From Pseudocoprococcus catus (lineage in GTDB: Bacteria > Bacillota > Clostridia > Lachnospirales > Lachnospiraceae), in contig NZ_JAAXCM010000032.1 in NCBI RefSeq assembly GCF_019734885.1, positions 1 to 64,000 of the forward strand: 64,000 nt of DNA. Reading direction: 5' to 3'. The position numbers and the translations under genes were made by a program. Below the pieces are notes generated by a model. It saw only the letters and a program-made list of their open reading frames with translations, made no database searches and had not been told where the DNA came from. How positions within the stretch are numbered: the first letter of the stretch is position 1; every line of letters starts with the position of its first letter. This document shows, piece after piece, positions 1 to 64,000 of the stretch.

Positions 1-26
1 TACATTTTTCTTCCAGACATAGAAAT

Positions 27-70
27 AACCCCTTTCATTAGACTTACATTTTTGTCTAACAAAAGGGGTT
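27..70. other. nested inverted repeat at window edge
   Basis: The outer arms AACCCCTTT and AAAGGGGTT enclose a second pair TTAGAC/GTCTAA, giving a two-part hairpin downstream of the minus-strand oxidoreductase gene. No clear T-run follows on either strand, so a terminator role is only possible. Confidence 0.4.
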
Positions 71-139
71 CACTTCAATCACCGGCTGCGGTGTTTTTCA
101 CTTTTATTCATATCGTATTGCTGTTTCAGGGCATATCAT

Positions 140-2176
140 TTATCTGCTATCTTCAATTGACAACGGACGAATATCAATCCGATTATCGTTCATTGTCGTT
201 GCCGCACCAATATCGGACAAACGCCCATGGGTCAATGTGTTAAATCCACAGCCATTTTGTGTCTGATGGCTGGCAAACACACCTTCCGACACAGCATTTC
301 CGATAGCTACACGCTGATCTATACAAGCCGTAAACTGCACTTCCCCCAACTCATTAAATGCGATGACAGACATACCATCCTCAATCTTCCTTACTTTTGC
401 ATCTTCCGGATTCAGCCAGAGTGTCATGCCTTTCCTGGATGTCATCAGCTGTTCCCTGTCAAGGAAGGTTGAATTAAGACTCCACACACTTGGGGCAGCC
501 ACCAGATGCAGCGGATAGTCCTGACATTTTCCGCTGTAACCTGCGGTATAATGCGGCATCGGTTCTGCCAGTTTCTCATTGACAATCATCATTTTGCCGG
601 TTTCAGTGCCAAAGCCCAAATGATCTGAAAATGGCAGCACAACAGAACCGCCCTGTCGGAGCGTTTCCTTCGCCTCATCGGAAGTCTCTGCAATCGCCCT
701 GGTCGGATGACTCAGCAAAACCTCCAGCAGCTCATCCTCTGACCGGTCAAAATAATCATCCTCATACCCCATTCCTTTTGCCAGAAGGCAGAATGTATCC
801 CAGTTGCTCCTGCATTCTCCCGGTGCATCCACCAGTTTACGGCCTGTACTCAGGGTACAATACCCATAAGCCCGATAAATATCCGTCTGTTCCACGGAAA
901 ATGTGGCCGGCAGTACAATATCCGCATATCTGGCAGTATCTGTCATAAAGCGTTCATGCACAACGGTAAATAAATCTTCCCGTTCAAGTCCTCGGATAAT
1001 CAGCTGCTGATCACTGACTGTATTGGCAGGATTGCATCCATACACATAAAATCCCCTAACTGCCTCTTTTCCTTCCATGGCAAGGGCCTGCCCGATCTGA
1101 TTGATATTGATCTTTCTTGCCGGCTTCTTTCGGAAGTCCGGACGGGTGATCAGCGATTTATTCACATAATCCGTATCAATCGGCGTACAGCCACATAACC
1201 CGCCGCCAGGATGCTGCCATGCCCCGGTCAGCGCGGATAAAATCGTAATCAGACGCACCGTCATACCGCCATTGCCATGGCGGGAATTACCGCTTCCCAG
1301 TATAATGGCCGGTGCCTTGGCCTGACCAAATTCTCTGGCCAGCTGCCGGATCACTTCTGCCGGAATACCGGTTTCACTCTCAGCCCATTCCGGGGTATAG
1401 ACATCCAGTGTCTCTGCAAATGCCGGATATCCACTGGTATACTTCTCCACAAAAGATTTATCCACCAAATGTTCATTCTTAAGCACATGCATCATGGATA
1501 AAGCCAGTGCCCCGTCTGTTCCCGCCTTGATGGTGATCACCTGGTCACAGTACGCTGCCGTCGGATTCGGATACACATCGATCAATATTTTCTTCTTATG
1601 TCTGTTGACCGGTTTCTGCAGATCCACCAGAGTCTGAAGTCTTGTGGCTGCCATATTACAGCTCCAAATCAGATACAGATCACTGTCATTTAACTCTGTC
1701 GGCTCAAGACATCCTGTTTTCCCCACAACCGCATCATAGCCGGCACCTTTTGCCGATGAACACAGTGTTTTGACAAGCTCCGACGCACCCATACGGTTAA
1801 AAAAGGCATCCCCGCAGTTACGCTGAATATCGCTCATGACGCCAGAATAGACACAGGGTAAAATCGCCTCGGCACCCCATTTCGCTATGATTGCTTTAAA
1901 CTGATCTGTAATCTCCCTTACTGCCTCGTCCCAACTGATCGGCTCAAACTTTGCTTCACCCTTTCTGCCCACACGACGCAGAGGTGTCCTCAGCCTGTCT
2001 GCTGAATAAATATCCTGCTCATAGTGCTGCATCTTGCGGCAAATGCCGTTCTTGGACACTGGATGTGTCTTATCATTCTTCACTTTGATCAATCTGCCGT
2101 CTTCAATCTCTGCCTCAAGTCCACAGGTGGAAGGGCAGTCATACGGGCAGGACATTTTATGAATTGTTGTCGCCAT
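140..2176 (-). CDS. molybdopterin-dependent oxidoreductase, DMSO reductase superfamily
   Basis: About 678 aa from the ATG at 2176, which has AAAGGACGG just upstream; an ATG 21 nt earlier has no ribosome site. The N-terminus holds a [4Fe-4S] motif, Cys10, Cys14, Cys18 and Cys46 (CPYDCPSTC ... GIC). The bis-MGD binding core follows, with the family signature LTGAWQHPGGG near the middle, and a dinucleotide-binding C-terminal domain. No twin-arginine signal is seen, so a cytoplasmic enzyme is likely. Substrate is unknown: the family covers formate, thiosulfate, polysulfide and S/N-oxide enzymes, and the Mo ligand cannot be assigned by eye. It follows the NimA-like gene by 27 nt and probably shares its transcript. 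Confidence 0.88.
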   Translation of the reverse strand: MATTIHKMSCPYDCPSTCGLEAEIEDGRLIKVKNDKTHPVSKNGICRKMQHYEQDIYSADRLRTPLRRVGRKGEAKFEPISWDEAVREITDQFKAIIAKWGAEAILPCVYSGVMSDIQRNCGDAFFNRMGASELVKTLCSSAKGAGYDAVVGKTGCLEPTELNDSDLYLIWSCNMAATRLQTLVDLQKPVNRHKKKILIDVYPNPTAAYCDQVITIKAGTDGALALSMMHVLKNEHLVDKSFVEKYTSGYPAFAETLDVYTPEWAESETGIPAEVIRQLAREFGQAKAPAIILGSGNSRHGNGGMTVRLITILSALTGAWQHPGGGLCGCTPIDTDYVNKSLITRPDFRKKPARKININQIGQALAMEGKEAVRGFYVYGCNPANTVSDQQLIIRGLEREDLFTVVHERFMTDTARYADIVLPATFSVEQTDIYRAYGYCTLSTGRKLVDAPGECRSNWDTFCLLAKGMGYEDDYFDRSEDELLEVLLSHPTRAIAETSDEAKETLRQGGSVVLPFSDHLGFGTETGKMMIVNEKLAEPMPHYTAGYSGKCQDYPLHLVAAPSVWSLNSTFLDREQLMTSRKGMTLWLNPEDAKVRKIEDGMSVIAFNELGEVQFTACIDQRVAIGNAVSEGVFASHQTQNGCGFNTLTHGRLSDIGAATTMNDNRIDIRPLSIEDSR

Positions 2177-2203
2177 CTTATATCCGTCCTTTATCATCTA
2201 TAT

Positions 2204-2677
2204 CTATTTCTTAAAACGTCTCTTGCCGGTAAATTCTTCAACAGTAATCTTCAGAACTTCAACCGCCAGTGTATGCTTCACTTCCATCACAAAATCTTCC
2301 CCTGTCTGGTGCTTCATCAGCAGTTCCAAGGCTTTAATCTTCTCATCCACATCCGTAATGATCTCACAATGTCCCCGGCCCACAACACTTGCATACCGAA
2401 AATTGTAAGCACAGGCATACTTTGCCGGGATCATTTCATGATCATAATCCATTTCAAAGCAAACATGATCGTCCTTCCGAAGCAGATCCAGTTTCTTTCC
2501 TTCTTTGGCACTGTGAAGATAAATCACCAACTGACCATTTTCATAGCTGTATGCAAAATTCATAGCCACAATATACGGCCACTCGCCGTCCACCAACGCA
2601 ATATGACACACTCTGCAGTGGTCGATAATATCGATCATCCCACCCACATCTGTTACTTCTCTGTCAGCTCTTCTCAT
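2204..2677 (-). CDS. NimA-type pyridoxamine 5'-phosphate oxidase-like flavoprotein
   Basis: 157 aa with the opening typical of the 5-nitroimidazole resistance (NimA) branch of the split-barrel FMN family: MRRADREVTD, then CRVCHIALVDGEWPYIVAMN. These proteins bind FMN or haem and reduce small substrates; some reduce nitroimidazoles, but most chromosomal members have no proven role. The start has GGAGG 9 nt upstream. It is first in a two-gene unit with the molybdopterin oxidoreductase, divergent from the siroheme-reductase fusion. Drug resistance should not be assumed. Confidence 0.85.
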   Translation of the reverse strand: MRRADREVTDVGGMIDIIDHCRVCHIALVDGEWPYIVAMNFAYSYENGQLVIYLHSAKEGKKLDLLRKDDHVCFEMDYDHEMIPAKYACAYNFRYASVVGRGHCEIITDVDEKIKALELLMKHQTGEDFVMEVKHTLAVEVLKITVEEFTGKRRFKK

Positions 2678-2793
2678 CGCACATTTCCTCCGAATCCTTT
2701 TATATTTATTTAATCATACCATAACTGGCATTCTTCATTGCCCCTTATAAATTTAATAGTAGCACGAAGTCCTGTTAATTGCAAAACAATTAA

Positions 2794-2821
2794 AGACATT
2801 ATGAAATGTCTATAGTATAAT
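2794..2821 (+). promoter_or_regulatory. promoter with overlapping palindromic operator
   Basis: A good -10 (TATAAT, 2816-2821) lies 31 nt before the ATG of the siroheme-reductase fusion. The palindrome AGACATT-ATGA-AATGTCT (2794-2811) covers the expected -35 position, where there is only a weak AAGACA. This fits a repressor or activator site. The regulator is not identified. Confidence 0.5.
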
Positions 2822-2852
2822 TAAATTATGCGAACACTCGAGGAGGTATTAT

Positions 2853-4211
2853 ATGCTACGTAAAATTGCAAATGATTTTTATATGAATCAGAATTATAAC
2901 TGCGGGGAATGCATCCTGCGCGCTGCCAACAAGGCCTATGATCTCGGTCTTGATGAACGCGCATTAAAGCTGGCTTCCGGATTCGGCGCTGGTATGGGCT
3001 GCGGCAATACGTGCGGTGCGCTTTCAGCTGCCATGTCTGTGCTCAGCCTGCTTTTCTGCGGTGACAAGGCCCATGAAACAGAAGGCTTCAAGGAACTCTG
3101 TGCAGAATATGTTGACACTTTCAAGGCTTCCCTCGGCAGTGACAACTGTGAGGAATTGAAGGCGCGCTATCGTTATCCAGAGGGTGATGACCGTCGCTGC
3201 CTGATCACAGTTGAAAAGGCCGCTGATGTTCTGGAGGCATTTATTGCCTCCCATCAGAGTGAACCTGCTTCCGATGCACCGTCTGAGACACCTGTCAGTG
3301 CGGATGAGATTAAACGGCTGAAAGGCCTTGGCTTTTTAAATAATAAAGGAACAAACAGATTCAACGCCCGTGTCGTTACCGGCAACGGACGGATCACAAC
3401 TGCCCAGGCGAGATGTATTGCCGATGCTGCAGCCCTTTACGGCAGCGGCCAGATCACGATGACAACCCGACTCTCACAAGAAGTCATCGGCGTCGAATAC
3501 GACAAGATTCCTGATTTTATCGCTTATCTTGCCAAAGAAGGACTTGAAACCGGCGGTACAGGTGCCAAAATCCGTCCTGTAGTTTCCTGTAAAGGTACCA
3601 CCTGTCAGTACGGACTGATTGATACATATGCTTTATCTGAGAAAATCCATCATCTTTTCTACAAAGGTTATCACGGATTAACACTTCCGCACAAGTTCAA
3701 GATTGCCGTTGGCGGATGTCCGAACAACTGTGTCAAGCCATCCCTGAACGACTTTGGTATCTACGGTCAGCGTGTTCCTCAGCCAAACACAGATCTCTGC
3801 AAGGGCTGTAAGAAATGTCAGATTGAAGCTGCCTGTCCGATCAGTCTGCCGAAAGTCGTTGACGGCAAGGTATTTATTGACCCTGACAAATGCAACCGCT
3901 GCGGACGCTGTCTCCATAAGTGTCCATTCCATGTGAATGAAGATTATATCGCCGGTTATTCCATCGTCATCGGCGGACGCTGGGGCAAGAAAGTAGCTAT
4001 GGGCCAGCGGATTCCTAAGATTTTTACCACAGAGGAAGAAGTTCTGGCCACCCTTGAGAAGACCATCCTCTTCTTTGCAGAACAGGGCCAGAAAGGGGAA
4101 CGTCTCTCCGATACCATCCATCGCATCGGTTTTGAGAAAGTGACCAAAGAGCTGCTCAGTGATGATATCCTCAGCAGAAAGGACGCCATTGTGGGCAATG
4201 CACTGAAATAA
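2853..4211 (+). CDS. C_GCAxxG_C_C redox domain fused to siroheme sulfite/nitrite reductase domain
   Basis: 452 aa, GGAGG 6 nt before the ATG. Residues 1 to about 130 form a C_GCAxxG_C_C domain (cysteines in NCGEC and in GAGMGCGNTCGA). After a linker, residues 150-450 form a siroheme/[4Fe-4S] reductase: siroheme-cluster ligands Cys246 and Cys251 (CKGTTC) and Cys289 and Cys293 (CPNNC), then two ferredoxin clusters (CKGCKKC and CNRCGRC). The second half resembles the catalytic subunit of anaerobic sulfite reductase (AsrC). It probably reduces sulfite or a related S/N compound in the cytosol. The fusion order is unusual. The substrate is not determined by the sequence. Confidence 0.82.
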   Translation: MLRKIANDFYMNQNYNCGECILRAANKAYDLGLDERALKLASGFGAGMGCGNTCGALSAAMSVLSLLFCGDKAHETEGFKELCAEYVDTFKASLGSDNCEELKARYRYPEGDDRRCLITVEKAADVLEAFIASHQSEPASDAPSETPVSADEIKRLKGLGFLNNKGTNRFNARVVTGNGRITTAQARCIADAAALYGSGQITMTTRLSQEVIGVEYDKIPDFIAYLAKEGLETGGTGAKIRPVVSCKGTTCQYGLIDTYALSEKIHHLFYKGYHGLTLPHKFKIAVGGCPNNCVKPSLNDFGIYGQRVPQPNTDLCKGCKKCQIEAACPISLPKVVDGKVFIDPDKCNRCGRCLHKCPFHVNEDYIAGYSIVIGGRWGKKVAMGQRIPKIFTTEEEVLATLEKTILFFAEQGQKGERLSDTIHRIGFEKVTKELLSDDILSRKDAIVGNALK

Positions 4212-4265
4212 ATCTCTACATCAGCCTTTCTGCTGTATATGAATAATGATTTGACAAGAACAAGA

Positions 4266-4332
4266 AAGACTCCTTTTCATATGATATATCAGGAAATGTG
4301 ATTTTCCAGTACACTCATTTGAAAGGAGTCTT
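4266..4332 (+). promoter_or_regulatory. 5'-UTR hairpin that buries the ribosome site of the DUF11 gene
   Basis: Bases 4266-4279 are complementary to 4320-4332 (12 bp with one bulged T). The downstream arm contains the Shine-Dalgarno sequence AAAGGAG of the gene starting at 4337. A smaller GGAAA/TTTCC hairpin lies inside the loop. A TTGACA at 4251-4256 could be the -35 box, but no good -10 follows at standard spacing. Translation would need the outer stem to open. Confidence 0.55.
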
Positions 4333-4336
4333 ATTT

Positions 4337-5203
4337 ATGCCTACTTTTTCCAATCAGGCACAACTTTCCTATAATGGCATCACAGCCAATTCCAATATCG
4401 CTTACGGTCAGATTCTGGAAGTGTTAGCTGCATCGAAAACAGCACTTTCTGACACTTATGCCTCCGGCGACCGTATCACTTATATTTTCAGTATTGTCAA
4501 TTCCGGCACAACAGCCTTTAGCGATTTGACCGTCAATGACAATCTCGGTGCTTACAGCTTTACAACGGATACCCCGGAAACTATCACCCTGTACCCACTC
4601 ACTTACATTCCGAATTCCATGCAGCTGCTTATTAACGGCACTTTGCAGCCTGCACCAACCGTCACCGCCGCAGATGGCATCACAATAACCGGTGTCTCTA
4701 TTCCGTCCGGCGGCAATGCTGCATTTATCTACCAGGCTGATATCAATGATTATGCGCCCCTTGCTGCAGCGGGCAACGTGATAAACACTGTCCGTGTCAC
4801 CGGCGCCCAACTGGCTGCACCGCTGACAGCCACACACACAATTTCAACAGCCACTGTGCCTAATCTGTCCATTGTCAAAGGCATCTGTCCTGCTCAAGTT
4901 GCTGAAAACGGCCGCATCACTTATACTTTTGGTATTCAGAATTATGGCAATACCGCCACCACCGATGATGATCTGGTTCAGATTACAGACACATTTACAC
5001 CGATTCTTTCGGATATCTCCGTCACCTACAATGGAACAGTTCTGCCGACATCAAACTACAGCTACAATCAGGCAACCGGTGTTTTCTCCACCAACGCAGG
5101 TGTCATCAATATACCGGCCGCCACATATGTACAAAACCAGACAACCGGCGCCTATACACTGACCCCAGGCACAGCGACGGTAACTGTGACCGGAAATATT
5201 TAA
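4337..5203 (+). CDS. DUF11-repeat protein
   Basis: 288 aa from the ATG at 4337, which has AAAGGAG upstream. It has two beta-rich DUF11-like repeats, each opening with a segment like GDRITYIFSIVNSG (about residues 38-51) and NGRITYTFGIQNYG (about 193-206). The family is Ig-like and common in surface proteins, but this one has no signal peptide, membrane segment or LPXTG. Such stand-alone proteins occur in Lachnospiraceae with no assigned function. It is monocistronic. Confidence 0.7.
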   Translation: MPTFSNQAQLSYNGITANSNIAYGQILEVLAASKTALSDTYASGDRITYIFSIVNSGTTAFSDLTVNDNLGAYSFTTDTPETITLYPLTYIPNSMQLLINGTLQPAPTVTAADGITITGVSIPSGGNAAFIYQADINDYAPLAAAGNVINTVRVTGAQLAAPLTATHTISTATVPNLSIVKGICPAQVAENGRITYTFGIQNYGNTATTDDDLVQITDTFTPILSDISVTYNGTVLPTSNYSYNQATGVFSTNAGVINIPAATYVQNQTTGAYTLTPGTATVTVTGNI

Positions 5204-5229
5204 AATACATCACTAACCCTTATTAATCT

Positions 5230-5262
5230 ACAGATTCAGAGGCTGGGTCTTTCCCAGTCTCT
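5230..5262. terminator. hairpin between convergent genes
   Basis: CAGAGGCTGGG/CCCAGTCTCTG stem with a short TCTTT loop lies between the ends of the DUF11 gene and thiW. There is no good T-run, so termination is likely but weakly supported. Confidence 0.4.
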
Positions 5263-5267
5263 GACAT

Positions 5268-5771
5268 TTAGCTGTTGATCTGCTGCTGAATCCTGGCCAG
5301 CACCTTTGTTTGCTTCATTGTCATTGTGATCACAGTGGCCATGATCGTGCCGCCAACAGTACTGATCAGAAATGGTACAACAAAGGTGAATAAAGCTGCC
5401 GTCTGATTGCCCATCAGCACTGCGGCAATCGGATAAGACAGCATGCCGCCGATAATACCTGTACCGACCACTTCGCCGATATAAGCTGCCGGCAGCTTTT
5501 TCATCCACTTGTACAACAGACCGGATAATAGAGCTCCGCACATGCTTCCCGGAAAGGCCAGAAGTGTTCCAAGTCCCAGAATATTACGAATCAATGCTGC
5601 CAGAAAGGCTGCCGCCAGTCCATACCATGGGCCTAATAAAATGGCACACATTACATTCACCAGATGCTGAATCGGTGAACATCTCGACCCCAGAACAGGA
5701 AATGAAAATAAGCTGCCTGCAACAGCGATGGCCGCAAAAAAGGCAGTTAGTGTCAATTTTTTGATATTCAT
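5268..5771 (-). CDS. thiW: ThiW, substrate-binding (S) component of ECF transporter
   Basis: 167 aa, very hydrophobic, with about five predicted membrane spans. The ThiW signature starts near residue 24 (FPVLGSRCSPIQHLVNV). ThiW binds a thiazole precursor of thiamine and works with shared EcfA/EcfT subunits that are not in this window. It is monocistronic. The promoter and a leader hairpin lie upstream; the expected TPP riboswitch core motifs are not seen. Confidence 0.88.
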   Translation of the reverse strand: MNIKKLTLTAFFAAIAVAGSLFSFPVLGSRCSPIQHLVNVMCAILLGPWYGLAAAFLAALIRNILGLGTLLAFPGSMCGALLSGLLYKWMKKLPAAYIGEVVGTGIIGGMLSYPIAAVLMGNQTAALFTFVVPFLISTVGGTIMATVITMTMKQTKVLARIQQQINS

Positions 5772-5799
5772 AACGCTTTTCCTCTCTTTTGCACACTAA

Positions 5800-5833
5800 A
5801 AATAGCTGTCCTGACATCCGTCGACAGCTATTT
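5800..5833 (-). promoter_or_regulatory. terminator-like leader hairpin of thiW
   Basis: A perfect 11-bp stem (AAATAGCTGTC/GACAGCTATTT, 12-nt loop) is followed by TTTT on the minus strand, between the promoter and the ATG. It can act as an intrinsic terminator or attenuator. No TPP-riboswitch CTGAGA box is visible. Confidence 0.5.
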
Positions 5834-5859
5834 CTATAAAACAACCGGATTTCCTGTAT

Positions 5860-5888
5860 ATTATACCTTTGCCGCAATCGTTTGTAAA
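5860..5888 (-). promoter_or_regulatory. thiW promoter
   Basis: On the minus strand, TTTACA (5888-5883), a 17-nt spacer and TATAAT (5865-5860) form a near-consensus sigma-A promoter. The predicted start near 5853 puts the leader hairpin inside the transcript. Confidence 0.65.
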
Positions 5889-6040
5889 TAAAGCAGCAAA
5901 ATTTTCCCAGGTTCCAGATCAAAAAGCTATGTATCGATTATTCTCTACTTTTTGTCACAGATTGCTTCCATTGTCATTGCATATCTGTATCCATTTTCAA
6001 GTTTTTAATCAATCTCTTTCGGACTCCATCTGAGTCATAC

Positions 6041-6535
6041 TTAATCTTGTAATCTATCCAAAAGCATTTGATAATGTCGCTGCCCTATATGACGTCCGGC
6101 ACGCTGTAATCCATTAATACATGCTCGTACTTCATCTGATGTCAATTCATCCTCTTCATACGCAGCCATAAGAATTCCTATTGTCCCCATAATTTTAAGC
6201 CCCATCTGTGCAGACACACTTCTCTCTTTTGCTTCATCCATCAATAATAAATCTGCTTCTAGTTCATCTGTCCGAACAATCGCTTCACTCTCACCCTGGT
6301 CAAGCCCCGTTGCTCTTTTTAATACACTTGCGGACTCCTGATTATTAACAGGTTTAACTACAATAAATGATTTTTGTCGAATCTGATCTGCTTCCGTCCT
6401 AAAACGTTTATCAACTGTTAATTCATCAAATACTGCTGTAGGAATCATAACATCACCAAACAGTCTTTCCAACAGCTCTAACCTATTAATTTTGAGCAGT
6501 GATATCAATGGTGTTGTATCAGATACAACAATCAT
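6041..6535 (-). CDS. PIN-like toxin, DUF3368 family
   Basis: 164 aa. The N-terminus MIVVSDTTPLISL carries the first acidic residue of a PIN nuclease, with further acidic positions in LDQGESEAI and LLLMDEAKER. DUF3368 proteins are the presumed RNase toxins of type II pairs with UPF0175 antitoxins. The start overlaps the antitoxin stop by 4 nt, which suggests translational coupling. Confidence 0.82.
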   Translation of the reverse strand: MIVVSDTTPLISLLKINRLELLERLFGDVMIPTAVFDELTVDKRFRTEADQIRQKSFIVVKPVNNQESASVLKRATGLDQGESEAIVRTDELEADLLLMDEAKERSVSAQMGLKIMGTIGILMAAYEEDELTSDEVRACINGLQRAGRHIGQRHYQMLLDRLQD

Positions 6536-6822
6536 ACCAATTCCTCCGCTTTTTTGAGCTGCCTAAAAGTTTCCAATTCCTCATCCAAATCATCCATTGT
6601 CATATCAAAATATGAATAGCCCAGTTTATCATACAAATCAATCAACTCTGCTTTTCTAATTCCAAGAATTTCTGCTGCTCGACCATGTGATATTGTCTGA
6701 TTTAATATATACGGATACAGCAACAATGCATTTCTGGTAAGTTCTGTTTCCGGATTCCTAGTTACCAAATACTTTGACATACCAACCGGAACTTTAATTG
6801 TTACAGATTCTGTTGTCACCAT
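6532..6822 (-). CDS. UPF0175-family antitoxin
   Basis: 96 aa, with the UPF0175 helix-turn-helix core SHGRAAEILGIRKAEL around residues 46-61. It is upstream of and coupled to the PIN toxin, the usual antitoxin-first order, and probably represses its own promoter. Confidence 0.8.
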   Translation of the reverse strand: MVTTESVTIKVPVGMSKYLVTRNPETELTRNALLLYPYILNQTISHGRAAEILGIRKAELIDLYDKLGYSYFDMTMDDLDEELETFRQLKKAEELV

Positions 6823-6876
6823 AATATCCCATCCTTTCCTTAGAAACTCAACTCTACATAATCATTACCTATATCA

Positions 6877-6900
6877 TTTAATATATGCATATTTTAAATA
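6877..6900 (-). promoter_or_regulatory. palindrome upstream of the toxin-antitoxin operon
   Basis: An AT-rich palindrome centred on ATATGCATAT (6883-6892) and flanked by ATTTAA/TTAAAT lies about 60 nt before the antitoxin start. Its place fits an autoregulatory operator. No clean promoter hexamers were found. Confidence 0.4.
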
Positions 6901-6971
6901 TTGTCTGTTTCTTTTATTATATCTGTTATTAAAGGTTTTCACAACCCAATTTTTGTATCCCATTTCACGCG

Positions 6972-6993
6972 TAGTAGACAAATAGTAGACAAA
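6972..6993. repeat. tandem 11-bp repeat TAGTAGACAAA x2
   Basis: Two exact, adjacent copies lie downstream of the tRNA-Thr gene. They could be integrase arm sites or the scar of an earlier integration at the tRNA, but no integrase gene lies beside them. Confidence 0.45.
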
Positions 6994-7033
6994 CCTCAAA
7001 AAAAGCCCCCTTTTTTACACATTTTTCAAAACG

Positions 7034-7076
7034 CAAAAAAAGCCGGAAACCCTCAATTCTCCAGAGTTTCCGGCTT
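7034..7076 (-). terminator. intrinsic terminator after tRNA-Thr
   Basis: An 11-bp stem (GTTTCCGGCTT with its complement) followed by a T7 run on the minus strand, directly downstream of the tRNA 3' end. Confidence 0.75.
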
Positions 7077-7079
7077 GAA

Positions 7080-7151
7080 GCTAACAGCGGGAATCGAACC
7101 CGCGACCTACGCATTACGAGTGCGTCGCTCTACCGACTGAGCCATGTTAGC
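7080..7151 (-). tRNA. tRNA-Thr (anticodon CGU)
   Basis: Minus-strand cloverleaf with acceptor arm GCTAACA/TGTTAGC, D-arm with TCAGTCGGTAGAGC, anticodon stem ACGCA/TGCGT around loop CTCGTAA (anticodon CGU, reads ACG), and T-arm GCGGGTTCGATTCCCGC. The 3' CCA is not encoded. Confidence 0.95.
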
Positions 7152-7262
7152 CTACCTGTTCCATTATATCATTTATTCTGAAAATGGCAACAGTTATTTT
7201 TTAATTGTTTCCATAATGTCCCCGCAATTATTCAGAACCGGATATAATTTTTGTATCATGTT

Positions 7263-8432
7263 TTACATCTGTTCCAAAATATATGCTTTGACAGCTTCCA
7301 ACTTACACTCTTTCCATGCACCTTTGGCCTCTTCCTGGGCAATCGGATAGATAATCTGGAAATCCAGAGCCTCACCCGGTACACGGCCACTGCGCTTTTC
7401 TTCATAGAAATGGTCTTTCCACTGTGCTTCTGTAGCATTCTTGAATTTATCCGGATATAAGAACAGCTGCTGACGCTTTGTTGCAGCTAAGAACATTTTC
7501 GCTGCCAATGGTTCAAGCTTATTATAATCATCCTCCTGAATATCAGCAAAAATCTTCGGAAGCGGTGCCGTCTCTATATGTTCATTCTCACGGTTGATCT
7601 TCAGTCCCAGTGCTTCAAAGGAATATTTTGTCTCTGTAAAATGCAGTTTCAGCAGAATGCCTTTTTCAGTATTGAACTGTGCACGCTGATAATCTGTATC
7701 AAAGATAAAATTGCCCAATGAGTAAAAAATCATCTTATCTCCAACGGTTTCATAATTCATCGGCACATGAGGATGATGACAGACAACAAGATCTGCTCCC
7801 ATCTCAAGATAAGCATGATACCGTTCCCTTGTATACGGAGATGGAATCGCTGTAAACTCTTCGCCGCCATGAGCTACCACCACACACCAGCGGCATTTGG
7901 CCTTGATTTCCTGAATGACGCTGCGAATGACCTCCATCTCACTCCAGCTGAGGCAGCCGCCTTTATCTTCTCCGGCCGGTTTGCAGCCGCGCTGATAGCC
8001 AACAGCAAAGATTCCGATACCTCCAGCTTCATCAAGAATTAATGGTTTCGCTGCATCCGTCATATTCATGCCGACACCGATGGGCTTCGCACCAAACTTC
8101 TCTGCCTCCTGAAGGGTCATGGCCAGACCGTCCTGTCCGGCATCCATGATATGATTGTTGCAGAGGTTCCAGATATCTGCATGAATATCCTTCAAAACTC
8201 TCTCAGCTGCCGGATTGATGGTGTGCATCAGGCGCATCTCGGCTGCCTGCATCAGTGTCGCCGTATTGTCCACCAACGGGCCTTCCACATTGGCCACTAC
8301 ATGGTCTGCACTGGTCAGAAATTCCAGAATTCCCGGTGCCAGAAGGGCATCATCCTCCCATTTTTTGTCCATATATTTATCAAAACCGATATCTCCTGTA
8401 AAGGCGATTGTTGTACTTTCTTTCAATTCCAT
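7263..8432 (-). CDS. CapA-like metallophosphatase-fold protein
   Basis: 389 aa of the PGA_cap/CapA family. Metal-ligand motifs appear in order: FTGDIGFDK near the start, VVANVEGPL, WNLCNNHIMDAG, VVVAHGGEE and VVCHHPH. CapA is needed for poly-gamma-glutamate capsule work in Bacillus, but most family members are stand-alone and unproven. There is no signal peptide and no capBC neighbours, so a capsule role is not supported. Confidence 0.82.
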   Translation of the reverse strand: MELKESTTIAFTGDIGFDKYMDKKWEDDALLAPGILEFLTSADHVVANVEGPLVDNTATLMQAAEMRLMHTINPAAERVLKDIHADIWNLCNNHIMDAGQDGLAMTLQEAEKFGAKPIGVGMNMTDAAKPLILDEAGGIGIFAVGYQRGCKPAGEDKGGCLSWSEMEVIRSVIQEIKAKCRWCVVVAHGGEEFTAIPSPYTRERYHAYLEMGADLVVCHHPHVPMNYETVGDKMIFYSLGNFIFDTDYQRAQFNTEKGILLKLHFTETKYSFEALGLKINRENEHIETAPLPKIFADIQEDDYNKLEPLAAKMFLAATKRQQLFLYPDKFKNATEAQWKDHFYEEKRSGRVPGEALDFQIIYPIAQEEAKGAWKECKLEAVKAYILEQM

Positions 8433-8489
8433 TACCTCTGTTTGTTATCATTATCTAATATTCAAAAAACACCGCAGCCCTGCATACAT

Positions 8490-9032
8490 TTATTCCAGTC
8501 CACAGGTATCGATCATCTTCCCAAGATTACCGACGCGGTGTGCATCTTCCGTATTCATATAACAAATTTTAAAATCACATTTTTTCTTCAGATCATTAAA
8601 ACTTCTGGTCAGTATCTCCATAGACTGGCTATTGCCTTCCGGCGCATAATCGCTAATAATCACCAGTCTGTACATCTCGCTGTTCAGGCCTGCCGCCTCC
8701 ATCTGCTCTTCCTCCCCGGGCATAAAATCGTTCAGCAGTTCGTAACAGCGAAGTAATGTCCCGCTGATGCTGTATGTGGTTGCAAACTCTTCCGGTGTTT
8801 CTCTGAATCCTTCTTCATAAACAGTAAAAGGACGGACAACGACCTCTCTGCTGCCATAAACAAAGGCCTGCCCAAACATCAGGGCCTCCATTTTCTCATA
8901 AAATGCCTGAGCATCCCACAATGCTTCCGTTACTTTCCGAAGCCGTTCAGTCTGGTGCTTGCCCGGATGCATTTCCCTCAACATACAGTAGCATACATAT
9001 ACGTTATCCGTCTCTGATTTTCCTATTTTCAT
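8490..9032 (-). CDS. vWA-like protein at the end of the kinase/FtsK locus
   Basis: 180 aa; no confident family. A central Rossmann-like pattern recalls a vWA domain: a Ser/Thr-rich turn (TTYSISGTLL) where MIDAS threonines lie, then a hydrophobic strand LVIISDYAPEGN and an alternating strand FKICYMN, similar in layout to the vWA protein at 47.6 kb. The N-terminal DxSxS motif is absent, so the metal site would be degenerate. It is probably the last gene of the locus. Confidence 0.45.
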   Translation of the reverse strand: MKIGKSETDNVYVCYCMLREMHPGKHQTERLRKVTEALWDAQAFYEKMEALMFGQAFVYGSREVVVRPFTVYEEGFRETPEEFATTYSISGTLLRCYELLNDFMPGEEEQMEAAGLNSEMYRLVIISDYAPEGNSQSMEILTRSFNDLKKKCDFKICYMNTEDAHRVGNLGKMIDTCGLE

Positions 9033-9168
9033 GAAAGCCTCCTACTGAGTGAAATCTTCTCCTGTCTCTTTCTTTCACTCTGATCTGTGCTCATCTGCTT
9101 CTCTATTATCATCGTATATCCAAAAGCAAATGTCAATGCATTTTTATACGAAAAGACAAATAATAATA

Positions 9169-10245
9169 TCACATTTTGTACAGATTCATTGTTCCCAGCC
9201 TTTCATTGAAATAATAACTGTATCGATAAAACAGCTTTCTATTCCTTTGAACCTCCTGCAGCGCATCCAATATCAGTTTTTTAGGATCTCCTGACAACAA
9301 GTACTTCTGTTTCAAACCTTTCAGGCCGGCTGCACGTTTCTGGCAATCAATACGAATTCGGATCCGGTCACTGTCAATCTGCTGATCAATAATACGCCGC
9401 ATATCCTCATAGTCTTCTGCATATTTTCCTGTACGGTAAAAATAGTTGTCCTTATGTGCTGTGCAGGACGGAATCACATCTTTTGGCCGATGATCAACTG
9501 ATATATCCGCTGTAGTCAGATTAAAGTAATCAAACTTAAAATGGCGTTCCTTATGTACTCCATCACTTCCTGTTAAATCCATCACATCCCATGTCGGATC
9601 CACATGATACCACTGACCGCAGACCTTCACAAGATTCCACGCATGAAGCGTATTTTCAGTAAACTCCCCCTTGTTATCCGCATATCCGACAACAACAATG
9701 CAGGGAAGCCCAACCGAATCGCAAAGTAGCTTAAATGCTTTGGCAATCCCCTCACAAACTGCTTTTTTATCAAGAAATGCGCCAACGATAGAATGTGCTC
9801 TATGATAATTTTTTATTTTTAAAGACTCATAATCATAAGCCACGCTTTTCACCACTGAATTGTGCAGAAACATTTCCATTTTAAATGGATCCTCCCGATA
9901 CTCAAGAGCTTTATAAAGCACTTTATCCACTGTATTGTGCATCTCAGCAATCATTGTTTTTGCCTCATTCCCTGAATATAAATATTCAGGATAAAGTGTC
10001 CACTCACAATTTTGATGCGAATGACTTACATTGTATTGATTGACATAAAAAAATACAGGATGGTCATACAGCACTTTGTAATAAATATCAGATACACTTT
10101 TCATTCCCGGATAAAGCAAAACCCTAATGGCTGACTGGTGACAATGCAGACCATCACAGATGATTCTGTAGGCCAACTGCTCATTTTCATTCATTTGCTG
10201 ATAATAATAGCTCTGTCTGTCCATTTTTTGTCTCGCTTTCTCCAA
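9169..10245 (-). CDS. transglutaminase-like cysteine protease-fold protein
   Basis: 358 aa. A transglutaminase core is visible from about residue 165: Cys in KAVCEGIAKAF, His in TLHAWNLVKV and Asp in HVDPTWDV, the usual triad. There is no signal peptide or membrane span, so it is probably cytosolic. Two starts are possible: TTG at 10245 with GAGGTG close upstream, or ATG at 10224. It could process or crosslink partners of the locus; this is inference. Confidence 0.72.
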   Translation of the reverse strand: MEKARQKMDRQSYYYQQMNENEQLAYRIICDGLHCHQSAIRVLLYPGMKSVSDIYYKVLYDHPVFFYVNQYNVSHSHQNCEWTLYPEYLYSGNEAKTMIAEMHNTVDKVLYKALEYREDPFKMEMFLHNSVVKSVAYDYESLKIKNYHRAHSIVGAFLDKKAVCEGIAKAFKLLCDSVGLPCIVVVGYADNKGEFTENTLHAWNLVKVCGQWYHVDPTWDVMDLTGSDGVHKERHFKFDYFNLTTADISVDHRPKDVIPSCTAHKDNYFYRTGKYAEDYEDMRRIIDQQIDSDRIRIRIDCQKRAAGLKGLKQKYLLSGDPKKLILDALQEVQRNRKLFYRYSYYFNERLGTMNLYKM

Positions 10246-10335
10246 AACACCTCATTGATAGCTGCGGTTGATACCTTCATCCTCATCGTCCGTTTTAATA
10301 CGCTCTCCGTACACCCTTTTCGAAATAACGATGTA

Positions 10336-11154
10336 CTAGAAAATATCTTTCGGCGGTACATAGTTCGGATTGGCACCTCTGTAATGCATCGTCACTTCCG
10401 CATCATTATGAGACACCTCAATACGCATAGACTGTGCCGGATAAAGTTGCTTCATGCGCCGCAATGTCATTCTTGCCAGTGCAAAAGCCAGACCTTCACA
10501 TTCTTCCGGAGAATGCAGGTCGCGAAATCTTTTTTTACTGAAATTGAAATCATCTATGGAATTGCTGTACCGACTGTCATGGTAAGTATAAGTAATCCCT
10601 GTATTTATCACGGTATAAACCAGATCCGCTTCCACAAAAGCCATATTGGAGCCATGATCAGCATGTGAAATCATTCGCTGAAACATCATCTCCTGATGAT
10701 CAATCATCGGTGTGAAAAGATCCGCTTTTGCCATGGCACGGTCACAATACTTCCGAACCTCTGTATCATAAGCTGCTGCTTCTTTCTGAGTTTTCATATC
10801 CGCCTCTTTTTGGGCCTTTTTTTTATCTGCATTTCCTTTGGCCCGAATTTCCTTCATCCTTCTCTCAATATTTGCATTTGTATCATTTACTTTGCCGCAT
10901 GCCGCTCCCCACATTCCAATCGGTATCAGAAAACCAACAACAAACCCAATCAACCCTCCTGTAAATGCACCAATTACCCATCCCAAAAGAACACCGCCAA
11001 TGATGTATCCCGTTGCTTCCGGTTTTTTCTCTGGTTTCAGCGCATTGATTTCCCGCAAAACACGACTGTCAATCTCACTTGCTTTCCGATTTGCTTCTGC
11101 ATTATTGTTCAAACGCATCTGCTCTTTCATCCTACTGTTATTAATTGGATCCAT
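10336..11154 (-). CDS. glycine-zipper membrane protein of the FtsK locus
   Basis: 272 aa, not recognised. Residues 47-85 are two membrane spans rich in GxxxG spacing (GYIIGGVLLGWVIGAFTGG and GLIGFVVGFLIPIG). A charged coiled coil follows (about 90-150) and then a mixed domain. The glycine zipper suggests oligomers in the membrane. It lies between the small helical proteins and the transglutaminase, so it may be the membrane part of the system, which the ATPase lacks. Confidence 0.5.
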   Translation of the reverse strand: MDPINNSRMKEQMRLNNNAEANRKASEIDSRVLREINALKPEKKPEATGYIIGGVLLGWVIGAFTGGLIGFVVGFLIPIGMWGAACGKVNDTNANIERRMKEIRAKGNADKKKAQKEADMKTQKEAAAYDTEVRKYCDRAMAKADLFTPMIDHQEMMFQRMISHADHGSNMAFVEADLVYTVINTGITYTYHDSRYSNSIDDFNFSKKRFRDLHSPEECEGLAFALARMTLRRMKQLYPAQSMRIEVSHNDAEVTMHYRGANPNYVPPKDIF

Positions 11155-11246
11155 TGCCTGCTCCTTTGCGCAGGATGTTTAATCACATCCTGCGTCTTCC
11201 AAATGATATCTTCTCATGTAAATATTTCTGATATTTTGACTGCTGT

Positions 11247-11528
11247 TTACAGCCCCAGCGCCAAAAGCTCCGACACTTCGTCCGCCTGGCGCTCAATTTT
11301 TAAGGCCAGATAATTTAAGGCCTCTCTGCCTTTTTCCTGCTCTGCATTGACACTGTCAATGATTTCAATGATTTCATCTTCATATACTCCCAGTTCATCA
11401 GACACATCCGCCACTCTCTGTCTGAGAGCACGGCCTGCCTCCTCAAAATTATCATTGAAATGATGCAGATCAGAAGCCAGTTTCTGAAGGTTCTCTACCC
11501 CCTGCTGATTAATTCCGTATCCTGCCAT
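11247..11528 (-). CDS. small helical WXG100-size protein A
   Basis: 93 aa, almost all helical, with heptads in the second half (DEIIEIIDSVNAEQEK). Length and placement beside an FtsK/EssC-like ATPase match WXG100 or Lap-type substrates of type VII secretion, but there is no WXG turn. It is a paralogue of the gene split by the mobile element (shared MARYDI/MAGYGI start and GxYxDEIxEI core). Confidence 0.55.
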   Translation of the reverse strand: MAGYGINQQGVENLQKLASDLHHFNDNFEEAGRALRQRVADVSDELGVYEDEIIEIIDSVNAEQEKGREALNYLALKIERQADEVSELLALGL

Positions 11529-11563
11529 GTGATTCTCCCCCTTTTCCCTTATTCGATACGGAT

Positions 11564-11839
11564 TTAAAAAGATTCTCCTGACTCTTCAATTCTTCGTATC
11601 TTTGAAAGAATCTTTCCTCTCAATTCCTCTGCCTGAATAAGTACCTTTGATAAGGATACAATGCACTCTTCCACTTTGATAATGGCCTTTTGGCTATACA
11701 CATCATGTGCCATGTTATCGCTGCAGTCAATAACCGCATCATGCATCTTCTCCAGATCATCATTGACTGCATTCATATACTCCGTCAAAGCTCTTGCCGC
11801 CGTACGCAGCGCATCTGTACTTACATTCCTGTCTGACAT
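11564..11839 (-). CDS. small helical WXG100-like protein B
   Basis: 91 aa from the ATG at 11839, which has GGGAGG 7 nt upstream; the ATG at 11854 overlaps that ribosome site. The pattern VSTDALRTAARALTEYMNAV resembles the first helix of WXG100 proteins. A turn at DCSDNMAHD replaces WXG, and a second helix follows. It probably forms a helical hairpin and is directly downstream of the ATPase gene. Confidence 0.58.
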   Translation of the reverse strand: MSDRNVSTDALRTAARALTEYMNAVNDDLEKMHDAVIDCSDNMAHDVYSQKAIIKVEECIVSLSKVLIQAEELRGKILSKIRRIEESGESF

Positions 11840-11949
11840 AAAATTTCCTCCCAAAAACTTAATCTATCTCCTTAACTTCATGCCTCTATTCTAACAAAAT
11901 CTGCTTTTCCAACCTTTCCCGGTCTCAACAAAAATACGTCTTATCTGCC

Positions 11950-14900
11950 TCAGCCAAAAATATTGTGGTAAAAATGCGGCTTCATCATCCATGTATCTCT
12001 GCCATTGGTATACATAAAAGTATCCTTTGCCAGTTCCACCGCCTTTTTACTGCATCCAATCTCCGCCGCATCCGCTCTTGTCATATGGAATACCAGCTGA
12101 TGATGAAAAACTTTCACATCCATTCGTGTATTCACGAAATCTTCTGCCTGTTCAAAACCGAATAAAAAATGGATATCATTCATTGAAATTCTTTTTAATA
12201 CCCATTCCAAATCCTTCCTGACATCGCAAATACCTGCGTCATCCGACGAAGTTTTTCCCTTTTCGGAAACCGAAGCATTGTATTCCGCAATCAAACGTTT
12301 CTTCTCGTTGACATCCTGCGTATTTTTGATTTTTCTCAGAATATCTGCCTGCGATTCCTGCGGTTCTTTAAAACGGCCTGCTTTCAGGCTATCTGCATCG
12401 CCAAAAAGTGCCATCTCCTCTGCCATTCGCTCATAGCCCAATACAATGACCAGCTTTTTCTCCTTACCTTTATCCAGAATCTGCTGTTTTATTTTTTTGA
12501 CGGATGCACAGACAGCCTCTGTTCCAAGGTGACACGGAAACCCTCTAAGCAGTGTTGTGCTGTACTTTTTATAAACCCGGCTGTCTGGATGTGCCCAAAA
12601 CTCAACACCGCCTCCACAGCGTCTGTAGCTGTTAATCACCGATACAATGACACTCATTGCATATTCATATCCGCCGCCTGTCACCAACATATTTTCCGAC
12701 GGACGATTTGTCAGGGCAAAAGGCCGTGCCAGCTGAAATCCTCTCGGTACGCCTGGATAAACCAGAACGTCCTCCGGATTAAGTTTCCCCGACACCTTAG
12801 CCTCAGTCTCATACCTTTTGTAAAAAGGTACCTGACTCTTAAAAGTCTGAAGTTTACTGCCGTCAATCATTACCGGATGTTTATCACGATAAAATCTGTC
12901 CGGACCTAAAGCACTGTTTTCTGCCGCCTGCATATGCTGATTCAGCATGTCAATCATATGCTCAACTTCATTCTCCCTTGTATACATATTTTTCAGATGT
13001 AAGACACGGATTTCACCACTGCTGTCTCTCCATTTAAACAGAGATTCAAAAACCGGCAATGAACAAATTTCATTCTGCAAAGCTTCCGTCATCATGGAGG
13101 AAGACAATCCCAGCGTCTCCTTGATCTCCTGCGGCGTATTATAGAGGGCAAAACGCTGCTGAATCTGCTTTCTGGCCGGTTCTGTCAGACCTTCAACACC
13201 GTCTGAATAGGTCTGACTGGCAAAAATAAATTTAAAGCCGAAAGCAGCACCTTCTCGGAGAAGATTTTCCAATTTTAATGTGTAATCCGCTTTATAGCCA
13301 TCGCCCTTTGTCATCCTCAAAATCTGTGACATCTGTGCAAATTCATCAATTATAATAAAAATTGCAGGCATATCCACTTCCGGCGGTACATCTTCCAGTT
13401 TTTTCCACTGATTCTGTGAAAAAATACGCTTCCTTTCCTCAAGAATTTCCTGCAGGCGGTCAATGATATCAAATACCACTTCCTCTGACTTTTCAAGCAG
13501 CACATACTTTACATGAGGCGGTGTATGTGTCATATATCTGCTGAATTCCAGCATTTTGAAATCCAGCAGCCATAATTCCAATTCATCCGGATGATAATTC
13601 ATAACCAGGCCGCTGATTATTGTATGAAGCAGTGTAGATTTACCGGAACGTGCAGCCCCCATCATATAAGCTGCAAACATTTCATTCTCAAAGCTGGCTC
13701 TGACCGGCTGATCCTCCTCATCCACCGCAAAGGCAATCTCAATCGGCTTTCTTTTTCCCTTTGAGCGCTTCGGCAATGTTACAGGAAAGCGATCAAAAAA
13801 AGCTGTTCCTTTTTCATTTGGCATCATATTTTTCTGAATTTCCGTTATAAAAGTATCCGGCAGATTTGCCGGTGCCTGCAGCCACCGAAACAATGTATTG
13901 CGCCCCTGTTCATCCTTCCAATAAAAACGGCCCATTGAATCACCGCGCACATACAGACAACGGCCGTCACTCCCCATTTCAGCTGATAAATCCTGTCTTC
14001 CAAAGGGATAACCGATTCCTTCCGCATCACTTTTCTTCACCAATTCAATGACAACAATTCCCAACCGCTCTGCATTATTCAGCAGATACATCCATTCCGA
14101 TGATTGATATGTAGGATACTTCGCCGCCTCCCTGTTAATAACCAGCAGGCGATGCGGAATCTGATATGCCGGTTCGTGGGTCTGATTATACTGTTCCGCA
14201 CTCTGTGCACCAAGCTTTGCCTCAGCCTTATGATAATATGCTGCAAGCATTTTCAGCTGCATTTCAATTTCTTTGCTGCTGCAGGGAACCGGATCAATCA
14301 TCCCTTTTTTCACCCCCGCCAACTTCGACAGTTGTCCAAGCAGATAACCATTATAATAAATTGAATCCAACAGAGAGACCCTGATATTGGACACTGAAAA
14401 ATGACGGATATAATTCAGCAAAATTGCCATTATTCCTGCTCTCAGCTCTTTTTCATTATAGTCTGTATACTCAACCAGCAGCCTCTCAGCTCCACTTACA
14501 TGAAATCCAACCGGATAACAGATACAATTATTCTGCTCATCAAAATACCTTCCCAGACTGTTTTCTAATACCGGCTTTAAAACTCTCGGAATATCTGCTG
14601 CCTGTGCAGCAAATCCAAACAGAATTTTCTGCTGTCTATTTTTCTTCTCCTGCTGCCACTGCATAAAATACTGAGGTGTAATCTCATAATGTCTCTCAAT
14701 GGCACTGAACTGCCGCATCATTTCCTGAAAATCATCACCCCGTAAATATTGTCCGCATCTGGCCAGTATCCGTTTTTTTGATTCATTGATTTGATTAGCT
14801 TCATATTCGAACTGCTGCTTCGCCTGCTGCAGTGCTTTGTTTTCTTCGCCTTCAATGACGCTCAGATATTGATCCACATAAGCGCAATAGGCACCTGCCA

Positions 14901-15237
14901 TACAAATCACTTTCTCAGCCAACGGGTCATAGCGGCAACTGATATCCACTTGCTGTGCCATTCTGTTCAATGTCTCTATATCAGGTTTGACCGGCGTTCT
15001 TTTTTCACTCTGAAGCCCTGTATCCGAGCTTGTTCTAGCAATACGATAAAATGTCAGGATCTCTTCTCTCATATTCAGCCAGGATTCCTTTTCTGCCGCA
15101 AAACGCGCCTTAATTTGCTGCACATCGCCGGCATAAATCGTTTCCAGCTTCTGTCTCTTCTGGTCCATCCTGTCAAATTCTTCATGCCAGCGTTCAAACA
15201 CATTATTTAACCGGCTAATCTGTTCCTGTACTGTCAT
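11950..15237 (-). CDS. FtsK/SpoIIIE-type ATPase, EssC-like
   Basis: 1095 aa. Residues 1 to about 200 are coiled coil. The FtsK module has Walker A GAARSGKST near residue 526 and Walker B FIIIDEFAQM near 624. A second module (about 790-1010) has a degenerate P-loop (VTGGGYEYAM) but keeps a strand like LVIVLGYERM. EssC of type VII systems has FHA domains, two membrane spans and tandem ATPases; membrane spans and FHA are not seen here. It probably drives transport or remodelling of the small helical proteins beside it. The start has GGGAG upstream. Confidence 0.75.
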   Translation of the reverse strand: MTVQEQISRLNNVFERWHEEFDRMDQKRQKLETIYAGDVQQIKARFAAEKESWLNMREEILTFYRIARTSSDTGLQSEKRTPVKPDIETLNRMAQQVDISCRYDPLAEKVICMAGAYCAYVDQYLSVIEGEENKALQQAKQQFEYEANQINESKKRILARCGQYLRGDDFQEMMRQFSAIERHYEITPQYFMQWQQEKKNRQQKILFGFAAQAADIPRVLKPVLENSLGRYFDEQNNCICYPVGFHVSGAERLLVEYTDYNEKELRAGIMAILLNYIRHFSVSNIRVSLLDSIYYNGYLLGQLSKLAGVKKGMIDPVPCSSKEIEMQLKMLAAYYHKAEAKLGAQSAEQYNQTHEPAYQIPHRLLVINREAAKYPTYQSSEWMYLLNNAERLGIVVIELVKKSDAEGIGYPFGRQDLSAEMGSDGRCLYVRGDSMGRFYWKDEQGRNTLFRWLQAPANLPDTFITEIQKNMMPNEKGTAFFDRFPVTLPKRSKGKRKPIEIAFAVDEEDQPVRASFENEMFAAYMMGAARSGKSTLLHTIISGLVMNYHPDELELWLLDFKMLEFSRYMTHTPPHVKYVLLEKSEEVVFDIIDRLQEILEERKRIFSQNQWKKLEDVPPEVDMPAIFIIIDEFAQMSQILRMTKGDGYKADYTLKLENLLREGAAFGFKFIFASQTYSDGVEGLTEPARKQIQQRFALYNTPQEIKETLGLSSSMMTEALQNEICSLPVFESLFKWRDSSGEIRVLHLKNMYTRENEVEHMIDMLNQHMQAAENSALGPDRFYRDKHPVMIDGSKLQTFKSQVPFYKRYETEAKVSGKLNPEDVLVYPGVPRGFQLARPFALTNRPSENMLVTGGGYEYAMSVIVSVINSYRRCGGGVEFWAHPDSRVYKKYSTTLLRGFPCHLGTEAVCASVKKIKQQILDKGKEKKLVIVLGYERMAEEMALFGDADSLKAGRFKEPQESQADILRKIKNTQDVNEKKRLIAEYNASVSEKGKTSSDDAGICDVRKDLEWVLKRISMNDIHFLFGFEQAEDFVNTRMDVKVFHHQLVFHMTRADAAEIGCSKKAVELAKDTFMYTNGRDTWMMKPHFYHNIFG

Positions 15238-15348
15238 TGCAGCTCCCTACTTTCCTTATTCATTCTGTATCATATTCATTTCTGTTTCCATGTTTTAAGT
15301 ATATCAATTTCAGTGAGCTGCCATGATCCCAGAAAATCTAAAAACCAG

Positions 15349-15583
15349 CTATAATGAACACAACAGCAGTACTTCATCCGCCTGCTTATTTAAAAGTTCT
15401 GCCAGACGGACAATATCATCTCTTCCCGATTTCAGTCCCTGAACGTTCTTATCTACGATTTCCGTGATTTCATCTGAATAAATTCCCAAATCATTCTCCA
15501 ACGAATGGATTTTCCTTTTCAGCATCTGATCCTGTTCAAGCATATCATTCGTACATTTTAATAAATCCCGGCCCAAATTTTGT
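15349..15583 (-). pseudogene. 3' part of small helical gene C, split by the conjugative element
   Basis: The minus-strand frame from CAA (15583) to the stop at 15349 encodes about 77 residues ending KQADEVLLLCSL. They match the C-terminal four fifths of small helical protein A (GIYSDEITEI versus GVYEDEIIEI). There is no ribosome site, and the start is missing. The missing N-terminus lies at 46,287-46,336 beyond the element. Confidence 0.75.
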
Positions 15584-15584
15584 T

Positions 15585-15602
15585 GAGGTAAGATAACGAT
15601 AC
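15585..15602. repeat. left terminal repeat of the conjugative element
   Basis: GAGGTAAGATAACGATAC matches the inverted complement of the right end (46,269-46,286) at 16 of 18 positions, with a perfect 12-bp core AGATAACGATAC. It marks the junction with the host gene. Confidence 0.7.
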
Positions 15603-15631
15603 CTTTTTTGCAGAGGGTGTTATCTTACCTC
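15585..15631. other. 13-bp perfect dyad at the left end of the element
   Basis: GAGGTAAGATAAC (15585-15597) and its complement (15619-15631) flank 21 nt, between the recombinase stop and the junction. It may be a recombinase binding site. On the plus strand it is followed by TTTTT and could also stop transcription coming in from the host. Confidence 0.5.
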
Positions 15632-15644
15632 TTTTTGATGTATG

Positions 15645-17366
<1,722 letters not shown>

Positions 17367-17421
17367 CTATATTATACCACATACCGCTGCCTGTGTCATG
17401 TATAAAATGTGAAGAAACGCC

Positions 17422-17589
17422 CTATTTCCGGGCGTTTGCGGGGTTCAGTTCCATGTCTTTGCGAATGAGTTTTTTTATCTTTTTATCCAGTGTGTCCGTT
17501 GCGCGTTCACTTGCGGACGAACATACAAGGTAAGTAACTTTTCCTATTTTATGCTCCGTTGTGGTAACGGGCGTTTGGTTTTGCGTCAA
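17422..17589 (-). CDS. TnpW-like small transposon protein
   Basis: About 55 aa from the TTG at 17589, which has AAAGGGGGA 6 nt upstream. The segment TTTEHKIGKVTYLVCSS followed by ERATDTLDKKIKKLI is typical of TnpW, a small protein found next to serine recombinases in Tn1549/Tn4451-like elements. Function unknown. Confidence 0.68.
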   Translation of the reverse strand: MTQNQTPVTTTEHKIGKVTYLVCSSASERATDTLDKKIKKLIRKDMELNPANARK

Positions 17590-17649
17590 AGAAAATCCCC
17601 CTTTCTTTCGCAAACATATAATATAGTCTATGAATAGCAGCAAGTCCAC

Positions 17650-18066
17650 TATTCAATAAAACAAAGGCTTTAATCGGACGGTTATTAGCATAACCTCATG
17701 GGAATTTCACCCCGGCATGGTTCTCATGCCGCCCTACCCATTGCCTGCGACGCTCTTAACGCTCGGACTGTGGCTGTAAGGAAGTATCATTGTATATTCT
17801 GCGTGTCGTCGCCCGCAAGCCGCTACACTTGCTTTCCGGCGCGGTGTTGGTCGCTCGGCTGTCCGGGCGGGGATAACCTCACCCGGATAGCGTCATGGCG
17901 CACCCGCCGTATGGCTCGGCGCAAAAGGAACGTATCCGATTTGCCCTATGCTGCGCCGCCGTTATCTTGCGCCGCTTTCTTTGTCAAGGTTCAGAATGGC
18001 TTTGCTGCCGCGTCAGCAGCGGAACGGAAAAGGGGGAGAGAGAAAGCGTCCCGCCGCCGCTGCGGT
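17650..18066. other. non-coding stretch of the element, no supported gene
   Basis: About 415 bp of GC-rich DNA between TnpW and the Orf8-like gene. Long open frames on the plus strand continue antisense to the regulator genes and look spurious. A perfect hairpin CGGCATG/CATGCCG lies at 17713-17731. The stretch may carry recombination sites or an RNA. Confidence 0.4.
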
Positions 18067-18333
18067 TTATTCCTCTGCCTTAAAGGTGAGGACAGCCATC
18101 ATCAGTTTTGCTTGCAGCCGTTCCCGAATGTCGTGGTCTACGCCAAAATAGACGTTCCCGCGCTCGTCGTACAGCTTCCGCATGGAGAGGCGGGCTATGT
18201 AGCCGCTGAAATGCTGCAAGACAATCTTCATGGCGTCCGGGTCGCCCTTTGTCGCTGCCACAATGACAGGATAAGGAACAAGGGCATTTTCCGGGTAGCC
18301 GGGTTCGTTACCATTCGTCCCATTCATCAGCAT
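18067..18333 (-). CDS. helix-turn-helix protein, Tn916 Orf8-like
   Basis: 88 aa with PYPVIVAATKGDPDAMKIVL near residues 20-39, the conserved opening of the small helix-turn-helix family next to the Orf7-type sigma factor in conjugative elements. It overlaps the sigma gene by 26 nt. It has a paralogue at 23,184. It probably helps switch on excision or transfer genes. Confidence 0.72.
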   Translation of the reverse strand: MLMNGTNGNEPGYPENALVPYPVIVAATKGDPDAMKIVLQHFSGYIARLSMRKLYDERGNVYFGVDHDIRERLQAKLMMAVLTFKAEE

Positions 18334-18748
18334 TTTCCTCCAGATATTTTCTTAATTTCTCAAAAGAGCTTGTCCGCCTGTACTGTATCGTGCTTCTCGA
18401 CGTGTTGAACAGCTCCGCAATCTCGGTATCGTTCATTCCCTCGAAGTAATACAGCAATATGGCTTTGCGCTTTTCTTCCGGCAAAGTACGGATTGCTTCA
18501 AGAAGCAGCTTTGGCGTGATTTTCTTCCCGGCTTTCTCAAAGACGGTTTCGGCGGCTTCACGTTTGAAATATTCATCAAACGTATGAAGCTGCCGCGCTT
18601 CGTCTAAGGTCATGTCGGAAAAGGTCACTTCCTTTGCCTTGTGTCTGCGAAGTTCTCTATGGGTGTCGCAAGCTTCATTGTGCAATACCGTATTACAAAA
18701 CTTCTGAAAAGCACACTGTTTGTAAAACTCCCTGCTATTAGGTTCCAC
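18308..18748 (-). CDS. RNA polymerase sigma factor-like regulator, Tn916 Orf7-like
   Basis: 146 aa from the GTG at 18748 (AAAGGAGGTGAGAAT upstream). The C-terminal half is a sigma region 4: ALRTLPEEKR-like strand, then ILLYYFEGMNDTEIAELF and NTSRSTIQYRR. In Tn916 the Orf7/Orf8 pair activates the recombination genes. No full region 2 is visible. Confidence 0.78.
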   Translation of the reverse strand: MEPNSREFYKQCAFQKFCNTVLHNEACDTHRELRRHKAKEVTFSDMTLDEARQLHTFDEYFKREAAETVFEKAGKKITPKLLLEAIRTLPEEKRKAILLYYFEGMNDTEIAELFNTSRSTIQYRRTSSFEKLRKYLEENADEWDEW

Positions 18749-18807
18749 ATTCTCACCTCCTTTCTCGTTGGAAAGTTGGTGGTGCTTCCCCCCTTTTCGC
18801 GGGGCAA

Positions 18808-18905
18808 TACGGCGTTTTTCAAAAACGCCGAAGATTTTTTGAAATTTCTTCAAAAATTTTTTGAACGTACAAAATGCGCCCGTCCGAAAAGCCCGGACGG
18901 GCGCA
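18808..18905 (-). terminator. two GC-rich hairpins in the sigma-factor leader
   Basis: GCGCCCGTCCG/CGGACGGGCGC (18,877-18,905) and CGGCGTTTTT/AAAAACGCCG (18,809-18,829) lie just upstream of the sigma gene and overlap the end of the small gene before it. The first is followed by ATTTTG on the minus strand. They may limit readthrough into the regulators. Confidence 0.5.
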
Positions 18906-19035
18906 TAGGCATTGTAAGCAGTATCCAGATGATTAGACAGTTCATATATATAAGCGTAGTTTCCCCCGGTGGTGGGCGGGCTTTTTTTGATAAGTCAATA
19001 ACTGTCGGATTTTGTCGATATGCTTTTTGCTTCAT
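18850..19035 (-). CDS. small hypothetical protein of the element
   Basis: 61 aa, supported by a very good ribosome site (AAAGGAGGTAGCC before ATG). It begins MKQKAYRQNPTVIDLSKKAR. No family recognised. The last third overlaps a strong hairpin, so the conserved part may be only the first 35 residues. Confidence 0.45.
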   Translation of the reverse strand: MKQKAYRQNPTVIDLSKKARPPPGETTLIYMNCLIIWILLTMPMRPSGLFGRAHFVRSKNF

Positions 19036-19211
19036 GGCGGCTACCTCCTTTAGCCGCCGATTTCAACAGTGATACCGCGTCATTTCATTAGAAGATAAAA
19101 AGAAACGGCGGCTTTGATTTTTCAAAGCTGCTGCGGAAATCAAAGAACGACAAGCAACAGTTCTGATTTTGCTCCAATATGGTTATTAGGGGCACAAATT
19201 AAAATCAAAAA

Positions 19212-19255
19212 AGAGCCGATAACAGCAGTATTTCAAACTGCATATTATCGGCTCT
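19212..19255 (-). terminator. terminator of the rRNA methyltransferase unit
   Basis: Stem AGAGCCGATAA/TTATCGGCTCT with an inner GCAG/CTGC pair, followed by TTTTTT on the minus strand, 30 nt after the methyltransferase stop. Confidence 0.8.
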
Positions 19256-19285
19256 GCGTCTGTGCGTCTGGCTCTTTTAATTAAA

Positions 19286-20275
19286 TTATTTCTGTTGTTT
19301 TTTGGCTTTATTATATGTATTAGCTAACTGTCCACAAGCTGCTTTAATCTCTCTACCATGAGAAACTCTCATGGTAACTTCAAGTCCTGTTTGCTCTAAT
19401 TGATGTTTGAACGCAACCATTTCTTGTTTTTGTGGTGCTCTAATTTTTGAATTACTCGTCGGGTTGTATTGCAGCACGTTAATCATAACATTTTTGCCCT
19501 TAAACCATTTTGCAAGTTGCCTTATATCTGAGGAACGGTCATTTATACCTGGTAAAAGCAAATACGCAAATACCACTTTTCGATTATGCCTTTGAGAATA
19601 GGACAATGCTTGCTTAACAACATCTTCAATAGCGTACATGTGCATATGAGGAATGATACAGTTTCTCGCAGCCTGTGTTGCTGCATGTAAAGATATTGTC
19701 AACTGAATTTTTAGATGTTCTTCGCGCAATTTTTTTAATTGATTAACTGGACCAACTGTTGATACGGTAATGCCGTCGGTTGGAAAGTTAAGTCCATTTC
19801 TATCTCGAAGAATATGGATTGCTGCAATCAAGTTGTCGTAATTGAATAAAGGTTCTCCCATTCCCATAAAAACGATACGATTTACTTTTTGACGTATCAA
19901 TACAACCTGCTGCACAATTTCAGACGGTGTTAGATTACGAACAAAACCATTGCGTCCGGACTCACAAAAAATACAGCCAACAGAACAACCAACTTGCGTA
20001 CTTACGCAAACAGTCCCACCATCTCGCCGTTTAATAAAAACCGTTTCAATATACCTGTTATCTTTCAATTCATAAACATACTTTTCAGTATCGCTACTTT
20101 TATAGACTTTTTTTGTTGATATTGATAGATTTTCTTTGTGAAATGGCTGTTTATACAATTCCGTATATAAGGCTCTTGCTTTATCCTCTCCAATTACTTC
20201 CGACATTTCTTTGTAAGTAAATCCGTATGGGTCATTCAATATTTCCGTAGGTGTACTTTTAGGTAAGTGTTTCAT
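19286..20275 (-). CDS. Cfr/RlmN-family radical-SAM 23S rRNA A2503 methyltransferase
   Basis: 329 aa. The radical-SAM cluster is Cys97, Cys101 and Cys104 (CSVGCIFC). The two family-specific methyl-transfer cysteines are Cys90 (VCVSTQVGC) and Cys314 (AACGQL). FMGMGEPL binds SAM. RlmN makes m2A2503; Cfr makes m8A2503 and gives PhLOPSA resistance. The eye cannot separate them, and the sequence is clearly divergent from classic Cfr. Context points to acquired function: it is cargo of a conjugative element, AT-rich against GC-rich flanks, with a leader peptide and attenuators like those of ribosome-targeting drug resistance genes. Confidence 0.82.
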   Translation of the reverse strand: MKHLPKSTPTEILNDPYGFTYKEMSEVIGEDKARALYTELYKQPFHKENLSISTKKVYKSSDTEKYVYELKDNRYIETVFIKRRDGGTVCVSTQVGCSVGCIFCESGRNGFVRNLTPSEIVQQVVLIRQKVNRIVFMGMGEPLFNYDNLIAAIHILRDRNGLNFPTDGITVSTVGPVNQLKKLREEHLKIQLTISLHAATQAARNCIIPHMHMYAIEDVVKQALSYSQRHNRKVVFAYLLLPGINDRSSDIRQLAKWFKGKNVMINVLQYNPTSNSKIRAPQKQEMVAFKHQLEQTGLEVTMRVSHGREIKAACGQLANTYNKAKKQQK

Positions 20276-20298
20276 TTAAATATCCTTCCTTTTCAAAA

Positions 20299-20478
20299 TT
20301 AAAAAGTTTGTTTTTCAGAGTTTTTGATTATGATTTCTAGTTTTTCAACATCAACGATATGCGTTAATTTACATTTAGGGCAGAAAAGAGGAAAATTTCT
20401 TAATACCGTATTATAAAATACTTGAACCCTCGTCTTTCCGTTACAAATTGGACATTTTATCCAATATTTTTCAAGCAT
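20299..20478 (-). CDS. cysteine-rich KTR-domain small protein
   Basis: 59 aa from the ATG at 20478 with AAAAGGAG upstream. The longer frame starts inside a terminator hairpin and is rejected. Two CxxC pairs (IKCPICNGKTR and LFCPKCK) form a likely zinc ribbon. KTR proteins commonly accompany resistance genes in Tn916- and Tn1549-type elements; function unknown. It is followed by the methyltransferase in the same transcript. Confidence 0.75.
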   Translation of the reverse strand: MLEKYWIKCPICNGKTRVQVFYNTVLRNFPLFCPKCKLTHIVDVEKLEIIIKNSEKQTF

Positions 20479-20503
20479 AATATTTCTCCTTTTGCGCAAA
20501 AAA

Positions 20504-20540
20504 ATGCAGGTCAATTCTCAACATGAGCATTGACCTGCAT
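20504..20540 (-). terminator. second attenuator/terminator before the KTR gene
   Basis: A 12-bp stem (ATGCAGGTCAAT/ATTGACCTGCAT), extended by CTCA/TGAG in the loop, followed by TTTTTTT on the minus strand. It lies between the leader peptide and the KTR gene, so transcription must read through it. Confidence 0.75.
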
Positions 20541-20615
20541 TTATACATATAATACTACAACAAAATTAAGGCATAGTTTTTATACTATGTCTATACGTCG
20601 TTAGTTTTGTTGTAT

Positions 20616-20704
20616 AGCATACGCAAAATAAGCATGACAAAAAAGCCCATATTGAAAATGGGAAAAATCTTTTTTGATTTCAATGCTTATCGAATACGCA
20701 TGCT
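20616..20704 (-). promoter_or_regulatory. leader attenuator with competing antiterminator
   Basis: Terminator: CCCAT/ATGGG hairpin (20,646-20,662) followed by TTTTTT (20,644-20,639, minus strand). Competing pairing: the end of the leader-peptide frame (20,704-20,683) can pair with 20,635-20,616, just past the terminator (AGCAT...ATAAGCAT on both arms). Ribosome position in the leader would decide the outcome, as known for tet(M)- and erm-type leaders. Confidence 0.65.
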
Positions 20705-20719
20705 ATGTAACATAAACAT
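20687..20719 (-). CDS. leader peptide of the methyltransferase unit
   Basis: Ten codons, MFMLHSMRIR then stop. The second Met (20,713) is 7 nt after a GGGGGGG ribosome site and may be the real start (MLHSMRIR). Its coding end forms one arm of the antiterminator. It is the sensor of a ribosome-mediated attenuation system; this role is inferred from layout. Confidence 0.6.
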   Translation of the reverse strand: MFMLHSMRIR

Positions 20720-20733
20720 TCCCCCCCTTTTAT

Positions 20734-20766
20734 ATAATATTATATACAAAAGCAGCTTGTTGTCAA
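20734..20766 (-). promoter_or_regulatory. promoter of the leader/KTR/methyltransferase unit
   Basis: On the minus strand, TTGACA (20,766-20,761), a 16-nt spacer and TATAAT (about 20,744-20,739), just upstream of the leader peptide. It is strong and near consensus. Confidence 0.7.
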
Positions 20767-20862
20767 CATATATATATATGAATTATTTTGGCTAACTGAT
20801 AGAACTACGTAGACATATCCAAGAAGAAAGGGGAACAGTAAAATGTAATAGGGTGAATAACT

Positions 20863-21216
20863 ATGGCAAAAAGACCAGTACCACGATACGACTTTAAGGC
20901 TTTTGGGGCAGCGATAAAGGCAGCGCGTGAGGGATGCAAGGAGAGCCGCAAGAAAGTAGGCGACGAAATGTTTATCTCGCCGCGCTACCTTGCGAACATT
21001 GAGAACAAGGGGCAGCACCCAAGTTTACAGATATTCTTTGAGCTGATACAGCGTTACCATATATCCGTAGACCAATTCCTTTTAGAAACGCCGCCGGAGA
21101 AGAACACGCAGCGGCGGCAGCTTGACGCGCTTCTTGACGGTATGAGCGATACAGGCATACGGATTGTAACCGCAACGGCAAAGGAGATTTCCGAAGTCGA
21201 AAAAGAGGGCGAATAG
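20863..21216 (+). CDS. XRE-family transcriptional regulator
   Basis: 117 aa. A Cro/C1-type helix-turn-helix is at about residues 15-70 (KKVGDEMFISPRYLANIENK), with a short C-terminal extension. Such regulators stand between cargo and the mob genes in Tn1549-like elements and may repress mobilisation genes. A ribosome site AGGGTGA precedes the ATG. Confidence 0.82.
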   Translation: MAKRPVPRYDFKAFGAAIKAAREGCKESRKKVGDEMFISPRYLANIENKGQHPSLQIFFELIQRYHISVDQFLLETPPEKNTQRRQLDALLDGMSDTGIRIVTATAKEISEVEKEGE

Positions 21217-21358
21217 GAATGTCCGACTTAAAACTGAACAGGATTTAGAAAGCGTTGTAATCTTTTTTGAGGTTGCAGCGTTTTTCTTTTGCGTAAGTTT
21301 GGCAAAATCGCTTTTTCTCCGTAGTAGGTGATAAGAGCCTAAAGGATAAAAACATTCG

Positions 21359-21457
21359 TAGCAAGCATAGGAAGCGGGTACCACTTCCGTATTTTCGCCC
21401 TCCCGCGCTGCGGCGCGTCGGTTGAAAATTGCTTGTTGGGAAGTGTCCCAAACCCTC
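21359..21457 (+). other. oriT-like region, copy 1
   Basis: A 99-nt segment directly upstream of mobC and the relaxase. It begins TAGCAAGCATAGGAAGCGGG with a GGAAG-CGGGTACCA-CTTCC hairpin, and ends with TTGGGA-AGTG-TCCCAA. Position next to MobC/MobA and the hairpins suggest the transfer origin. A second copy lies inverted at 28,808-28,907. Confidence 0.6.
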
Positions 21458-21483
21458 GGAACGGAAAGGAAAGGAGCGAACAC

Positions 21484-21813
21484 ATGGACGGACGCAAAAG
21501 GACAGTGCAAATCAAATTCAGAGTGACGGAAGCGGAACGGGATTTAATACTGGAAAAAATGAAGCTCGTACCCACCCGGAACATGGCGGCGTATCTGCGG
21601 AAGATTGCCATTGACGGGTATATCATTCAGATAGACCACGCCGATATAAAGGCTATGACCGCAGAGATACAGAAAATCGGTGTCAACGTCAACCAGATAG
21701 CACGCCGCGTAAACGCGACGGGGAACGCATACCAAGAGGACATAGAGGAAATAAAGGGGGTGCTTGCGGAGATATGGCGGTTACAAAGATTAAGCCTATT
21801 AAAAGCACTCTAA
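21484..21813 (+). CDS. MobC-like relaxosome protein
   Basis: 109 aa from the ATG at 21,484 (AAAGGAG upstream). The N-terminus KRTVQIKFRVTEAERDLI fits a ribbon-helix-helix fold, and IGVNVNQIARRVN is the MobC signature. It binds oriT with the relaxase. It overlaps the relaxase gene by 40 nt. Confidence 0.85.
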   Translation: MDGRKRTVQIKFRVTEAERDLILEKMKLVPTRNMAAYLRKIAIDGYIIQIDHADIKAMTAEIQKIGVNVNQIARRVNATGNAYQEDIEEIKGVLAEIWRLQRLSLLKAL

Positions 21814-23120
21814 GCAAAGCCCTTGACTATATCGAAAACCCGGACAAGACGGACGGGAAAATGCTTGTGTCCTCTTTCGGTTGCTCCTATGAAACGGCAG
21901 ATATTGAGTTTGAATATACCCTGTCGCAAGCACTCCAAAAGGGGAACAATTTAGCCTTTCATCTGATACAGTCCTTTGAGCCGGGGGAAGTCGATTATCA
22001 GAAAGCCCATGAAATCGGAAAGCAGCTTGCCGACGCGGTAACAAAGGGGCAGCATGAGTATGTACTCACGACGCACATTGACAAAGGACACGTCCATAAC
22101 CATATCATTTTTTGCGCGGTGAACTTTGTAGACCACCATAAATACAATTCCAACAAAAGGAGCTATTACGGCATACGGAACATGAGCGACAAGCTGTGCC
22201 GGGAAAATGGCTTGTCCGTTGTCGTCCCCGGCAAGGGCAGCAAGGGAAAGAGCTATGCGGAGTACCAGGCAGAAAAGACGGGTACAAGTTGGAAAGGCAA
22301 GCTGAAAACCACTGTTGACGCGCTTATCCCCCAAGTTTCCAGTTTTGAGGAATTGCTAACGCGGTTACAGGCGGCGGGCTATGAGATAAAGCCGGGGAAA
22401 TATGTATCATGCCGCGCCCCCGGACAGGAACGCTTCACCCGCCTTAAAACCCTCGGCGCAGACTATACAGAGGAAGCCGTAAGGGAACGGATAGCGGGCA
22501 GACGGACAAAGGTGGCGAAAGCTCCCAGAGAGCAGCGCGGCGTGTCGCTGCTTATCGACATTGAGAACAGTATCAAGGCAGCGCAGAGTAAGGGCTATGA
22601 ACAGTGGGCGAAAATCCACAATCTGAAACAGGCAGCTAAAACAATGAATTTCTTGACGGAACATAAGATTGAGCAGTACGCGGATTTAGTCAGCCGGATT
22701 GAGGAAATGGCAGCGGAAAGCGGACAGGCGGCAGACGCATTGAAGAACGCCGAAAAGCGGCTTGCGGAAATGGCGGTGCTTATCAAGAATGTTTCCACCT
22801 ATCAAAAGACAAAGCCTGTCTATGACGCATACCGCAAGGCAAGGAACAGGGAGAAGTACCGCGCCGGACAGGAACAGGCAATTATCCTCCATGAAGCCGC
22901 CGTAAGGTCACTGAAAGCGGCGGGCATTGCGAAGCTCCCGAACCTCGCCGCGCTGCAATCGGAGTATGAAGCCCTCCAAGCGCAGAAAGAAGCCCTTTAC
23001 GCCGACTATGGAAAATTGAAAAAGAAAGTCCGGGAATATGATATTATCAAGCAGAACATTGACAGCATTTTACAGGCAGACAGACAGCCGGAACGGGAAA
23101 AGGAAACAGAACGCGGATAA
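21774..23120 (+). CDS. MOBP-type relaxase
   Basis: 448 aa. Likely catalytic Tyr19 (ALDYIENP) and the metal-binding histidines in THIDKGHVHNH (residues 100-110), the usual MOBP motifs. The C-terminal half is coiled coil. It nicks oriT and pilots the strand to the coupling protein encoded at 42.9-44.2 kb. It is translationally linked to mobC. Confidence 0.9.
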   Translation: MAVTKIKPIKSTLSKALDYIENPDKTDGKMLVSSFGCSYETADIEFEYTLSQALQKGNNLAFHLIQSFEPGEVDYQKAHEIGKQLADAVTKGQHEYVLTTHIDKGHVHNHIIFCAVNFVDHHKYNSNKRSYYGIRNMSDKLCRENGLSVVVPGKGSKGKSYAEYQAEKTGTSWKGKLKTTVDALIPQVSSFEELLTRLQAAGYEIKPGKYVSCRAPGQERFTRLKTLGADYTEEAVRERIAGRRTKVAKAPREQRGVSLLIDIENSIKAAQSKGYEQWAKIHNLKQAAKTMNFLTEHKIEQYADLVSRIEEMAAESGQAADALKNAEKRLAEMAVLIKNVSTYQKTKPVYDAYRKARNREKYRAGQEQAIILHEAAVRSLKAAGIAKLPNLAALQSEYEALQAQKEALYADYGKLKKKVREYDIIKQNIDSILQADRQPEREKETERG

Positions 23121-23183
23121 GGATAGCAAAATCCCCGCCGCTGTGCTATGATAGGGCTATCAAAAAGCAGAGGAGCGTTGAGC

Positions 23184-23435
23184 ATGGAAAACCAGAAAAT
23201 GCCGGAATATGAAACCATACGCGCCGCCGTTGCCGGGGAGAAATGGGCGGTGGAGAAAGTCGTGGATTGCTACAAGGACGAAATCGACAGGCTATCGACG
23301 GTAGCGGTCAGACAGCCAGACGGAAGCACGAAACAGGAAATCAACGAAGATATGCGCCAGTCTATCACAAAGAAGCTGATAGAAGCCCTCCCGCAGTTCC
23401 CGCTTGAAGAAATGGAAAAGGGAAATGTCAGATAG
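23184..23435 (+). CDS. helix-turn-helix protein, Orf8-like paralogue
   Basis: 83 aa from the ATG at 23,184 (GAGGAGCG upstream). The layout (EYETIRAAVAGEKWAVEKVV) is the same as in the gene at 18,067. Last gene of the mob unit, followed by a strong terminator. Confidence 0.68.
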   Translation: MENQKMPEYETIRAAVAGEKWAVEKVVDCYKDEIDRLSTVAVRQPDGSTKQEINEDMRQSITKKLIEALPQFPLEEMEKGNVR

Positions 23436-23447
23436 GCAAAAAAAGAA

Positions 23448-23493
23448 CAGGGCGCGGAAGCCAGTATATGACTTCCGCGCCCTGTCTTTTTAT
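23448..23493 (+). terminator. terminator of the mob unit
   Basis: 13-bp stem CAGGGCGCGGAAG/CTTCCGCGCCCTG followed by TCTTTTT on the plus strand. It separates the plus-strand mob genes from the convergent transfer operon. Confidence 0.85.
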
Positions 23494-23512
23494 GGGTGCT
23501 GTTTTCGTGAAT

Positions 23513-23624
23513 GTTACGCAGTAGAACGCCATTTTCGGGGGTAAAGGTATAAAGTATCGCCTATCCGATTTTCACGCCCGGAAAGCCCTGTAAATCAAGG
23601 GATTTTCCGCACCTACTGCGTAAC
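23513..23624 (-). repeat. 112-bp inverted-repeat element, copy 1
   Basis: Bounded by GTTACGCAGTAG and CTACTGCGTAAC. Same length and orientation as copy 2 (46,019-46,130), with shared inner blocks (TTTCGGGGG, AAGGTATAAA). The minus-strand start forms the last codons (VTQ stop) of the Cys-rich VLP gene, so it sits at the very end of the transfer operon. Confidence 0.75.
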
Positions 23625-23978
23625 AGGGGTGCGTCTTTTCCTCATGCGCTCGGCAGCTTGTCTGCGGGTGATACGCTTCCGGCAGACGGGGCAGTATTTG
23701 ACACTGTTAGAGGTTGACGCAAAGAACGCGCCGCACTCGGTACACTTCTTCTTGTCCCCTGTCTGGTAAAGCTCCGCATAGAGTAGCCTGTCGGCGGGAA
23801 GCACCGCAGCCCGGAACCACTTGCAGAGAAGCGAATAGGAAATGAGCTGCGGACAAACGCACTCGTCCCCGTCGTCCAGTAAGATACAGTTCCCGTTATC
23901 ATAATTGCAGCACGTCCGGCGCACAAGGGCGTTGACTTTCCGGCTCTGGGGCGGCGTCAGCCGCTTAACCCCGTTCAT
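23613..23978 (-). CDS. Cys-rich VLP-domain protein
   Basis: 121 aa. Cysteine pairs CCNYDNGNC and CVCPQL, then a zinc ribbon CTECGAFFAS ... YCPVCRKRI, match the Cys_rich_VLP family of Tn1549-type elements. Function unknown; probably DNA- or protein-binding. Its last three codons come from the 112-bp repeat. It overlaps the gene before it by 4 nt. Confidence 0.78.
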   Translation of the reverse strand: MNGVKRLTPPQSRKVNALVRRTCCNYDNGNCILLDDGDECVCPQLISYSLLCKWFRAAVLPADRLLYAELYQTGDKKKCTECGAFFASTSNSVKYCPVCRKRITRRQAAERMRKRRTPVTQ

Positions 23979-24187
23979 ACTTCATCAGCGGCGTAAATGG
24001 GAAGCTCTGCAAATTCCGCTTCGGTCAAAGCGTCCACTTTGGAAAGGGTGCGCTTTGCAAGCTCCCGCATATCCGCGTCCATGTAGGGCAGCGCGGCGTT
24101 GACATTCTCAATCAAAGCCCGCTTGCCGCCCTCGTTGTAAATGCTCAAAAGGTTTGTTTCTTCAACAGTCAGTCTAATCATGCTCAT
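23975..24187 (-). CDS. TTRAP-family transfer-assisting protein
   Basis: 70 aa. RLTVEETNLLSIYNEGGKR at the start, PYMDADMRELAKRTLSKV and a final LTEAEFAELP match the transposon-transfer assisting protein family. It overlaps both neighbours by 4 nt. Confidence 0.75.
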   Translation of the reverse strand: MSMIRLTVEETNLLSIYNEGGKRALIENVNAALPYMDADMRELAKRTLSKVDALTEAEFAELPIYAADEV

Positions 24188-25137
24188 ACCTCCATATCGT
24201 GATTTTTTGTTTTTGCCGCCGCCTTTTTCGGGGCGGTCTTTGCCTTGTCTGCTTTAAGCTGCGCCCGGATAGAGGGGCGGGGCTTCCTTATCTTCCTGTC
24301 CCGGTTCTCCCCCTTGTCAATCAGCGCATACGTCCCATGTCTGCCCTCGATTTTGGAAAAGGCAAGGGTCTTGTAGGGCAGCATGGAGAAAAGGCGGTCA
24401 GTGTCCTTTGTGGCTGCAAGCTGCATGAACGCCGGGGAAAGCTCTACCATGAAATGGGTCTTGTTGGGGCTGTTCGGCGTGTCGTGCCGCTTCATTTCCC
24501 GTACAATGCGCCGCGCTTCCGTTTCAATCAGCCCGTCCCGCAATGCGGCGATATGCGCCTTGAAATCCCCCGGCGGAAGCTGCTCCCGGCTGCGCCGTTC
24601 TTCCTGTAAGAGCGATTGCAGCGCGTCCGGGTCGTTGGGTACGGCTTCAAAGCGTTCAAACTTTCCAAGCTCATAATCGGGATTGCCGTTGAAAAACTGT
24701 CCGGCGGGTATCTCCCGTTCCCCATGCTCATAAATCAGCTTCACCGTATCGGCGGGCAGCTCCTTTTCCTTGACGCGCTCATAATGTTTAGCGTAGTCCA
24801 GTTCGTACAGATTGCCCTTGATTTTCCCGCGCTCCGTCCCCGTTAGCTCGATTGCATAGGCAAGGACGCGGTCGCTCGTCTGCTCCATGTAGAAACGCCA
24901 TGTGTTGTGGGGCGCGGTGTCTTTGAGGAAAACGTCGCGCTCCCGGAAGCAATGCGTCCCGGACGGGCGGCAGAACCACAAAAGGGTCTTGTCCTCCTTG
25001 CGGGGGCTTGCCGCCGCCTTTGCGATAATCTCCTTGTCAATCTCCAAGTCGCTCTGGTAAAAGCCTGTGTTCTGCTTCATAACCGCATTGAGGGAAGCGA
25101 ACAAATCCACGTTCTCAAATTTACTCTGTTTCGGCAT
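24184..25137 (-). CDS. conserved conjugative-element protein, function unknown
   Basis: 317 aa, no motif with a firm function. It starts MPKQSKFENVDLFASLNAVM and ends in a basic tail with KPSIRAQLKADKAK, a motif shared with the large antirestriction-type gene before it and with the PcfB-like protein (KPSIRKLLSTLK), which hints at a common docking site. It follows its neighbour by 3 nt. Confidence 0.6.
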   Translation of the reverse strand: MPKQSKFENVDLFASLNAVMKQNTGFYQSDLEIDKEIIAKAAASPRKEDKTLLWFCRPSGTHCFRERDVFLKDTAPHNTWRFYMEQTSDRVLAYAIELTGTERGKIKGNLYELDYAKHYERVKEKELPADTVKLIYEHGEREIPAGQFFNGNPDYELGKFERFEAVPNDPDALQSLLQEERRSREQLPPGDFKAHIAALRDGLIETEARRIVREMKRHDTPNSPNKTHFMVELSPAFMQLAATKDTDRLFSMLPYKTLAFSKIEGRHGTYALIDKGENRDRKIRKPRPSIRAQLKADKAKTAPKKAAAKTKNHDMEV

Positions 25138-25140
25138 GGG

Positions 25141-28100
25141 TCAGCTCCTTTCCAAATCCTGTAATTTCTGCTTTGCGTTTTTCTTCTGCGCCTTTTCCTT
25201 GTCAGCCCTAAGCTGCGCCCGGATAGAGGGCTTCTTTTCCGGCTTCGCTTCCTTGCCGCGCTCTTTGTCGGCTTTGACCGCGTTAGCCAGGTCAACAAGG
25301 GAAATTGTTTCTCCCGCCTTAACCTTTGCTTCCAGTTCGTCAACGGTAGGGGTGTTGTTGATGATACCGTCAAAGTTGTTGTCGTTCTGCTCTACGGTGT
25401 CCTCGATATGCTTCAAGGGGTTTGCCTTTTCCGGCTGCTCTGCGGCAACAGCAAACGCCCGCGTCCCGTTCCCCATAATCAGATACTTTCCGTCGTCCGA
25501 CTGGTGGTGAAAGCCATATCCGGCGGCTTCTATCTGCTCCCGGCTCATGGCGGTCACATGGAAAGTCCCCCTCGGTGTCTGGATTGTTTCGCCCGTTGTC
25601 AGCTCGTCCGGGGTAAGCTGCTTCTGCTCCTGTAAAAACTCCGGCACTTGCCGGAAGCCTACGCTGTCAACGTAATGCGCGGTGTCCTGTCCGTTCTGAT
25701 GAAGCACTACCACGTCCGAAACGGAAAGGCTGTGTCCCTTAAAATCTTTTGGGTGGTCGATATTGAAGCGGGTATAAATATCTTCAAGGGAAGTTTCCGG
25801 CGCAAGGGGCGCGGAATAGACAAGCTCATAGTTCGCTTTATCAACCACATTTCCCGCCGCCTGCAGGCGGTCGTAAGGCTCAAAGCGGAAGTCCCTTGTT
25901 TCGTCCCCGCCCTTTATCTGGTAAATGGAAAAGGTGTCCTTGTCCTGTCCGGTGGTCTGCGCCGTTTCCTGTGCCTTTGCGTAAAGCTGCTTTACGTCGC
26001 CCTCGGTCAGCTCGCCGCTTTTGAGCTGCCCCATAAGCTCGCGGCATTTCTCCGGCGTTCCCGTATAAAGCACGTCGCCCATTTTCGCCCGCCCGTTCTC
26101 CTGTGTCACATAGGCTTGCAAGAGGTGGCTGTTTTCCCGGCTGTCGCTGTAAGGGTTCCGGCGCACTCTGTAAATCGTTTCCGGGGTAAAGGCTTCTTTC
26201 GGGGCTGCTTCCGGCTTTTCTTTCCCGGCTGTATCTGCTTTTTTCGGGGCTTCCGGCTGTGGCGCGGCTTCTTGTCCCTCTCTGGTGGGCTGCTCCTGTC
26301 CGGCGGTCTGCTCCTTGTCCTGTGCCTTTTGCAGCTCCGCAAAATTCGCGTCTATGGAATTGATAATCTCGGCGGCTGCGCTGCGTATCGTTTCAAGGGA
26401 GCTTTTCAGCTCGGACAGCTCCCGCCCGCTGCTCCACCCGGCGACATAGCCGAAAGAATAGTCCGACGTGTCAAGCCCGTAATGTTGGCAGACGGTATAG
26501 GCGACGCTTTCCGCTTCGACTTCGCGGGTGCGGCGGTCAACGCGGGGTTGCTCGTCCTTTGGCGCGTTGAGGTCAATGTCGTGCAGCTTCGCATGGGCGA
26601 TTTCGTGAATGGCGGTCTTTAAGGTCTGTAATTCGCTCATGCCCTCGTTGATAGCAATGCGCTTGTCCTCCAAGTGGTAGTAGCCATGAGAGCCGCCCTC
26701 GATATTCTCAAAGGCGATAGGAACGGGGGAAGTCTTTTCAAGGGCTGCGAAAAAGTCCTTATAGCGGTCAACGTCGCCTGTCAGTTCGTCAACGGCAATG
26801 TCCGGCAGTTCCTTTCCCTCGGTCTGGGAAACGTCAAAGACGGATACCACCTTGTAGGCGGGTATGGTGATTTCCTTTTCCTCGGTGACGGGCTTTCCGT
26901 CCTTGCCGATTATGGGCTTCTGCGTGTGCGGGTCGATTTTCTGCATTTCCTGTTTGATTTTATAGGGCGACGGGGCAATGATTTTAATTCCCTTTTGCCC
27001 TCTCATCACATTTCGCTCAAAGTTGTTCTTCCAAGCGGAAAAGCCCGCCAAAAGGGAAGCGTCCGGCTTCTGCATGGCGATAAGGACGGTGTTTCGGAAG
27101 CTGTAATTATGGAATTTTGACATGACTTTCAGATATTCCTTGTAACGCTCGCTGTCAAAGAGTTCCGTAATGCCCTGTTCCAGACGGTCGGTAATCTCTT
27201 TTAATTTCTCGGCGGGCTTCCCGGCTGTCAGCACGATAGGGATAACCGGGTGCGGCTCCTGTGGCTGCTCTGCGGCGGTTCGGGCGGTCTGCTCTGTGGC
27301 GGCTGCGTCCATAAAGGTCTTGTCCTGTCCGCCGCGTTCCGGCTGTGGGAAGCTCATAACGCGGTATTCTTTGGGTATCTCGTTTTCCGTTCCCCGATAC
27401 CATTCGGTAAAGGTGTTCTGATTGTTATAGATATAGCCCTGTTCGGTAAACTGCCCCTTATCCTTGCTAACTGCGTCCCGCCCGTATTCTTCATACTTGA
27501 AATATTTCTTTGCTTCTTCGGGAAGCTCCAGCTCGTCCAGTTCGTCGATAAGATAATAACCGTAATCTTCTTCGCTGCGGACAGTGGGATAGAGCCAGTA
27601 ACAGTCAAGGTTTTGTGCAAGGTTGATAAGGTCTTTCATGCTTCCGGCATACTCGCCATGTGTAACCGCCGCCGCAAATTTATCCTTGTCCCCGTCACTC
27701 TGCATTTCCAGAAGTTTTCCAAAATAATTCAGCTCGTCCATGCTTGCGCTTTGGATAACGGAAAGCGGCAAGTCAAAGGGGCAGTCCTCCGTAGAAGAAT
27801 ACCCGTTGATGAAAAAATCCTGCGGATTGTCTGCGGTAATGCCGACGCTTTCCATAGCCGCATGAAGCTGCTCTGTTGTGGTCGGCATGGGAAGCCACAC
27901 GCCGCCCGGTTTGCCTGTTTCAAAGCGGCTGCGGCTGTCGATAAGAATTGAAAACTGCTCGTTTATGGTTTCACGCTCCTTTCTCTGTTCGGTGTCCTGT
28001 GGCGGCTCTGCTGTGGTGGGGGCTGCTTTTTCAGCGGTAGGCTGCGCCCGTTCCTCGCCCTCGATAGCATAGCCCGGTAAAAGCTGCCCGTTTACTTTGA

Positions 28101-28704
28101 AATGCTCTGCATACTCTGGCGGGATAGGCGGCGATACCTCGGTGAATAAATGCTGATAGGCTTTGATACGCCCATTCAGATATTTTTCCATAGCTGCCTT
28201 GTCTGCAAAGACTTTCCTTTCCTGTCCGGCGATTTTTGCCTGTCCGTAATTGTGGGGGCTGTTGGTGTAAATACTCCATGAAAGCGTCCACGAATAGGGA
28301 ATGGATTTCTCTTTTTCCCTGTCATACCGGGTATTCTCGGATATGTGGTAGCGCATTTGGTAGACGCGGTTGCTGATGTGCTTCCCGTAGTCCGTAGCTT
28401 CCCACTGGTTCGCGGTATGCGTAGCTTCGGGTGTCCTCACATACTCAATGGCTTTGTCAATGGCAAGGGTCTTTCCCGCCTGTTCGTCCCATGCCGCCGC
28501 CTGTTCTTGCAAGGCTTCAAAAGCTGCCTGTTCAGCCGCCGCGTATTCTTCCCGCAATGCCTGTAACTGTTCTAAGGGCAGGGCGGTAAGCCCGGAAAGG
28601 TCAGCGGTCTGTTCCTCAAAATAAATATTTCGCTCTATCCGCATACTGTCAGCCGGGTCTAACTTGTCACGCTCAAACATGGAGTAACCTTTTTTCTTTT
28701 CCAT
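25141..28704 (-). CDS. multidomain antirestriction-type protein (ArdA-like, ArdC-like, YodL, DUF4316)
   Basis: 1187 aa, start with AAAGGAGCG. In order: N-terminal domain of unknown type (1-230); acidic ArdA-like region (about 250-460) that could mimic DNA; ArdC-like ssDNA-binding domain and zincin with HEIAHAKLHD near residue 696; low-complexity acidic/Pro linker; YodL-like domain (about 915-1025); and a DUF4316 tail with KPSIRAQLRADK. It probably protects the incoming strand in the recipient. Domain calls are by eye; the ArdC zincin is the firmest. Confidence 0.72.
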   Translation of the reverse strand: MEKKKGYSMFERDKLDPADSMRIERNIYFEEQTADLSGLTALPLEQLQALREEYAAAEQAAFEALQEQAAAWDEQAGKTLAIDKAIEYVRTPEATHTANQWEATDYGKHISNRVYQMRYHISENTRYDREKEKSIPYSWTLSWSIYTNSPHNYGQAKIAGQERKVFADKAAMEKYLNGRIKAYQHLFTEVSPPIPPEYAEHFKVNGQLLPGYAIEGEERAQPTAEKAAPTTAEPPQDTEQRKERETINEQFSILIDSRSRFETGKPGGVWLPMPTTTEQLHAAMESVGITADNPQDFFINGYSSTEDCPFDLPLSVIQSASMDELNYFGKLLEMQSDGDKDKFAAAVTHGEYAGSMKDLINLAQNLDCYWLYPTVRSEEDYGYYLIDELDELELPEEAKKYFKYEEYGRDAVSKDKGQFTEQGYIYNNQNTFTEWYRGTENEIPKEYRVMSFPQPERGGQDKTFMDAAATEQTARTAAEQPQEPHPVIPIVLTAGKPAEKLKEITDRLEQGITELFDSERYKEYLKVMSKFHNYSFRNTVLIAMQKPDASLLAGFSAWKNNFERNVMRGQKGIKIIAPSPYKIKQEMQKIDPHTQKPIIGKDGKPVTEEKEITIPAYKVVSVFDVSQTEGKELPDIAVDELTGDVDRYKDFFAALEKTSPVPIAFENIEGGSHGYYHLEDKRIAINEGMSELQTLKTAIHEIAHAKLHDIDLNAPKDEQPRVDRRTREVEAESVAYTVCQHYGLDTSDYSFGYVAGWSSGRELSELKSSLETIRSAAAEIINSIDANFAELQKAQDKEQTAGQEQPTREGQEAAPQPEAPKKADTAGKEKPEAAPKEAFTPETIYRVRRNPYSDSRENSHLLQAYVTQENGRAKMGDVLYTGTPEKCRELMGQLKSGELTEGDVKQLYAKAQETAQTTGQDKDTFSIYQIKGGDETRDFRFEPYDRLQAAGNVVDKANYELVYSAPLAPETSLEDIYTRFNIDHPKDFKGHSLSVSDVVVLHQNGQDTAHYVDSVGFRQVPEFLQEQKQLTPDELTTGETIQTPRGTFHVTAMSREQIEAAGYGFHHQSDDGKYLIMGNGTRAFAVAAEQPEKANPLKHIEDTVEQNDNNFDGIINNTPTVDELEAKVKAGETISLVDLANAVKADKERGKEAKPEKKPSIRAQLRADKEKAQKKNAKQKLQDLERS

Positions 28705-28807
28705 TCATTCGCTCCTTTCTGAAATGGCGGCGCACCGCCGCGCTTTTGGGGTTCGCCCCGTACTACGGTGGGCTGTGCGTTATGCCAACAATTTTTTCAT
28801 TTTTTTA

Positions 28808-28907
28808 GAGGGTTTGGGAAACTTCCCAACAAGCAAAATCCCCGTCCGGCGCGTCAGCGGCAGGACAGGGATTTACGGAAGTGGGTACCCGCTTCCTATG
28901 CTTGCTA
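28808..28907 (-). repeat. oriT-like region, copy 2 (inverted)
   Basis: On the minus strand the 100 nt repeat both ends of copy 1: TAGCAAGCATAGGAAGCGGG with the GTACCCACTTCCGTA block, and TTGCTTGTTGGGAAG with TTTCCCAAACCCTC. The middle 35 nt differ. It lies between topB and the antirestriction gene, in opposite orientation to copy 1. Confidence 0.65.
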
Positions 28908-28916
28908 TTCAAGTTT

Positions 28917-31007
28917 TTAGTTCTTCTGTACTTCGATACGGTAGTTGACGTATTTCCCGCCAGTGTCAGCCAGAACGATAGTTCCGTCATAGGTCTTGCC
29001 TGTTTTCGGGGAATAGAGCTTCTTCACATTCACTTTGCCGGATTTAAGGAGCGCGGCGGCAATCTTCGCGGAAAAAGCGGTCTTGCGTTCCTCGAAAAAG
29101 CGGTCATTCTTCCACATGACAAAGGCACATTCTTTGTTGCTGCAATAATAGTTTTTCTTCCCCTCATGGACGGGGGAACCGCAACGGGGGCATTTGCCGA
29201 CAGAGGGCTTTTCCTCCCGGAACAAATCCTTTTTCCCGTCCAGTGCTGCGGCGTGTGTCTGCACAAGCTCCCGCGCCATAGCTTCAATGCCGGACAGAAA
29301 TTCGCCGGGGTCTGCGGCTCCCTTTGCTATCTGCGTCAGATTGTTTTCCCATTCTGCGGTAAGCTGCGGGGAAGTGAGCATATCCGGCAAGACTGATATA
29401 AGGGCGGCTCCGTTCTGCGTGGGGATAAGCTGCTTCCCCTTGCGCTCTGCAAAGCCGCCCTTTACCAGTTTTTCAATGACGGCGGCGCGGGTGGCGGGAG
29501 TGCCAAGCCCCCGGCGTTCCGCGTCCGGGTCGGTGTCCCCGTTCCCGGCTCGCTCCATAGCAGAGAGAAGCGACGCTTCGCTGTGGGGCTTCGGCGGCGT
29601 TGTGGTATGCTCCGTTACTTTTGCGGCGGGGTTAGGAAAGTTCTGTCCCTCGGAAAGCTCCGGCAGCGTCACGCCCTCATTTTCCCCGTCCTCTGCTTCG
29701 GGCTTATCTTTCAGCGTCGCCCGGTATCTGCGTTCAAGCTCTTTCCAACCCTCCGCAAGTACGGTCTTTCCCCTTGCGGTGAAGTCTGTCCCGGCGCATG
29801 AGAAAACCGCCGTAACCGCTTCATAAATATGCGGCTCGGCGGTGGCAAAAAGCAGACGCGCCCCCGCAAGGGTAAGGATATTCTTCTCGCTTTCCGGCAG
29901 CGCGTCCGGGTCAGCCTTTGCAAGCTCCATAGTGGGAATGATTGCGTGGTGGTCTGATACTTTCTTGCTGTCTAATACCTTTGCAATCTCCGGCGTGAAG
30001 TCCGCGCCCGCCATAAAGGGGAGCTTTTCGCAAAGCAGCGCGATAATGTCCGCTGCGGTGCCGCCCATGTCGTCAGTAAGAAAGCTGCTGTCCGTCCTCG
30101 GATAAGTAAGGAGCCGCTTTTCATAAAGGGATTGTGCAAGGTCAAGGGTCTGCTTTGCGGTGTAACCGAAAATGCGGTTCGTTTCCCGCTGCAAAGAGGT
30201 AAGGTCAAAGAGCTTTGGCGGGGCTGCGGTTTTCTTCTCTCTGGTAAGGGAAACGCATACCGCCTTTCCCGCTTCGCAAGCCCCTTTCAGCGCGTCGGCT
30301 TCTGCCTTGTCCGAAATCCTTTCGCTTGCCGCGTCCGCGCCGGATAAATCAAGGCGAACATGATAATATTTTTCTTTCTGGAAATGGGAGATAGCCGCGT
30401 CCCGGTCGGTGAGCATTTTTAAGGTCGGGGTCTGGACGCGCCCCACGTTCAAGGTCTTTCCATACAGGCAGGAGAAAAGCCGGGTGGCGTTAATGCCGAT
30501 AAGCCAGTCAGCCTTTGCGCGGCAGAGGGCGGACGCAAAGAGCGCGCCATAGTCCCGCCCGTCTTTGAGGGAAGCAAAGCCCGCCTTAATCGCCCCGTCC
30601 TCCATTGAAGAAATCCACAAGCGGCGCATGGGCTTCTTGCAGCCCGCCACTTCGTAGACAAAGCGGAAAATCAATTCACCCTCGCGCCCCGCGTCACACG
30701 CATTTACCACTTCGGAAACGTCGGCGCGGTGCATAAGCTCTTTAATGGTTTTGAATTGCTTCCCCTTGTCCGGGTCAACGGCGTACTGCCATTCCTCCGG
30801 CAGAATGGGTAAGCTGTCAAAACTCCATTTTTTATATTGCTCCCCGTAGGCGGCAGCTTCCGCAAGCTGTACCAAATGCCCGACGCACCATGAAATGAGG
30901 TAGCCGCCGCCCTCGATATACCCGTCCTGTTTCCCCTTAATGCCAAGCGCGGCGGCGATAGTCTGCGCCACGCTCGGCTTTTCTGCAATCACAAGTCTAA
31001 ATGCCAT
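28917..31007 (-). CDS. topB: DNA topoisomerase III (type IA)
   Basis: 696 aa. Toprim domain at the start (LVIAEKPSVAQTIAAAL and the acidic NACDAGREGELIFR), active-site Tyr in LTYPRTDSSFL, and a C-terminal zinc ribbon (CPRCGSPVHEGKKNYYC). It resolves linked strands during transfer or replication of the element. AAGGAGG precedes the ATG. Confidence 0.93.
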   Translation of the reverse strand: MAFRLVIAEKPSVAQTIAAALGIKGKQDGYIEGGGYLISWCVGHLVQLAEAAAYGEQYKKWSFDSLPILPEEWQYAVDPDKGKQFKTIKELMHRADVSEVVNACDAGREGELIFRFVYEVAGCKKPMRRLWISSMEDGAIKAGFASLKDGRDYGALFASALCRAKADWLIGINATRLFSCLYGKTLNVGRVQTPTLKMLTDRDAAISHFQKEKYYHVRLDLSGADAASERISDKAEADALKGACEAGKAVCVSLTREKKTAAPPKLFDLTSLQRETNRIFGYTAKQTLDLAQSLYEKRLLTYPRTDSSFLTDDMGGTAADIIALLCEKLPFMAGADFTPEIAKVLDSKKVSDHHAIIPTMELAKADPDALPESEKNILTLAGARLLFATAEPHIYEAVTAVFSCAGTDFTARGKTVLAEGWKELERRYRATLKDKPEAEDGENEGVTLPELSEGQNFPNPAAKVTEHTTTPPKPHSEASLLSAMERAGNGDTDPDAERRGLGTPATRAAVIEKLVKGGFAERKGKQLIPTQNGAALISVLPDMLTSPQLTAEWENNLTQIAKGAADPGEFLSGIEAMARELVQTHAAALDGKKDLFREEKPSVGKCPRCGSPVHEGKKNYYCSNKECAFVMWKNDRFFEERKTAFSAKIAAALLKSGKVNVKKLYSPKTGKTYDGTIVLADTGGKYVNYRIEVQKN

Positions 31008-31022
31008 GAAAAAATCCTCCTT

Positions 31023-31211
31023 TCAGCGTTCCGGCGCGGTGTGCTTCTTCTCCTGTGCCTGTTTCAGACAATAGCCGATACAGGGGGATTGCGCCTTATA
31101 AGGGCAACGCATACACGCCGGGGATTTTGGAACGGGCGGCGCACTGTCACGCCGCCCGGTGGGTCTTTGTACCATCATTTTTTCTAAAGGGTTTTCGGTA
31201 AAAAGCGTCAT
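31023..31211 (-). CDS. small Cys-containing element protein
   Basis: 62 aa with a cysteine pattern [16 protein letters not shown] that may bind metal. Common position before topB in Tn1549-like elements. It overlaps the gene before it by 4 nt. Function unknown. Confidence 0.55.
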
Positions 31212-31909
31212 GCTTCCTCGTCCTCCTGTTCTTCATCAGAAAGCCCGTCCCCCTCGTCCTCGTCGTAATCGTCAAAATCGAAATCTTCAAGGTCGGTGTC
31301 GCCCTTGACGTTCTGCTTTGGCTTCATAAACTTAAAATAATAGAACGCGCCCCCGCCGCCAAGAAGTGCCACGACAAGGAAAAGCACAAGCCCGCCTGTA
31401 TTGCCTTTCTCTTTGGGCTGCTCTGTTGGTTTCTCGGTTTCCGGCTCCGCTTCCTTGCCGCTGCAAGCGGTCATGTTGTCCTTGCAGACAGGGCAGCTCA
31501 CATTTACCTTTCCGGCTTCGCATTTATCGGTGCAACTGCAAACGGCGGGCGGGGCTGCTTCGGTGCTTCCGTCCTCCATGAGTGCCATAAGGTCGGCTTC
31601 GTCCACTTGATTAAGGAAATGTACGGTGTCCTCGCCCTCGTCGTCCCGGTCGATAAGGATATAAAAGTAATTGCCGTTTTTGGTCGTCACTGTGATAAGC
31701 TGCTTGTTGCCGCCGAAATCGTCTACAAGGGTCGCGTTCCCGTCCGGGGTAAGGGGTTCTTCCTTTTCGGGTTCCTCATAGACAACGCCGCTGTCGTCGG
31801 TCGCGTCCTGTCCCTCCGGGGTCTGTGCAAAGGCGGTGACGGAAAAGCCGCCCGTCAGCATGAGGGCGGCGCAGAGTGCGGTCAAGGTTCTAAGGATTTT
31901 CTTATTCAT
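31208..31909 (-). CDS. DUF4366 (CD1107-type) secreted or membrane-anchored mating protein
   Basis: 233 aa from the ATG at 31,909 with GGAGGA upstream. It has a signal peptide (residues 1-29, cut near VTAFAQ), an extracellular domain with a Cys cluster ([11 protein letters not shown] ... [11 protein letters not shown]), one span ([20 protein letters not shown]) and an acidic cytoplasmic tail. A conserved part of the type IV secretion operon; exact role unknown. Confidence 0.78.
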
Positions 31910-32180
31910 TCTCGGTGTCCTCCATTTCTTCGGTGTCGTGGTCTGCGGGTTCTGCGGGGTAGCCCGGCGCGGCTTCCATGCCCGGAATACCGCCGCCGGA
32001 AAGCATAGCGGAAAGCTCATGCGGGGAAAGGCGCATGGAGCGCACAAGCTGTACGATTTGCAGGTTTTCCGCTTCGGTTTTCTGCGCTTCAAGCCCCCTT
32101 AATCTGTTCTGGTACTCGGTGATTTTCTCGCGGGTCTTTGCAATCTCTTTGTCGATACGTTCAATTTTGTTCATAGCCAT
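31902..32180 (-). CDS. DUF4315 coiled-coil protein
   Basis: 92 aa from the ATG at 32,180 (AAAGGAG upstream). [18 protein letters not shown] and the following heptads form a coiled coil, then a helix [10 protein letters not shown] and an acidic tail. It always precedes DUF4366 in this element family. It overlaps that gene by 8 nt. Confidence 0.78.
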
Positions 32181-32214
32181 CAATAAATTTCTCCTTTCTT
32201 TGCTCAAAAATATG

Positions 32215-34362
32215 TTAATTCCAGTTCATCAGCCCATAGCCTTTGATACAGGAGTAATTGACGGGGTAGCTCTTTATCTTGCAGGCGTCGCCGGAATTGC
32301 CCTCGACGGTATAGACGCGCTCCCCGTCCGTTCCGATAACAAGCCCCACATGGTCTGCGCTCCCGTCCCCGTCCCAGTCGAAAAAGATAGCGTCGCCGGG
32401 GGCGATATTCTCATAGCCCCTCGCGCCCCATTGCCCGCGTGACTGGAACCAGGGTACGCCCTGTGACTGGCACCCGGCAAAGCGCGGCTCGCTCTTTCCG
32501 GCTTGATTGTAGCACCATGAAACGAAACAGGCGCACCATTCCACGCGGCTGTTAAATCCGTACCAGCTCCAAAAGGGTCGCCCGCCCACGTTGCCGACTT
32601 GCCGCTTCGCAAGGTCTACAACGGCGGTGTTGCCGGGGCGTGTGCCGTTTACAAGCTGTACGCCGCTTAAATCCTCGGACGCGCCCATATCGGGGGAGCC
32701 GCCGCCGAAAATCAGCGGTTTGTTTCCGCTTGTTTCCAGATAGACGCGGTACATTTCAAGCTGCTGTGGCGTTAGAAGTTCCTCCGCAATCTCGGAAATG
32801 GGCTTGTTCGTCAGCTTCACGTTGAGGATATGGTACTCGTAGGGTACTTCCTCGGTGGTCGTTTCCCCTGTTTCCGGGTCTGTGCTTGTTTCTGTGCGGT
32901 AGCGGATTTCCGTTTCTTCTGTCAGCGTCAAAGTGTACTGCATGGCAAAGACGCGATTTAGCTCTGCCTGTGCGCTCTGCGGGGTGTAGGTCTGTAAAAG
33001 GGCGGTGAGGTAGGACGCTAACTCATGGGGGTTATGCCCGATACTGTCAAGGTCATAGCGGTATTCGTCATAGCCGGGGTGGGTGCTTTCGATATTGTCA
33101 ATCTGCTGCTGAAGCTCGTTTTCCTTTGCGGCGTAATTGTTCTCCGTCGCCACAAGGTCGCTGTCCTCCGACGTGTAGGAAGTCCCAAGTATGCCGTTCA
33201 TCAAGCCGGAGAACATGGAACCGCAAGAGGAAAGCCCCGCCGATACCATGATGAATAAGAGTAGCGCGGCAACGGCGATACATACGCCCGCCGGGTGCCG
33301 CCCTACAAAAGCGATTGCCTTTTTTGTTTCCTCGGCGGTCTTTTTTGCCGCCTTGCGGGTGTTCTCTGCGGCTTTCTGCGCCGTTTTTGCGCCGCCTTTC
33401 CTTGCCGACTTTGCATACTGCCGCTTGATTTGCTGCTTCTGCATGAAGCGGGAAAGGGGATTGCCCGCAATCTGCGGATTGTCATGCAGGGCTTTATGGT
33501 ACTGAAAATCCACATTCGCCTTGAACGCCGCTTTCTCTGCCTTTGCCGCCGCCCGGTAGGGTTTGAGCTTGTGGCTGTGGTAGCCCTCCTTGACTTTCCG
33601 CGCCCCGTACTTTGCGCCGCGCTCTGCCAGTTCTTCGGATTTGTGCGCCCCCTCAACGCCGGAATTGTCCTTTTCAACGGAATGTATCTTGTTGTGGACG
33701 AAAATACCCGCTTCCTGTGCGGGGCGGGATAGCGGGTTATTGTGGGGCTTATTCTTTCCTATGGGCTTTTCCTGTTCCTCAAAATGTAGGCGGGTCTTGC
33801 CTTTCCCGGTGGCTTCATCAAAGGTGCGCTCCCGTACAAGTTTCTTTTCTTTGGGGATAGCCGCCTTTGCCGCGTCCAGACGGTCGGCTGCTTTGTCCGA
33901 TTTTCGGATATACCTTTCAAGCTCCGGCGTTGCCCGTTCCTCGTCGGTAAACTGCAAGCGGGAAGATTTTTCTTTTGCTGTGGCTTCTGCCTGTGCTTTC
34001 CTCGCCGCCTTTTTGCTCGCCTTTCTGGTACGCGCCCCGTCGATACGTTCCAAGACGCGCTCGGCTGCTGCGGTGTCCTGTTCCCGTTCTGCCCCCGGCG
34101 CATGGGGAAGCGGCGGCGTGTCGGTTAAGGGCGGGGAAGTTGCGCCGCCCGGTAGGGGCTGCGCTGCCTGTTCCGGCTGCGGTGGGGCTTCGGTCTTTGC
34201 AAAGTCCGCGTCCCTTATCCGCTTGCTGATACGTTTCTTTTTCCCGGTAGCGGCGTTTACCTCGACAGCCCCCTCGCGGGTCATTTTCTGCGTGACTTTT
34301 TCACGCGCCTTATATTGTTTTATGTGTCTGTCCCTCCAATCCGCGCCCTTGCAAGGGCGCAA
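32215..34362 (-). CDS. membrane-anchored CHAP peptidoglycan hydrolase of the transfer system
   Basis: Up to 715 aa. Basic cytoplasmic region (1-345), one span near 350-375 (AGVCIAVAALLLFIMVSAGL), an extracellular helical part, and a C-terminal CHAP domain (about 575-715) with Cys in VEWCACFVSWCYNQAG and His in DHVGLVIGT. It is the VirB1-like wall-opening enzyme. The start is uncertain: 34,362 is a TTG inside the previous gene, and ATG at 34,284 is an alternative. Confidence 0.82.
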   Translation of the reverse strand: MRPCKGADWRDRHIKQYKAREKVTQKMTREGAVEVNAATGKKKRISKRIRDADFAKTEAPPQPEQAAQPLPGGATSPPLTDTPPLPHAPGAEREQDTAAAERVLERIDGARTRKASKKAARKAQAEATAKEKSSRLQFTDEERATPELERYIRKSDKAADRLDAAKAAIPKEKKLVRERTFDEATGKGKTRLHFEEQEKPIGKNKPHNNPLSRPAQEAGIFVHNKIHSVEKDNSGVEGAHKSEELAERGAKYGARKVKEGYHSHKLKPYRAAAKAEKAAFKANVDFQYHKALHDNPQIAGNPLSRFMQKQQIKRQYAKSARKGGAKTAQKAAENTRKAAKKTAEETKKAIAFVGRHPAGVCIAVAALLLFIMVSAGLSSCGSMFSGLMNGILGTSYTSEDSDLVATENNYAAKENELQQQIDNIESTHPGYDEYRYDLDSIGHNPHELASYLTALLQTYTPQSAQAELNRVFAMQYTLTLTEETEIRYRTETSTDPETGETTTEEVPYEYHILNVKLTNKPISEIAEELLTPQQLEMYRVYLETSGNKPLIFGGGSPDMGASEDLSGVQLVNGTRPGNTAVVDLAKRQVGNVGGRPFWSWYGFNSRVEWCACFVSWCYNQAGKSEPRFAGCQSQGVPWFQSRGQWGARGYENIAPGDAIFFDWDGDGSADHVGLVIGTDGERVYTVEGNSGDACKIKSYPVNYSCIKGYGLMNWN

Positions 34363-35279
34363 TACTCGGCGTTTATCTCAATGCCTATATAATGCCTGTC
34401 AAGCTGCTTTGCGGCTGCCCCCGTCGTGCCGCTGCCGAAAAAGGGGTCAAGCACAACGCCGCCTTTCGGACAGCCCGCCTTGATACAGGTTTCGGCAAGT
34501 TTTGGCGGGAACGCGGCGAAATGCCCGCCCTTGTAGGGAACGGTATTGATAAGCCACACGTCCCGCCTGTTCCGCATGGTCGGCATGAGGGCTTCGTCGT
34601 AGTAGCTGCCGCTTCGCGCCCGGTTAAGCCCCTGTACGTTCCCCTGTCCGGGTACTTCGTCCGCATATTTCTGTCCCGCGCTGCGCCCGGTGCGGTACCG
34701 CGCCGCCGTTGTGGGGGCTAACGGCTCGGCTATGGCGGCTGCGTCATAAAAATACTTCTTTGACTTCGTAAGCAGAAAGATATGTTCATAGCAGCGGGTA
34801 GGGCGGTCTTTCACGCTCTCCGGCATGGGGTTTTCTTTCTGCCAGATAATGTCGCTCCGTAAATACCACCCGTCAGCGCGTAGGGCAAAGGCTAAAAGCC
34901 AAGGGATACCGATTAAGTCCTTTTGTTTGCAGCCGGAAACGCGGTTGTTTCTTGCAATCTGCTGTCCGTTTCTGCCTTTCGGGTTCTTCGGGTCTGCATG
35001 GTAGCCTTTATTTCCTGTGCCGCAGTAGGTGTCCGCGATATTCAGCCAGAGCGTACCGTCAGAACGCAGTACCCGGCGCAGCTCGCGGAAAACCTCGGTC
35101 AGCCTGTCAATGTACTGCTCCGGCGTGTCCTCCCGCCCAATCTGCATATCAAGCCCGTAATCCCTAAGCGCATAGTAGGGCGGGCTTGTGACGCAACAGT
35201 GTACGCTTTCCTCTGGAAGCTCCCGCAAGGCATAGAGCGCGTCCCGGTTGATGATTGTGTCAGTTTTCAGCCCGTTCAT
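34320..35279 (-). CDS. orphan DNA methyltransferase (TSPPY type)
   Basis: 319 aa. Motif IV TSPPYYALRDYG near residue 32 precedes motif I DPFFGSGTTGAAA near 282, the beta-type order of amino-methyltransferases (N6-adenine or N4-cytosine). No restriction gene lies nearby. It probably marks the element's DNA against host restriction, together with the ArdA/ArdC protein. It overlaps VirB4 by 4 nt. Confidence 0.85.
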   Translation of the reverse strand: MNGLKTDTIINRDALYALRELPEESVHCCVTSPPYYALRDYGLDMQIGREDTPEQYIDRLTEVFRELRRVLRSDGTLWLNIADTYCGTGNKGYHADPKNPKGRNGQQIARNNRVSGCKQKDLIGIPWLLAFALRADGWYLRSDIIWQKENPMPESVKDRPTRCYEHIFLLTKSKKYFYDAAAIAEPLAPTTAARYRTGRSAGQKYADEVPGQGNVQGLNRARSGSYYDEALMPTMRNRRDVWLINTVPYKGGHFAAFPPKLAETCIKAGCPKGGVVLDPFFGSGTTGAAAKQLDRHYIGIEINAEYCALARARIGGTDT

Positions 35280-37717
35280 GCTTCGCCCACTTCCTCCGGC
35301 TTCGTCGTCATTACCCGGTAAAGCTCGGTGTCTTTCGGGAAGCGGTCTACAAAGGGCAGCACCACGTTCCCGTAGAAGATAAGCCCCTCGCCCGCTTCGG
35401 TGTGGGTGACATACTTCATCTGCTGCGGGGAGATGTTGAGCTGCTTTGCAAGGATAGCCCGGTCGCCCGCCGCCTGATTGAGCATGAGGACAAAATCAGA
35501 GTTTTCAAAGATATTCTCCACTTCGCGGGAAGCAAGCAAATCTTTGACGTTCTGCGTGATTGCTGTGGGTATGCCGCCCCATTTTCTGAAACGCTTCCAG
35601 ATTTCAACGGAATAGGCGGCGGTCTGTTCCTCTTTCAAGAGAAGATGAAATTCGTCCATAAAATACCGGGTGGATTTCCTTTCTGCCCGGTTGACGGTGA
35701 CGCGGTTCCATACCTGGTCCTGCACAATGAGCATACCTAATTTTTTGAGCTGCTTCCCAAGCTGCTTGATGTCAAAGCAGACAAGGCGGTTTGAAAGCTC
35801 TACATTCGTCCTGTGGTTAAAGACGTTAAGGCTCCCGGAAACATAAAGCTCCAACGCCGCCGCGATACGCGCCGCTTCCGGCTCCGGCTGCTTCAAAAGC
35901 TCGTTGTAGAGGTCGCCCAAGATAGGCATTTTCTCCGGGTCGGGGTCTGCAAGGAAAGGGCGGTACACGTTCCTAACAGCGCGGTCAATGACGGTCTTAT
36001 CGACGGGCTGCAAGCCCTCCTTGCCGCCTATGACAAGCTCGCAGAGGGAGAGGATAAAGTCGGATTTCAGCGCAAGGGGGCTGTCGTCCTCGCTGTAATT
36101 GAGGTTAATATCCATAGGGTTCACATACTGGGGCTTCCCGTCAATGCCCTTGCCCGTAGGCGATAACCGTATCACTTGCCCGTCAAGCCGCTGCACAAGG
36201 GAAAAATACTCTGCTTCCGGGTCGCAGATAATTATGTCGTCGTCGGTAATGAGGAAAGCGTTTGTCATTTCCCGTTTGGCGGCAAAGGATTTCCCGCTTC
36301 CCGGCGTACCCAAGATTAAGCCGTTGGGGTTCTTTAGCTGCTTGCGGTCGCAGAGTATCATGTTGTTAGACAGGGCGTTTAAGCCGTAATACAAAGCCGC
36401 GCCCGTCTGAAAAAGCTCCTGCGTGATAAAGGGGATAAAGATAGCGGTGCTTGACGTGGTAAGCCCTCTTTGAATGGGGATAAGGTTCTCCCCAAGCGGT
36501 ACAGAGGACATAAGCCCCGCTTCCTGTTGGTAGTCAAGGCGGGTTAAGGCGCAGTTGTTCTTCTGTGCAATGCCCGCCGCCGCGAATACGTCATTTTCCA
36601 GTTTCCTTTTTGTGTCTGCCATGTTCACCACAAGGAACGTCAAGAGGAACATTCTTTCATTCCGGCTCTGCAAGTCCTGTAAGAGGTTCTTCGCTTCGCT
36701 GCCGAAAGTGGCAAGGTCGGACGGGATTATATCCATGTCGTAGCCGCTGCGTACCGCTTTTTTCTGTTCTTCGATTTTCATTTTGTCAAGGTCGGTGATT
36801 TTCCGCTTGATTGTCTTTATGGCTTCGGTCTGGTCGATACTGTGGATATGCAGATTGACGATAACGCCCGTTTCCAAGTCCAGAATGTCAGATAAGATAC
36901 GGTCGTTTAATTCCGGCGCAAGGATTTCAAGGAATGAAACCGCGCCGATTTTGCGCCCCATGCGGAAATACCGCCCCTCGCCAAAACGGAAAGAGGACGG
37001 GGCGATAAAGTCCTTTGTGGAAAGCCCGGACGGGGCAAGCCATGAAAAATCAAAGGCAAACTGCCCGCCCTCCGGGTGGAAAATGCCATGCAGCATTTTA
37101 AGGCGTTCATAGCCTGTCATGGGGCGGGCAGACACGCCCAAGAGCTTAAAGTTGTTGAGTACGTCCGTTTCGATACGGGCAAGGCGGGATTTCGCCGCGC
37201 CCAGACTGTCGGCTTCAATGGCAAAGGTGATATATTTTGCTTTGACAAGCCCGTTGTTGCCCTTTGCAAGCTGGTTTTTCAGCATATCCCGGTATTCTGT
37301 GCGGATAGAATTGAAAGCGTCCTCCTGTGCCGGGATATTGACCGCCTTTTCCGCTTCGCCGCGCTGCGTCCCCTGATTGATGAAAGAGAGCTGCACCGAA
37401 ACGGAAGCGTCAAAGTAGTTGAGGAAGTCGCACCAGTTCTCAAAAATGGCGGTCTTGTCGTCTGCCTGTGCAAGCTGATAGTTAATATCTTCAAAGGCGA
37501 CGGTCTTTGAGTATTTCCGTCCCGTAACCTTGCAGATACCGTCCGGGTACATCTGGATATAAGGGATTGTCTGCTGCGCGGTGTGCGCTTTCCCGTCGCC
37601 CTTTGCCTGTCTGATGATTTCCGCAATCTGCTTTTTCTCGGCGCGGGTGAGCTTGCGGGGCGGGTTAGGCTTTGCGCTTCCCGCCGCGCTGTTTCTTCGT
37701 GTTTCCTTTTGCAATCG
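35276..37717 (-). CDS. VirB4/TraE-like conjugation ATPase
   Basis: 813 aa from the TTG at 37,717, which has AAAGGAGG at good spacing inside the end of the PrgI gene. Walker A LGTPGSGKSF near residue 468, Walker B RYFMDEFHLLL near 680. It powers pilus assembly and transfer, working with the coupling protein. All neighbours are of the same operon. Confidence 0.92.
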   Translation of the reverse strand, partial: RLQKETRRNSAAGSAKPNPPRKLTRAEKKQIAEIIRQAKGDGKAHTAQQTIPYIQMYPDGICKVTGRKYSKTVAFEDINYQLAQADDKTAIFENWCDFLNYFDASVSVQLSFINQGTQRGEAEKAVNIPAQEDAFNSIRTEYRDMLKNQLAKGNNGLVKAKYITFAIEADSLGAAKSRLARIETDVLNNFKLLGVSARPMTGYERLKMLHGIFHPEGGQFAFDFSWLAPSGLSTKDFIAPSSFRFGEGRYFRMGRKIGAVSFLEILAPELNDRILSDILDLETGVIVNLHIHSIDQTEAIKTIKRKITDLDKMKIEEQKKAVRSGYDMDIIPSDLATFGSEAKNLLQDLQSRNERMFLLTFLVVNMADTKRKLENDVFAAAGIAQKNNCALTRLDYQQEAGLMSSVPLGENLIPIQRGLTTSSTAIFIPFITQELFQTGAALYYGLNALSNNMILCDRKQLKNPNGLILGTPGSGKSFAAKREMTNAFLITDDDIIICDPEAEYFSLVQRLDGQVIRLSPTGKGIDGKPQYVNPMDINLNYSEDDSPLALKSDFILSLCELVIGGKEGLQPVDKTVIDRAVRNVYRPFLADPDPEKMPILGDLYNELLKQPEPEAARIAAALELYVSGSLNVFNHRTNVELSNRLVCFDIKQLGKQLKKLGMLIVQDQVWNRVTVNRAERKSTRYFMDEFHLLLKEEQTAAYSVEIWKRFRKWGGIPTAITQNVKDLLASREVENIFENSDFVLMLNQAAGDRAILAKQLNISPQQMKYVTHTEAGEGLIFYGNVVLPFVDRFPKDTELYRVMTTKPEEVGEA

Positions 37718-38066
37718 CTGATACCTCCTTTTCAAGTTTTCTCTGCCGTTCTAAGACGGAATAAAAGTTGTCTGTCCTGTATGGTCGTTCTTTGGGGGCT
37801 ATGAATTTCGTCTGAATGATGTTCTTCACCACCACTTCAAGGGGCTGTCCATGCTTCTCATACATGGCAAAGAGGAAACAGGGCAGCATGACGGCAATCA
37901 TAGCCATAGACGCAAGGCTTGTGCCTGTGCTGTCTTTGAGCAGAAAGAAAAGCGGCAAGCCGAACAGGAGAGCCGCCGCAAAACATACAATCTGCCGTTT
38001 GGTAAGGTTGAACGCTACTTTTGTCTTGACTTTGGATAAGTCTTTGGGTACGGGTACATACGCCAA
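37665..38066 (-). CDS. PrgI-family membrane protein (VirB3-like)
   Basis: 133 aa. MAYVPVPKDLSKVKTKVAFN is the family opening. Two spans at about 27-43 and 50-67, then a basic tail. PrgI is always next to VirB4 in Gram-positive type IV systems and takes the VirB3 place. It overlaps VirB4 by 53 nt. Confidence 0.87.
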   Translation of the reverse strand: MAYVPVPKDLSKVKTKVAFNLTKRQIVCFAAALLFGLPLFFLLKDSTGTSLASMAMIAVMLPCFLFAMYEKHGQPLEVVVKNIIQTKFIAPKERPYRTDNFYSVLERQRKLEKEVSAIAKGNTKKQRGGKRKA

Positions 38067-38243
38067 GTGAAAACCTCCTTTCTCTGGGTTTGGTGTTGCT
38101 GTAACTTCCCATAAGGGTAATCAAGGCAAAGGTCAATCTATGCCCTTTGCCCGCCCGTATTATATGGGGGTTATCCGCGTCAAGGTCGGGTCGTATTTTC
38201 GCCGCTTCGCTCTGAAAATCTCCACCCTGCCCTTGACACGCCG

Positions 38244-39113
38244 CTAATGCGCGGAGAATATCGACTTCGCCAGTGCGCCGGATTTGAACAGGGAGAAACA
38301 GAGGATAACGGTATAGGCTGCAAGGGAGAATATCGCGCTGTGCAGATTGTCCGCTATTATCATGTTGTTTACCAGAACCGCGTAAATGCCGACGCATATC
38401 ATAATGAGGAAGCCTTGAAAACCGATAGCGAACAGGGATTTGAGGTAGTTGTTTCCTATCTGCCCCCATTCCCGGTTCGTCATTGTTGCAAACGGGATAG
38501 GCGATACCGAACAGTAAAGGTAAATCTCTATCATGCGCCCGTAGAGGATAACGGTTATCAGTACGGACATGATTTTCATGCACAAGCTCACAAGGCTTGT
38601 TTCCATGACAAGTAAGAGCAGTTCGGGGATTTCCATAGCGTCAAGCCCGTCCTGCATGGAAGCAAGGGCGGCGGCAACATCAATCTCTGTGCTGCCGCCG
38701 ATTACCCCCGCCGCGCCGGAAACAACGTGCTGCGCCATATCGAACACCGCCATAGTGATGTCAAAGGTGTGCGTCACAAGGTAGACTGCCACAAACGCCT
38801 TGAACACCCACTTGAAGAACATGGAAGTGTCAACGTCGTGCATATTGTTCTTTTCCGTTACCATGCTGATAAGCTCATAGCATAGGACGTAGGTAATGAC
38901 AAGCCCCGCAATGGGTACGATTACATTCTCACTAAGGGTCTGTATCATGGAGAATATATTTGCGTTCCACCCTTGCGGGGTCTGCCCTACCTCTGCGGCG
39001 ATAGTGCCGACTTTCTCGTTTACGTCCCCGAACATAGTTGACAGATTACCGTTTATGGCTCCTATGAGGATTTCCTTTATCCATTCGTTAATCGCGTCAA
39101 GTATGCTCTGCAT
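38244..39113 (-). CDS. VirB6/TrbL-like polytopic channel protein
   Basis: 289 aa with about six or seven membrane spans (for example VIVPIAGLVITYVLCYELI and LFAIGFQGFLIMICVGIYAV). Matches the CD1112-type TrbL-like protein of Clostridial elements. It probably forms the membrane channel with PrgI. Confidence 0.85.
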   Translation of the reverse strand: MQSILDAINEWIKEILIGAINGNLSTMFGDVNEKVGTIAAEVGQTPQGWNANIFSMIQTLSENVIVPIAGLVITYVLCYELISMVTEKNNMHDVDTSMFFKWVFKAFVAVYLVTHTFDITMAVFDMAQHVVSGAAGVIGGSTEIDVAAALASMQDGLDAMEIPELLLLVMETSLVSLCMKIMSVLITVILYGRMIEIYLYCSVSPIPFATMTNREWGQIGNNYLKSLFAIGFQGFLIMICVGIYAVLVNNMIIADNLHSAIFSLAAYTVILCFSLFKSGALAKSIFSAH

Positions 39114-39132
39114 AAGCCTTTACCCGCGCTTC

Positions 39133-39348
39133 TTAACCGAACAAGCCGGAAAGCAGCGGTACAAGGGTCATGCCGATAAGGGCAACGCCGCCGCCCGCCA
39201 TAAGCTGCTTCATGCCCTGGCTCTTCGCGCCCGGATTGTCGTTGCCGTAGCCCTCCATGAGATTGATAACGCCCCAGATACCAAGCCCGGCTCCAAGTGC
39301 TACAACAAGGGTCTGCAAAACGTCTACTGCGCTATTGAAAAATGCCAT
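39133..39348 (-). CDS. Maff2-family small membrane protein (pilin/VirB2-like)
   Basis: 71 aa from the ATG at 39,348 (AAAGGATT upstream). Two spans (LQTLVVALGAGLGIWGVINL and AGGGVALIGMTLVPLLSGL) with a charged turn. The size and layout fit a VirB2-type subunit. It lies 19 nt before the VirB6-like gene. Confidence 0.8.
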   Translation of the reverse strand: MAFFNSAVDVLQTLVVALGAGLGIWGVINLMEGYGNDNPGAKSQGMKQLMAGGGVALIGMTLVPLLSGLFG

Positions 39349-39765
39349 AAATAAATCCTTTCTGCCGCGTCTGCGGCTGTCCGGCAAGCGGACAAAAGGC
39401 GGTCAGCGTATGCCGCCGCATAAAAAAACCGCCCTCTGGTAAAGGCGGCTGTCCCCGCGCTGCGTAAGTTCTGCGGCGCGGCGGTATTCAGTTGTAGGGG
39501 GGTGCGGCTCCTGCCGCTGTGTGCTGCGCCGGAAAGTAGGGGCGCGTATCATGTAGCCGATATTGATATATGTGATTGCTTCGATTCCTCCTTTCGGTGT
39601 CCCGCTGTGCTGCCGGACGGGTATTATTCAGACTTGCGGGAAGTGAATAGCTTGCATAGCAAGGTGTTCGCTTCCCGCAAGTTCACAAAGGGGTAGCTGC
39701 CGCAAGGCAGCGTAGGGGAAGTGTAGCTTCCCCTGTCCCCCCCTCCCCGGCGGTCTGCCATGCTG
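39349..39765. other. intergenic region with large hairpins
   Basis: About 420 bp without a gene inside the transfer operon. It holds a stem of about 16 bp at 39,632-39,682 (ACTTGCGGGAAG/CTTCCCGCAAGT) with an inner CTTGC-ATAG-CAAG, followed by smaller hairpins GCTGCC/GGCAGC and AGGGGAAG/CTTCCCCT. Possible partial terminator or RNA-processing site that raises pilin mRNA relative to upstream genes. Confidence 0.5.
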
Positions 39766-39936
39766 TCACTGTTGAGGGATAAGCCCCCGGCGCGTGACAT
39801 ACTCCGTTGCAAAACGGCGGTGTTCCGCTTCCTTTTCCCGCCAATACTCCCATAATGCAGCGTCGGCGGCTTCCGCAACATTCATTAAAAACCGTTCAAG
39901 CTGCTTTTGTTTTTCCTCTGCGCTACGTTTCCTCAT
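39766..39936 (-). CDS. small helical element protein
   Basis: 56 aa from the ATG at 39,936 with AGGAGG upstream; the longer frame has no ribosome site. Charged and helical (KRSAEEKQKQLERFLMNVAE). Function unknown. It overlaps the coupling-protein gene by 14 nt. Confidence 0.55.
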   Translation of the reverse strand: MRKRSAEEKQKQLERFLMNVAEAADAALWEYWREKEAEHRRFATEYVTRRGLIPQQ

Positions 39937-40342
39937 GGTCTGCGTCCTCCTGTAAGTCTGCTGCGTCAATCTCGTAATAGTCAAAAACCTCGTCGGGCTT
40001 GACAATGGCGGGGCGGCGTTTAAGGTGCTTTTCCATGTCAAAGGCGTTCTTCGGGTCTGCGTCGGATAGGTACTTGTATTTCGGGTGTTTCGTTATGTCG
40101 AATTTGTCCGAAAAGAACGGGCGCACCCCGCGTAGCTGCAAGATACATTTCCCTCCGTCCATGACTGCGATTTCATCTTCCGTCATAAGCTGCTTTCCCA
40201 ATTTCTGATAGTTCAGCCCATGCGAAAGCTCCCGCCCCCTTGTTTCGGAAGTGTTGAAGCTGTCTATCGTTTCCTTGCCTAAAATCTCCGATATTTCTTT
40301 GAGCGTGGTTTTTTCCTTGCCGCCCAAGAAAAGCGTGGTGTC
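39923..40342 (-). CDS. VirD4/TraG-like coupling protein, exon 2
   Basis: The last 139 codons of the coupling protein, beginning DTTLFLGGKEKTTLKEIS right after the group II intron. It carries the end of the ATPase core and a C-terminal tail rich in acidic residues. Joined in frame to exon 1 (42,859-44,247) it gives a 602-aa protein, the normal size for this family. It has no ribosome site and depends on splicing. Confidence 0.85.
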   Translation of the reverse strand, partial: DTTLFLGGKEKTTLKEISEILGKETIDSFNTSETRGRELSHGLNYQKLGKQLMTEDEIAVMDGGKCILQLRGVRPFFSDKFDITKHPKYKYLSDADPKNAFDMEKHLKRRPAIVKPDEVFDYYEIDAADLQEDADHEET

Positions 40343-42858
40343 ATGAGGTAAGGTTCAGCTCATCCTTTGCAGGACTTGCGTCCCCTCCCTCCCAAACCGC
40401 ACGTACACCTCTCGATGTATACGGCTTTCCGCTTATTATATTTACGGTATTAAGAATGAATCAGTTTATGACATTCAGGGCATACCACAAGAGTTTTCCG
40501 TCTCCTTTTGCGCATAAGGAGTACCCACTCCGCATTGCCCTTTAAGTCTTTTAGTTTCTTTACTTGATGGATTTCCAGATTTCTGCAATCCTTTCCACAA
40601 AGTTCACAGGTATGGCGTTCCACTCTCTGTTTCAGAGTGTTGGTTTTAGCGTATTTTGAGAACTGCGGAAGTTCGCTCACATTGTCAAACTTCGTAGCTG
40701 ATTCTTTTCGCTTAAACCCGTCTCTGTAAAAGGTCGTGATTTTCCTTCCTGCTCTGGTATCGTATGCGATTGTAAACAGACCTCCAACACAATATCTGCG
40801 CTTGATTTCGTGAACATTTGTTTTATACTTACAGGCAAATGTCTTGTACATACTGTACTTCATAAGATTGGCAAATCTGCCTATCTTGAAGGAATCATTT
40901 GCTATGGCATAATAGTTGTAAAGTCCACGAACTTCCGCATTATATCTTGCCAGAATCTCTATATCGCTTTGATTTACCAGTTTTCCTCTGTGTAGGGCTA
41001 CAAATCTTTCTTTTCCGTTTTCGTTAATCTTGATTTTGATTGCATGATATTCCAGTAACTTTCCCACCCATTTTTCTCTGGGTACAAGTAATTTCACCAC
41101 TCCTGCATTGCTTCTGATTTTGTATCCTCCTGCGGATTTCTTTAAATCCTGACTTCTGGATACCGTAATGTCATAGCCTAAAAATCTGGCTCTGTCTCCT
41201 GTATGCGTAACTTTGGTTTTGGTTTCGGACATTTCCAAATCCAGTTCTTCCCTGAGAAATCTGCCGACGTCAGCTTTCATCTGTTCTGCGTCCGCTTTGC
41301 TCCCAATTACTCCAATGATGAAATCATCAGCGTATCGGGTGTACTGAATCCGTTTATACGTCTCATCCAAAGGTTCGGTCGGAGTTAGCTGTCGTGTTTG
41401 CTTTTCAAGCATTTTCAAATGTTTATTGCGTTCCCAGCGTTCTTCTGGAGATAAATCCGCCCACTTCTTTTTGCCCATACATCTATAATAGGATGCCTTT
41501 TTGACAACTTTCTTGTAGTCGGAGTTCATTTGTTTCTTCTTTCCTCGGTTATATTTCTGTGCATATTCCTCCATAAATTTATCTAATTCGTGAAGGTACA
41601 CATTTGCAAGCACTGGACTGACACCTGAACCCTGCGGTACTCCGCTGTATGTCCGATTGTACGTCCATTGCTCCATATAGCCTGCTTTTAGAAATTTCCA
41701 GATGAGTTGTAGAAACATTTCATCATCAATACGTTTTCTCAGCAATCTGATGATTGTGTGGTGATTAAAACTGTCGAAGCAGGCGTGTATATCGCCCTCA
41801 ACAAACCAGTTCGTTCCCGTAAAGGTTTTCTGTATCTGGTATAATGCTGTCTGACAGCTTTTGTTTGGTCTGAACCCATGAGATGTTTTCTTAAACACAG
41901 GCTCATAAATGCTTTCTAAAATCATCTTCACTACTTCCTGCACCAGTTTGTCATTGCCCGACTGGATTCCCAACGGACGCTTTTTATTACTGTTTTTCTT
42001 AGCAATATATTCCCTGCGTGCAGGTTTTGGCAGGTAACTTTTATCTCGCATGGATTCAATAATCCTTTGGATTCTTTCGTCACTCATGCCATCAATAGTA
42101 GTTCCATCTGCACCGGCAGTCATACTGCCTGTGTTTGCATATATGTTTTTATATGCAAGCCAATAGAACTCTGGATTGTACAGATTCCGATATAATCTTT
42201 GAAACCTGTAAGATTCATTCTTTGACTTTTCCGTCAAACTACTTAATACTTGGATTGGATTTCTCAATGCCTCTCGCACCGTCCTTTCATATCGTATTAG
42301 TAAATAAGCTGCTCCCCTTCGCCATGTGAACGTCATTAACGTCTCAGACTACTATGGGAGCTGTGTGACCATGCCCGTTACCAGGTTTAGGTCATCCCCA
42401 GTTAGTATTTATGGAATTAGCGTTTCGTGTTGTCGGCACCGACTTTCGCCATTTACCCGCTGTCTTGCGGTTGTCCTTCCATGAGTATCGCTTGCTTTCA
42501 TAACTGCGAAATGAAACCAACATGGAATAGCATACGTTTCAATCCTTTTCGTATGCGGAGTGCGGATTCCCCCACTCTGGCTATCGTTCAGGCAGTTTAG
42601 CTTTGTACCTCATACACGAATTTTTATTCTTGAATTTTCAGATACACAGGATTAGTACCTTATCATTCAGGCTTTTATCCATTGACAAAAGCGACAACAT
42701 GCTACACTCCCCTTCGGGTTTCCCCTCTCGGATAAGTTGTAGAATAATAGGCTGTGATTTTTCATCACTTGATACTTTTACCTACTGCTTGCTAAAGGCA
42801 GTATTCCATAAATACCACGCCGCCGAATTTATAATGCGCTGGCGACTTCTGGGCGCAC
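40343..42858 (-). mobile_element. group II intron in the coupling-protein gene
   Basis: 2,516 nt. The 5' end GTGCGCCC fits the GUGYG rule and the 3' end is AT (AY rule). Domain V is at 40,394-40,426 (AGCCGTATACATCGAGAGG ... GTGCGGTTT). The ORF lies in domain IV. A candidate EBS1 (GCAGTT, 42,507-42,502) complements the last six exon bases AACTGC. The intron splits the codons TGC|GAC without loss, so spliced mRNA is intact. Confidence 0.9.
40450..42336 (-). CDS. ltrA: group II intron reverse transcriptase/maturase with HNH endonuclease
   Basis: 628 aa, LtrA type. RT domains with active site YTRYADDFIIG near residue 335 and GVPQGSGVSPVLANVYL near 235; maturase X domain; and C-terminal HNH (CELCGKDCRNLEIHQVKKLK ... 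VCPECHKLIHS). All parts look intact, so splicing and retrohoming are likely. The encoded frame is complete. Confidence 0.93.
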   Translation of the reverse strand: MTFTWRRGAAYLLIRYERTVREALRNPIQVLSSLTEKSKNESYRFQRLYRNLYNPEFYWLAYKNIYANTGSMTAGADGTTIDGMSDERIQRIIESMRDKSYLPKPARREYIAKKNSNKKRPLGIQSGNDKLVQEVVKMILESIYEPVFKKTSHGFRPNKSCQTALYQIQKTFTGTNWFVEGDIHACFDSFNHHTIIRLLRKRIDDEMFLQLIWKFLKAGYMEQWTYNRTYSGVPQGSGVSPVLANVYLHELDKFMEEYAQKYNRGKKKQMNSDYKKVVKKASYYRCMGKKKWADLSPEERWERNKHLKMLEKQTRQLTPTEPLDETYKRIQYTRYADDFIIGVIGSKADAEQMKADVGRFLREELDLEMSETKTKVTHTGDRARFLGYDITVSRSQDLKKSAGGYKIRSNAGVVKLLVPREKWVGKLLEYHAIKIKINENGKERFVALHRGKLVNQSDIEILARYNAEVRGLYNYYAIANDSFKIGRFANLMKYSMYKTFACKYKTNVHEIKRRYCVGGLFTIAYDTRAGRKITTFYRDGFKRKESATKFDNVSELPQFSKYAKTNTLKQRVERHTCELCGKDCRNLEIHQVKKLKDLKGNAEWVLLMRKRRRKTLVVCPECHKLIHS

Positions 42859-44247
42859 GCAGTTGCCGACTATGGTATCGGCGTTGTCCTTGTAGATTGC
42901 CTTTAGCTGTGACTGGCTCTGCAAGATGATTGACGCGGAGATTTCCCGGCTCCGTATGGTTGCGATTAGTTTCTCAAATTTGGGGATTTGCCCGATATTC
43001 GCAAATTCATCAAGTAAGCACCGTACATGGACGGGAAGCCGCCCGCCGTATTCATCATCTGCTTTGTCGCACAAGAGGTTGAATAGCTGTGTGTAGAGAA
43101 TACTCACGACAAAGTTAAAGGTGTCGTCGGTGTCGCTGATAATCACGAAAAGGGCGGTCTTTCTGTCACCTATGGTGTCAAGCTCCATTTCGTCGGTTTC
43201 CATAAGCTCCCGCAGCTCCTTAATGTCGAATGGGGCTAACCTCGCGCCGCATGAGATAAGTATGCTTTTTGCGGTCTTGCCCGCCGCCAGTTTGTATTTT
43301 TTGTACTGCTTGACTGCAAAATGTTCCGGGTCTTTTTCTTCCAGACGTTCAAACATGAGGTCAACCGGGTTCTGGAAATCCTCGTCGTCCTCGCGGGCTT
43401 CCGACGCATTTATCATTTCAAGCAGCGTCGTGAAGTTCTTCTCGTCCTCTGGGGCTTCATACCAGATATAGCCGATTAGTGCGGTGTAGTAGAGCTTTTC
43501 CGCTTTCACCCAGAAATCCTCGCCGGATTTTTCCCCGTCGCCTTTGGTGTTGGCGATAATGGTATTGACTAATTTCAAAATGTCCTTTTCGCTCCGCAGA
43601 TAGGCAAAGGGATTGTATTTCATGGATTTTTTGAAGTTAATCGTATTTAGCACTTTGATACGGTATTTGTACCGCTGCAACATTTTCCCGGTTTCCAAAA
43701 TCAGTGTTCCTTTCGGGTCAGTGACGATATACGACGTTGGAAAATCCTTTGACGTACATTGCATGAGCGACGGTTTCACAAAGAACCGGGTCTTGCCGCT
43801 GCCGGAACCGCCGATTACAAGAATATTTTTGTTTCTTGCGTATTTCGGCTGCTTCGGGCGGCTGTTCATGGTGAGCCGTTCCGTCTGCGTTAAGGGGATA
43901 TTGTTCTCAAATACCGGGTCTGTGTACGGCTTTATGTCGTCAGCCCCGCCCCAACGCGCCGAACCGTATTCTGTCCCGCGGCGGTATTTCTTCGCGTTCT
44001 TGCCTTTGGTGTAGATAATCAGCCGGACAATGACCGCCCCCGCAATGCCGATAAGTAAGTCTGCCGGGTGGAAGCTCGGCGCGATACTGGAAAAGGCGGT
44101 GGTAAAACCGTCCCCAAGATGTAGCAGCTTTGCGCTTGCGTCCGCGCCGGGGGATAGACGGACAGCCGCGCCCACTTTATCAAAGAGCCAGACAAAGAGC
44201 AGATACGGGAGATTTAGGATAAGCAGCTTCTTGATTTCCGGCTTCAT
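42859..44247 (-). CDS. VirD4/TraG-like coupling protein, exon 1
   Basis: 463 codons up to IVGNC, where the intron enters. Two N-terminal spans (about 8-25 and 63-80), Walker A IGGSGSGKTR near residue 147, Walker B CLLDEFANIG near 412. Unspliced mRNA would run on for nine codons to a stop, giving a 472-aa truncated protein. It links the relaxosome to the secretion channel. It overlaps the PcfB-like gene by 4 nt. Confidence 0.92.
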
Positions 44248-44720
44248 AGCGATACCTCCCTGTCCTTGTTCTTGACCTTTGCCCGTTCCGCGTTCTTGCC
44301 CTGTGCGGCTTCTTTGAGCGTAGAGAGCAGCTTTCGGATAGAGGGCTTTTTCTCCTGTGTCAGCTTCTTTGCGGAAAACTCCTTAAAGGCTGCGGTCAGC
44401 ACGTCCGCGTCCCGCCCCTTGAAAAAAACCAGATAGCGGGGCGGGCTTTCCGTTGCGTCCTTTTTCAGCGCAAAGTCGATACCGTACTTTTTCGCCGTAC
44501 TCTCAAAGGCTTTGATATTGCCCTCGGTAATCTCAATGTTGGAAACGCCCGCGTTCTGCTTCATAAGCTGCTTTAAGCTCTGCTTTCCCTGTGGCGGTTT
44601 TGCAAGCTGCTTTTTGCCCTTTGACAGTATGGCTTTCATTGCCTTTTGGAGCGTCTGGGCGGTCAGCTTCCCGGTCTTGATGTAAAGGGCTATGGTCTTT
44701 TCGTTTACTTCGTCCTGCAA
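44244..44720 (-). CDS. PcfB-family (DUF3801) coupling-protein partner
   Basis: 158 aa from a TTG start with AAAGGAGG upstream. EKTIALYIKTGKLTAQTLQK opens the family; a basic C-terminus includes KPSIRKLLSTLKEA. In pCF10, PcfB helps the coupling protein PcfC to dock the relaxosome. It is placed directly before the coupling protein, as expected. Confidence 0.83.
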   Translation of the reverse strand: MQDEVNEKTIALYIKTGKLTAQTLQKAMKAILSKGKKQLAKPPQGKQSLKQLMKQNAGVSNIEITEGNIKAFESTAKKYGIDFALKKDATESPPRYLVFFKGRDADVLTAAFKEFSAKKLTQEKKPSIRKLLSTLKEAAQGKNAERAKVKNKDREVSL

Positions 44721-44761
44721 TTCCTCGCGTCCTCCTTTCGCGTTTCTTTATGGGGCGGCGG

Positions 44762-44983
44762 TCAGATACGCACCCGCAGCCCGTTCAAGTCCTCGGCTCT
44801 GATACCCACAAGATACCAGTTGTCGCCGTACTCAATCCGGGTCGGCTTCCACTTGCCCCGCACGAATACGTCAAAGCACTCACCGCAATGCAAGCCCCCG
44901 TAGTAGCTGTTTAAGTCAAAGCGAATGTCGTAACGGTCGGTGCGCTCGTCAAATACCAATGCTCCTGTCATTTTCTGTGCCAT
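44762..44983 (-). CDS. DUF5348 protein
   Basis: 73 aa. The pattern DERTDRYDIRFDLNSYYGG followed by LHCGECFDVFV and WKPTRIEY matches DUF5348, a small beta protein common near rep genes of these elements. Function unknown. AGGAGGA precedes the start. Confidence 0.75.
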   Translation of the reverse strand: MAQKMTGALVFDERTDRYDIRFDLNSYYGGLHCGECFDVFVRGKWKPTRIEYGDNWYLVGIRAEDLNGLRVRI

Positions 44984-45006
44984 AATAAAATCCTCCTTTT
45001 GTTGTT

Positions 45007-45990
45007 TTACAGGCTTTCGCCCGGTTTGAATGAATAATAGTCCGGGTCGCCGTACTGCGGCTTCTTCGGTGACAGTGCGCCGCTTGCCATGTCATGGGCG
45101 ACAAGGGAAGTGTAATAATTGCCGATAGTGGACGGGGCGTTGAAAAGGGCTGCTTTCAGATATTGCTTGATGTTGCGGATTTTCGTTGTGTTCTCCCGCA
45201 TACAGTCAAGCACAAAGCGGATATGCTCGCCGTCCAGTTTCATAAACTTAGATTTCACAAGCTCTGCCGGGTAGTCGTCCCCCGCAATCCGTACCCGCTT
45301 TCTGGCGGTGCATACGGTTTCAAGCATGAGGTCTACAATCTCGTCCAGCCTGTCCCCGTCAAACTTCATGTCCTGTTTGAGAATGTGGTAGTCGATATTG
45401 TCCTTGATGATTTCCCGGTATATATCAACTGCGCTCTGTGCTGCCGCTTCCGTTCCTTTCCGTTCCGGCGGCGTAGCCGCTTCTCTGCAAGGAGAGGGGT
45501 TAGGGGAAAGGATAGGAATGGAATGGGTACTTGATAAATCTGTATTTGATTTTTCTTTTTTTGGTAAGTCAGTTCTTTGTATATCTTTATTTAATTGCGT
45601 TGGATTTTCCAACGTAGGTTTTTCCAATGTTGGTTTTTCCTGCGTTGGATTATCCAATGTTGGATTTTCCAATGTAGGTAAATCCGGCGTAGGCGGCTGC
45701 GGCTGCTCGAATATCACATAGTCCGCGCCCCGCAAGCGTCCTTTCTCGTCGCGCTCCCTTGACCGAACGATATACCCGGCGCGTTCAAGCTCCTTAATGG
45801 CTTCGCGGATAGCGTCTATCTTCTCCCGGTTGATAAGGGATAAGCCTTTCAAGGTGTAGTCCCAATCTTCGGGGAGTGACAGCATTTGCGACAACAGCCC
45901 TTTTGCCTTTAAGGAAAGCTCCTTGTTGCGTAGGTGGTGGTTGCTCATTACGGTGTAGCCCTTGTTCCGTTCCACTCTGAAAACTGCCAT
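45007..45990 (-). CDS. replication initiator-like protein (RepA_N/DUF6017)
   Basis: 327 aa, first gene of the transfer operon. The N-terminal winged helix starts MAVFRVERNKGYTVMSNHHL, the middle has a proline/threonine repeat (ENPTL-type pentads), and the C-terminal domain is DUF6017-like. It probably starts replication of the excised circle. Its repeat is coded by six 15-bp DNA units that could serve as iterons. Confidence 0.82.
   Translation of the reverse strand: MAVFRVERNKGYTVMSNHHLRNKELSLKAKGLLSQMLSLPEDWDYTLKGLSLINREKIDAIREAIKELERAGYIVRSRERDEKGRLRGADYVIFEQPQPPTPDLPTLENPTLDNPTQEKPTLEKPTLENPTQLNKDIQRTDLPKKEKSNTDLSSTHSIPILSPNPSPCREAATPPERKGTEAAAQSAVDIYREIIKDNIDYHILKQDMKFDGDRLDEIVDLMLETVCTARKRVRIAGDDYPAELVKSKFMKLDGEHIRFVLDCMRENTTKIRNIKQYLKAALFNAPSTIGNYYTSLVAHDMASGALSPKKPQYGDPDYYSFKPGESL
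45599..45688 (+). repeat. six 15-bp tandem repeats inside the rep gene
   Basis: Units such as GTTGGATTTTCCAAC, GTAGGTTTTTCCAAT and GTTGGATTATCCAAT run head to tail without gaps. They code for the ENPT(L/Q) pentads, and each unit is partly palindromic (TTGGA/TCCAA). They could be iterons bound by the protein's own winged helix. Confidence 0.6.
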
Positions 45991-46018
45991 AGTAAATCAC
46001 TCCTTTTGCTGTGGATTT

Positions 46019-46130
46019 GTTACGCAGTAGAAGCGCGGTTTCGGGGGATAAGGTATAAATCCCTTGCCGCGCCAGATACGCGCCCGCAAAATCGCTTGTA
46101 GCAAGGCTTTTTCTGCCCCTACTGCGTAAC
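46019..46130 (-). repeat. 112-bp inverted-repeat element, copy 2
   Basis: Bounded by GTTACGCAGTAG and CTACTGCGTAAC, identical ends and equal length to copy 1 at the other end of the transfer operon. It lies 28 bp before the rep start codon, so on the minus strand it is the leader or promoter region of the operon. Confidence 0.75.
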
Positions 46131-46138
46131 AAAGGGCA

Positions 46139-46189
46139 TAAAAAAGCGGCGTTCCTGTTCTCCCATGTAGAGAGTAAGAAACGCCGCTT
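46139..46189 (-). terminator. terminator at the right end of the element
   Basis: AAGCGGCGTT/AACGCCGCTT stem (46,144-46,189) followed by TTTTTT on the minus strand. It stops host transcription entering from the truncated gene C before the transfer operon. Confidence 0.75.
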
Positions 46190-46207
46190 CTGCGTCGTAT
46201 TCAGTTT

Positions 46208-46336
46208 TTAGTACAATACCCTGCTTGTCCGTCGCTCGAAAAACCTTGATTTTCCAGTGTTTTCAAAAGTATCGTTATCTAACGTCAGCTTTCTAAGTGC
46301 CTCTGCTCCTTTCGGCGTAATGTCATACCTCGCCAT
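46208..46336 (-). pseudogene. 5' part of small helical gene C, fused to element DNA
   Basis: The ATG at 46,336 has AGGAGGGCAAAT upstream. The first 17 codons (MARYDITPKGAEALRKL) match the start of small helical protein A; the following 25 codons are element sequence and end at 46,208. The rest of the real gene is at 15,349-15,583. A longer upstream frame has no ribosome site. Confidence 0.75.
46269..46286. repeat. right terminal repeat of the conjugative element
   Basis: GTATCGTTATCTAACGTC is the inverted match (16 of 18) of the left end at 15,585-15,602. Host sequence resumes at 46,287. Confidence 0.7.
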
Positions 46337-46349
46337 ATTTGCCCTCCTT

Positions 46350-47546
46350 TTACAGGTAATAAGAAATAAAGCGTTCCAAATAATAGAAAAGATTCTTTTT
46401 CTCTCCATCAGCATCGTCCGGATTCACTTCGACAGCATTCAAAAGAATTCTGGCCCCACATTGGCAAAAGCGCTGTCCCGGCACCAGTTTAGCTCCGCAC
46501 ATACAGCAAAATCTCGGCTGCTGCCTGCTCTCATAATTTTCTTCTTTCCTGGTCTCTGCAGTCTCTATCTCTTCTTCTGCTTTTTTACCTTCTTCGGCCT
46601 CGTTTCCCTCTTCCGATTTCTCGTTCTCTATTGTCTCTTTCTCTTCTTCCGTCTTCTTGTTTTCTTCGGGTTCTTCTGCTTCTTCACCCTCCGCCTTAAT
46701 TTTATCAACAACAGACTTCAATGCATCCATATCCATCCAGGCTGCAATGGAGACATCATCTGCACTGCCTTCCTTTGAAAGGCGCGGCAAATATGCCTTC
46801 AGTTCATCTACTGCCTGGGTATAATCCGAAATTGAGAAAGCATAAAGAATTGTTTTATAAAAATCATACATATCTTCTTCATTTTTAAATGAATCATCAA
46901 TGCCATCTGACCCCATAAAAACAGCTGTCGGAATTTTCTCCGAATAGAAATGCCGAAAATCCCGAAGCGCATCTGAACCGCAAATTGACGTTGTTTTGTT
47001 CAGGAAACATTTTTCATCCCATGGAATAGGCTGCGTACAAATACCTGCCTCATCGAATGCTGCACATTTGCCATCCCCAATCTGAATACCAAACCAATAA
47101 TCCCTTGTCACCGCCGCTGCAATGAGTGTCGCCCCATAAGCCCGTTCAATTCGATGTCCTGAACGGTAAGATGCACCGGCTTTCTCCGAGACGCAATCCA
47201 GTTCTTCCTCCGTAAAAGGATTCGCTTCATAATGGCTCCTGACAGACTCATTCCAGTCATTGATAATGGCCGCCTCCAATTGTATCAGCATCATATCCGG
47301 TTCCGCCAGAAACGCTTCAGGGCTGATATTTTCAAATAACCGACGAATATTTTTGACTGCCGCTTCACAGGCCATAGCTGAACCAATCTGGCTGCGGACA
47401 TAATCGCAGCCGCCGTGGCCGTCGCTGACAACGGCCACTGTGCCACATTCGTCAGAAAAACTTGCGGAACTGTCCTGACAAACTCTGCCATCATGAAGAT
47501 GGCCCTCTCCTCTTTCTGACATATGAAAAGCTTTAAAATTCATCAT
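46350..47546 (-). CDS. PP2C-type Ser/Thr phosphatase with zinc-ribbon tail
   Basis: 398 aa. PP2C domain (1-260): metal-binding VVSDGHGGCDYV near residue 40, FMGSDGIDDSF near 192 and SADDVSIAAW near 240. A glutamate-rich linker (265-335) follows, then a C-terminal double zinc ribbon (CCMCGAKLVPGQRFCQCGA). It probably reverses phosphorylation by the kinase two genes upstream. Third gene of the triad, just before split gene C. Confidence 0.85.
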   Translation of the reverse strand: MMNFKAFHMSERGEGHLHDGRVCQDSSASFSDECGTVAVVSDGHGGCDYVRSQIGSAMACEAAVKNIRRLFENISPEAFLAEPDMMLIQLEAAIINDWNESVRSHYEANPFTEEELDCVSEKAGASYRSGHRIERAYGATLIAAAVTRDYWFGIQIGDGKCAAFDEAGICTQPIPWDEKCFLNKTTSICGSDALRDFRHFYSEKIPTAVFMGSDGIDDSFKNEEDMYDFYKTILYAFSISDYTQAVDELKAYLPRLSKEGSADDVSIAAWMDMDALKSVVDKIKAEGEEAEEPEENKKTEEEKETIENEKSEEGNEAEEGKKAEEEIETAETRKEENYESRQQPRFCCMCGAKLVPGQRFCQCGARILLNAVEVNPDDADGEKKNLFYYLERFISYYL

Positions 47547-47563
47547 AGTGTTCTCCTTTATTT

Positions 47564-48385
47564 TTACCAGTCAATATAGTCACTTCCACCTGGACCCGGT
47601 CCCGGCTTCGGCGGCTCCGGTACTGGTTCCGGCTCCGGCTTCGGCGGATTCGGTACTGGTCCCGGCTTCGGTTTCGGTGTTGGCTGAGGCTTCGGGTACG
47701 CTCTTCTTTTTCTCTTACCGATTTCGTTTCTCGTCTCCTCATTTTTATTTTTATCGCTTGTACCTGTTGAGCTGCTGCCAATCTGCGATGACGTTACTGT
47801 CACAAACTGAATCCATTTCTTCAGCTCTTCCGGTGTATGTACTTCAATGACAGACTCATCCGAACCTGTAAATTCTGCCAGCATACTCTTATTTGCATCA
47901 TTACCAATACCAATAGCCACTTTAATCGCTGCTTTGAACCAGTTGTTGCGCTTCAGCACTTCAATACCGCTTCTGTAATCATCTGTCGGCTCACCATCTG
48001 ACATAAGGAACAGTACCGGCGCATAGGAACCGCTGACTTCCTTCATAAAGGTTTTTGTTGAAAGTGCTTCATTCAGCTCCCGGCATGCATCGCCAAGGGC
48101 TGTCGTACCGCCTGCTTCAACATATTCCCATCTGTATGCTTCATCTTCTACTGAAACCGGCGCTGCAGTCACCCATTTTGCCTTTGTAGCAAAATTAAGG
48201 ACACACACCTTAATCTCAGCATCTGCATTCTCTCTGGAGATTTCCTTAATCTTCGGAAGAATACCTTCAATTGCTGTATTTACCTGCCCAATCTTGGCAC
48301 CTCTCATAGAACCGGATGTGTCAATGATAAAAAATAATACCATTGTACGTCTTCCAACTTTTACTGTTTCGTCATATAATCCCAT
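47564..48385 (-). CDS. vWA-domain protein, TerY-like, with proline-rich tail
   Basis: 273 aa. MIDAS motif FIIDTSGSM near residue 20, Thr in EAGGTTALGDA, Asp in FLMSDGEPTDD. The last 60 residues are Pro/Lys/Glu repeats (KPQPTPKPKPGPVP). Similar to the TerY vWA protein, which forms a triad with a kinase and a PP2C phosphatase in Ter-associated systems. Likely a scaffold that binds phosphorylated partners. Confidence 0.85.
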   Translation of the reverse strand: MGLYDETVKVGRRTMVLFFIIDTSGSMRGAKIGQVNTAIEGILPKIKEISRENADAEIKVCVLNFATKAKWVTAAPVSVEDEAYRWEYVEAGGTTALGDACRELNEALSTKTFMKEVSGSYAPVLFLMSDGEPTDDYRSGIEVLKRNNWFKAAIKVAIGIGNDANKSMLAEFTGSDESVIEVHTPEELKKWIQFVTVTSSQIGSSSTGTSDKNKNEETRNEIGKRKRRAYPKPQPTPKPKPGPVPNPPKPEPEPVPEPPKPGPGPGGSDYIDW

Positions 48386-48468
48386 GTTCTTTTCCTCCTA
48401 AAACTTTCCTTAAGTGATTTTGTAATTACAGTATACACTTTTCTTCTCTGCCTTTCGTTCCCAGTCCT

Positions 48469-49776
48469 TTAAAAAATCGTCCCTTCACACGTGCCGCCAA
48501 AATTGATGCAAATTCCTCGTCCAATCTGCATACTCCGTCCATTCTCAATGATTCTTTCCGTGCCATTCGGCAACATCACTCGCCATGAACGTCCACTGAT
48601 ATTATGAAGCCCCCAGATAGATGGATTCTGCGGATTTCTTACCACATCAGCCGTAATGGTAAAACAGTCCGCATTATCTTCCATGGTATGGCAGGCATAC
48701 AGTTTCTTGCCCGGTACAAGAACAACTTTGCTCTTTTTCAAATGTAAAAAATAAGGTCTGGAAAGTTTTTTGCCGCAATTCATACAGATACATTCTGCAG
48801 CATCCGGATCAATAAATGTCTCATCTCCGCAGCTGCATCGTGCCAGACAATCTCTTAATGCCACGAAGACTTCTCTCCACTCCTGTTCCGTCATTCTATG
48901 TCTGATATCTGTGCCTACCAGACGTGCCTGACTGAAGGCGTCCGCAAACGCTTTGTGTACAAATTCCGGATAATATGGCCACAGTTTTATCGCATTCGTA
49001 TGGACTCCGCGCACAGGCCTGTTGCATGAGTCCATCGGATCCCATGTAAAAATCGGATGAATGCCATAACATTCGACTTCGTAGTCTTCACGCATACACG
49101 GATACTTGGAAACAGTTCTTTTCCCTTCCAATGGATGCTCAACAAAGAGCATTTTATACAGCACAACAGCCAGAGAGAAACGGTCTGTATGAATGCTCGG
49201 CTTTGCCTCATGCCGAACCACTTCCGGTGCCATATAACGGCATTTACCGGCAATGCCTGAGTTATCACCGTATTCCGACACATTATCATTGTCACAGATC
49301 AGCACATCACCCGTCTCCGGATGAATACTGAAATTGCCGTCATTCAGATCCTGATAACTGAATCCGGCATTATGCAGCTTTTCAAATCCATCAATCAACC
49401 CCAGCGCCGCATTAATCAGGGCTTTAATACCTGAGAAATGAACATCTGCCAACAGGTAATGTTTGAATTCTGCGTATCCGTCCGGAATTAAATCCATCAG
49501 ATAACCAAATCCGCCGTCAATAGGCACTGTCAGTTCCACAGGCCACACAAAAGCCTTTGTCGGTGCACCCTTTTTGATGTTGTTCTGAAGATTACGGTAA
49601 AACTTGCCTTTATCTGCAATTTTATCCATCTTGTACCACTTCAGTGCCATGTCTTTTCCTTCATAGCGAACTTTATAAATATAACCCTGTCCACCTTCTC
49701 CAAGCTCCTTCAACACCCTGCATTCTTTGCCTGATGTCATCTTAATAACCTGTCCTTTTGTTAATCTCTCCATCAT
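48469..49776 (-). CDS. Ser/Thr protein kinase with zinc ribbon and FHA-like tail
   Basis: 435 aa. Kinase domain (about 15-285): glycine loop LGEGGQGYIYKV, Lys in DMALKWYKM, catalytic SYQDLNDGNF (Asp in place of usual RD) and metal site ICDNDNV. A zinc ribbon (CSCGDETFIDPDAAECICMNC, written in part) follows, then a beta-rich domain with SIWGLHNISGRSWRV and GRSMQIGRGICINFG, probably FHA-like. No membrane span. First gene of the locus. Confidence 0.82.
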   Translation of the reverse strand: MMERLTKGQVIKMTSGKECRVLKELGEGGQGYIYKVRYEGKDMALKWYKMDKIADKGKFYRNLQNNIKKGAPTKAFVWPVELTVPIDGGFGYLMDLIPDGYAEFKHYLLADVHFSGIKALINAALGLIDGFEKLHNAGFSYQDLNDGNFSIHPETGDVLICDNDNVSEYGDNSGIAGKCRYMAPEVVRHEAKPSIHTDRFSLAVVLYKMLFVEHPLEGKRTVSKYPCMREDYEVECYGIHPIFTWDPMDSCNRPVRGVHTNAIKLWPYYPEFVHKAFADAFSQARLVGTDIRHRMTEQEWREVFVALRDCLARCSCGDETFIDPDAAECICMNCGKKLSRPYFLHLKKSKVVLVPGKKLYACHTMEDNADCFTITADVVRNPQNPSIWGLHNISGRSWRVMLPNGTERIIENGRSMQIGRGICINFGGTCEGTIF

Positions 49777-49985
49777 CTATACCCCTTTCATTCGTAAAAT
49801 ATTCCTTATGTCCTTTGGTAATATCAGAATACCATAGTAAGACTGATTGCTATTTCCCGGAAATCATAATTTTGGCCGTTAAGTACTAAATATCTCTTCC
49901 CCCCTGCTCGAAAACTGCCAAAAAATCGAAACGATAAACTTGATGCCCGCTTAAAAAGGGGAATTCTGTTTACAAAAGATAAAAC

Positions 49986-50030
49986 AGCCGACAGGCACTT
50001 AAACTTTCATCGTTCAAATGTCTGCCGGCT
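49986..50030 (-). terminator. terminator after the DUF4349 gene
   Basis: Long imperfect stem AGCCGACAGGCACTT/AAATGTCTGCCGGCT followed by GTTTTAT on the minus strand. The rest of the 310-bp gap before the kinase locus shows no gene. Confidence 0.65.
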
Positions 50031-50086
50031 GCTGCCGCTTCGGATCCATCATTTTTAGTTCTGGACTTTCTCACATATCACTTATT

Positions 50087-51343
50087 TTATTTCTTTTTGC
50101 GTATCTTCTTAATAATACTAACCACCACAAATATCACCGCAAACAGAATCACAAAGTACGGAATACTGGCCACAAACCAGATGCACAGATTCTTTGCACT
50201 CTCCGCAATGGCTCTCAGACTGTTTTCAAGACCATTCAGCATCTTCTGTCCGATAGAAAGCTCACCGGTCGGTGTCTCATTCTTCACTTCCTGAATGCTG
50301 ATATTCACGGTGTCGTAATCCACCTGATTATCATAAACTTTCAGCTGAGACATATAGGATTCCAGCTCATAACGCACATCCGTCAAACGGGACTGGATAC
50401 TCATGGTATCCTCCACTGTCTTCGCCTGCTCCATCAACTTCATCAGCTGCTCCTGCTCTGCCTGAAGTGCTTCCACATGACTCTTCAAATCTGTATAAGT
50501 CAGCGTTACATCCTCCGCATTCTCCGATTTACTTGTCACATTGGCCATTTCTCCAACCGTTCCGAGAAAATCATCAGTTTTATCCTTTGGAATCCGCAGT
50601 GTCAGAGAAGCATATCGACTGTTCTCTGTATAATAGCTATTGCCATTGACATAAGAACTCTCCACATATCCGCCAAGATTCTGTGTCTCCTGCTGCAGCT
50701 GTGTCACCAGATTGTCAAAATCTGTTGTCTCCGCGTCAAGATTAAATGTACGAATCAGCTTCCGGCTGCTTTGACCATTTTTTGTATCTGCACTGTTTGC
50801 CGTTTCTTTGCTATTTTCTGCCGTCCCCGCTTCATCCGCTGATGCTTCTGCAGCCTCAGTTCCTACCGCTGCAGAAGCCGCATTCTCACTCAATACGACA
50901 GCTCCGCCTGATGAATCGGCATCCGCTCCGGTACCCGCTGCAGCGGCCGCATAATTCATGCCGTTATAGTCAGCCGGTGCAGCTTCTGCACCATCGGCCT
51001 CTGCTGAATACTCCTCTGCCCCGCCTGCCGAATAGGCATCCATGGCGTAACTGCTTTTTGATGTTGCTGAAGCCGTCTCATAGGAGCTGCCTGCTCTGAA
51101 CATGCCGCCTGCTCCCTGAGCTGTACCTAATACAATGATACAAACTGCACACACTGCTGCCGATGTCTTCCATGTACTGCCGCCGGAAAAGATCTTCCCA
51201 AGTTTTGCAAAAAAACCTGTCCTTACTTTCTTCTCAGTCCGCACTTCCTTCTCAGGAAGATTACTCTCAATCTTTGCCCACAGGTCCGGTGCATCGGATT
51301 CTGTCATTTTCTTGTAAGCTTTTTCAACTTCTTTCTCTGTCAT
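50087..51343 (-). CDS. DUF4349 membrane protein, likely anti-sigma partner
   Basis: 418 aa from the ATG at 51,343 (AAGGAGGG upstream), overlapping the sigma gene stop by 4 nt (ATGA). A short N-terminal cytoplasmic part, one span at about 57-75, an Ala/Ser-rich linker, then the extracellular DUF4349 domain with a coiled coil (SHVEALQAEQEQLMKLMEQA) and a final span (FVILFAVIFVVVSIIKKI). The coupling suggests that it controls the sigma factor from the membrane. Confidence 0.8.
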   Translation of the reverse strand: MTEKEVEKAYKKMTESDAPDLWAKIESNLPEKEVRTEKKVRTGFFAKLGKIFSGGSTWKTSAAVCAVCIIVLGTAQGAGGMFRAGSSYETASATSKSSYAMDAYSAGGAEEYSAEADGAEAAPADYNGMNYAAAAAGTGADADSSGGAVVLSENAASAAVGTEAAEASADEAGTAENSKETANSADTKNGQSSRKLIRTFNLDAETTDFDNLVTQLQQETQNLGGYVESSYVNGNSYYTENSRYASLTLRIPKDKTDDFLGTVGEMANVTSKSENAEDVTLTYTDLKSHVEALQAEQEQLMKLMEQAKTVEDTMSIQSRLTDVRYELESYMSQLKVYDNQVDYDTVNISIQEVKNETPTGELSIGQKMLNGLENSLRAIAESAKNLCIWFVASIPYFVILFAVIFVVVSIIKKIRKKK

Positions 51344-51879
51344 ACGCCGACCCTCCTTAACTTCTCCAGACTGTTTTGATACTTCCATGTGACTGTTCCC
51401 ATCGGAATGCCTAAAACCTCCGCAATTTCCTTAAATGTCATCTGTCCTGCCAGCTTCATTGTCATAATCTGCCGCTCTGTCTCCGGCAGTTTTTCTACCG
51501 TCTCTCTGAAATTCATCCGACCGACCACTTCATTTTCCATAGAATCAGCTATTCCCGCGGCTGTATCAGCAGCTGATACCTCCGGTACTTCTTCTGTCAG
51601 CTGTTCCCGTCCGGCTTTTCTCATAAAGTCAATGGCCATATTTCTGGCAATCACAGTCATCCATGTCTTATGCCCACTCCCAACCTTATACTGATCTGCC
51701 ATATTCCACAGCTTAATAAAAAATTCCGCTGTCAGGTCCTCAGCATTCTCCTTATTCTTCACAACACCCCTGATTACTGCATATATATACGAAATATACG
51801 CTTCGTAGATTTCTTTCAAACCCGTTTTGTCACCCTTTTGCATACGTCGCATACACCGGTCAAATTCCCGATTATTCAC
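51340..51879 (-). CDS. ECF-type RNA polymerase sigma factor
   Basis: 179 aa. Region 2 with YIYAVIRGVVKNKENAEDLT and WNMADQYKVG; region 4 with TFKEIAEVLGIPMGTVTWKY, complete in order. It probably answers an envelope signal sensed by the DUF4349 protein, and drives its own operon as ECF factors often do. Confidence 0.88.
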   Translation of the reverse strand: MNNREFDRCMRRMQKGDKTGLKEIYEAYISYIYAVIRGVVKNKENAEDLTAEFFIKLWNMADQYKVGSGHKTWMTVIARNMAIDFMRKAGREQLTEEVPEVSAADTAAGIADSMENEVVGRMNFRETVEKLPETERQIMTMKLAGQMTFKEIAEVLGIPMGTVTWKYQNSLEKLRRVGV

Positions 51880-52067
51880 ACGGCCACCTCACCTTCATAA
51901 ATTCTATCTGGTTCATTCCATACTTTTAAGCCCGTCATATTCACTTTATTTCTTAATACTTTCTATAGGATATACGATCCTTTCCTGTTTTTTTATGGCG
52001 ATTTTAAAAATTTTCTCCAGGAGAAATGATTTTATTGCCCAAAACTTCATTTTTCTGTAAAAAAACA

Positions 52068-52100
52068 AAAAGCTGCAAACAATTTAATGTCTGCAGCTTT
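52068..52100 (-). terminator. terminator of the SRP RNA gene
   Basis: AAAGCTGCA/TGCAGCTTT stem followed by TTGTTTTTTT on the minus strand, 30 nt past the SRP RNA 3' end. Confidence 0.8.
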
Positions 52101-52129
52101 CAACTGTCTTATCATATATAATTTTAAAT

Positions 52130-52395
52130 CCGTGCGTTTAGCTTCGAATCCGACCCATAAACGTTACCGCTGCAGTTGGCTCAGCCCAGGCGCCCTCACG
52201 GCACACGGAAGGTCCAGCTTAGTGCTGCTCCATTCCTGACCTGACACGGTTCACTGGTTCCCGTTGCGCGAGACCCAGACGTCAACGCTACTTACAGCGG
52301 GCTGCTCTACAAATCAAAGACCCTCGGCTGAAACATCACCCCTGCTGTAGCGGATTGCAGGTACAGGGCACCGCTATCTCCCCGGCTGCACGGAA
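52130..52395 (-). ncRNA. ffs: signal recognition particle RNA, large Gram-positive type
   Basis: About 266 nt. The minus strand carries the domain IV core TCAGGTCAGGAATGGAGCAG that binds Ffh, plus the Alu-domain type sequence GATAGCGGTGCCCTGTACC. The ends pair as CCGTGC/GCACGG. It works with Ffh and FtsY in membrane protein targeting. Ends are estimated from the closing stem. Confidence 0.9.
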
Positions 52396-52438
52396 GCTTT
52401 ATAACATATTTCAGCACATGGTCAGCCCATGTTTGTTC

Positions 52439-52468
52439 ATTATACCCCGAAAAAGGGCTCTCTGTCAA
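52439..52468 (-). promoter_or_regulatory. promoter of the SRP RNA gene
   Basis: TTGACA (52,468-52,463), 18-nt spacer, TATAAT (52,444-52,439) on the minus strand; both hexamers are consensus. Start expected near 52,432, so a short 5' leader is probably trimmed. Confidence 0.75.
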
Positions 52469-52539
52469 GCGAAACCTTCCCTGTTTTCATCTGCTTGCAT
52501 CGCCTGTTTCAACTGCCGTTTTCCATCCGGCTTCGTCTA

Positions 52540-52635
52540 TCAGTTTTCATCCAGCAATGCCATCACTTCCTTCGACAATTGACCATAGGTACAGCGTCCA
52601 TCCTTGTCCAGCAGATCAGTTGGTCTGTGGATCAC
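52540..52635 (-). CDS. possible small protein upstream of the SRP RNA gene
   Basis: A 31-codon frame from GTG at 52,635, VIHRPTDLLDKDGRCTYGQL and on to LLDEN. Coding-like composition and a GGAGG sequence exist, but the spacing is too long (about 17 nt). It may be the end of a decayed gene: in another frame downstream is a further short coding-like stretch (DEAGWKTAVETGD). Not recognised. Confidence 0.25.
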   Translation of the reverse strand: MIHRPTDLLDKDGRCTYGQLSKEVMALLDEN

Positions 52636-52639
52636 CCGA

Positions 52640-52958
52640 TAGTTTTTTCTTTTCCTCCCTTCCGGCGAGAATGGGCTCGGGCAAAGCCCGATAATGGGTC
52701 AAGGGACTGGTTCCTTGTAGGTTCTTAGGGCAACACCCTAAGCCCTCGGAGAGCTTATTGGAATTAATATCTGCAATTTTCAAGGTTCATCAGAGCCCTT
52801 TTCTTTGACTCTGTTTTTTCATAAATCATTTGACACTATCTCCATACTTTTCATGCGTTATTGCGTTAAAATATACTAGCTTCAGTATACCATACATACT
52901 AATAGCAGGTCATTTGTCTTTCTTTACGTATATTATCTGTTGTCAGATGGAATTTTCC
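52640..52958. other. intergenic stretch with short hairpins
   Basis: No gene supported. Three small stems follow each other: CTCGGGC/GCCCGAT-type at 52,675-52,690, AAGGGACTGGTTCCTT at 52,701-52,716 and CTTAGGG/CCCTAAG at 52,724-52,741. Confidence 0.4.
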
Positions 52959-53177
52959 TCATAAATTTCGTATAAAAACAAAAAAGAACCTTTCTCTTCC
53001 TCTTCGGACTTTCATTCGATGGATAAAAAATCTTCTTTCGAATGTTACTCCGAATTTACAGCTATCCTCGTTGTTCAGAATAGCAATGTCTACTAATTTA
53101 ACGATTGATTGTATCGCACGCTTTTTCTCATCAGATGACATATTATCATTGATTCTAATAGATGGGCTAATCAACAT
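52959..53177 (-). CDS. hypothetical small protein
   Basis: 72 aa from the ATG at 53,177 with AAAGGGGTGTA upstream; the ATG at 53,198 lies before that ribosome site. It begins MLISPSIRINDNMSSDEKKR and ends in a basic segment. No family recognised. It lies behind regulatory repeat A. Confidence 0.45.
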   Translation of the reverse strand: MLISPSIRINDNMSSDEKKRAIQSIVKLVDIAILNNEDSCKFGVTFERRFFIHRMKVRRGRERFFFVFIRNL

Positions 53178-53279
53178 TACACCCCTTTCATCTTCCATAA
53201 ACTACATCGGTAATTAAATTACTGTTAATTTCTGAATAAGTCTTTTTACCGGATATCCTCTTTAACTTTCTCTGATAAT

Positions 53280-53366
53280 GCCTGATGCTGCTATCATAAC
53301 ACATCTCTTTTTGATAGCTGTTACCACGGTGGCATATTTTTGCAATTAGTCCACATCATGTAAATT
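53280..53366 (-). repeat. promoter-type repeat, copy A
   Basis: About 87 bp similar to copy B (54,229-54,315), with an identical 18-bp block CTATGATAGCAGCATCAGG-like at the downstream end and a TTTACA at the upstream end on the minus strand. In this copy the -10 is poor (AAAAAT). Precedes the small gene at 52,959. Confidence 0.5.
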
Positions 53367-53384
53367 GTATAAATGCAATGCCTT

Positions 53385-54277
53385 ACAAAAAAAGAAAAGC
53401 TCCAGTCATCACATATCCTATAAAACTGAAGCCTCTTTTGAATATCTCAATCACACCCACGATCCGGCCTTCGCCGTACATCCATGTCCTTCACCTATAT
53501 TCTGCCACCAGGAAGATAAGTCTGAGCTTCGGGGAGCGACCCCTCACTTCTTACCCCGGCTTACGCCCAAGCCTGCACAGGAATGGCTACCTGCAAATTT
53601 CACCGTCCATTCAGATTTTTCTACGCCTATTTCTGCCATACGGCTACTTTCACCGGCTACTTCCGTTATAGGCGGATTTCTCCGCCGTCAAAGCAGAGTG
53701 CATTGTTGGCTTTACCTCTGTCATACTGGCTGCCACACCGATACCCCTTAGGCTTATTCCTGCACCGCAGGCGTCTATTGCTGCACCCGGAAGTTCCGTG
53801 CAATTAAGTGCGAACATCTCTGCGATATGCGTTTTCGTTGACGCTTTCCGTCTCCCCGGGATTCATCACTGAATTCCAGCGGCCTCCCTGAGCAGGTATC
53901 CTTGCTCAGATCAACCGGACATCCTCACCATTTCGGCTCTTGGAAATTACCGCACACCTCGAAGTACTGGCGTACTTTATTCATCGAGTTGATCGCAGGC
54001 ATGATTCAAATATTCAAATCTCAAATATGAAGTTTTCATCAGGCTGAAGCTTCTGACCTTTTCGAATTAGTCTCTCCCGCCGACAAAGGTTATTATATAG
54101 GATGACTACGCATTTGTCATTCAACCAGCAGTTTAAAATAATAGTAACTGTTCAGAGCTAACATCCAAAATGCTACGCATTTCGTCGGTGTGGCGTATCC
54201 GCCGTACCACCGACAGGCTCTCTGTCCTCCTGATGCTGCTATCATAGCATACTCACTTTGTGAATCTGTTACCGTAA
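53385..54277 (-). ncRNA. candidate large structured non-coding RNA (about 0.9 kb)
   Basis: No open frame of note on the minus strand, but a promoter (copy B) upstream, a terminator (GGCTTCAGT/ACTGGAGCT then TTTCTTTTTTT) at 53,387-53,432, and many strong hairpins: GTCGGTG/CACCGAC around GGCG/CGCC (54,184-54,212), CTCGA/CGAG enclosing AAGTAC/GTACTT (53,957-53,986), TGAGCA/TGCTCA (53,888-53,909), CCTGC/GCAGG (53,759-53,771), GGCGGA/TCCGCC (53,671-53,686). Family unknown. The strand is set by the promoter and terminator. Confidence 0.5.
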
Positions 54278-54315
54278 TTGTAAATTTTATCATTTAGTTC
54301 ACATTGTGTAAATAA
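54229..54315 (-). promoter_or_regulatory. promoter-type repeat, copy B
   Basis: On the minus strand, TTTACA (54,312-54,307), exactly 17 nt, then TAAAAT (54,289-54,284). It ends with the 18-bp block shared with copy A. It points into the candidate structured RNA. Confidence 0.55.
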
Positions 54316-54360
54316 TATATGTTTAAAATTTCTTGCCTTGACTATCTCAAATCAACCATT

Positions 54361-54419
54361 AAAAAACGGACACGTGAATTTCTGAAGGATCACCTCAAAT
54401 CTTCACGCATCCGTTTTTT
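54361..54419 (-). terminator. terminator of the DegV gene
   Basis: AAAAAACGGA/TCCGTTTTTT outer stem with inner GTGAA/TTCAC; the minus strand ends in TTTTTT, overlapping the DegV stop codon. Confidence 0.75.
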
Positions 54420-55266
54420 ATTCATACATATAAAGGATTCCCAATGTTCCCGGACCGCAATGACAGGAAATCGTTCCTCCTGCGCGGGTCACATAAATGT
54501 GCTCTACTCCCGGCTGCCACTGTCTGATCTTATCCTGAACCAGTTGGATAATGTCCTCATCAATACCTGAATGGGTAATAAATATCCGGTTCTGCCGGAT
54601 GTTGTCTTTCCCTTTCAGCAGATCATCCGCGTAAGCCGCAAAACACTTTGCCGTCTTGCCACGATACTTCTTTGTAGACAGCATCTTGCCGTTCTGCACA
54701 TCAATGCGCGGTTTCAATTTCAGAAGATTGGCTCCGATAGCCGCCACTGAACTGCATCTGCCGCCTTTCCAGAGATACTCGATCACATCCACCAGAAAGC
54801 TGGCCTGACATTTTGCAGAGTCTTCACGAACCCTTGCCGCGATTTCTTCTGCAGCAAAGCCCTGATCCCTGAGATCACAGGCTTCCAGTACAAGCAGACC
54901 GATTCCCGTTGACAGTGACCTGGAATCCACCGGATACACATGTCCCGTTTCTTCTGCGGCAAGCACCGCCTGATTATATGCCGTTGACATCTCTGAACTG
55001 ATGGTAAAATGGACAATTTCATAGCCCTCATCCAGCCATGGCCGCCAAAACTGTTCATAATCATAGACATTCGGTGCTGATGTCGTGCACAATCTTCCCG
55101 TCCTCTCATAATGGGCGTAAATATCATCCGGTGTAATACTTACATTGTCCTGCAGCAACTCCCCATCCCTGACAATAGGATGCGGAAGAACTGCAATATC
55201 ATACTGTATCAGCAATTCCTCTGACAAATCGCAGGTACTGTCACTTATAATCTTTACTTTACTCAT
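54418..55266 (-). CDS. DegV-family fatty-acid-binding protein
   Basis: 282 aa. Family motifs: KIISDSTCDL at the start, LCTTSAPN near 60, FTISSEMSTAYN near 88, VDSRSLSTGIGLLV near 115 and THSG near 230. DegV/FakB proteins bind fatty acids; FakB members hand them to the FakA kinase, but no fakA lies here. It is monocistronic. Confidence 0.88.
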   Translation of the reverse strand: MSKVKIISDSTCDLSEELLIQYDIAVLPHPIVRDGELLQDNVSITPDDIYAHYERTGRLCTTSAPNVYDYEQFWRPWLDEGYEIVHFTISSEMSTAYNQAVLAAEETGHVYPVDSRSLSTGIGLLVLEACDLRDQGFAAEEIAARVREDSAKCQASFLVDVIEYLWKGGRCSSVAAIGANLLKLKPRIDVQNGKMLSTKKYRGKTAKCFAAYADDLLKGKDNIRQNRIFITHSGIDEDIIQLVQDKIRQWQPGVEHIYVTRAGGTISCHCGPGTLGILYMYE

Positions 55267-55425
55267 GCTCTGATCCTTTCAGTTTTCTTGTAAACAATAT
55301 CGGTCATCCAACTGCCTACGCTTCCACCTATTCATCCTACATTCAGCATTCAAAATTCAGCATCAACCACTAGATCCTAATGGCAAATTACTTAATTACT
55401 TCTATCTCCAAACTGCTCCGATTCT

Positions 55426-56205
55426 TTATGCCAACTCCATATGACCTTCCATTTCGAAGTAATCTTCCCATGCTGCGGGTCCGCCGGCCAGTACCGAACA
55501 CCCCTTATCAAGGGAGATTCCCGTACCATCCATACGGCTGATACGGCCGCCGGCTTCCTGCACGATCAATGAACCGGCCGCATAATCCCAAGGCGACAGA
55601 CGGCATTCAAAGAATAATTCACAGCGTCCACTGGCAATATCACACAGATCCAATGCTGCGGAACCGCTTCGTCTCACATCCAGACTTGCCTTATGCAGTG
55701 TTTTCACCAAATCAAAGGTCTGATCAATTAATTCCGCATAATAAGGAGATGTCCCGAAACATACAAGTCCTTCTTCCAGTCGGTTAGAAGATACATGCAG
55801 CGGTTGACCATTTAAAAAGGCTCCCTTTCCTCGCTGCGCATAAAACATCTCATTATTGTATGGGTTATAAACAACGCCGATTTCCATAGTTCCATGAAGT
55901 GCCAGTCCCACAGACACGCAGCTTCTGTGATAATTTTTGATAAAATTGGTTGTTCCATCGATAGGGTCCACAATAAATGCATAACCTTCACCAATTGCTT
56001 TGCTGTGTTCTCCTTCCTCACCGATAAATACCGCCTCCGGCAGAATTTTCAGCAATTCCTCCTCCAGATAAGCCTGAACCGCCACATCATACTTTGTCAC
56101 AAAATTTGCCCGACCCTCTTTGGAACTGACATTCCGTTCGGTGCCGTCTGCAAACAATATAATATCGCCGCATTTTTTGACCACTGCCACTATTTCATCA
56201 AGCAT
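55426..56205 (-). CDS. inositol monophosphatase family protein (SuhB-like)
   Basis: 259 aa. Motif 1 GEEG (about 64), motif 2 VDPIDGTTNFIKNYHRSCVS (about 78-97), motif 3 SPWDYAAGSLIVQEAGG (about 205-221): all Mg2+ ligands present. It dephosphorylates inositol phosphate or a related sugar phosphate. Substrate not set by sequence. Confidence 0.9.
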   Translation of the reverse strand: MLDEIVAVVKKCGDIILFADGTERNVSSKEGRANFVTKYDVAVQAYLEEELLKILPEAVFIGEEGEHSKAIGEGYAFIVDPIDGTTNFIKNYHRSCVSVGLALHGTMEIGVVYNPYNNEMFYAQRGKGAFLNGQPLHVSSNRLEEGLVCFGTSPYYAELIDQTFDLVKTLHKASLDVRRSGSAALDLCDIASGRCELFFECRLSPWDYAAGSLIVQEAGGRISRMDGTGISLDKGCSVLAGGPAAWEDYFEMEGHMELA

Positions 56206-56290
56206 CTTCTAATTCCCCTTTATATTCCCGCATTTCAAGACCTGCCTGAAACATCCGCCGGTATTTTCTTTCATCTTTATCAGCTAACAC

Positions 56291-56319
56291 AGCGGTTTAG
56301 AGATAATCTCCAAACCGCT
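56291..56319. terminator. hairpin between dapL and the IMPase gene
   Basis: AGCGGTTT/AAACCGCT with inner GAGAT/ATCTC. Stable on both strands, with no T-run; weak terminator or processing site for dapL mRNA. Confidence 0.4.
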
Positions 56320-56412
56320 CTATAGTCATTCATATTCAAGACTCATCTGCGAGTCCCGGTACGAAATTTGGATCTGCTGTGCAGACATACTTTCTAACCG
56401 AATTTCTGCGTA

Positions 56413-57636
56413 TTACTTCAATTTCTTAATACGTTCAACCGCTTCAAGTGTGTTCTCATAGGAACCGAAGGATGTCAGACGGAAATAACCTTCACCGCTT
56501 GGTCCGAAGCCTGAACCAGGTGTTCCCACAACGTTCGCTTTATCAAGCAGATAATCAAAGAATTCCCATGAGGTCATCTTATCCGGTGTCTTCAACCAAA
56601 TATATGGCGCATTCACACCGCCTGAAGCAGAAAATCCTGCTGCTGCAAGGCCTTCTCTGATAATCTTCGCATTATTCATATAGTAAGCAATCTGTTCCTG
56701 TGTCTGAGCCTGACCTTCCGGTGTATAAACAGCTGCACCGGCCTGCTGAATGATGTAAGGTGCACCGTTGAACTTTGTGCCGTGGCGTCTTGCCCACAGG
56801 CTGTTCAATGTTACATCGCCGCACTTAAGTGCTTTAGGAATAACCGTGAAGCCAAGACGTGTGCCTGTAAAGCCTGCGTTCTTGGAAAAGCTTCGAAGCT
56901 CGATGGCACATCTGTCCGCACCATCACATTCATAAATCGTATGCGCTACATTATCTTCTGAAATATAGGCTTCATAAGCAGCATCATAGATGATCACTGC
57001 ACCCTTTTCAAGAGCATAATCCACCCATTTCTGAAGCTCTGTCTTCGGAATTGTCGCACCTGTCGGATTATTCGGGAAACAAAGATAGATGATATCCGGT
57101 GTTTCTTCAGGTAATTCAGGAGCGAATCCATTCTCCTCTGTACAAGGCATGTAGATTACATTAGAAAATCTCTCTGTGGCCTGATTATAATCACCTGCTC
57201 TGCCTGCCATAACGTTGGTATCAACATAAACAGGATAAACCGGATCACATACCGCAATACGGTTATCAACTGAGAAAATATCTCCGATATTACCGGAATC
57301 GCTCTTGGCGCCATCACTGATAAAGATTTCATCAATGGCAATATCAACGCCGCGGGTCTTGTAATCATGCTGCGCAATTGCGCTTCTCAGGAATTCATAA
57401 CCCAGGTCAGGCGCATAGCCCTTAAATGTCTCCTTAACAGCCATTTCATCAACTGCACTGTGCAGTCTTGAAATGACAGCCGGTGCCAATGGCAATGTCA
57501 CATCGCCGATACCAAGACTGATGATCTGGTCTTTCTTCTCCGGATTAGCTTCCTTATATGCAGCTACTTTCTTCGCGATTGTTGAAAACAGGTAGCTGCC
57601 TGGTAATTTAAGATAATTATCATTGATTTTAAACAT
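56413..57636 (-). CDS. dapL: LL-diaminopimelate aminotransferase
   Basis: 407 aa, class I/II PLP enzyme. DapL opening [32 protein letters not shown], and the PLP lysine in [16 protein letters not shown] near residue 247; the length fits DapL. It makes LL-diaminopimelate from tetrahydrodipicolinate in one step for lysine and cell wall synthesis. GGAGG precedes the start. Confidence 0.93.
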
Positions 57637-57866
57637 CTTCGTGTCCTCCTCATCTTATCCGCTCGCATTCTTAGTGTTTGCTAACGAACTTACGGTTCTG
57701 TTCACCATTGTAACTCATGAAAGCATTTCATGCAATAGTTTTCATTCGACTCTCTTTGCCTAATATTCGCGCCATCACTCCGGAACGCATTCAGAAATAT
57801 ACTGTAGTTTAATATTTCGGCATATCTGCCTATCCTATTCGGATTTTACGATCTTACAGCAGCGTC

Positions 57867-58709
57867 CTACAATTTTATAAACTCTGGCTTTCTGTGATCA
57901 AAAACTGTCAGATATCTGAACCCGGCCTCCTGAAGCATCTCATGGGCTTCCTTCTGATAAAAGCCGATATATTCTGCTTTGTGGGCGTCACTGCCGATAG
58001 TAATGATCTCACCGCTGCATTCCCGGTATAACTTCAAAATCGACATCGGCGGCATGGCATCCTGCATGGCCTTATAATATCCGGAGACATTAAGCTCAAT
58101 ACCCCTGCCCTTCTCCGTCAGATTCTTAAAAAGCTGACGGAATTTATCTTCATAAGGCTTCAGGTCAAGACGCAGATGATTGCGTTCAAACATATAGCGC
58201 AGCGGATAGGTCAGATGCCCCATTACATCAAAATCGCCCATTTCCGACAATTTCAGCAGCCAGTCCACATAATGCTCATACATTTTCGCCACATCAATCT
58301 TGGTAAAGTCATAGTAATAGACGTCCAGATCTTTTTCCATATTGTGGATAGATCCGATGACAAAATCCAGCACATCTCCATAATCTTTCATAAAAAGTTC
58401 TGCAGCCTCCGGATTAACCTGAGGCTGTCCAAGCTCCGCTCCAATCCGCACTTTCAATTGACCGGCATATTTTTCCTTCATATTGCAAAGTTCTTTGTAA
58501 AGTCCAACGGCATCCATATGATGCTGTTCACCGCCGGACACATCAAAATTCATCTGTTCATCGTAAGGCAGTCCCGTATAAATATCCATATGATCTGTAA
58601 TCGCGATTTCTGACAGACCTCTCCGGATCGCCGTCTGACAGATTGTATCCAGTTCTTCCGAACCATCAAAAGAATATTTCGAATGCATATGATAATCTGC
58701 TAAATACAT
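57867..58709 (-). CDS. PHP-domain histidinol-phosphatase family protein
   Basis: 280 aa. Metal ligands of the PHP fold: YHMHSKYSFDG (residues 6-16), ITDHMDIY near 38, GAELGQ near 92, IGSIHN near 118 and GSDAHK near 240. HisK-type histidinol phosphatases have this size. No other his genes are in view, so another phosphoester substrate is possible. It overlaps tadA by 10 nt. Confidence 0.85.
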   Translation of the reverse strand: MYLADYHMHSKYSFDGSEELDTICQTAIRRGLSEIAITDHMDIYTGLPYDEQMNFDVSGGEQHHMDAVGLYKELCNMKEKYAGQLKVRIGAELGQPQVNPEAAELFMKDYGDVLDFVIGSIHNMEKDLDVYYYDFTKIDVAKMYEHYVDWLLKLSEMGDFDVMGHLTYPLRYMFERNHLRLDLKPYEDKFRQLFKNLTEKGRGIELNVSGYYKAMQDAMPPMSILKLYRECSGEIITIGSDAHKAEYIGFYQKEAHEMLQEAGFRYLTVFDHRKPEFIKL

Positions 58710-59182
58710 TTCTCTTTTTCCTTCTTTCTTCTCTCCCGCAGTTCACGGAAAAATCCACTGAGCATGGATGAACACTCATCATGGAGCACATCCTTCGTCA
58801 TCTCCACCTGATGATTGAAACGTTTCTCCTGCAATACATTCAACACAGAGCCCGCACAACCTGCCTTTGCATTCATGCTGCCGATCACCACTCTGTCCAC
58901 ACGGGCCTGAACAATCGCTCCGGCACACATCGGACACGGCTCCAGTGTAATATACATAGTACACCCCTCCAGGCGCCAGTCTCCCAAGTATTTACTGGCT
59001 TTCCGGATGGCATTCATCTCTGCATGGGACAATGTATTCTTCTCCTTATTGCGCTTATTATATCCACGGGCAATAATCTTTCCCTCATAGACGATCACAC
59101 AGCCAATCGGCACTTCATCAATCGCCGCTGCCTTCTTCGCCTGCACCAGTGCAGCCTTCATAAATTTCTCATCTTCTGTCAT
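58700..59182 (-). CDS. tadA: tRNA adenosine(34) deaminase
   Basis: 160 aa. Zinc motif HAEMNAI near residue 53 and PCPMCAGAIVQAR near 83, with the TadA-specific N-terminal segment FMKAALVQAKKA. It converts A34 to inosine in tRNA-Arg(ACG). It is in one transcript with the PHP gene. Confidence 0.93.
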   Translation of the reverse strand: MTEDEKFMKAALVQAKKAAAIDEVPIGCVIVYEGKIIARGYNKRNKEKNTLSHAEMNAIRKASKYLGDWRLEGCTMYITLEPCPMCAGAIVQARVDRVVIGSMNAKAGCAGSVLNVLQEKRFNHQVEMTKDVLHDECSSMLSGFFRELRERRKKEKEKCI

Positions 59183-59263
59183 CCTGTATCACTTCCTCCA
59201 AATTTTTTAGATGTAATTTTCTAAAATCTCAGAAATACTTTATACTTTATTAATAATTATCTA

Positions 59264-59393
59264 TTGTATTTTTAGAACTATAGTGTATAGTATTGGCATA
59301 AGGTTGAGAAAGCCTTATAGCCAGAAAACAATTAGAACATAACAATCCTCTCTCTTAAGAAAAAGGCATCCGAACGGCAGGATGTCTTTTTTT
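59264..59393 (+). ncRNA. tandem small RNA gene, copy 1
   Basis: Promoter TTGTAT-16 nt-TATAGT (59,264-59,291), an RNA starting near 59,298, and a terminator GGCATCC/GGATGTC (59,365-59,386) with T7. About 95 nt with a 5' hairpin ATAAGG/CCTTAT and an unpaired CCTCTCTCTT stretch that could pair with Shine-Dalgarno sites. No frame of note. Confidence 0.62.
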
Positions 59394-59477
59394 ATTATAC
59401 CATAAGTCACAAAAAATTTTTAATACCTTATTTCGTAAAATCCTAGAAATACTTTAGACTTTGTTAATAAACATCTA

Positions 59478-59606
59478 TTGTATTTTTAGAACTATAGTGT
59501 ATAGTATTGGCATAAGGTTGAGAAAGCCTTATAGCCAGAAAACAATATAGAACATAACAATCCTCTCTCTTAAGAAAAAGGCATCCGAACGGCAGGATGC
59601 CTTTTT
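59478..59606 (+). ncRNA. tandem small RNA gene, copy 2
   Basis: Near-identical to copy 1, shifted by 214 bp: promoter TTGTAT-16-TATAGT (59,478-59,505), RNA from about 59,512, the same CCTCTCTCTT stretch, terminator GGCATCC/GGATGCC with T5. Few differences, mainly upstream of the promoter and in the terminator, suggest recent duplication with selection. Confidence 0.62.
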
Positions 59607-59773
59607 CTTATATTCGCACAATATTTTTATAAATATTTAATCATTTATAATGCAATAATATGATATAATAAATTTCAGATACATAATTGTATGACATTTC
59701 AGTTTTTATCTCTGAACAGTTACAACATTTTATGTATAAACATAACTCAACAGATGTTGAAGGAGGTTTCTTT

Positions 59774-60358
59774 ATGGCTAAGAAAATTTTAATGCTTTGT
59801 GGTGATTTTACAGAAGATTATGAGACAATGGTTCCTTTCCAGGCACTGTCTATGCTCGGCTATCAGGTTGATGCTGTTTGCCCGGACAAGAAAGCCGGAG
59901 AAGTTGTCAAGACAGCTGTTCACGATTTCCTTGGTGATCAGACTTACACCGAAAAGCCGGGACACAATTTTGCATTAACTGCTGATTTCGACGCAGTAAA
60001 TACTGCTGACTATGTTGGTCTCTTTATCACAGGCGGACGTGCTCCTGAGTATATTCGTCTGAATCCAAGAGTGATCGAAATCGTTCAGGAATTTTTCGCA
60101 GCTAAGAAACCTGTTGCTTCCATTTGTCATGGTCCGCAGATCCTGACTGCTGCCGGTGTTCTTAAAGGTGTGAAAGCGACTGCTTATCCGGCTGTTGGTC
60201 CTGACATTACCCTTGCCGGCGGTACATATGTAGAAGTTCCTGCTGATCAGGCTGTTGTTGATGAGGCCGCACAGCTCGTTACAGCACCTGCTTGGCCTGG
60301 CGATACAGCTATCTTAGCTGAGTTCGTCAAACTGCTGGGAGCAAAAATTGAAATCTGA
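59774..60358 (+). CDS. DJ-1/PfpI-family protein
   Basis: 194 aa from the ATG at 59,774 (GAAGGAGG upstream). [20 protein letters not shown] at the start (Glu in the nucleophile pocket) and the nucleophile elbow [11 protein letters not shown] with Cys near residue 118. The family holds glyoxalase III, deglycase and stress proteins; the exact activity is unknown. It follows the tandem small RNAs. Confidence 0.87.
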
Positions 60359-60374
60359 TAACTCCTCATTCTAA

Positions 60375-60410
60375 ACATGGGATGTCGGGTATTTTGCCCG
60401 GCATCCCATA
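60375..60410. terminator. hairpin after the DJ-1 gene
   Basis: TGGGATG-CGGG/CCCG-CATCCCA stem. It has no T-run, but its place 15 nt after the stop supports termination. Confidence 0.45.
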
Positions 60411-60479
60411 ATATATCCAACCAGATAGCAAAGGGGCTGTCGGGGGATTTCTGATATGCTCCCTTGAGTTTTTATCCTT

Positions 60480-60836
60480 CTATGCAGCATATTCTGCAAA
60501 GCAAGGATGTTCTTTTAATATCTCTATTTTATTGATTTCTACGCCTGCAGCATTCACTTCGCCCCAGACGCGCACCCAGCCTTCCGGCAGTTCCATCAAA
60601 ATTGCCGGTGCAAGATACATAAATGCGTGCTTTCTTTTTGCTTTGCCTTTGGCAACACGAATCTGTATACTTTCTTCCGTGCATGCCTTACCGGCTTTTC
60701 TGCAGCGGGTAAAAAAACGTTCTACCGCATAAGCAATCGTGTCTCTTTCATAATCGCACAAACCGTGCTTAAGAAGCATGTAGTCAGGGTCAACTGAAAC
60801 TTCACATACAAATGAACCATAATTTATTTTTTTCAT
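60480..60836 (-). CDS. hypothetical protein
   Basis: 118 aa from the ATG at 60,836 (GGAGG upstream). It has a mixed fold with MKKINYGSFVCEVSVDPDYM at the start and a basic middle (KGKAKRKHAF). Not recognised; no signal peptide. Confidence 0.55.
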   Translation of the reverse strand: MKKINYGSFVCEVSVDPDYMLLKHGLCDYERDTIAYAVERFFTRCRKAGKACTEESIQIRVAKGKAKRKHAFMYLAPAILMELPEGWVRVWGEVNAAGVEINKIEILKEHPCFAEYAA

Positions 60837-60996
60837 AGAGCAATACCTCCAAAAAACATGTGTGCTATTCACTAACTGCTTACACTACTTATATCTTTTT
60901 GAAGATATGATTTTACTCGGTTTTTTGAAAAAAATTTTTGCACGTAATGTGACCTGCACATTACAGTGCCTGCATCCGCCGCTTGCGCCATCTACA

Positions 60997-61140
60997 TTAC
61001 AGCAGCATCACGAATATCGGAATCGTAATAATACATAGCAGCGTTGTAATAAATATAAATTTCGACGCCAGCACCACATCATTACCGTATTCTCCCGCAA
61101 AAATCGCACAGAAACCCGCCACCGTAAAAATTGCACTCAT
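60997..61140 (-). pseudogene. C-terminal remnant of an AEC-family (auxin efflux carrier-like) transporter
   Basis: 47 codons starting MSAIFTVAGFCAIFAGEYGN and continuing with two hydrophobic segments (FIFITTLLCIITIPIFVML), which resemble the last two spans of AEC permeases (300 aa or more). Nothing of the first 80% is nearby. The esterase gene ends 4 nt before it. Confidence 0.5.
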
Positions 61141-61143
61141 TCC

Positions 61144-61926
61144 TTATTCCATTCCATCTTCAAATACACCGTTCCACAGAAATGGCATATAGATTGCATT
61201 CTGTTTCTCCCAGTCGGCCTCACAATGGCCGCCAAAGGCCTGAAGATACGGATACGTCACGGCACCGCGTTCCACCAGCAGGTGACTGAATTCCAGATTC
61301 GTACAGGTATATTTGACAAGACCCGGCTTTCGTCCCGATTCTTTACTTCCCCAGCTCATATAAACCCTTGTATCCGGAAGCAACGGTCCTGCAGCCATCA
61401 GCTCTTCCCTCATGGCATCATAACAGAAGCCCACCGCACTTGAGAGGCAGGCCGCCTTTGAGAAAACGTCATTATGGGCCACAACAGTATAATAGGCCAT
61501 CAGTCCGCCCATGGAACTGCCCCCGATACCGGTATACTCCCGCTCCGGCTTTGTCCTGAAATGAGAATCAATCAGCGGCTTCAGCTCATCTACCACCCAC
61601 TGCATAAAAACCTTGCCTGTTCCATGAATCCTTTGTCCGTCAAAATCCCTGAAATCATAGGGTGAAAACTCCTCCAGGCGCTTGTTGCCCTCATGATTGC
61701 ATTCAATACCAACAATGATCAGCTGGTTCTCCCACTGCCTCATAAATTCCTGCAGTCCCCAGGATTTACCGTAGGTAGCGTCCTCATTATAAAAAAGATT
61801 GTGCCCATCATACATATACATGACCGGGTACCGCGCTTCACTTTCCTCGTAATCATCCGGAAGGTAGATATGCAGCATCCTTTCCAAATGATATGGGGTA
61901 ATATGTACCATTTCTTTAATAACCAT
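61144..61926 (-). CDS. esterase D-like alpha/beta hydrolase
   Basis: 260 aa from the ATG at 61,926 (GGAGG upstream). Putative esterase family: nucleophile Ser in GIGGSSMGGLMA near residue 138, Asp and His expected later (His in AFGGHCEADW). YPVMYMYDGHNLF is the family strand. No signal peptide; substrate unknown. Confidence 0.78.
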   Translation of the reverse strand: MVIKEMVHITPYHLERMLHIYLPDDYEESEARYPVMYMYDGHNLFYNEDATYGKSWGLQEFMRQWENQLIIVGIECNHEGNKRLEEFSPYDFRDFDGQRIHGTGKVFMQWVVDELKPLIDSHFRTKPEREYTGIGGSSMGGLMAYYTVVAHNDVFSKAACLSSAVGFCYDAMREELMAAGPLLPDTRVYMSWGSKESGRKPGLVKYTCTNLEFSHLLVERGAVTYPYLQAFGGHCEADWEKQNAIYMPFLWNGVFEDGME

Positions 61927-62152
61927 TTTCATCCTCCGACTATATGCTCTGTTTTTATATCTAAAATCATCTGCTTTCAAACTACATTCTTCATCATACC
62001 ATATAATATCTGTTATCGAAAGATTTTTCAAAAAAATACAAATATATCTTTCATTATCAGAATATTCATATTAAAATAGATATGTATATTGATAAACATT
62101 TAAAGTGCCATGCATTTTGAATATGGAATCTATAAAATAGGGGGATTACATA

Positions 62153-62413
62153 ATGGATCTGATGAAAGATATTTATAAAAAAGAACTTCGTACACGTATT
62201 GCTGCATGGGAAGGCAAGAAAACAGACGATTTTCAGTATGAACCGGAACGCGCCGAATTAAAAGCCCAGATGAAAGACTGGCTGGCTGAGAAACTCGGCG
62301 TCGATGATGAGAAGAAGCTGCTTATCGCCAATCGTAAGTATTTCGCTACTTGCATGGCCGAGCTGGTTTATGAAGAAACTGTCCGTCCGAACATGAAAGA
62401 TTTTATTCATTAA
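62153..62413 (+). CDS. hypothetical small acidic-basic protein
   Basis: 86 aa, helical and highly charged (MDLMKDIYKKELRTRIAAWE). It has AGGGGGAT before the ATG and a 25-bp terminator right after, so it is a real gene. No family recognised. Confidence 0.6.
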   Translation: MDLMKDIYKKELRTRIAAWEGKKTDDFQYEPERAELKAQMKDWLAEKLGVDDEKKLLIANRKYFATCMAELVYEETVRPNMKDFIH

Positions 62414-62470
62414 AAAAAGAAGGGGATGTGAAAAAACTCAATCGAGTTTTTTCACATCCCCTTCTTTTTA
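62413..62470. terminator. very long bidirectional terminator
   Basis: Nearly perfect 25-bp stem (AAGAAGGGGATGTG/CACATCCCCTTCTT, joined by AAAAAACTC/GAGTTTTTT) with T-runs on both strands. It serves the convergent genes at 62,153 and 62,468. Confidence 0.9.
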
Positions 62471-63061
62471 TTTTATCATTAATCGTAAATTATTCACCTG
62501 CAATTCAACTTCTGCCAATTTGGCCTTATCCTGCAGAAGATTCATGATATAGGCTTTATTAACACTCATACTCTTCGCAATAAGAAATTGTGCTTTTTTA
62601 TAATCCTGTGCCTTAATATAGGACTGTACGGATGCAAGATCCGTTGGGCCGCTGTAATCTTCACCCAAAAAAGCGGGAGCTGTGACTTCTGCGTAATAAT
62701 ATGGAAGAATATGGTCTGCCACATAACCGCAGTCATAGCCTGCAAATTCCACCGTCAGTGTCACTTCATCCACATCCCGTTTTCCTCCGCACTGAATATC
62801 AAAGTTCTTCAGCTGAATCGGGCCGGTAATCGGGGCTAACAGCTGCTCTATCTGCGGTTCAACTTTGCCCTTATTACTGTTTAAAGCCTGGGCCACCATT
62901 TCATTCTTCTTGCGTGCCGGAAGCATTTTAAGCATCTGCCCTGTAAAAGGAGGCAGTTTCACACCACCCATCTGTTCAGGATGCTGCTTCGCCATCTCCA
63001 ACATGTTATTCAGCAATTTATCGTAATTAATGTGGCCAATGGCCAGTATCATCTTGATCAT
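62468..63061 (-). CDS. hypothetical protein in a unit with the C39-like peptidase
   Basis: 197 aa; begins MIKMILAIGHINYDKLLNNM. It directly follows the peptidase gene (adjacent stop/start). No domain recognised. The middle has a beta-rich part (DEVTLTVEFAGYDCGYV). Confidence 0.6.
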   Translation of the reverse strand: MIKMILAIGHINYDKLLNNMLEMAKQHPEQMGGVKLPPFTGQMLKMLPARKKNEMVAQALNSNKGKVEPQIEQLLAPITGPIQLKNFDIQCGGKRDVDEVTLTVEFAGYDCGYVADHILPYYYAEVTAPAFLGEDYSGPTDLASVQSYIKAQDYKKAQFLIAKSMSVNKAYIMNLLQDKAKLAEVELQVNNLRLMIK

Positions 63062-63763
63062 TTAACTCATCTCCAGTTTCAGCTCTGTTTTATCAAGACT
63101 GTCAACGCCTGTCACCGGTGCAATCTCTATTGCAGGAATCAGAGACTGTTCCGCTGCCGCTTCTTCAGAATCATTTTCTTTTTCTGCCTGAACCGGAGGA
63201 TTCAGTTTAGAAGGGCTTGTCACATACCATACAACATCCACATCTTCCAGTTCAATGATAGCATCTGAAGCAGGTACTCTTGCCTGTGCACAGCCTTCCG
63301 CCGGATCACTGCAGTAAAATGTATCTGTCTCCTCATCATAATCCGTCAATGCAATGGCATGGGGCTTATTGGAATCGTAAGCAACAATGCCCTCCGGATG
63401 TTCCTTCAGTAATTTTTTCAAATCCTCCACAGAGGAAACATAATCATGTGTCATCGTCACACCATCATAAGTAAATGTCCAGGAAATTCCTACGCCTTCC
63501 CGCCAAGCCACACTGCCTACGCTGCTCTCCGTAATGTCTTCCCAGTCCTCATAACCTGCCAGCATCGCTGCTCTTCGCATAATCATGGCCGATGAAGCTA
63601 ACGTACAGGTTCCTCTTCTTGACTGCTTGATAAATACATTCTCATCATTAAGTTCTTCAAAAGTAATATCTTTAGTGGCTGTTTTCTCTGCCGCCTGAGC
63701 CTGACCGCAATTTACAATGACGATCATCAGTACCAGACTCAGCAAAAGCATCCATTTCTTCAT
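63062..63763 (-). CDS. secreted C39-like cysteine peptidase
   Basis: 233 aa. Signal peptide (residues 1-24, cut after AQAA), a catalytic Cys in SRRGTCTLASSAM near residue 54 and His in KPHAIALTDYD near 136. It then ends with a low-complexity acidic tail. The fold is papain-like. It may act on surface or secreted peptides; the substrate is unknown. Upstream DNA to the window end holds no further gene. Confidence 0.72.
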   Translation of the reverse strand: MKKWMLLLSLVLMIVIVNCGQAQAAEKTATKDITFEELNDENVFIKQSRRGTCTLASSAMIMRRAAMLAGYEDWEDITESSVGSVAWREGVGISWTFTYDGVTMTHDYVSSVEDLKKLLKEHPEGIVAYDSNKPHAIALTDYDEETDTFYCSDPAEGCAQARVPASDAIIELEDVDVVWYVTSPSKLNPPVQAEKENDSEEAAAEQSLIPAIEIAPVTGVDSLDKTELKLEMS

Positions 63764-64000
63764 TCATTAAAACCCCCGCAAAATTATTTCAGATTTCTTT
63801 ATGAATCTTGCCGTCTTTACACGGCGCTTCGTTAAGTGTAATATATCTGTAATAATTTCGCAATAGATTTTAGGGTTTTTTAAGATTTTTTAATAACATT
63901 TTATTAACATTTTTCTACATAATATTTCTGAAATTCAATTCATAACTGAAAATTCGGATAGAATTTTCCTTTTCTGCAGCCAACTTCAATGTTTCAGACA

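Follow-up and report, generated by a model that had tools for sequence, protein, structure and literature searches.

A complete, probably functional ROOL RNA gene at a non-phage chromosomal locus of Pseudocoprococcus catus

What is encoded by a minus-strand unit of about 0.9 kb that lacks a long reading frame in the chromosome of Pseudocoprococcus catus? The unit lies in a stretch of 64,000 nucleotides (contig NZ_JAAXCM010000032.1, positions 1 to 64,000; referred to as the window). A sequence-only reading had proposed a large structured RNA and compared its size with OLE, ROOL and GOLLD, without being able to match it to any of them by eye; these are large, ornate RNAs of bacteria or phages, and all form homo-oligomers (PMC12286853). 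The search against Rfam suggested in that reading returned ROOL (RF03087), with an end-to-end match of 358.4 bits that is well above the gathering score (99.1) and covers the whole model. OLE and GOLLD gave no match at the locus with E values up to 1, leaving ROOL as the one name of the three that applied. The 0.9-kb unit itself is present; the conserved RNA is restricted to 53446-54012, and its ends are joined by a closing helix of 16 base pairs, counting G-U pairs.

53446-54012, minus strand: complete ROOL RNA (RF03087, model positions 1-574), defined by cmscan, covariation and conserved positions.
53991-54006, minus strand: 5' strand of the P1 closing helix, AAUCAUGCCUGCGAUC, pairing without gap with 53449-53464.
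53449-53464, minus strand: 3' strand of the P1 closing helix, GAUCGUGGGUGUGAUU, pairing with 53991-54006.

The loop and junction sequences conserved across the ROOL family were found in the window copy: 163 of the 191 strongly conserved consensus positions are identical, compared with 166 of the remaining 383. Approximately 24 model positions are gapped in the match, corresponding to a short variable linker. An Rfam scan showed no second ROOL in the 3.6-Mb genome. With the window copy, a known RNA class gains a new member in a stand-alone setting that is less common but compatible with the literature (PMC12191101).

Covariation was analysed in an alignment of 19 ROOLs (the window copy and 18 others), counting the pairs formed by the window sequence and using as controls the same pairs with 3' partners slid by 3-4 positions. 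The nearest relative, L041 (82% identical), differed from the window copy by 14 two-sided compensatory changes, 11 one-sided changes and 7 broken pairs; the slid controls gave 0-3 two-sided changes. ROOLs approximately 48-56% identical to the window copy showed 36-48 two-sided changes against 3-11 in the controls; values were 45 against 6-10 for L034 and 29 against 6-13 for L039, the most distant row. Across all relatives, each sequence contributed 14-48 two-sided changes against 0-13 after sliding, and the family structure is present in the window copy. As judged from these alignments, the pattern of compensatory changes is that expected of a selected RNA structure. A point on the other side is that, as aligned by cmscan, the window sequence forms non-standard pairs at 29 of 153 ungapped consensus pairings. 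A conserved protein frame in homologues, named in the sequence-only reading as a refutation, was considered and rejected: none is conserved, and the base pairs covary. The large structured RNA predicted from the letters was thereby borne out by both the full-length match and the covariation.

Candidate signals for an independent transcription unit were found on both sides of the RNA.

53384-53439, minus strand: intrinsic terminator, hairpin (53439-53390) and U tract, recognised by fold energy.
54284-54312, minus strand: putative promoter-like site TTTACA-17-TAAAAT, already described in the sequence-only reading (10 of 12 consensus bases).
54092-54120, minus strand: putative ROOL-proximal promoter-like site, ATGACA-17-TATAAT, with the top score in the region (11 of 12 consensus bases).

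The U-rich terminator noticed earlier corresponds to a strong hairpin (-18.6 kcal/mol, z -3.1) leading into a U tract; none of 200 shuffles was as stable. A simple terminator scan missed this hairpin because its loop limit was 8 nt. The region contains 8 promoter-like sites against 4.2 expected from shuffles, about a twofold excess, so that a promoter match is by itself weak evidence. Transcription would start near 54085 or 54277, giving a predicted transcript of approximately 700 nt from the 54120-54092 site or 890 nt from the 54312-54284 site. The absence of a long frame also held: in the ORF list, the longest minus-strand ORFs within the unit encode 55 and 58 amino acids, and the ORFs of 128 and 97 amino acids found at the unit are on the opposite strand.

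The distal promoter-like site is separated from ROOL by a leader of about 200 nt, part of which is repetitive.

54144-54203, minus strand: leader segment outside ROOL, consisting of the right half of a dispersed, MITE-like repeat that occurs about 40 times in the genome.

Complete copies of this repeat are about 150 bp long with inverted ends GTAACTGTTCAGAGC, and their A/T-rich flanks, in copies read by eye, resemble target duplications of 8-9 bp. In the window copy the left half is missing, and the ATGACA-17-TATAAT site sits downstream of the half that is present. Since the repeat is dispersed in the genome, the hairpins at 54203-54144 are not part of ROOL. The repeat also occurs on two phage scaffolds, neither of which carries a ROOL. 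Phage matches to the leader were discarded because they are due to this repeat.

The leader bears on whether the entire 0.9-kb unit could be a single RNA with an additional 5' domain absent from other ROOLs. The distal promoter-like site would transcribe the whole unit and the segment 54126-54222 folds well (z -3.2), but what folds stably in the leader is the half-copy of the dispersed repeat, the remaining segment, 54013-54090, is no more stable than its shuffles (z +0.8), and in relatives a tRNA or an ORF occupies the position of the leader. We consider this possibility very improbable. For the conserved ROOL with a leader outside it, the leader would be either retained or trimmed, and the RNA would close on P1.

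A second, local repeat was found around the distal promoter-like site and again behind the terminator.

54229-54319, minus strand: promoter-region repeat, copy preceding ROOL (76% identity to the other copy).
53281-53371, minus strand: promoter-region repeat, copy directly behind the ROOL terminator.
52959-53177, minus strand: orphan ORF of 72 amino acids behind the second repeat copy (ORF list).

The two copies share 18 identical bases, TATGATAGCAGCATCAGG, and no third copy exists elsewhere in the genome. The 72-amino-acid ORF has no recognisable relatives, with only sub-threshold matches in Pfam and PHROG and no relative in viral contigs. Based on the sequence of the paired repeats, it is possible that ROOL and this ORF could share regulation.

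Phage, prophage or tRNA-island locations are frequent but not obligatory in the ROOL family, and the window copy is in none of them. Genes for DegV, an inositol monophosphatase and an aminotransferase are found upstream of ROOL; the SRP RNA, a sigma factor and a DUF4349 protein are encoded downstream. No phage genes were present among the flanking proteins searched, leading us to reject a prophage setting, and the sole tRNA in the window is 46 kb from ROOL. This location is compatible with membership of the family because ROOLs outside prophages have already been described (PMC12191101). A conjugative element near 38-46 kb was considered as a carrier and rejected, as it is further off and was not seen to reach ROOL. 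A group II intron, with its maturase, interrupts the gene for the TraG-type coupling protein of that element (window 39926-44247). No ROOL-like plasmid DNA was found. In relatives, the degV homologues stand in a different gene order without these neighbours, which leaves no syntenic empty site for comparison.

Pattern scans for ROOL initially identified 14 viral and 3 genome contigs, and more were added in later scans. Rfam confirmed all of the initial contigs except L027, which contains too little of the RNA. At most viral loci ROOL is found among tRNAs, in some cases also with a tmRNA. A tree placed the window copy in one clade (support 97/97) with the ROOLs of L041 (Hominifimenecus), L042 (a Lachnospiraceae MAG) and L040 (a Mogibacterium MAG, two ROOLs). 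Like the window copy, to which they are 69-82% identical, these are all located among chromosomal genes without tRNAs. The sister of this stand-alone clade is a phage group with tRNA/tmRNA islands (L029/L031/L086). The closest sequence type was not found in viral contigs. The end branch of the window copy is short (0.058). ROOL is rare in the host family (4 of 240 genomes); among these, L045/L087 has a tRNA island and a ROOL identical to a viral one. A ROOL carrier with a named strain is Hominifimenecus microfluidus CLA-AA-H215. Two side observations concern other loci: the two L040 ROOLs are in tandem (L040:3840-5060) and approximately 71% identical to each other, and a viral contig (L039:2573-13665) carries a divergent ROOL together with a HEARO RNA.

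Could the window copy be a relic, the remnant of a decayed prophage that selection no longer maintains? The phage-borne sister group, the MITE-like repeat within the leader and the absence of a zinc-ribbon gene present in relatives (see below) are consistent with such a history, as is the low frequency in the family, which indicates that ROOL is often gained or lost. These points are set against an RNA of full length with a 16-bp P1 and an intact terminator, few broken and many compensated pairs relative to its homologues, the short end branch and the lack of any remaining phage gene nearby. We therefore regard decay as unlikely. Taken as a whole, the locus is very probably a complete and apparently functional chromosomal ROOL gene forming its own transcription unit. 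At the level of sequence, this rests on the full-length match, the conserved structure, the terminator and promoter-like sites, the non-phage setting and the placement in the stand-alone clade.

Other ROOLs form hollow, RNA-only hexameric or octameric cages (PMC12286853, PMC12515178, PMC12191101), and cryo-EM structures are available for ROOLs from env-120, Enterococcus faecalis, Ligilactobacillus salivarius and Firmicutes bacterium CAG:227. The window copy shares with these the conserved loops, the helices and a high covariation with the family; it differs in having no tRNA island or phage around it, promoter-like sites and a terminator of its own, a MITE-like repeat in its leader, and the short variable linker. 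By analogy with the solved ROOLs, it would self-assemble as a homo-oligomer into a hollow cage. Less certain is the origin of the stand-alone clade, which may derive from the ROOLs of phage tRNA/tmRNA islands or share an ancestor with them. Together with the L040-L042 loci, the window copy defines a stand-alone chromosomal clade that is open to study without phage.

For ROOL, neither a function nor a protein partner is known (PMC12286853). In the other members of the clade, unlike the window copy, a gene encoding a small zinc-ribbon protein is found no more than about 60 bp from ROOL.

L040:5116-5772: zinc-ribbon protein locus beside ROOL.
L041:1041-1352: zinc-ribbon protein gene beside ROOL.
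L042:2070-2477: zinc-ribbon protein gene beside ROOL.

Four such ORFs were found in the three genomes, each at most about 60 bp from ROOL or in tandem with an ORF that close to it. The L041 ORF ends about 26 nt before ROOL, whereas those of L042 and L040 start about 40-60 nt behind it; in L040, a second ORF follows the first. All four proteins start with a motif that follows the pattern KKCTNSxCRRxF...CPYCGKxYPRL. In the first L040 protein, the C-terminal domain of ribosomal L7/L12 is clearly recognisable (PF00542, 3e-10); a sub-threshold trace of this domain was detected in L042 and none in L041 or the second L040 protein.

A profile was built from these same four proteins, whose ORFs had been noticed through their adjacency to ROOL. 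It recovers the known members and has no other match within the three genomes. Besides the L041 and L040 proteins themselves, no further members were found in 397 genomes of the host family, 295 genomes of the order or 350 genomes of the Mogibacterium family. The profile search did not detect the protein in the window genome and gave no match in phages or viral contigs. Weak genome matches were set aside, as they involve the L12 part only and are mostly of ordinary L7/L12 length; two plasmid L7/L12 matches that were inspected are ordinary rplL operons. As the protein is rare, three occurrences next to ROOL are hard to put down to chance, and the gene may, on the strength of this genomic proximity, be a candidate for the first ROOL partner. 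It offers a concrete candidate that points to translation.

One reading of this linkage is that ROOL in the stand-alone clade works with a dedicated partner, the small zinc-ribbon protein (carrying an L7/L12 C-terminal domain in one instance), which would attach to the cage and connect it with translation factors or ribosomes. The protein would be encoded on the ROOL transcript or on one next to it; the window copy would either have lost this partner or rely on something else. The four ORFs next to ROOL across three genomes, the lack of other profile matches in those genomes and the lack of matches beyond ordinary L7/L12 in the 397, 295 and 350 genomes searched all argue for such a dedicated protein. 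Against it, the profile derives from the four proteins and may miss distant kin, the window genome belongs to the same clade and lacks the protein, and other ROOLs assemble without protein (PMC12286853). A clear L12 domain is found in one protein of four, and the predicted structure of the zinc-ribbon protein is poor (pLDDT 57), too poor to serve as a search query. We hold a dedicated partner to be possible, though only tentatively.

More broadly, it is conceivable but rather doubtful that a ROOL lineage outside phage tRNA islands became a host chromosomal gene, most of its members acting with a dedicated zinc-ribbon partner, one of them bearing an L7/L12-type C-terminal domain, as a cage RNP that engages translation factors or ribosomes. 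On this view the window copy would do without the protein or use a different one. Returning to the preferred reading of an apparently functional chromosomal gene, the host might retain ROOL for an effect of the cage at or close to the translation apparatus. A role in translation is indirectly suggested by the tRNA linkage in the sister group and by the zinc-ribbon genes beside ROOL in three other genomes of the clade, one of which encodes an L7/L12-type domain. Two further Rfam matches were recorded in the window, a pemK RNA at 17696-17793 and, barely above the cutoff, Enterococcus sRNA_1300 at 20497-20708.
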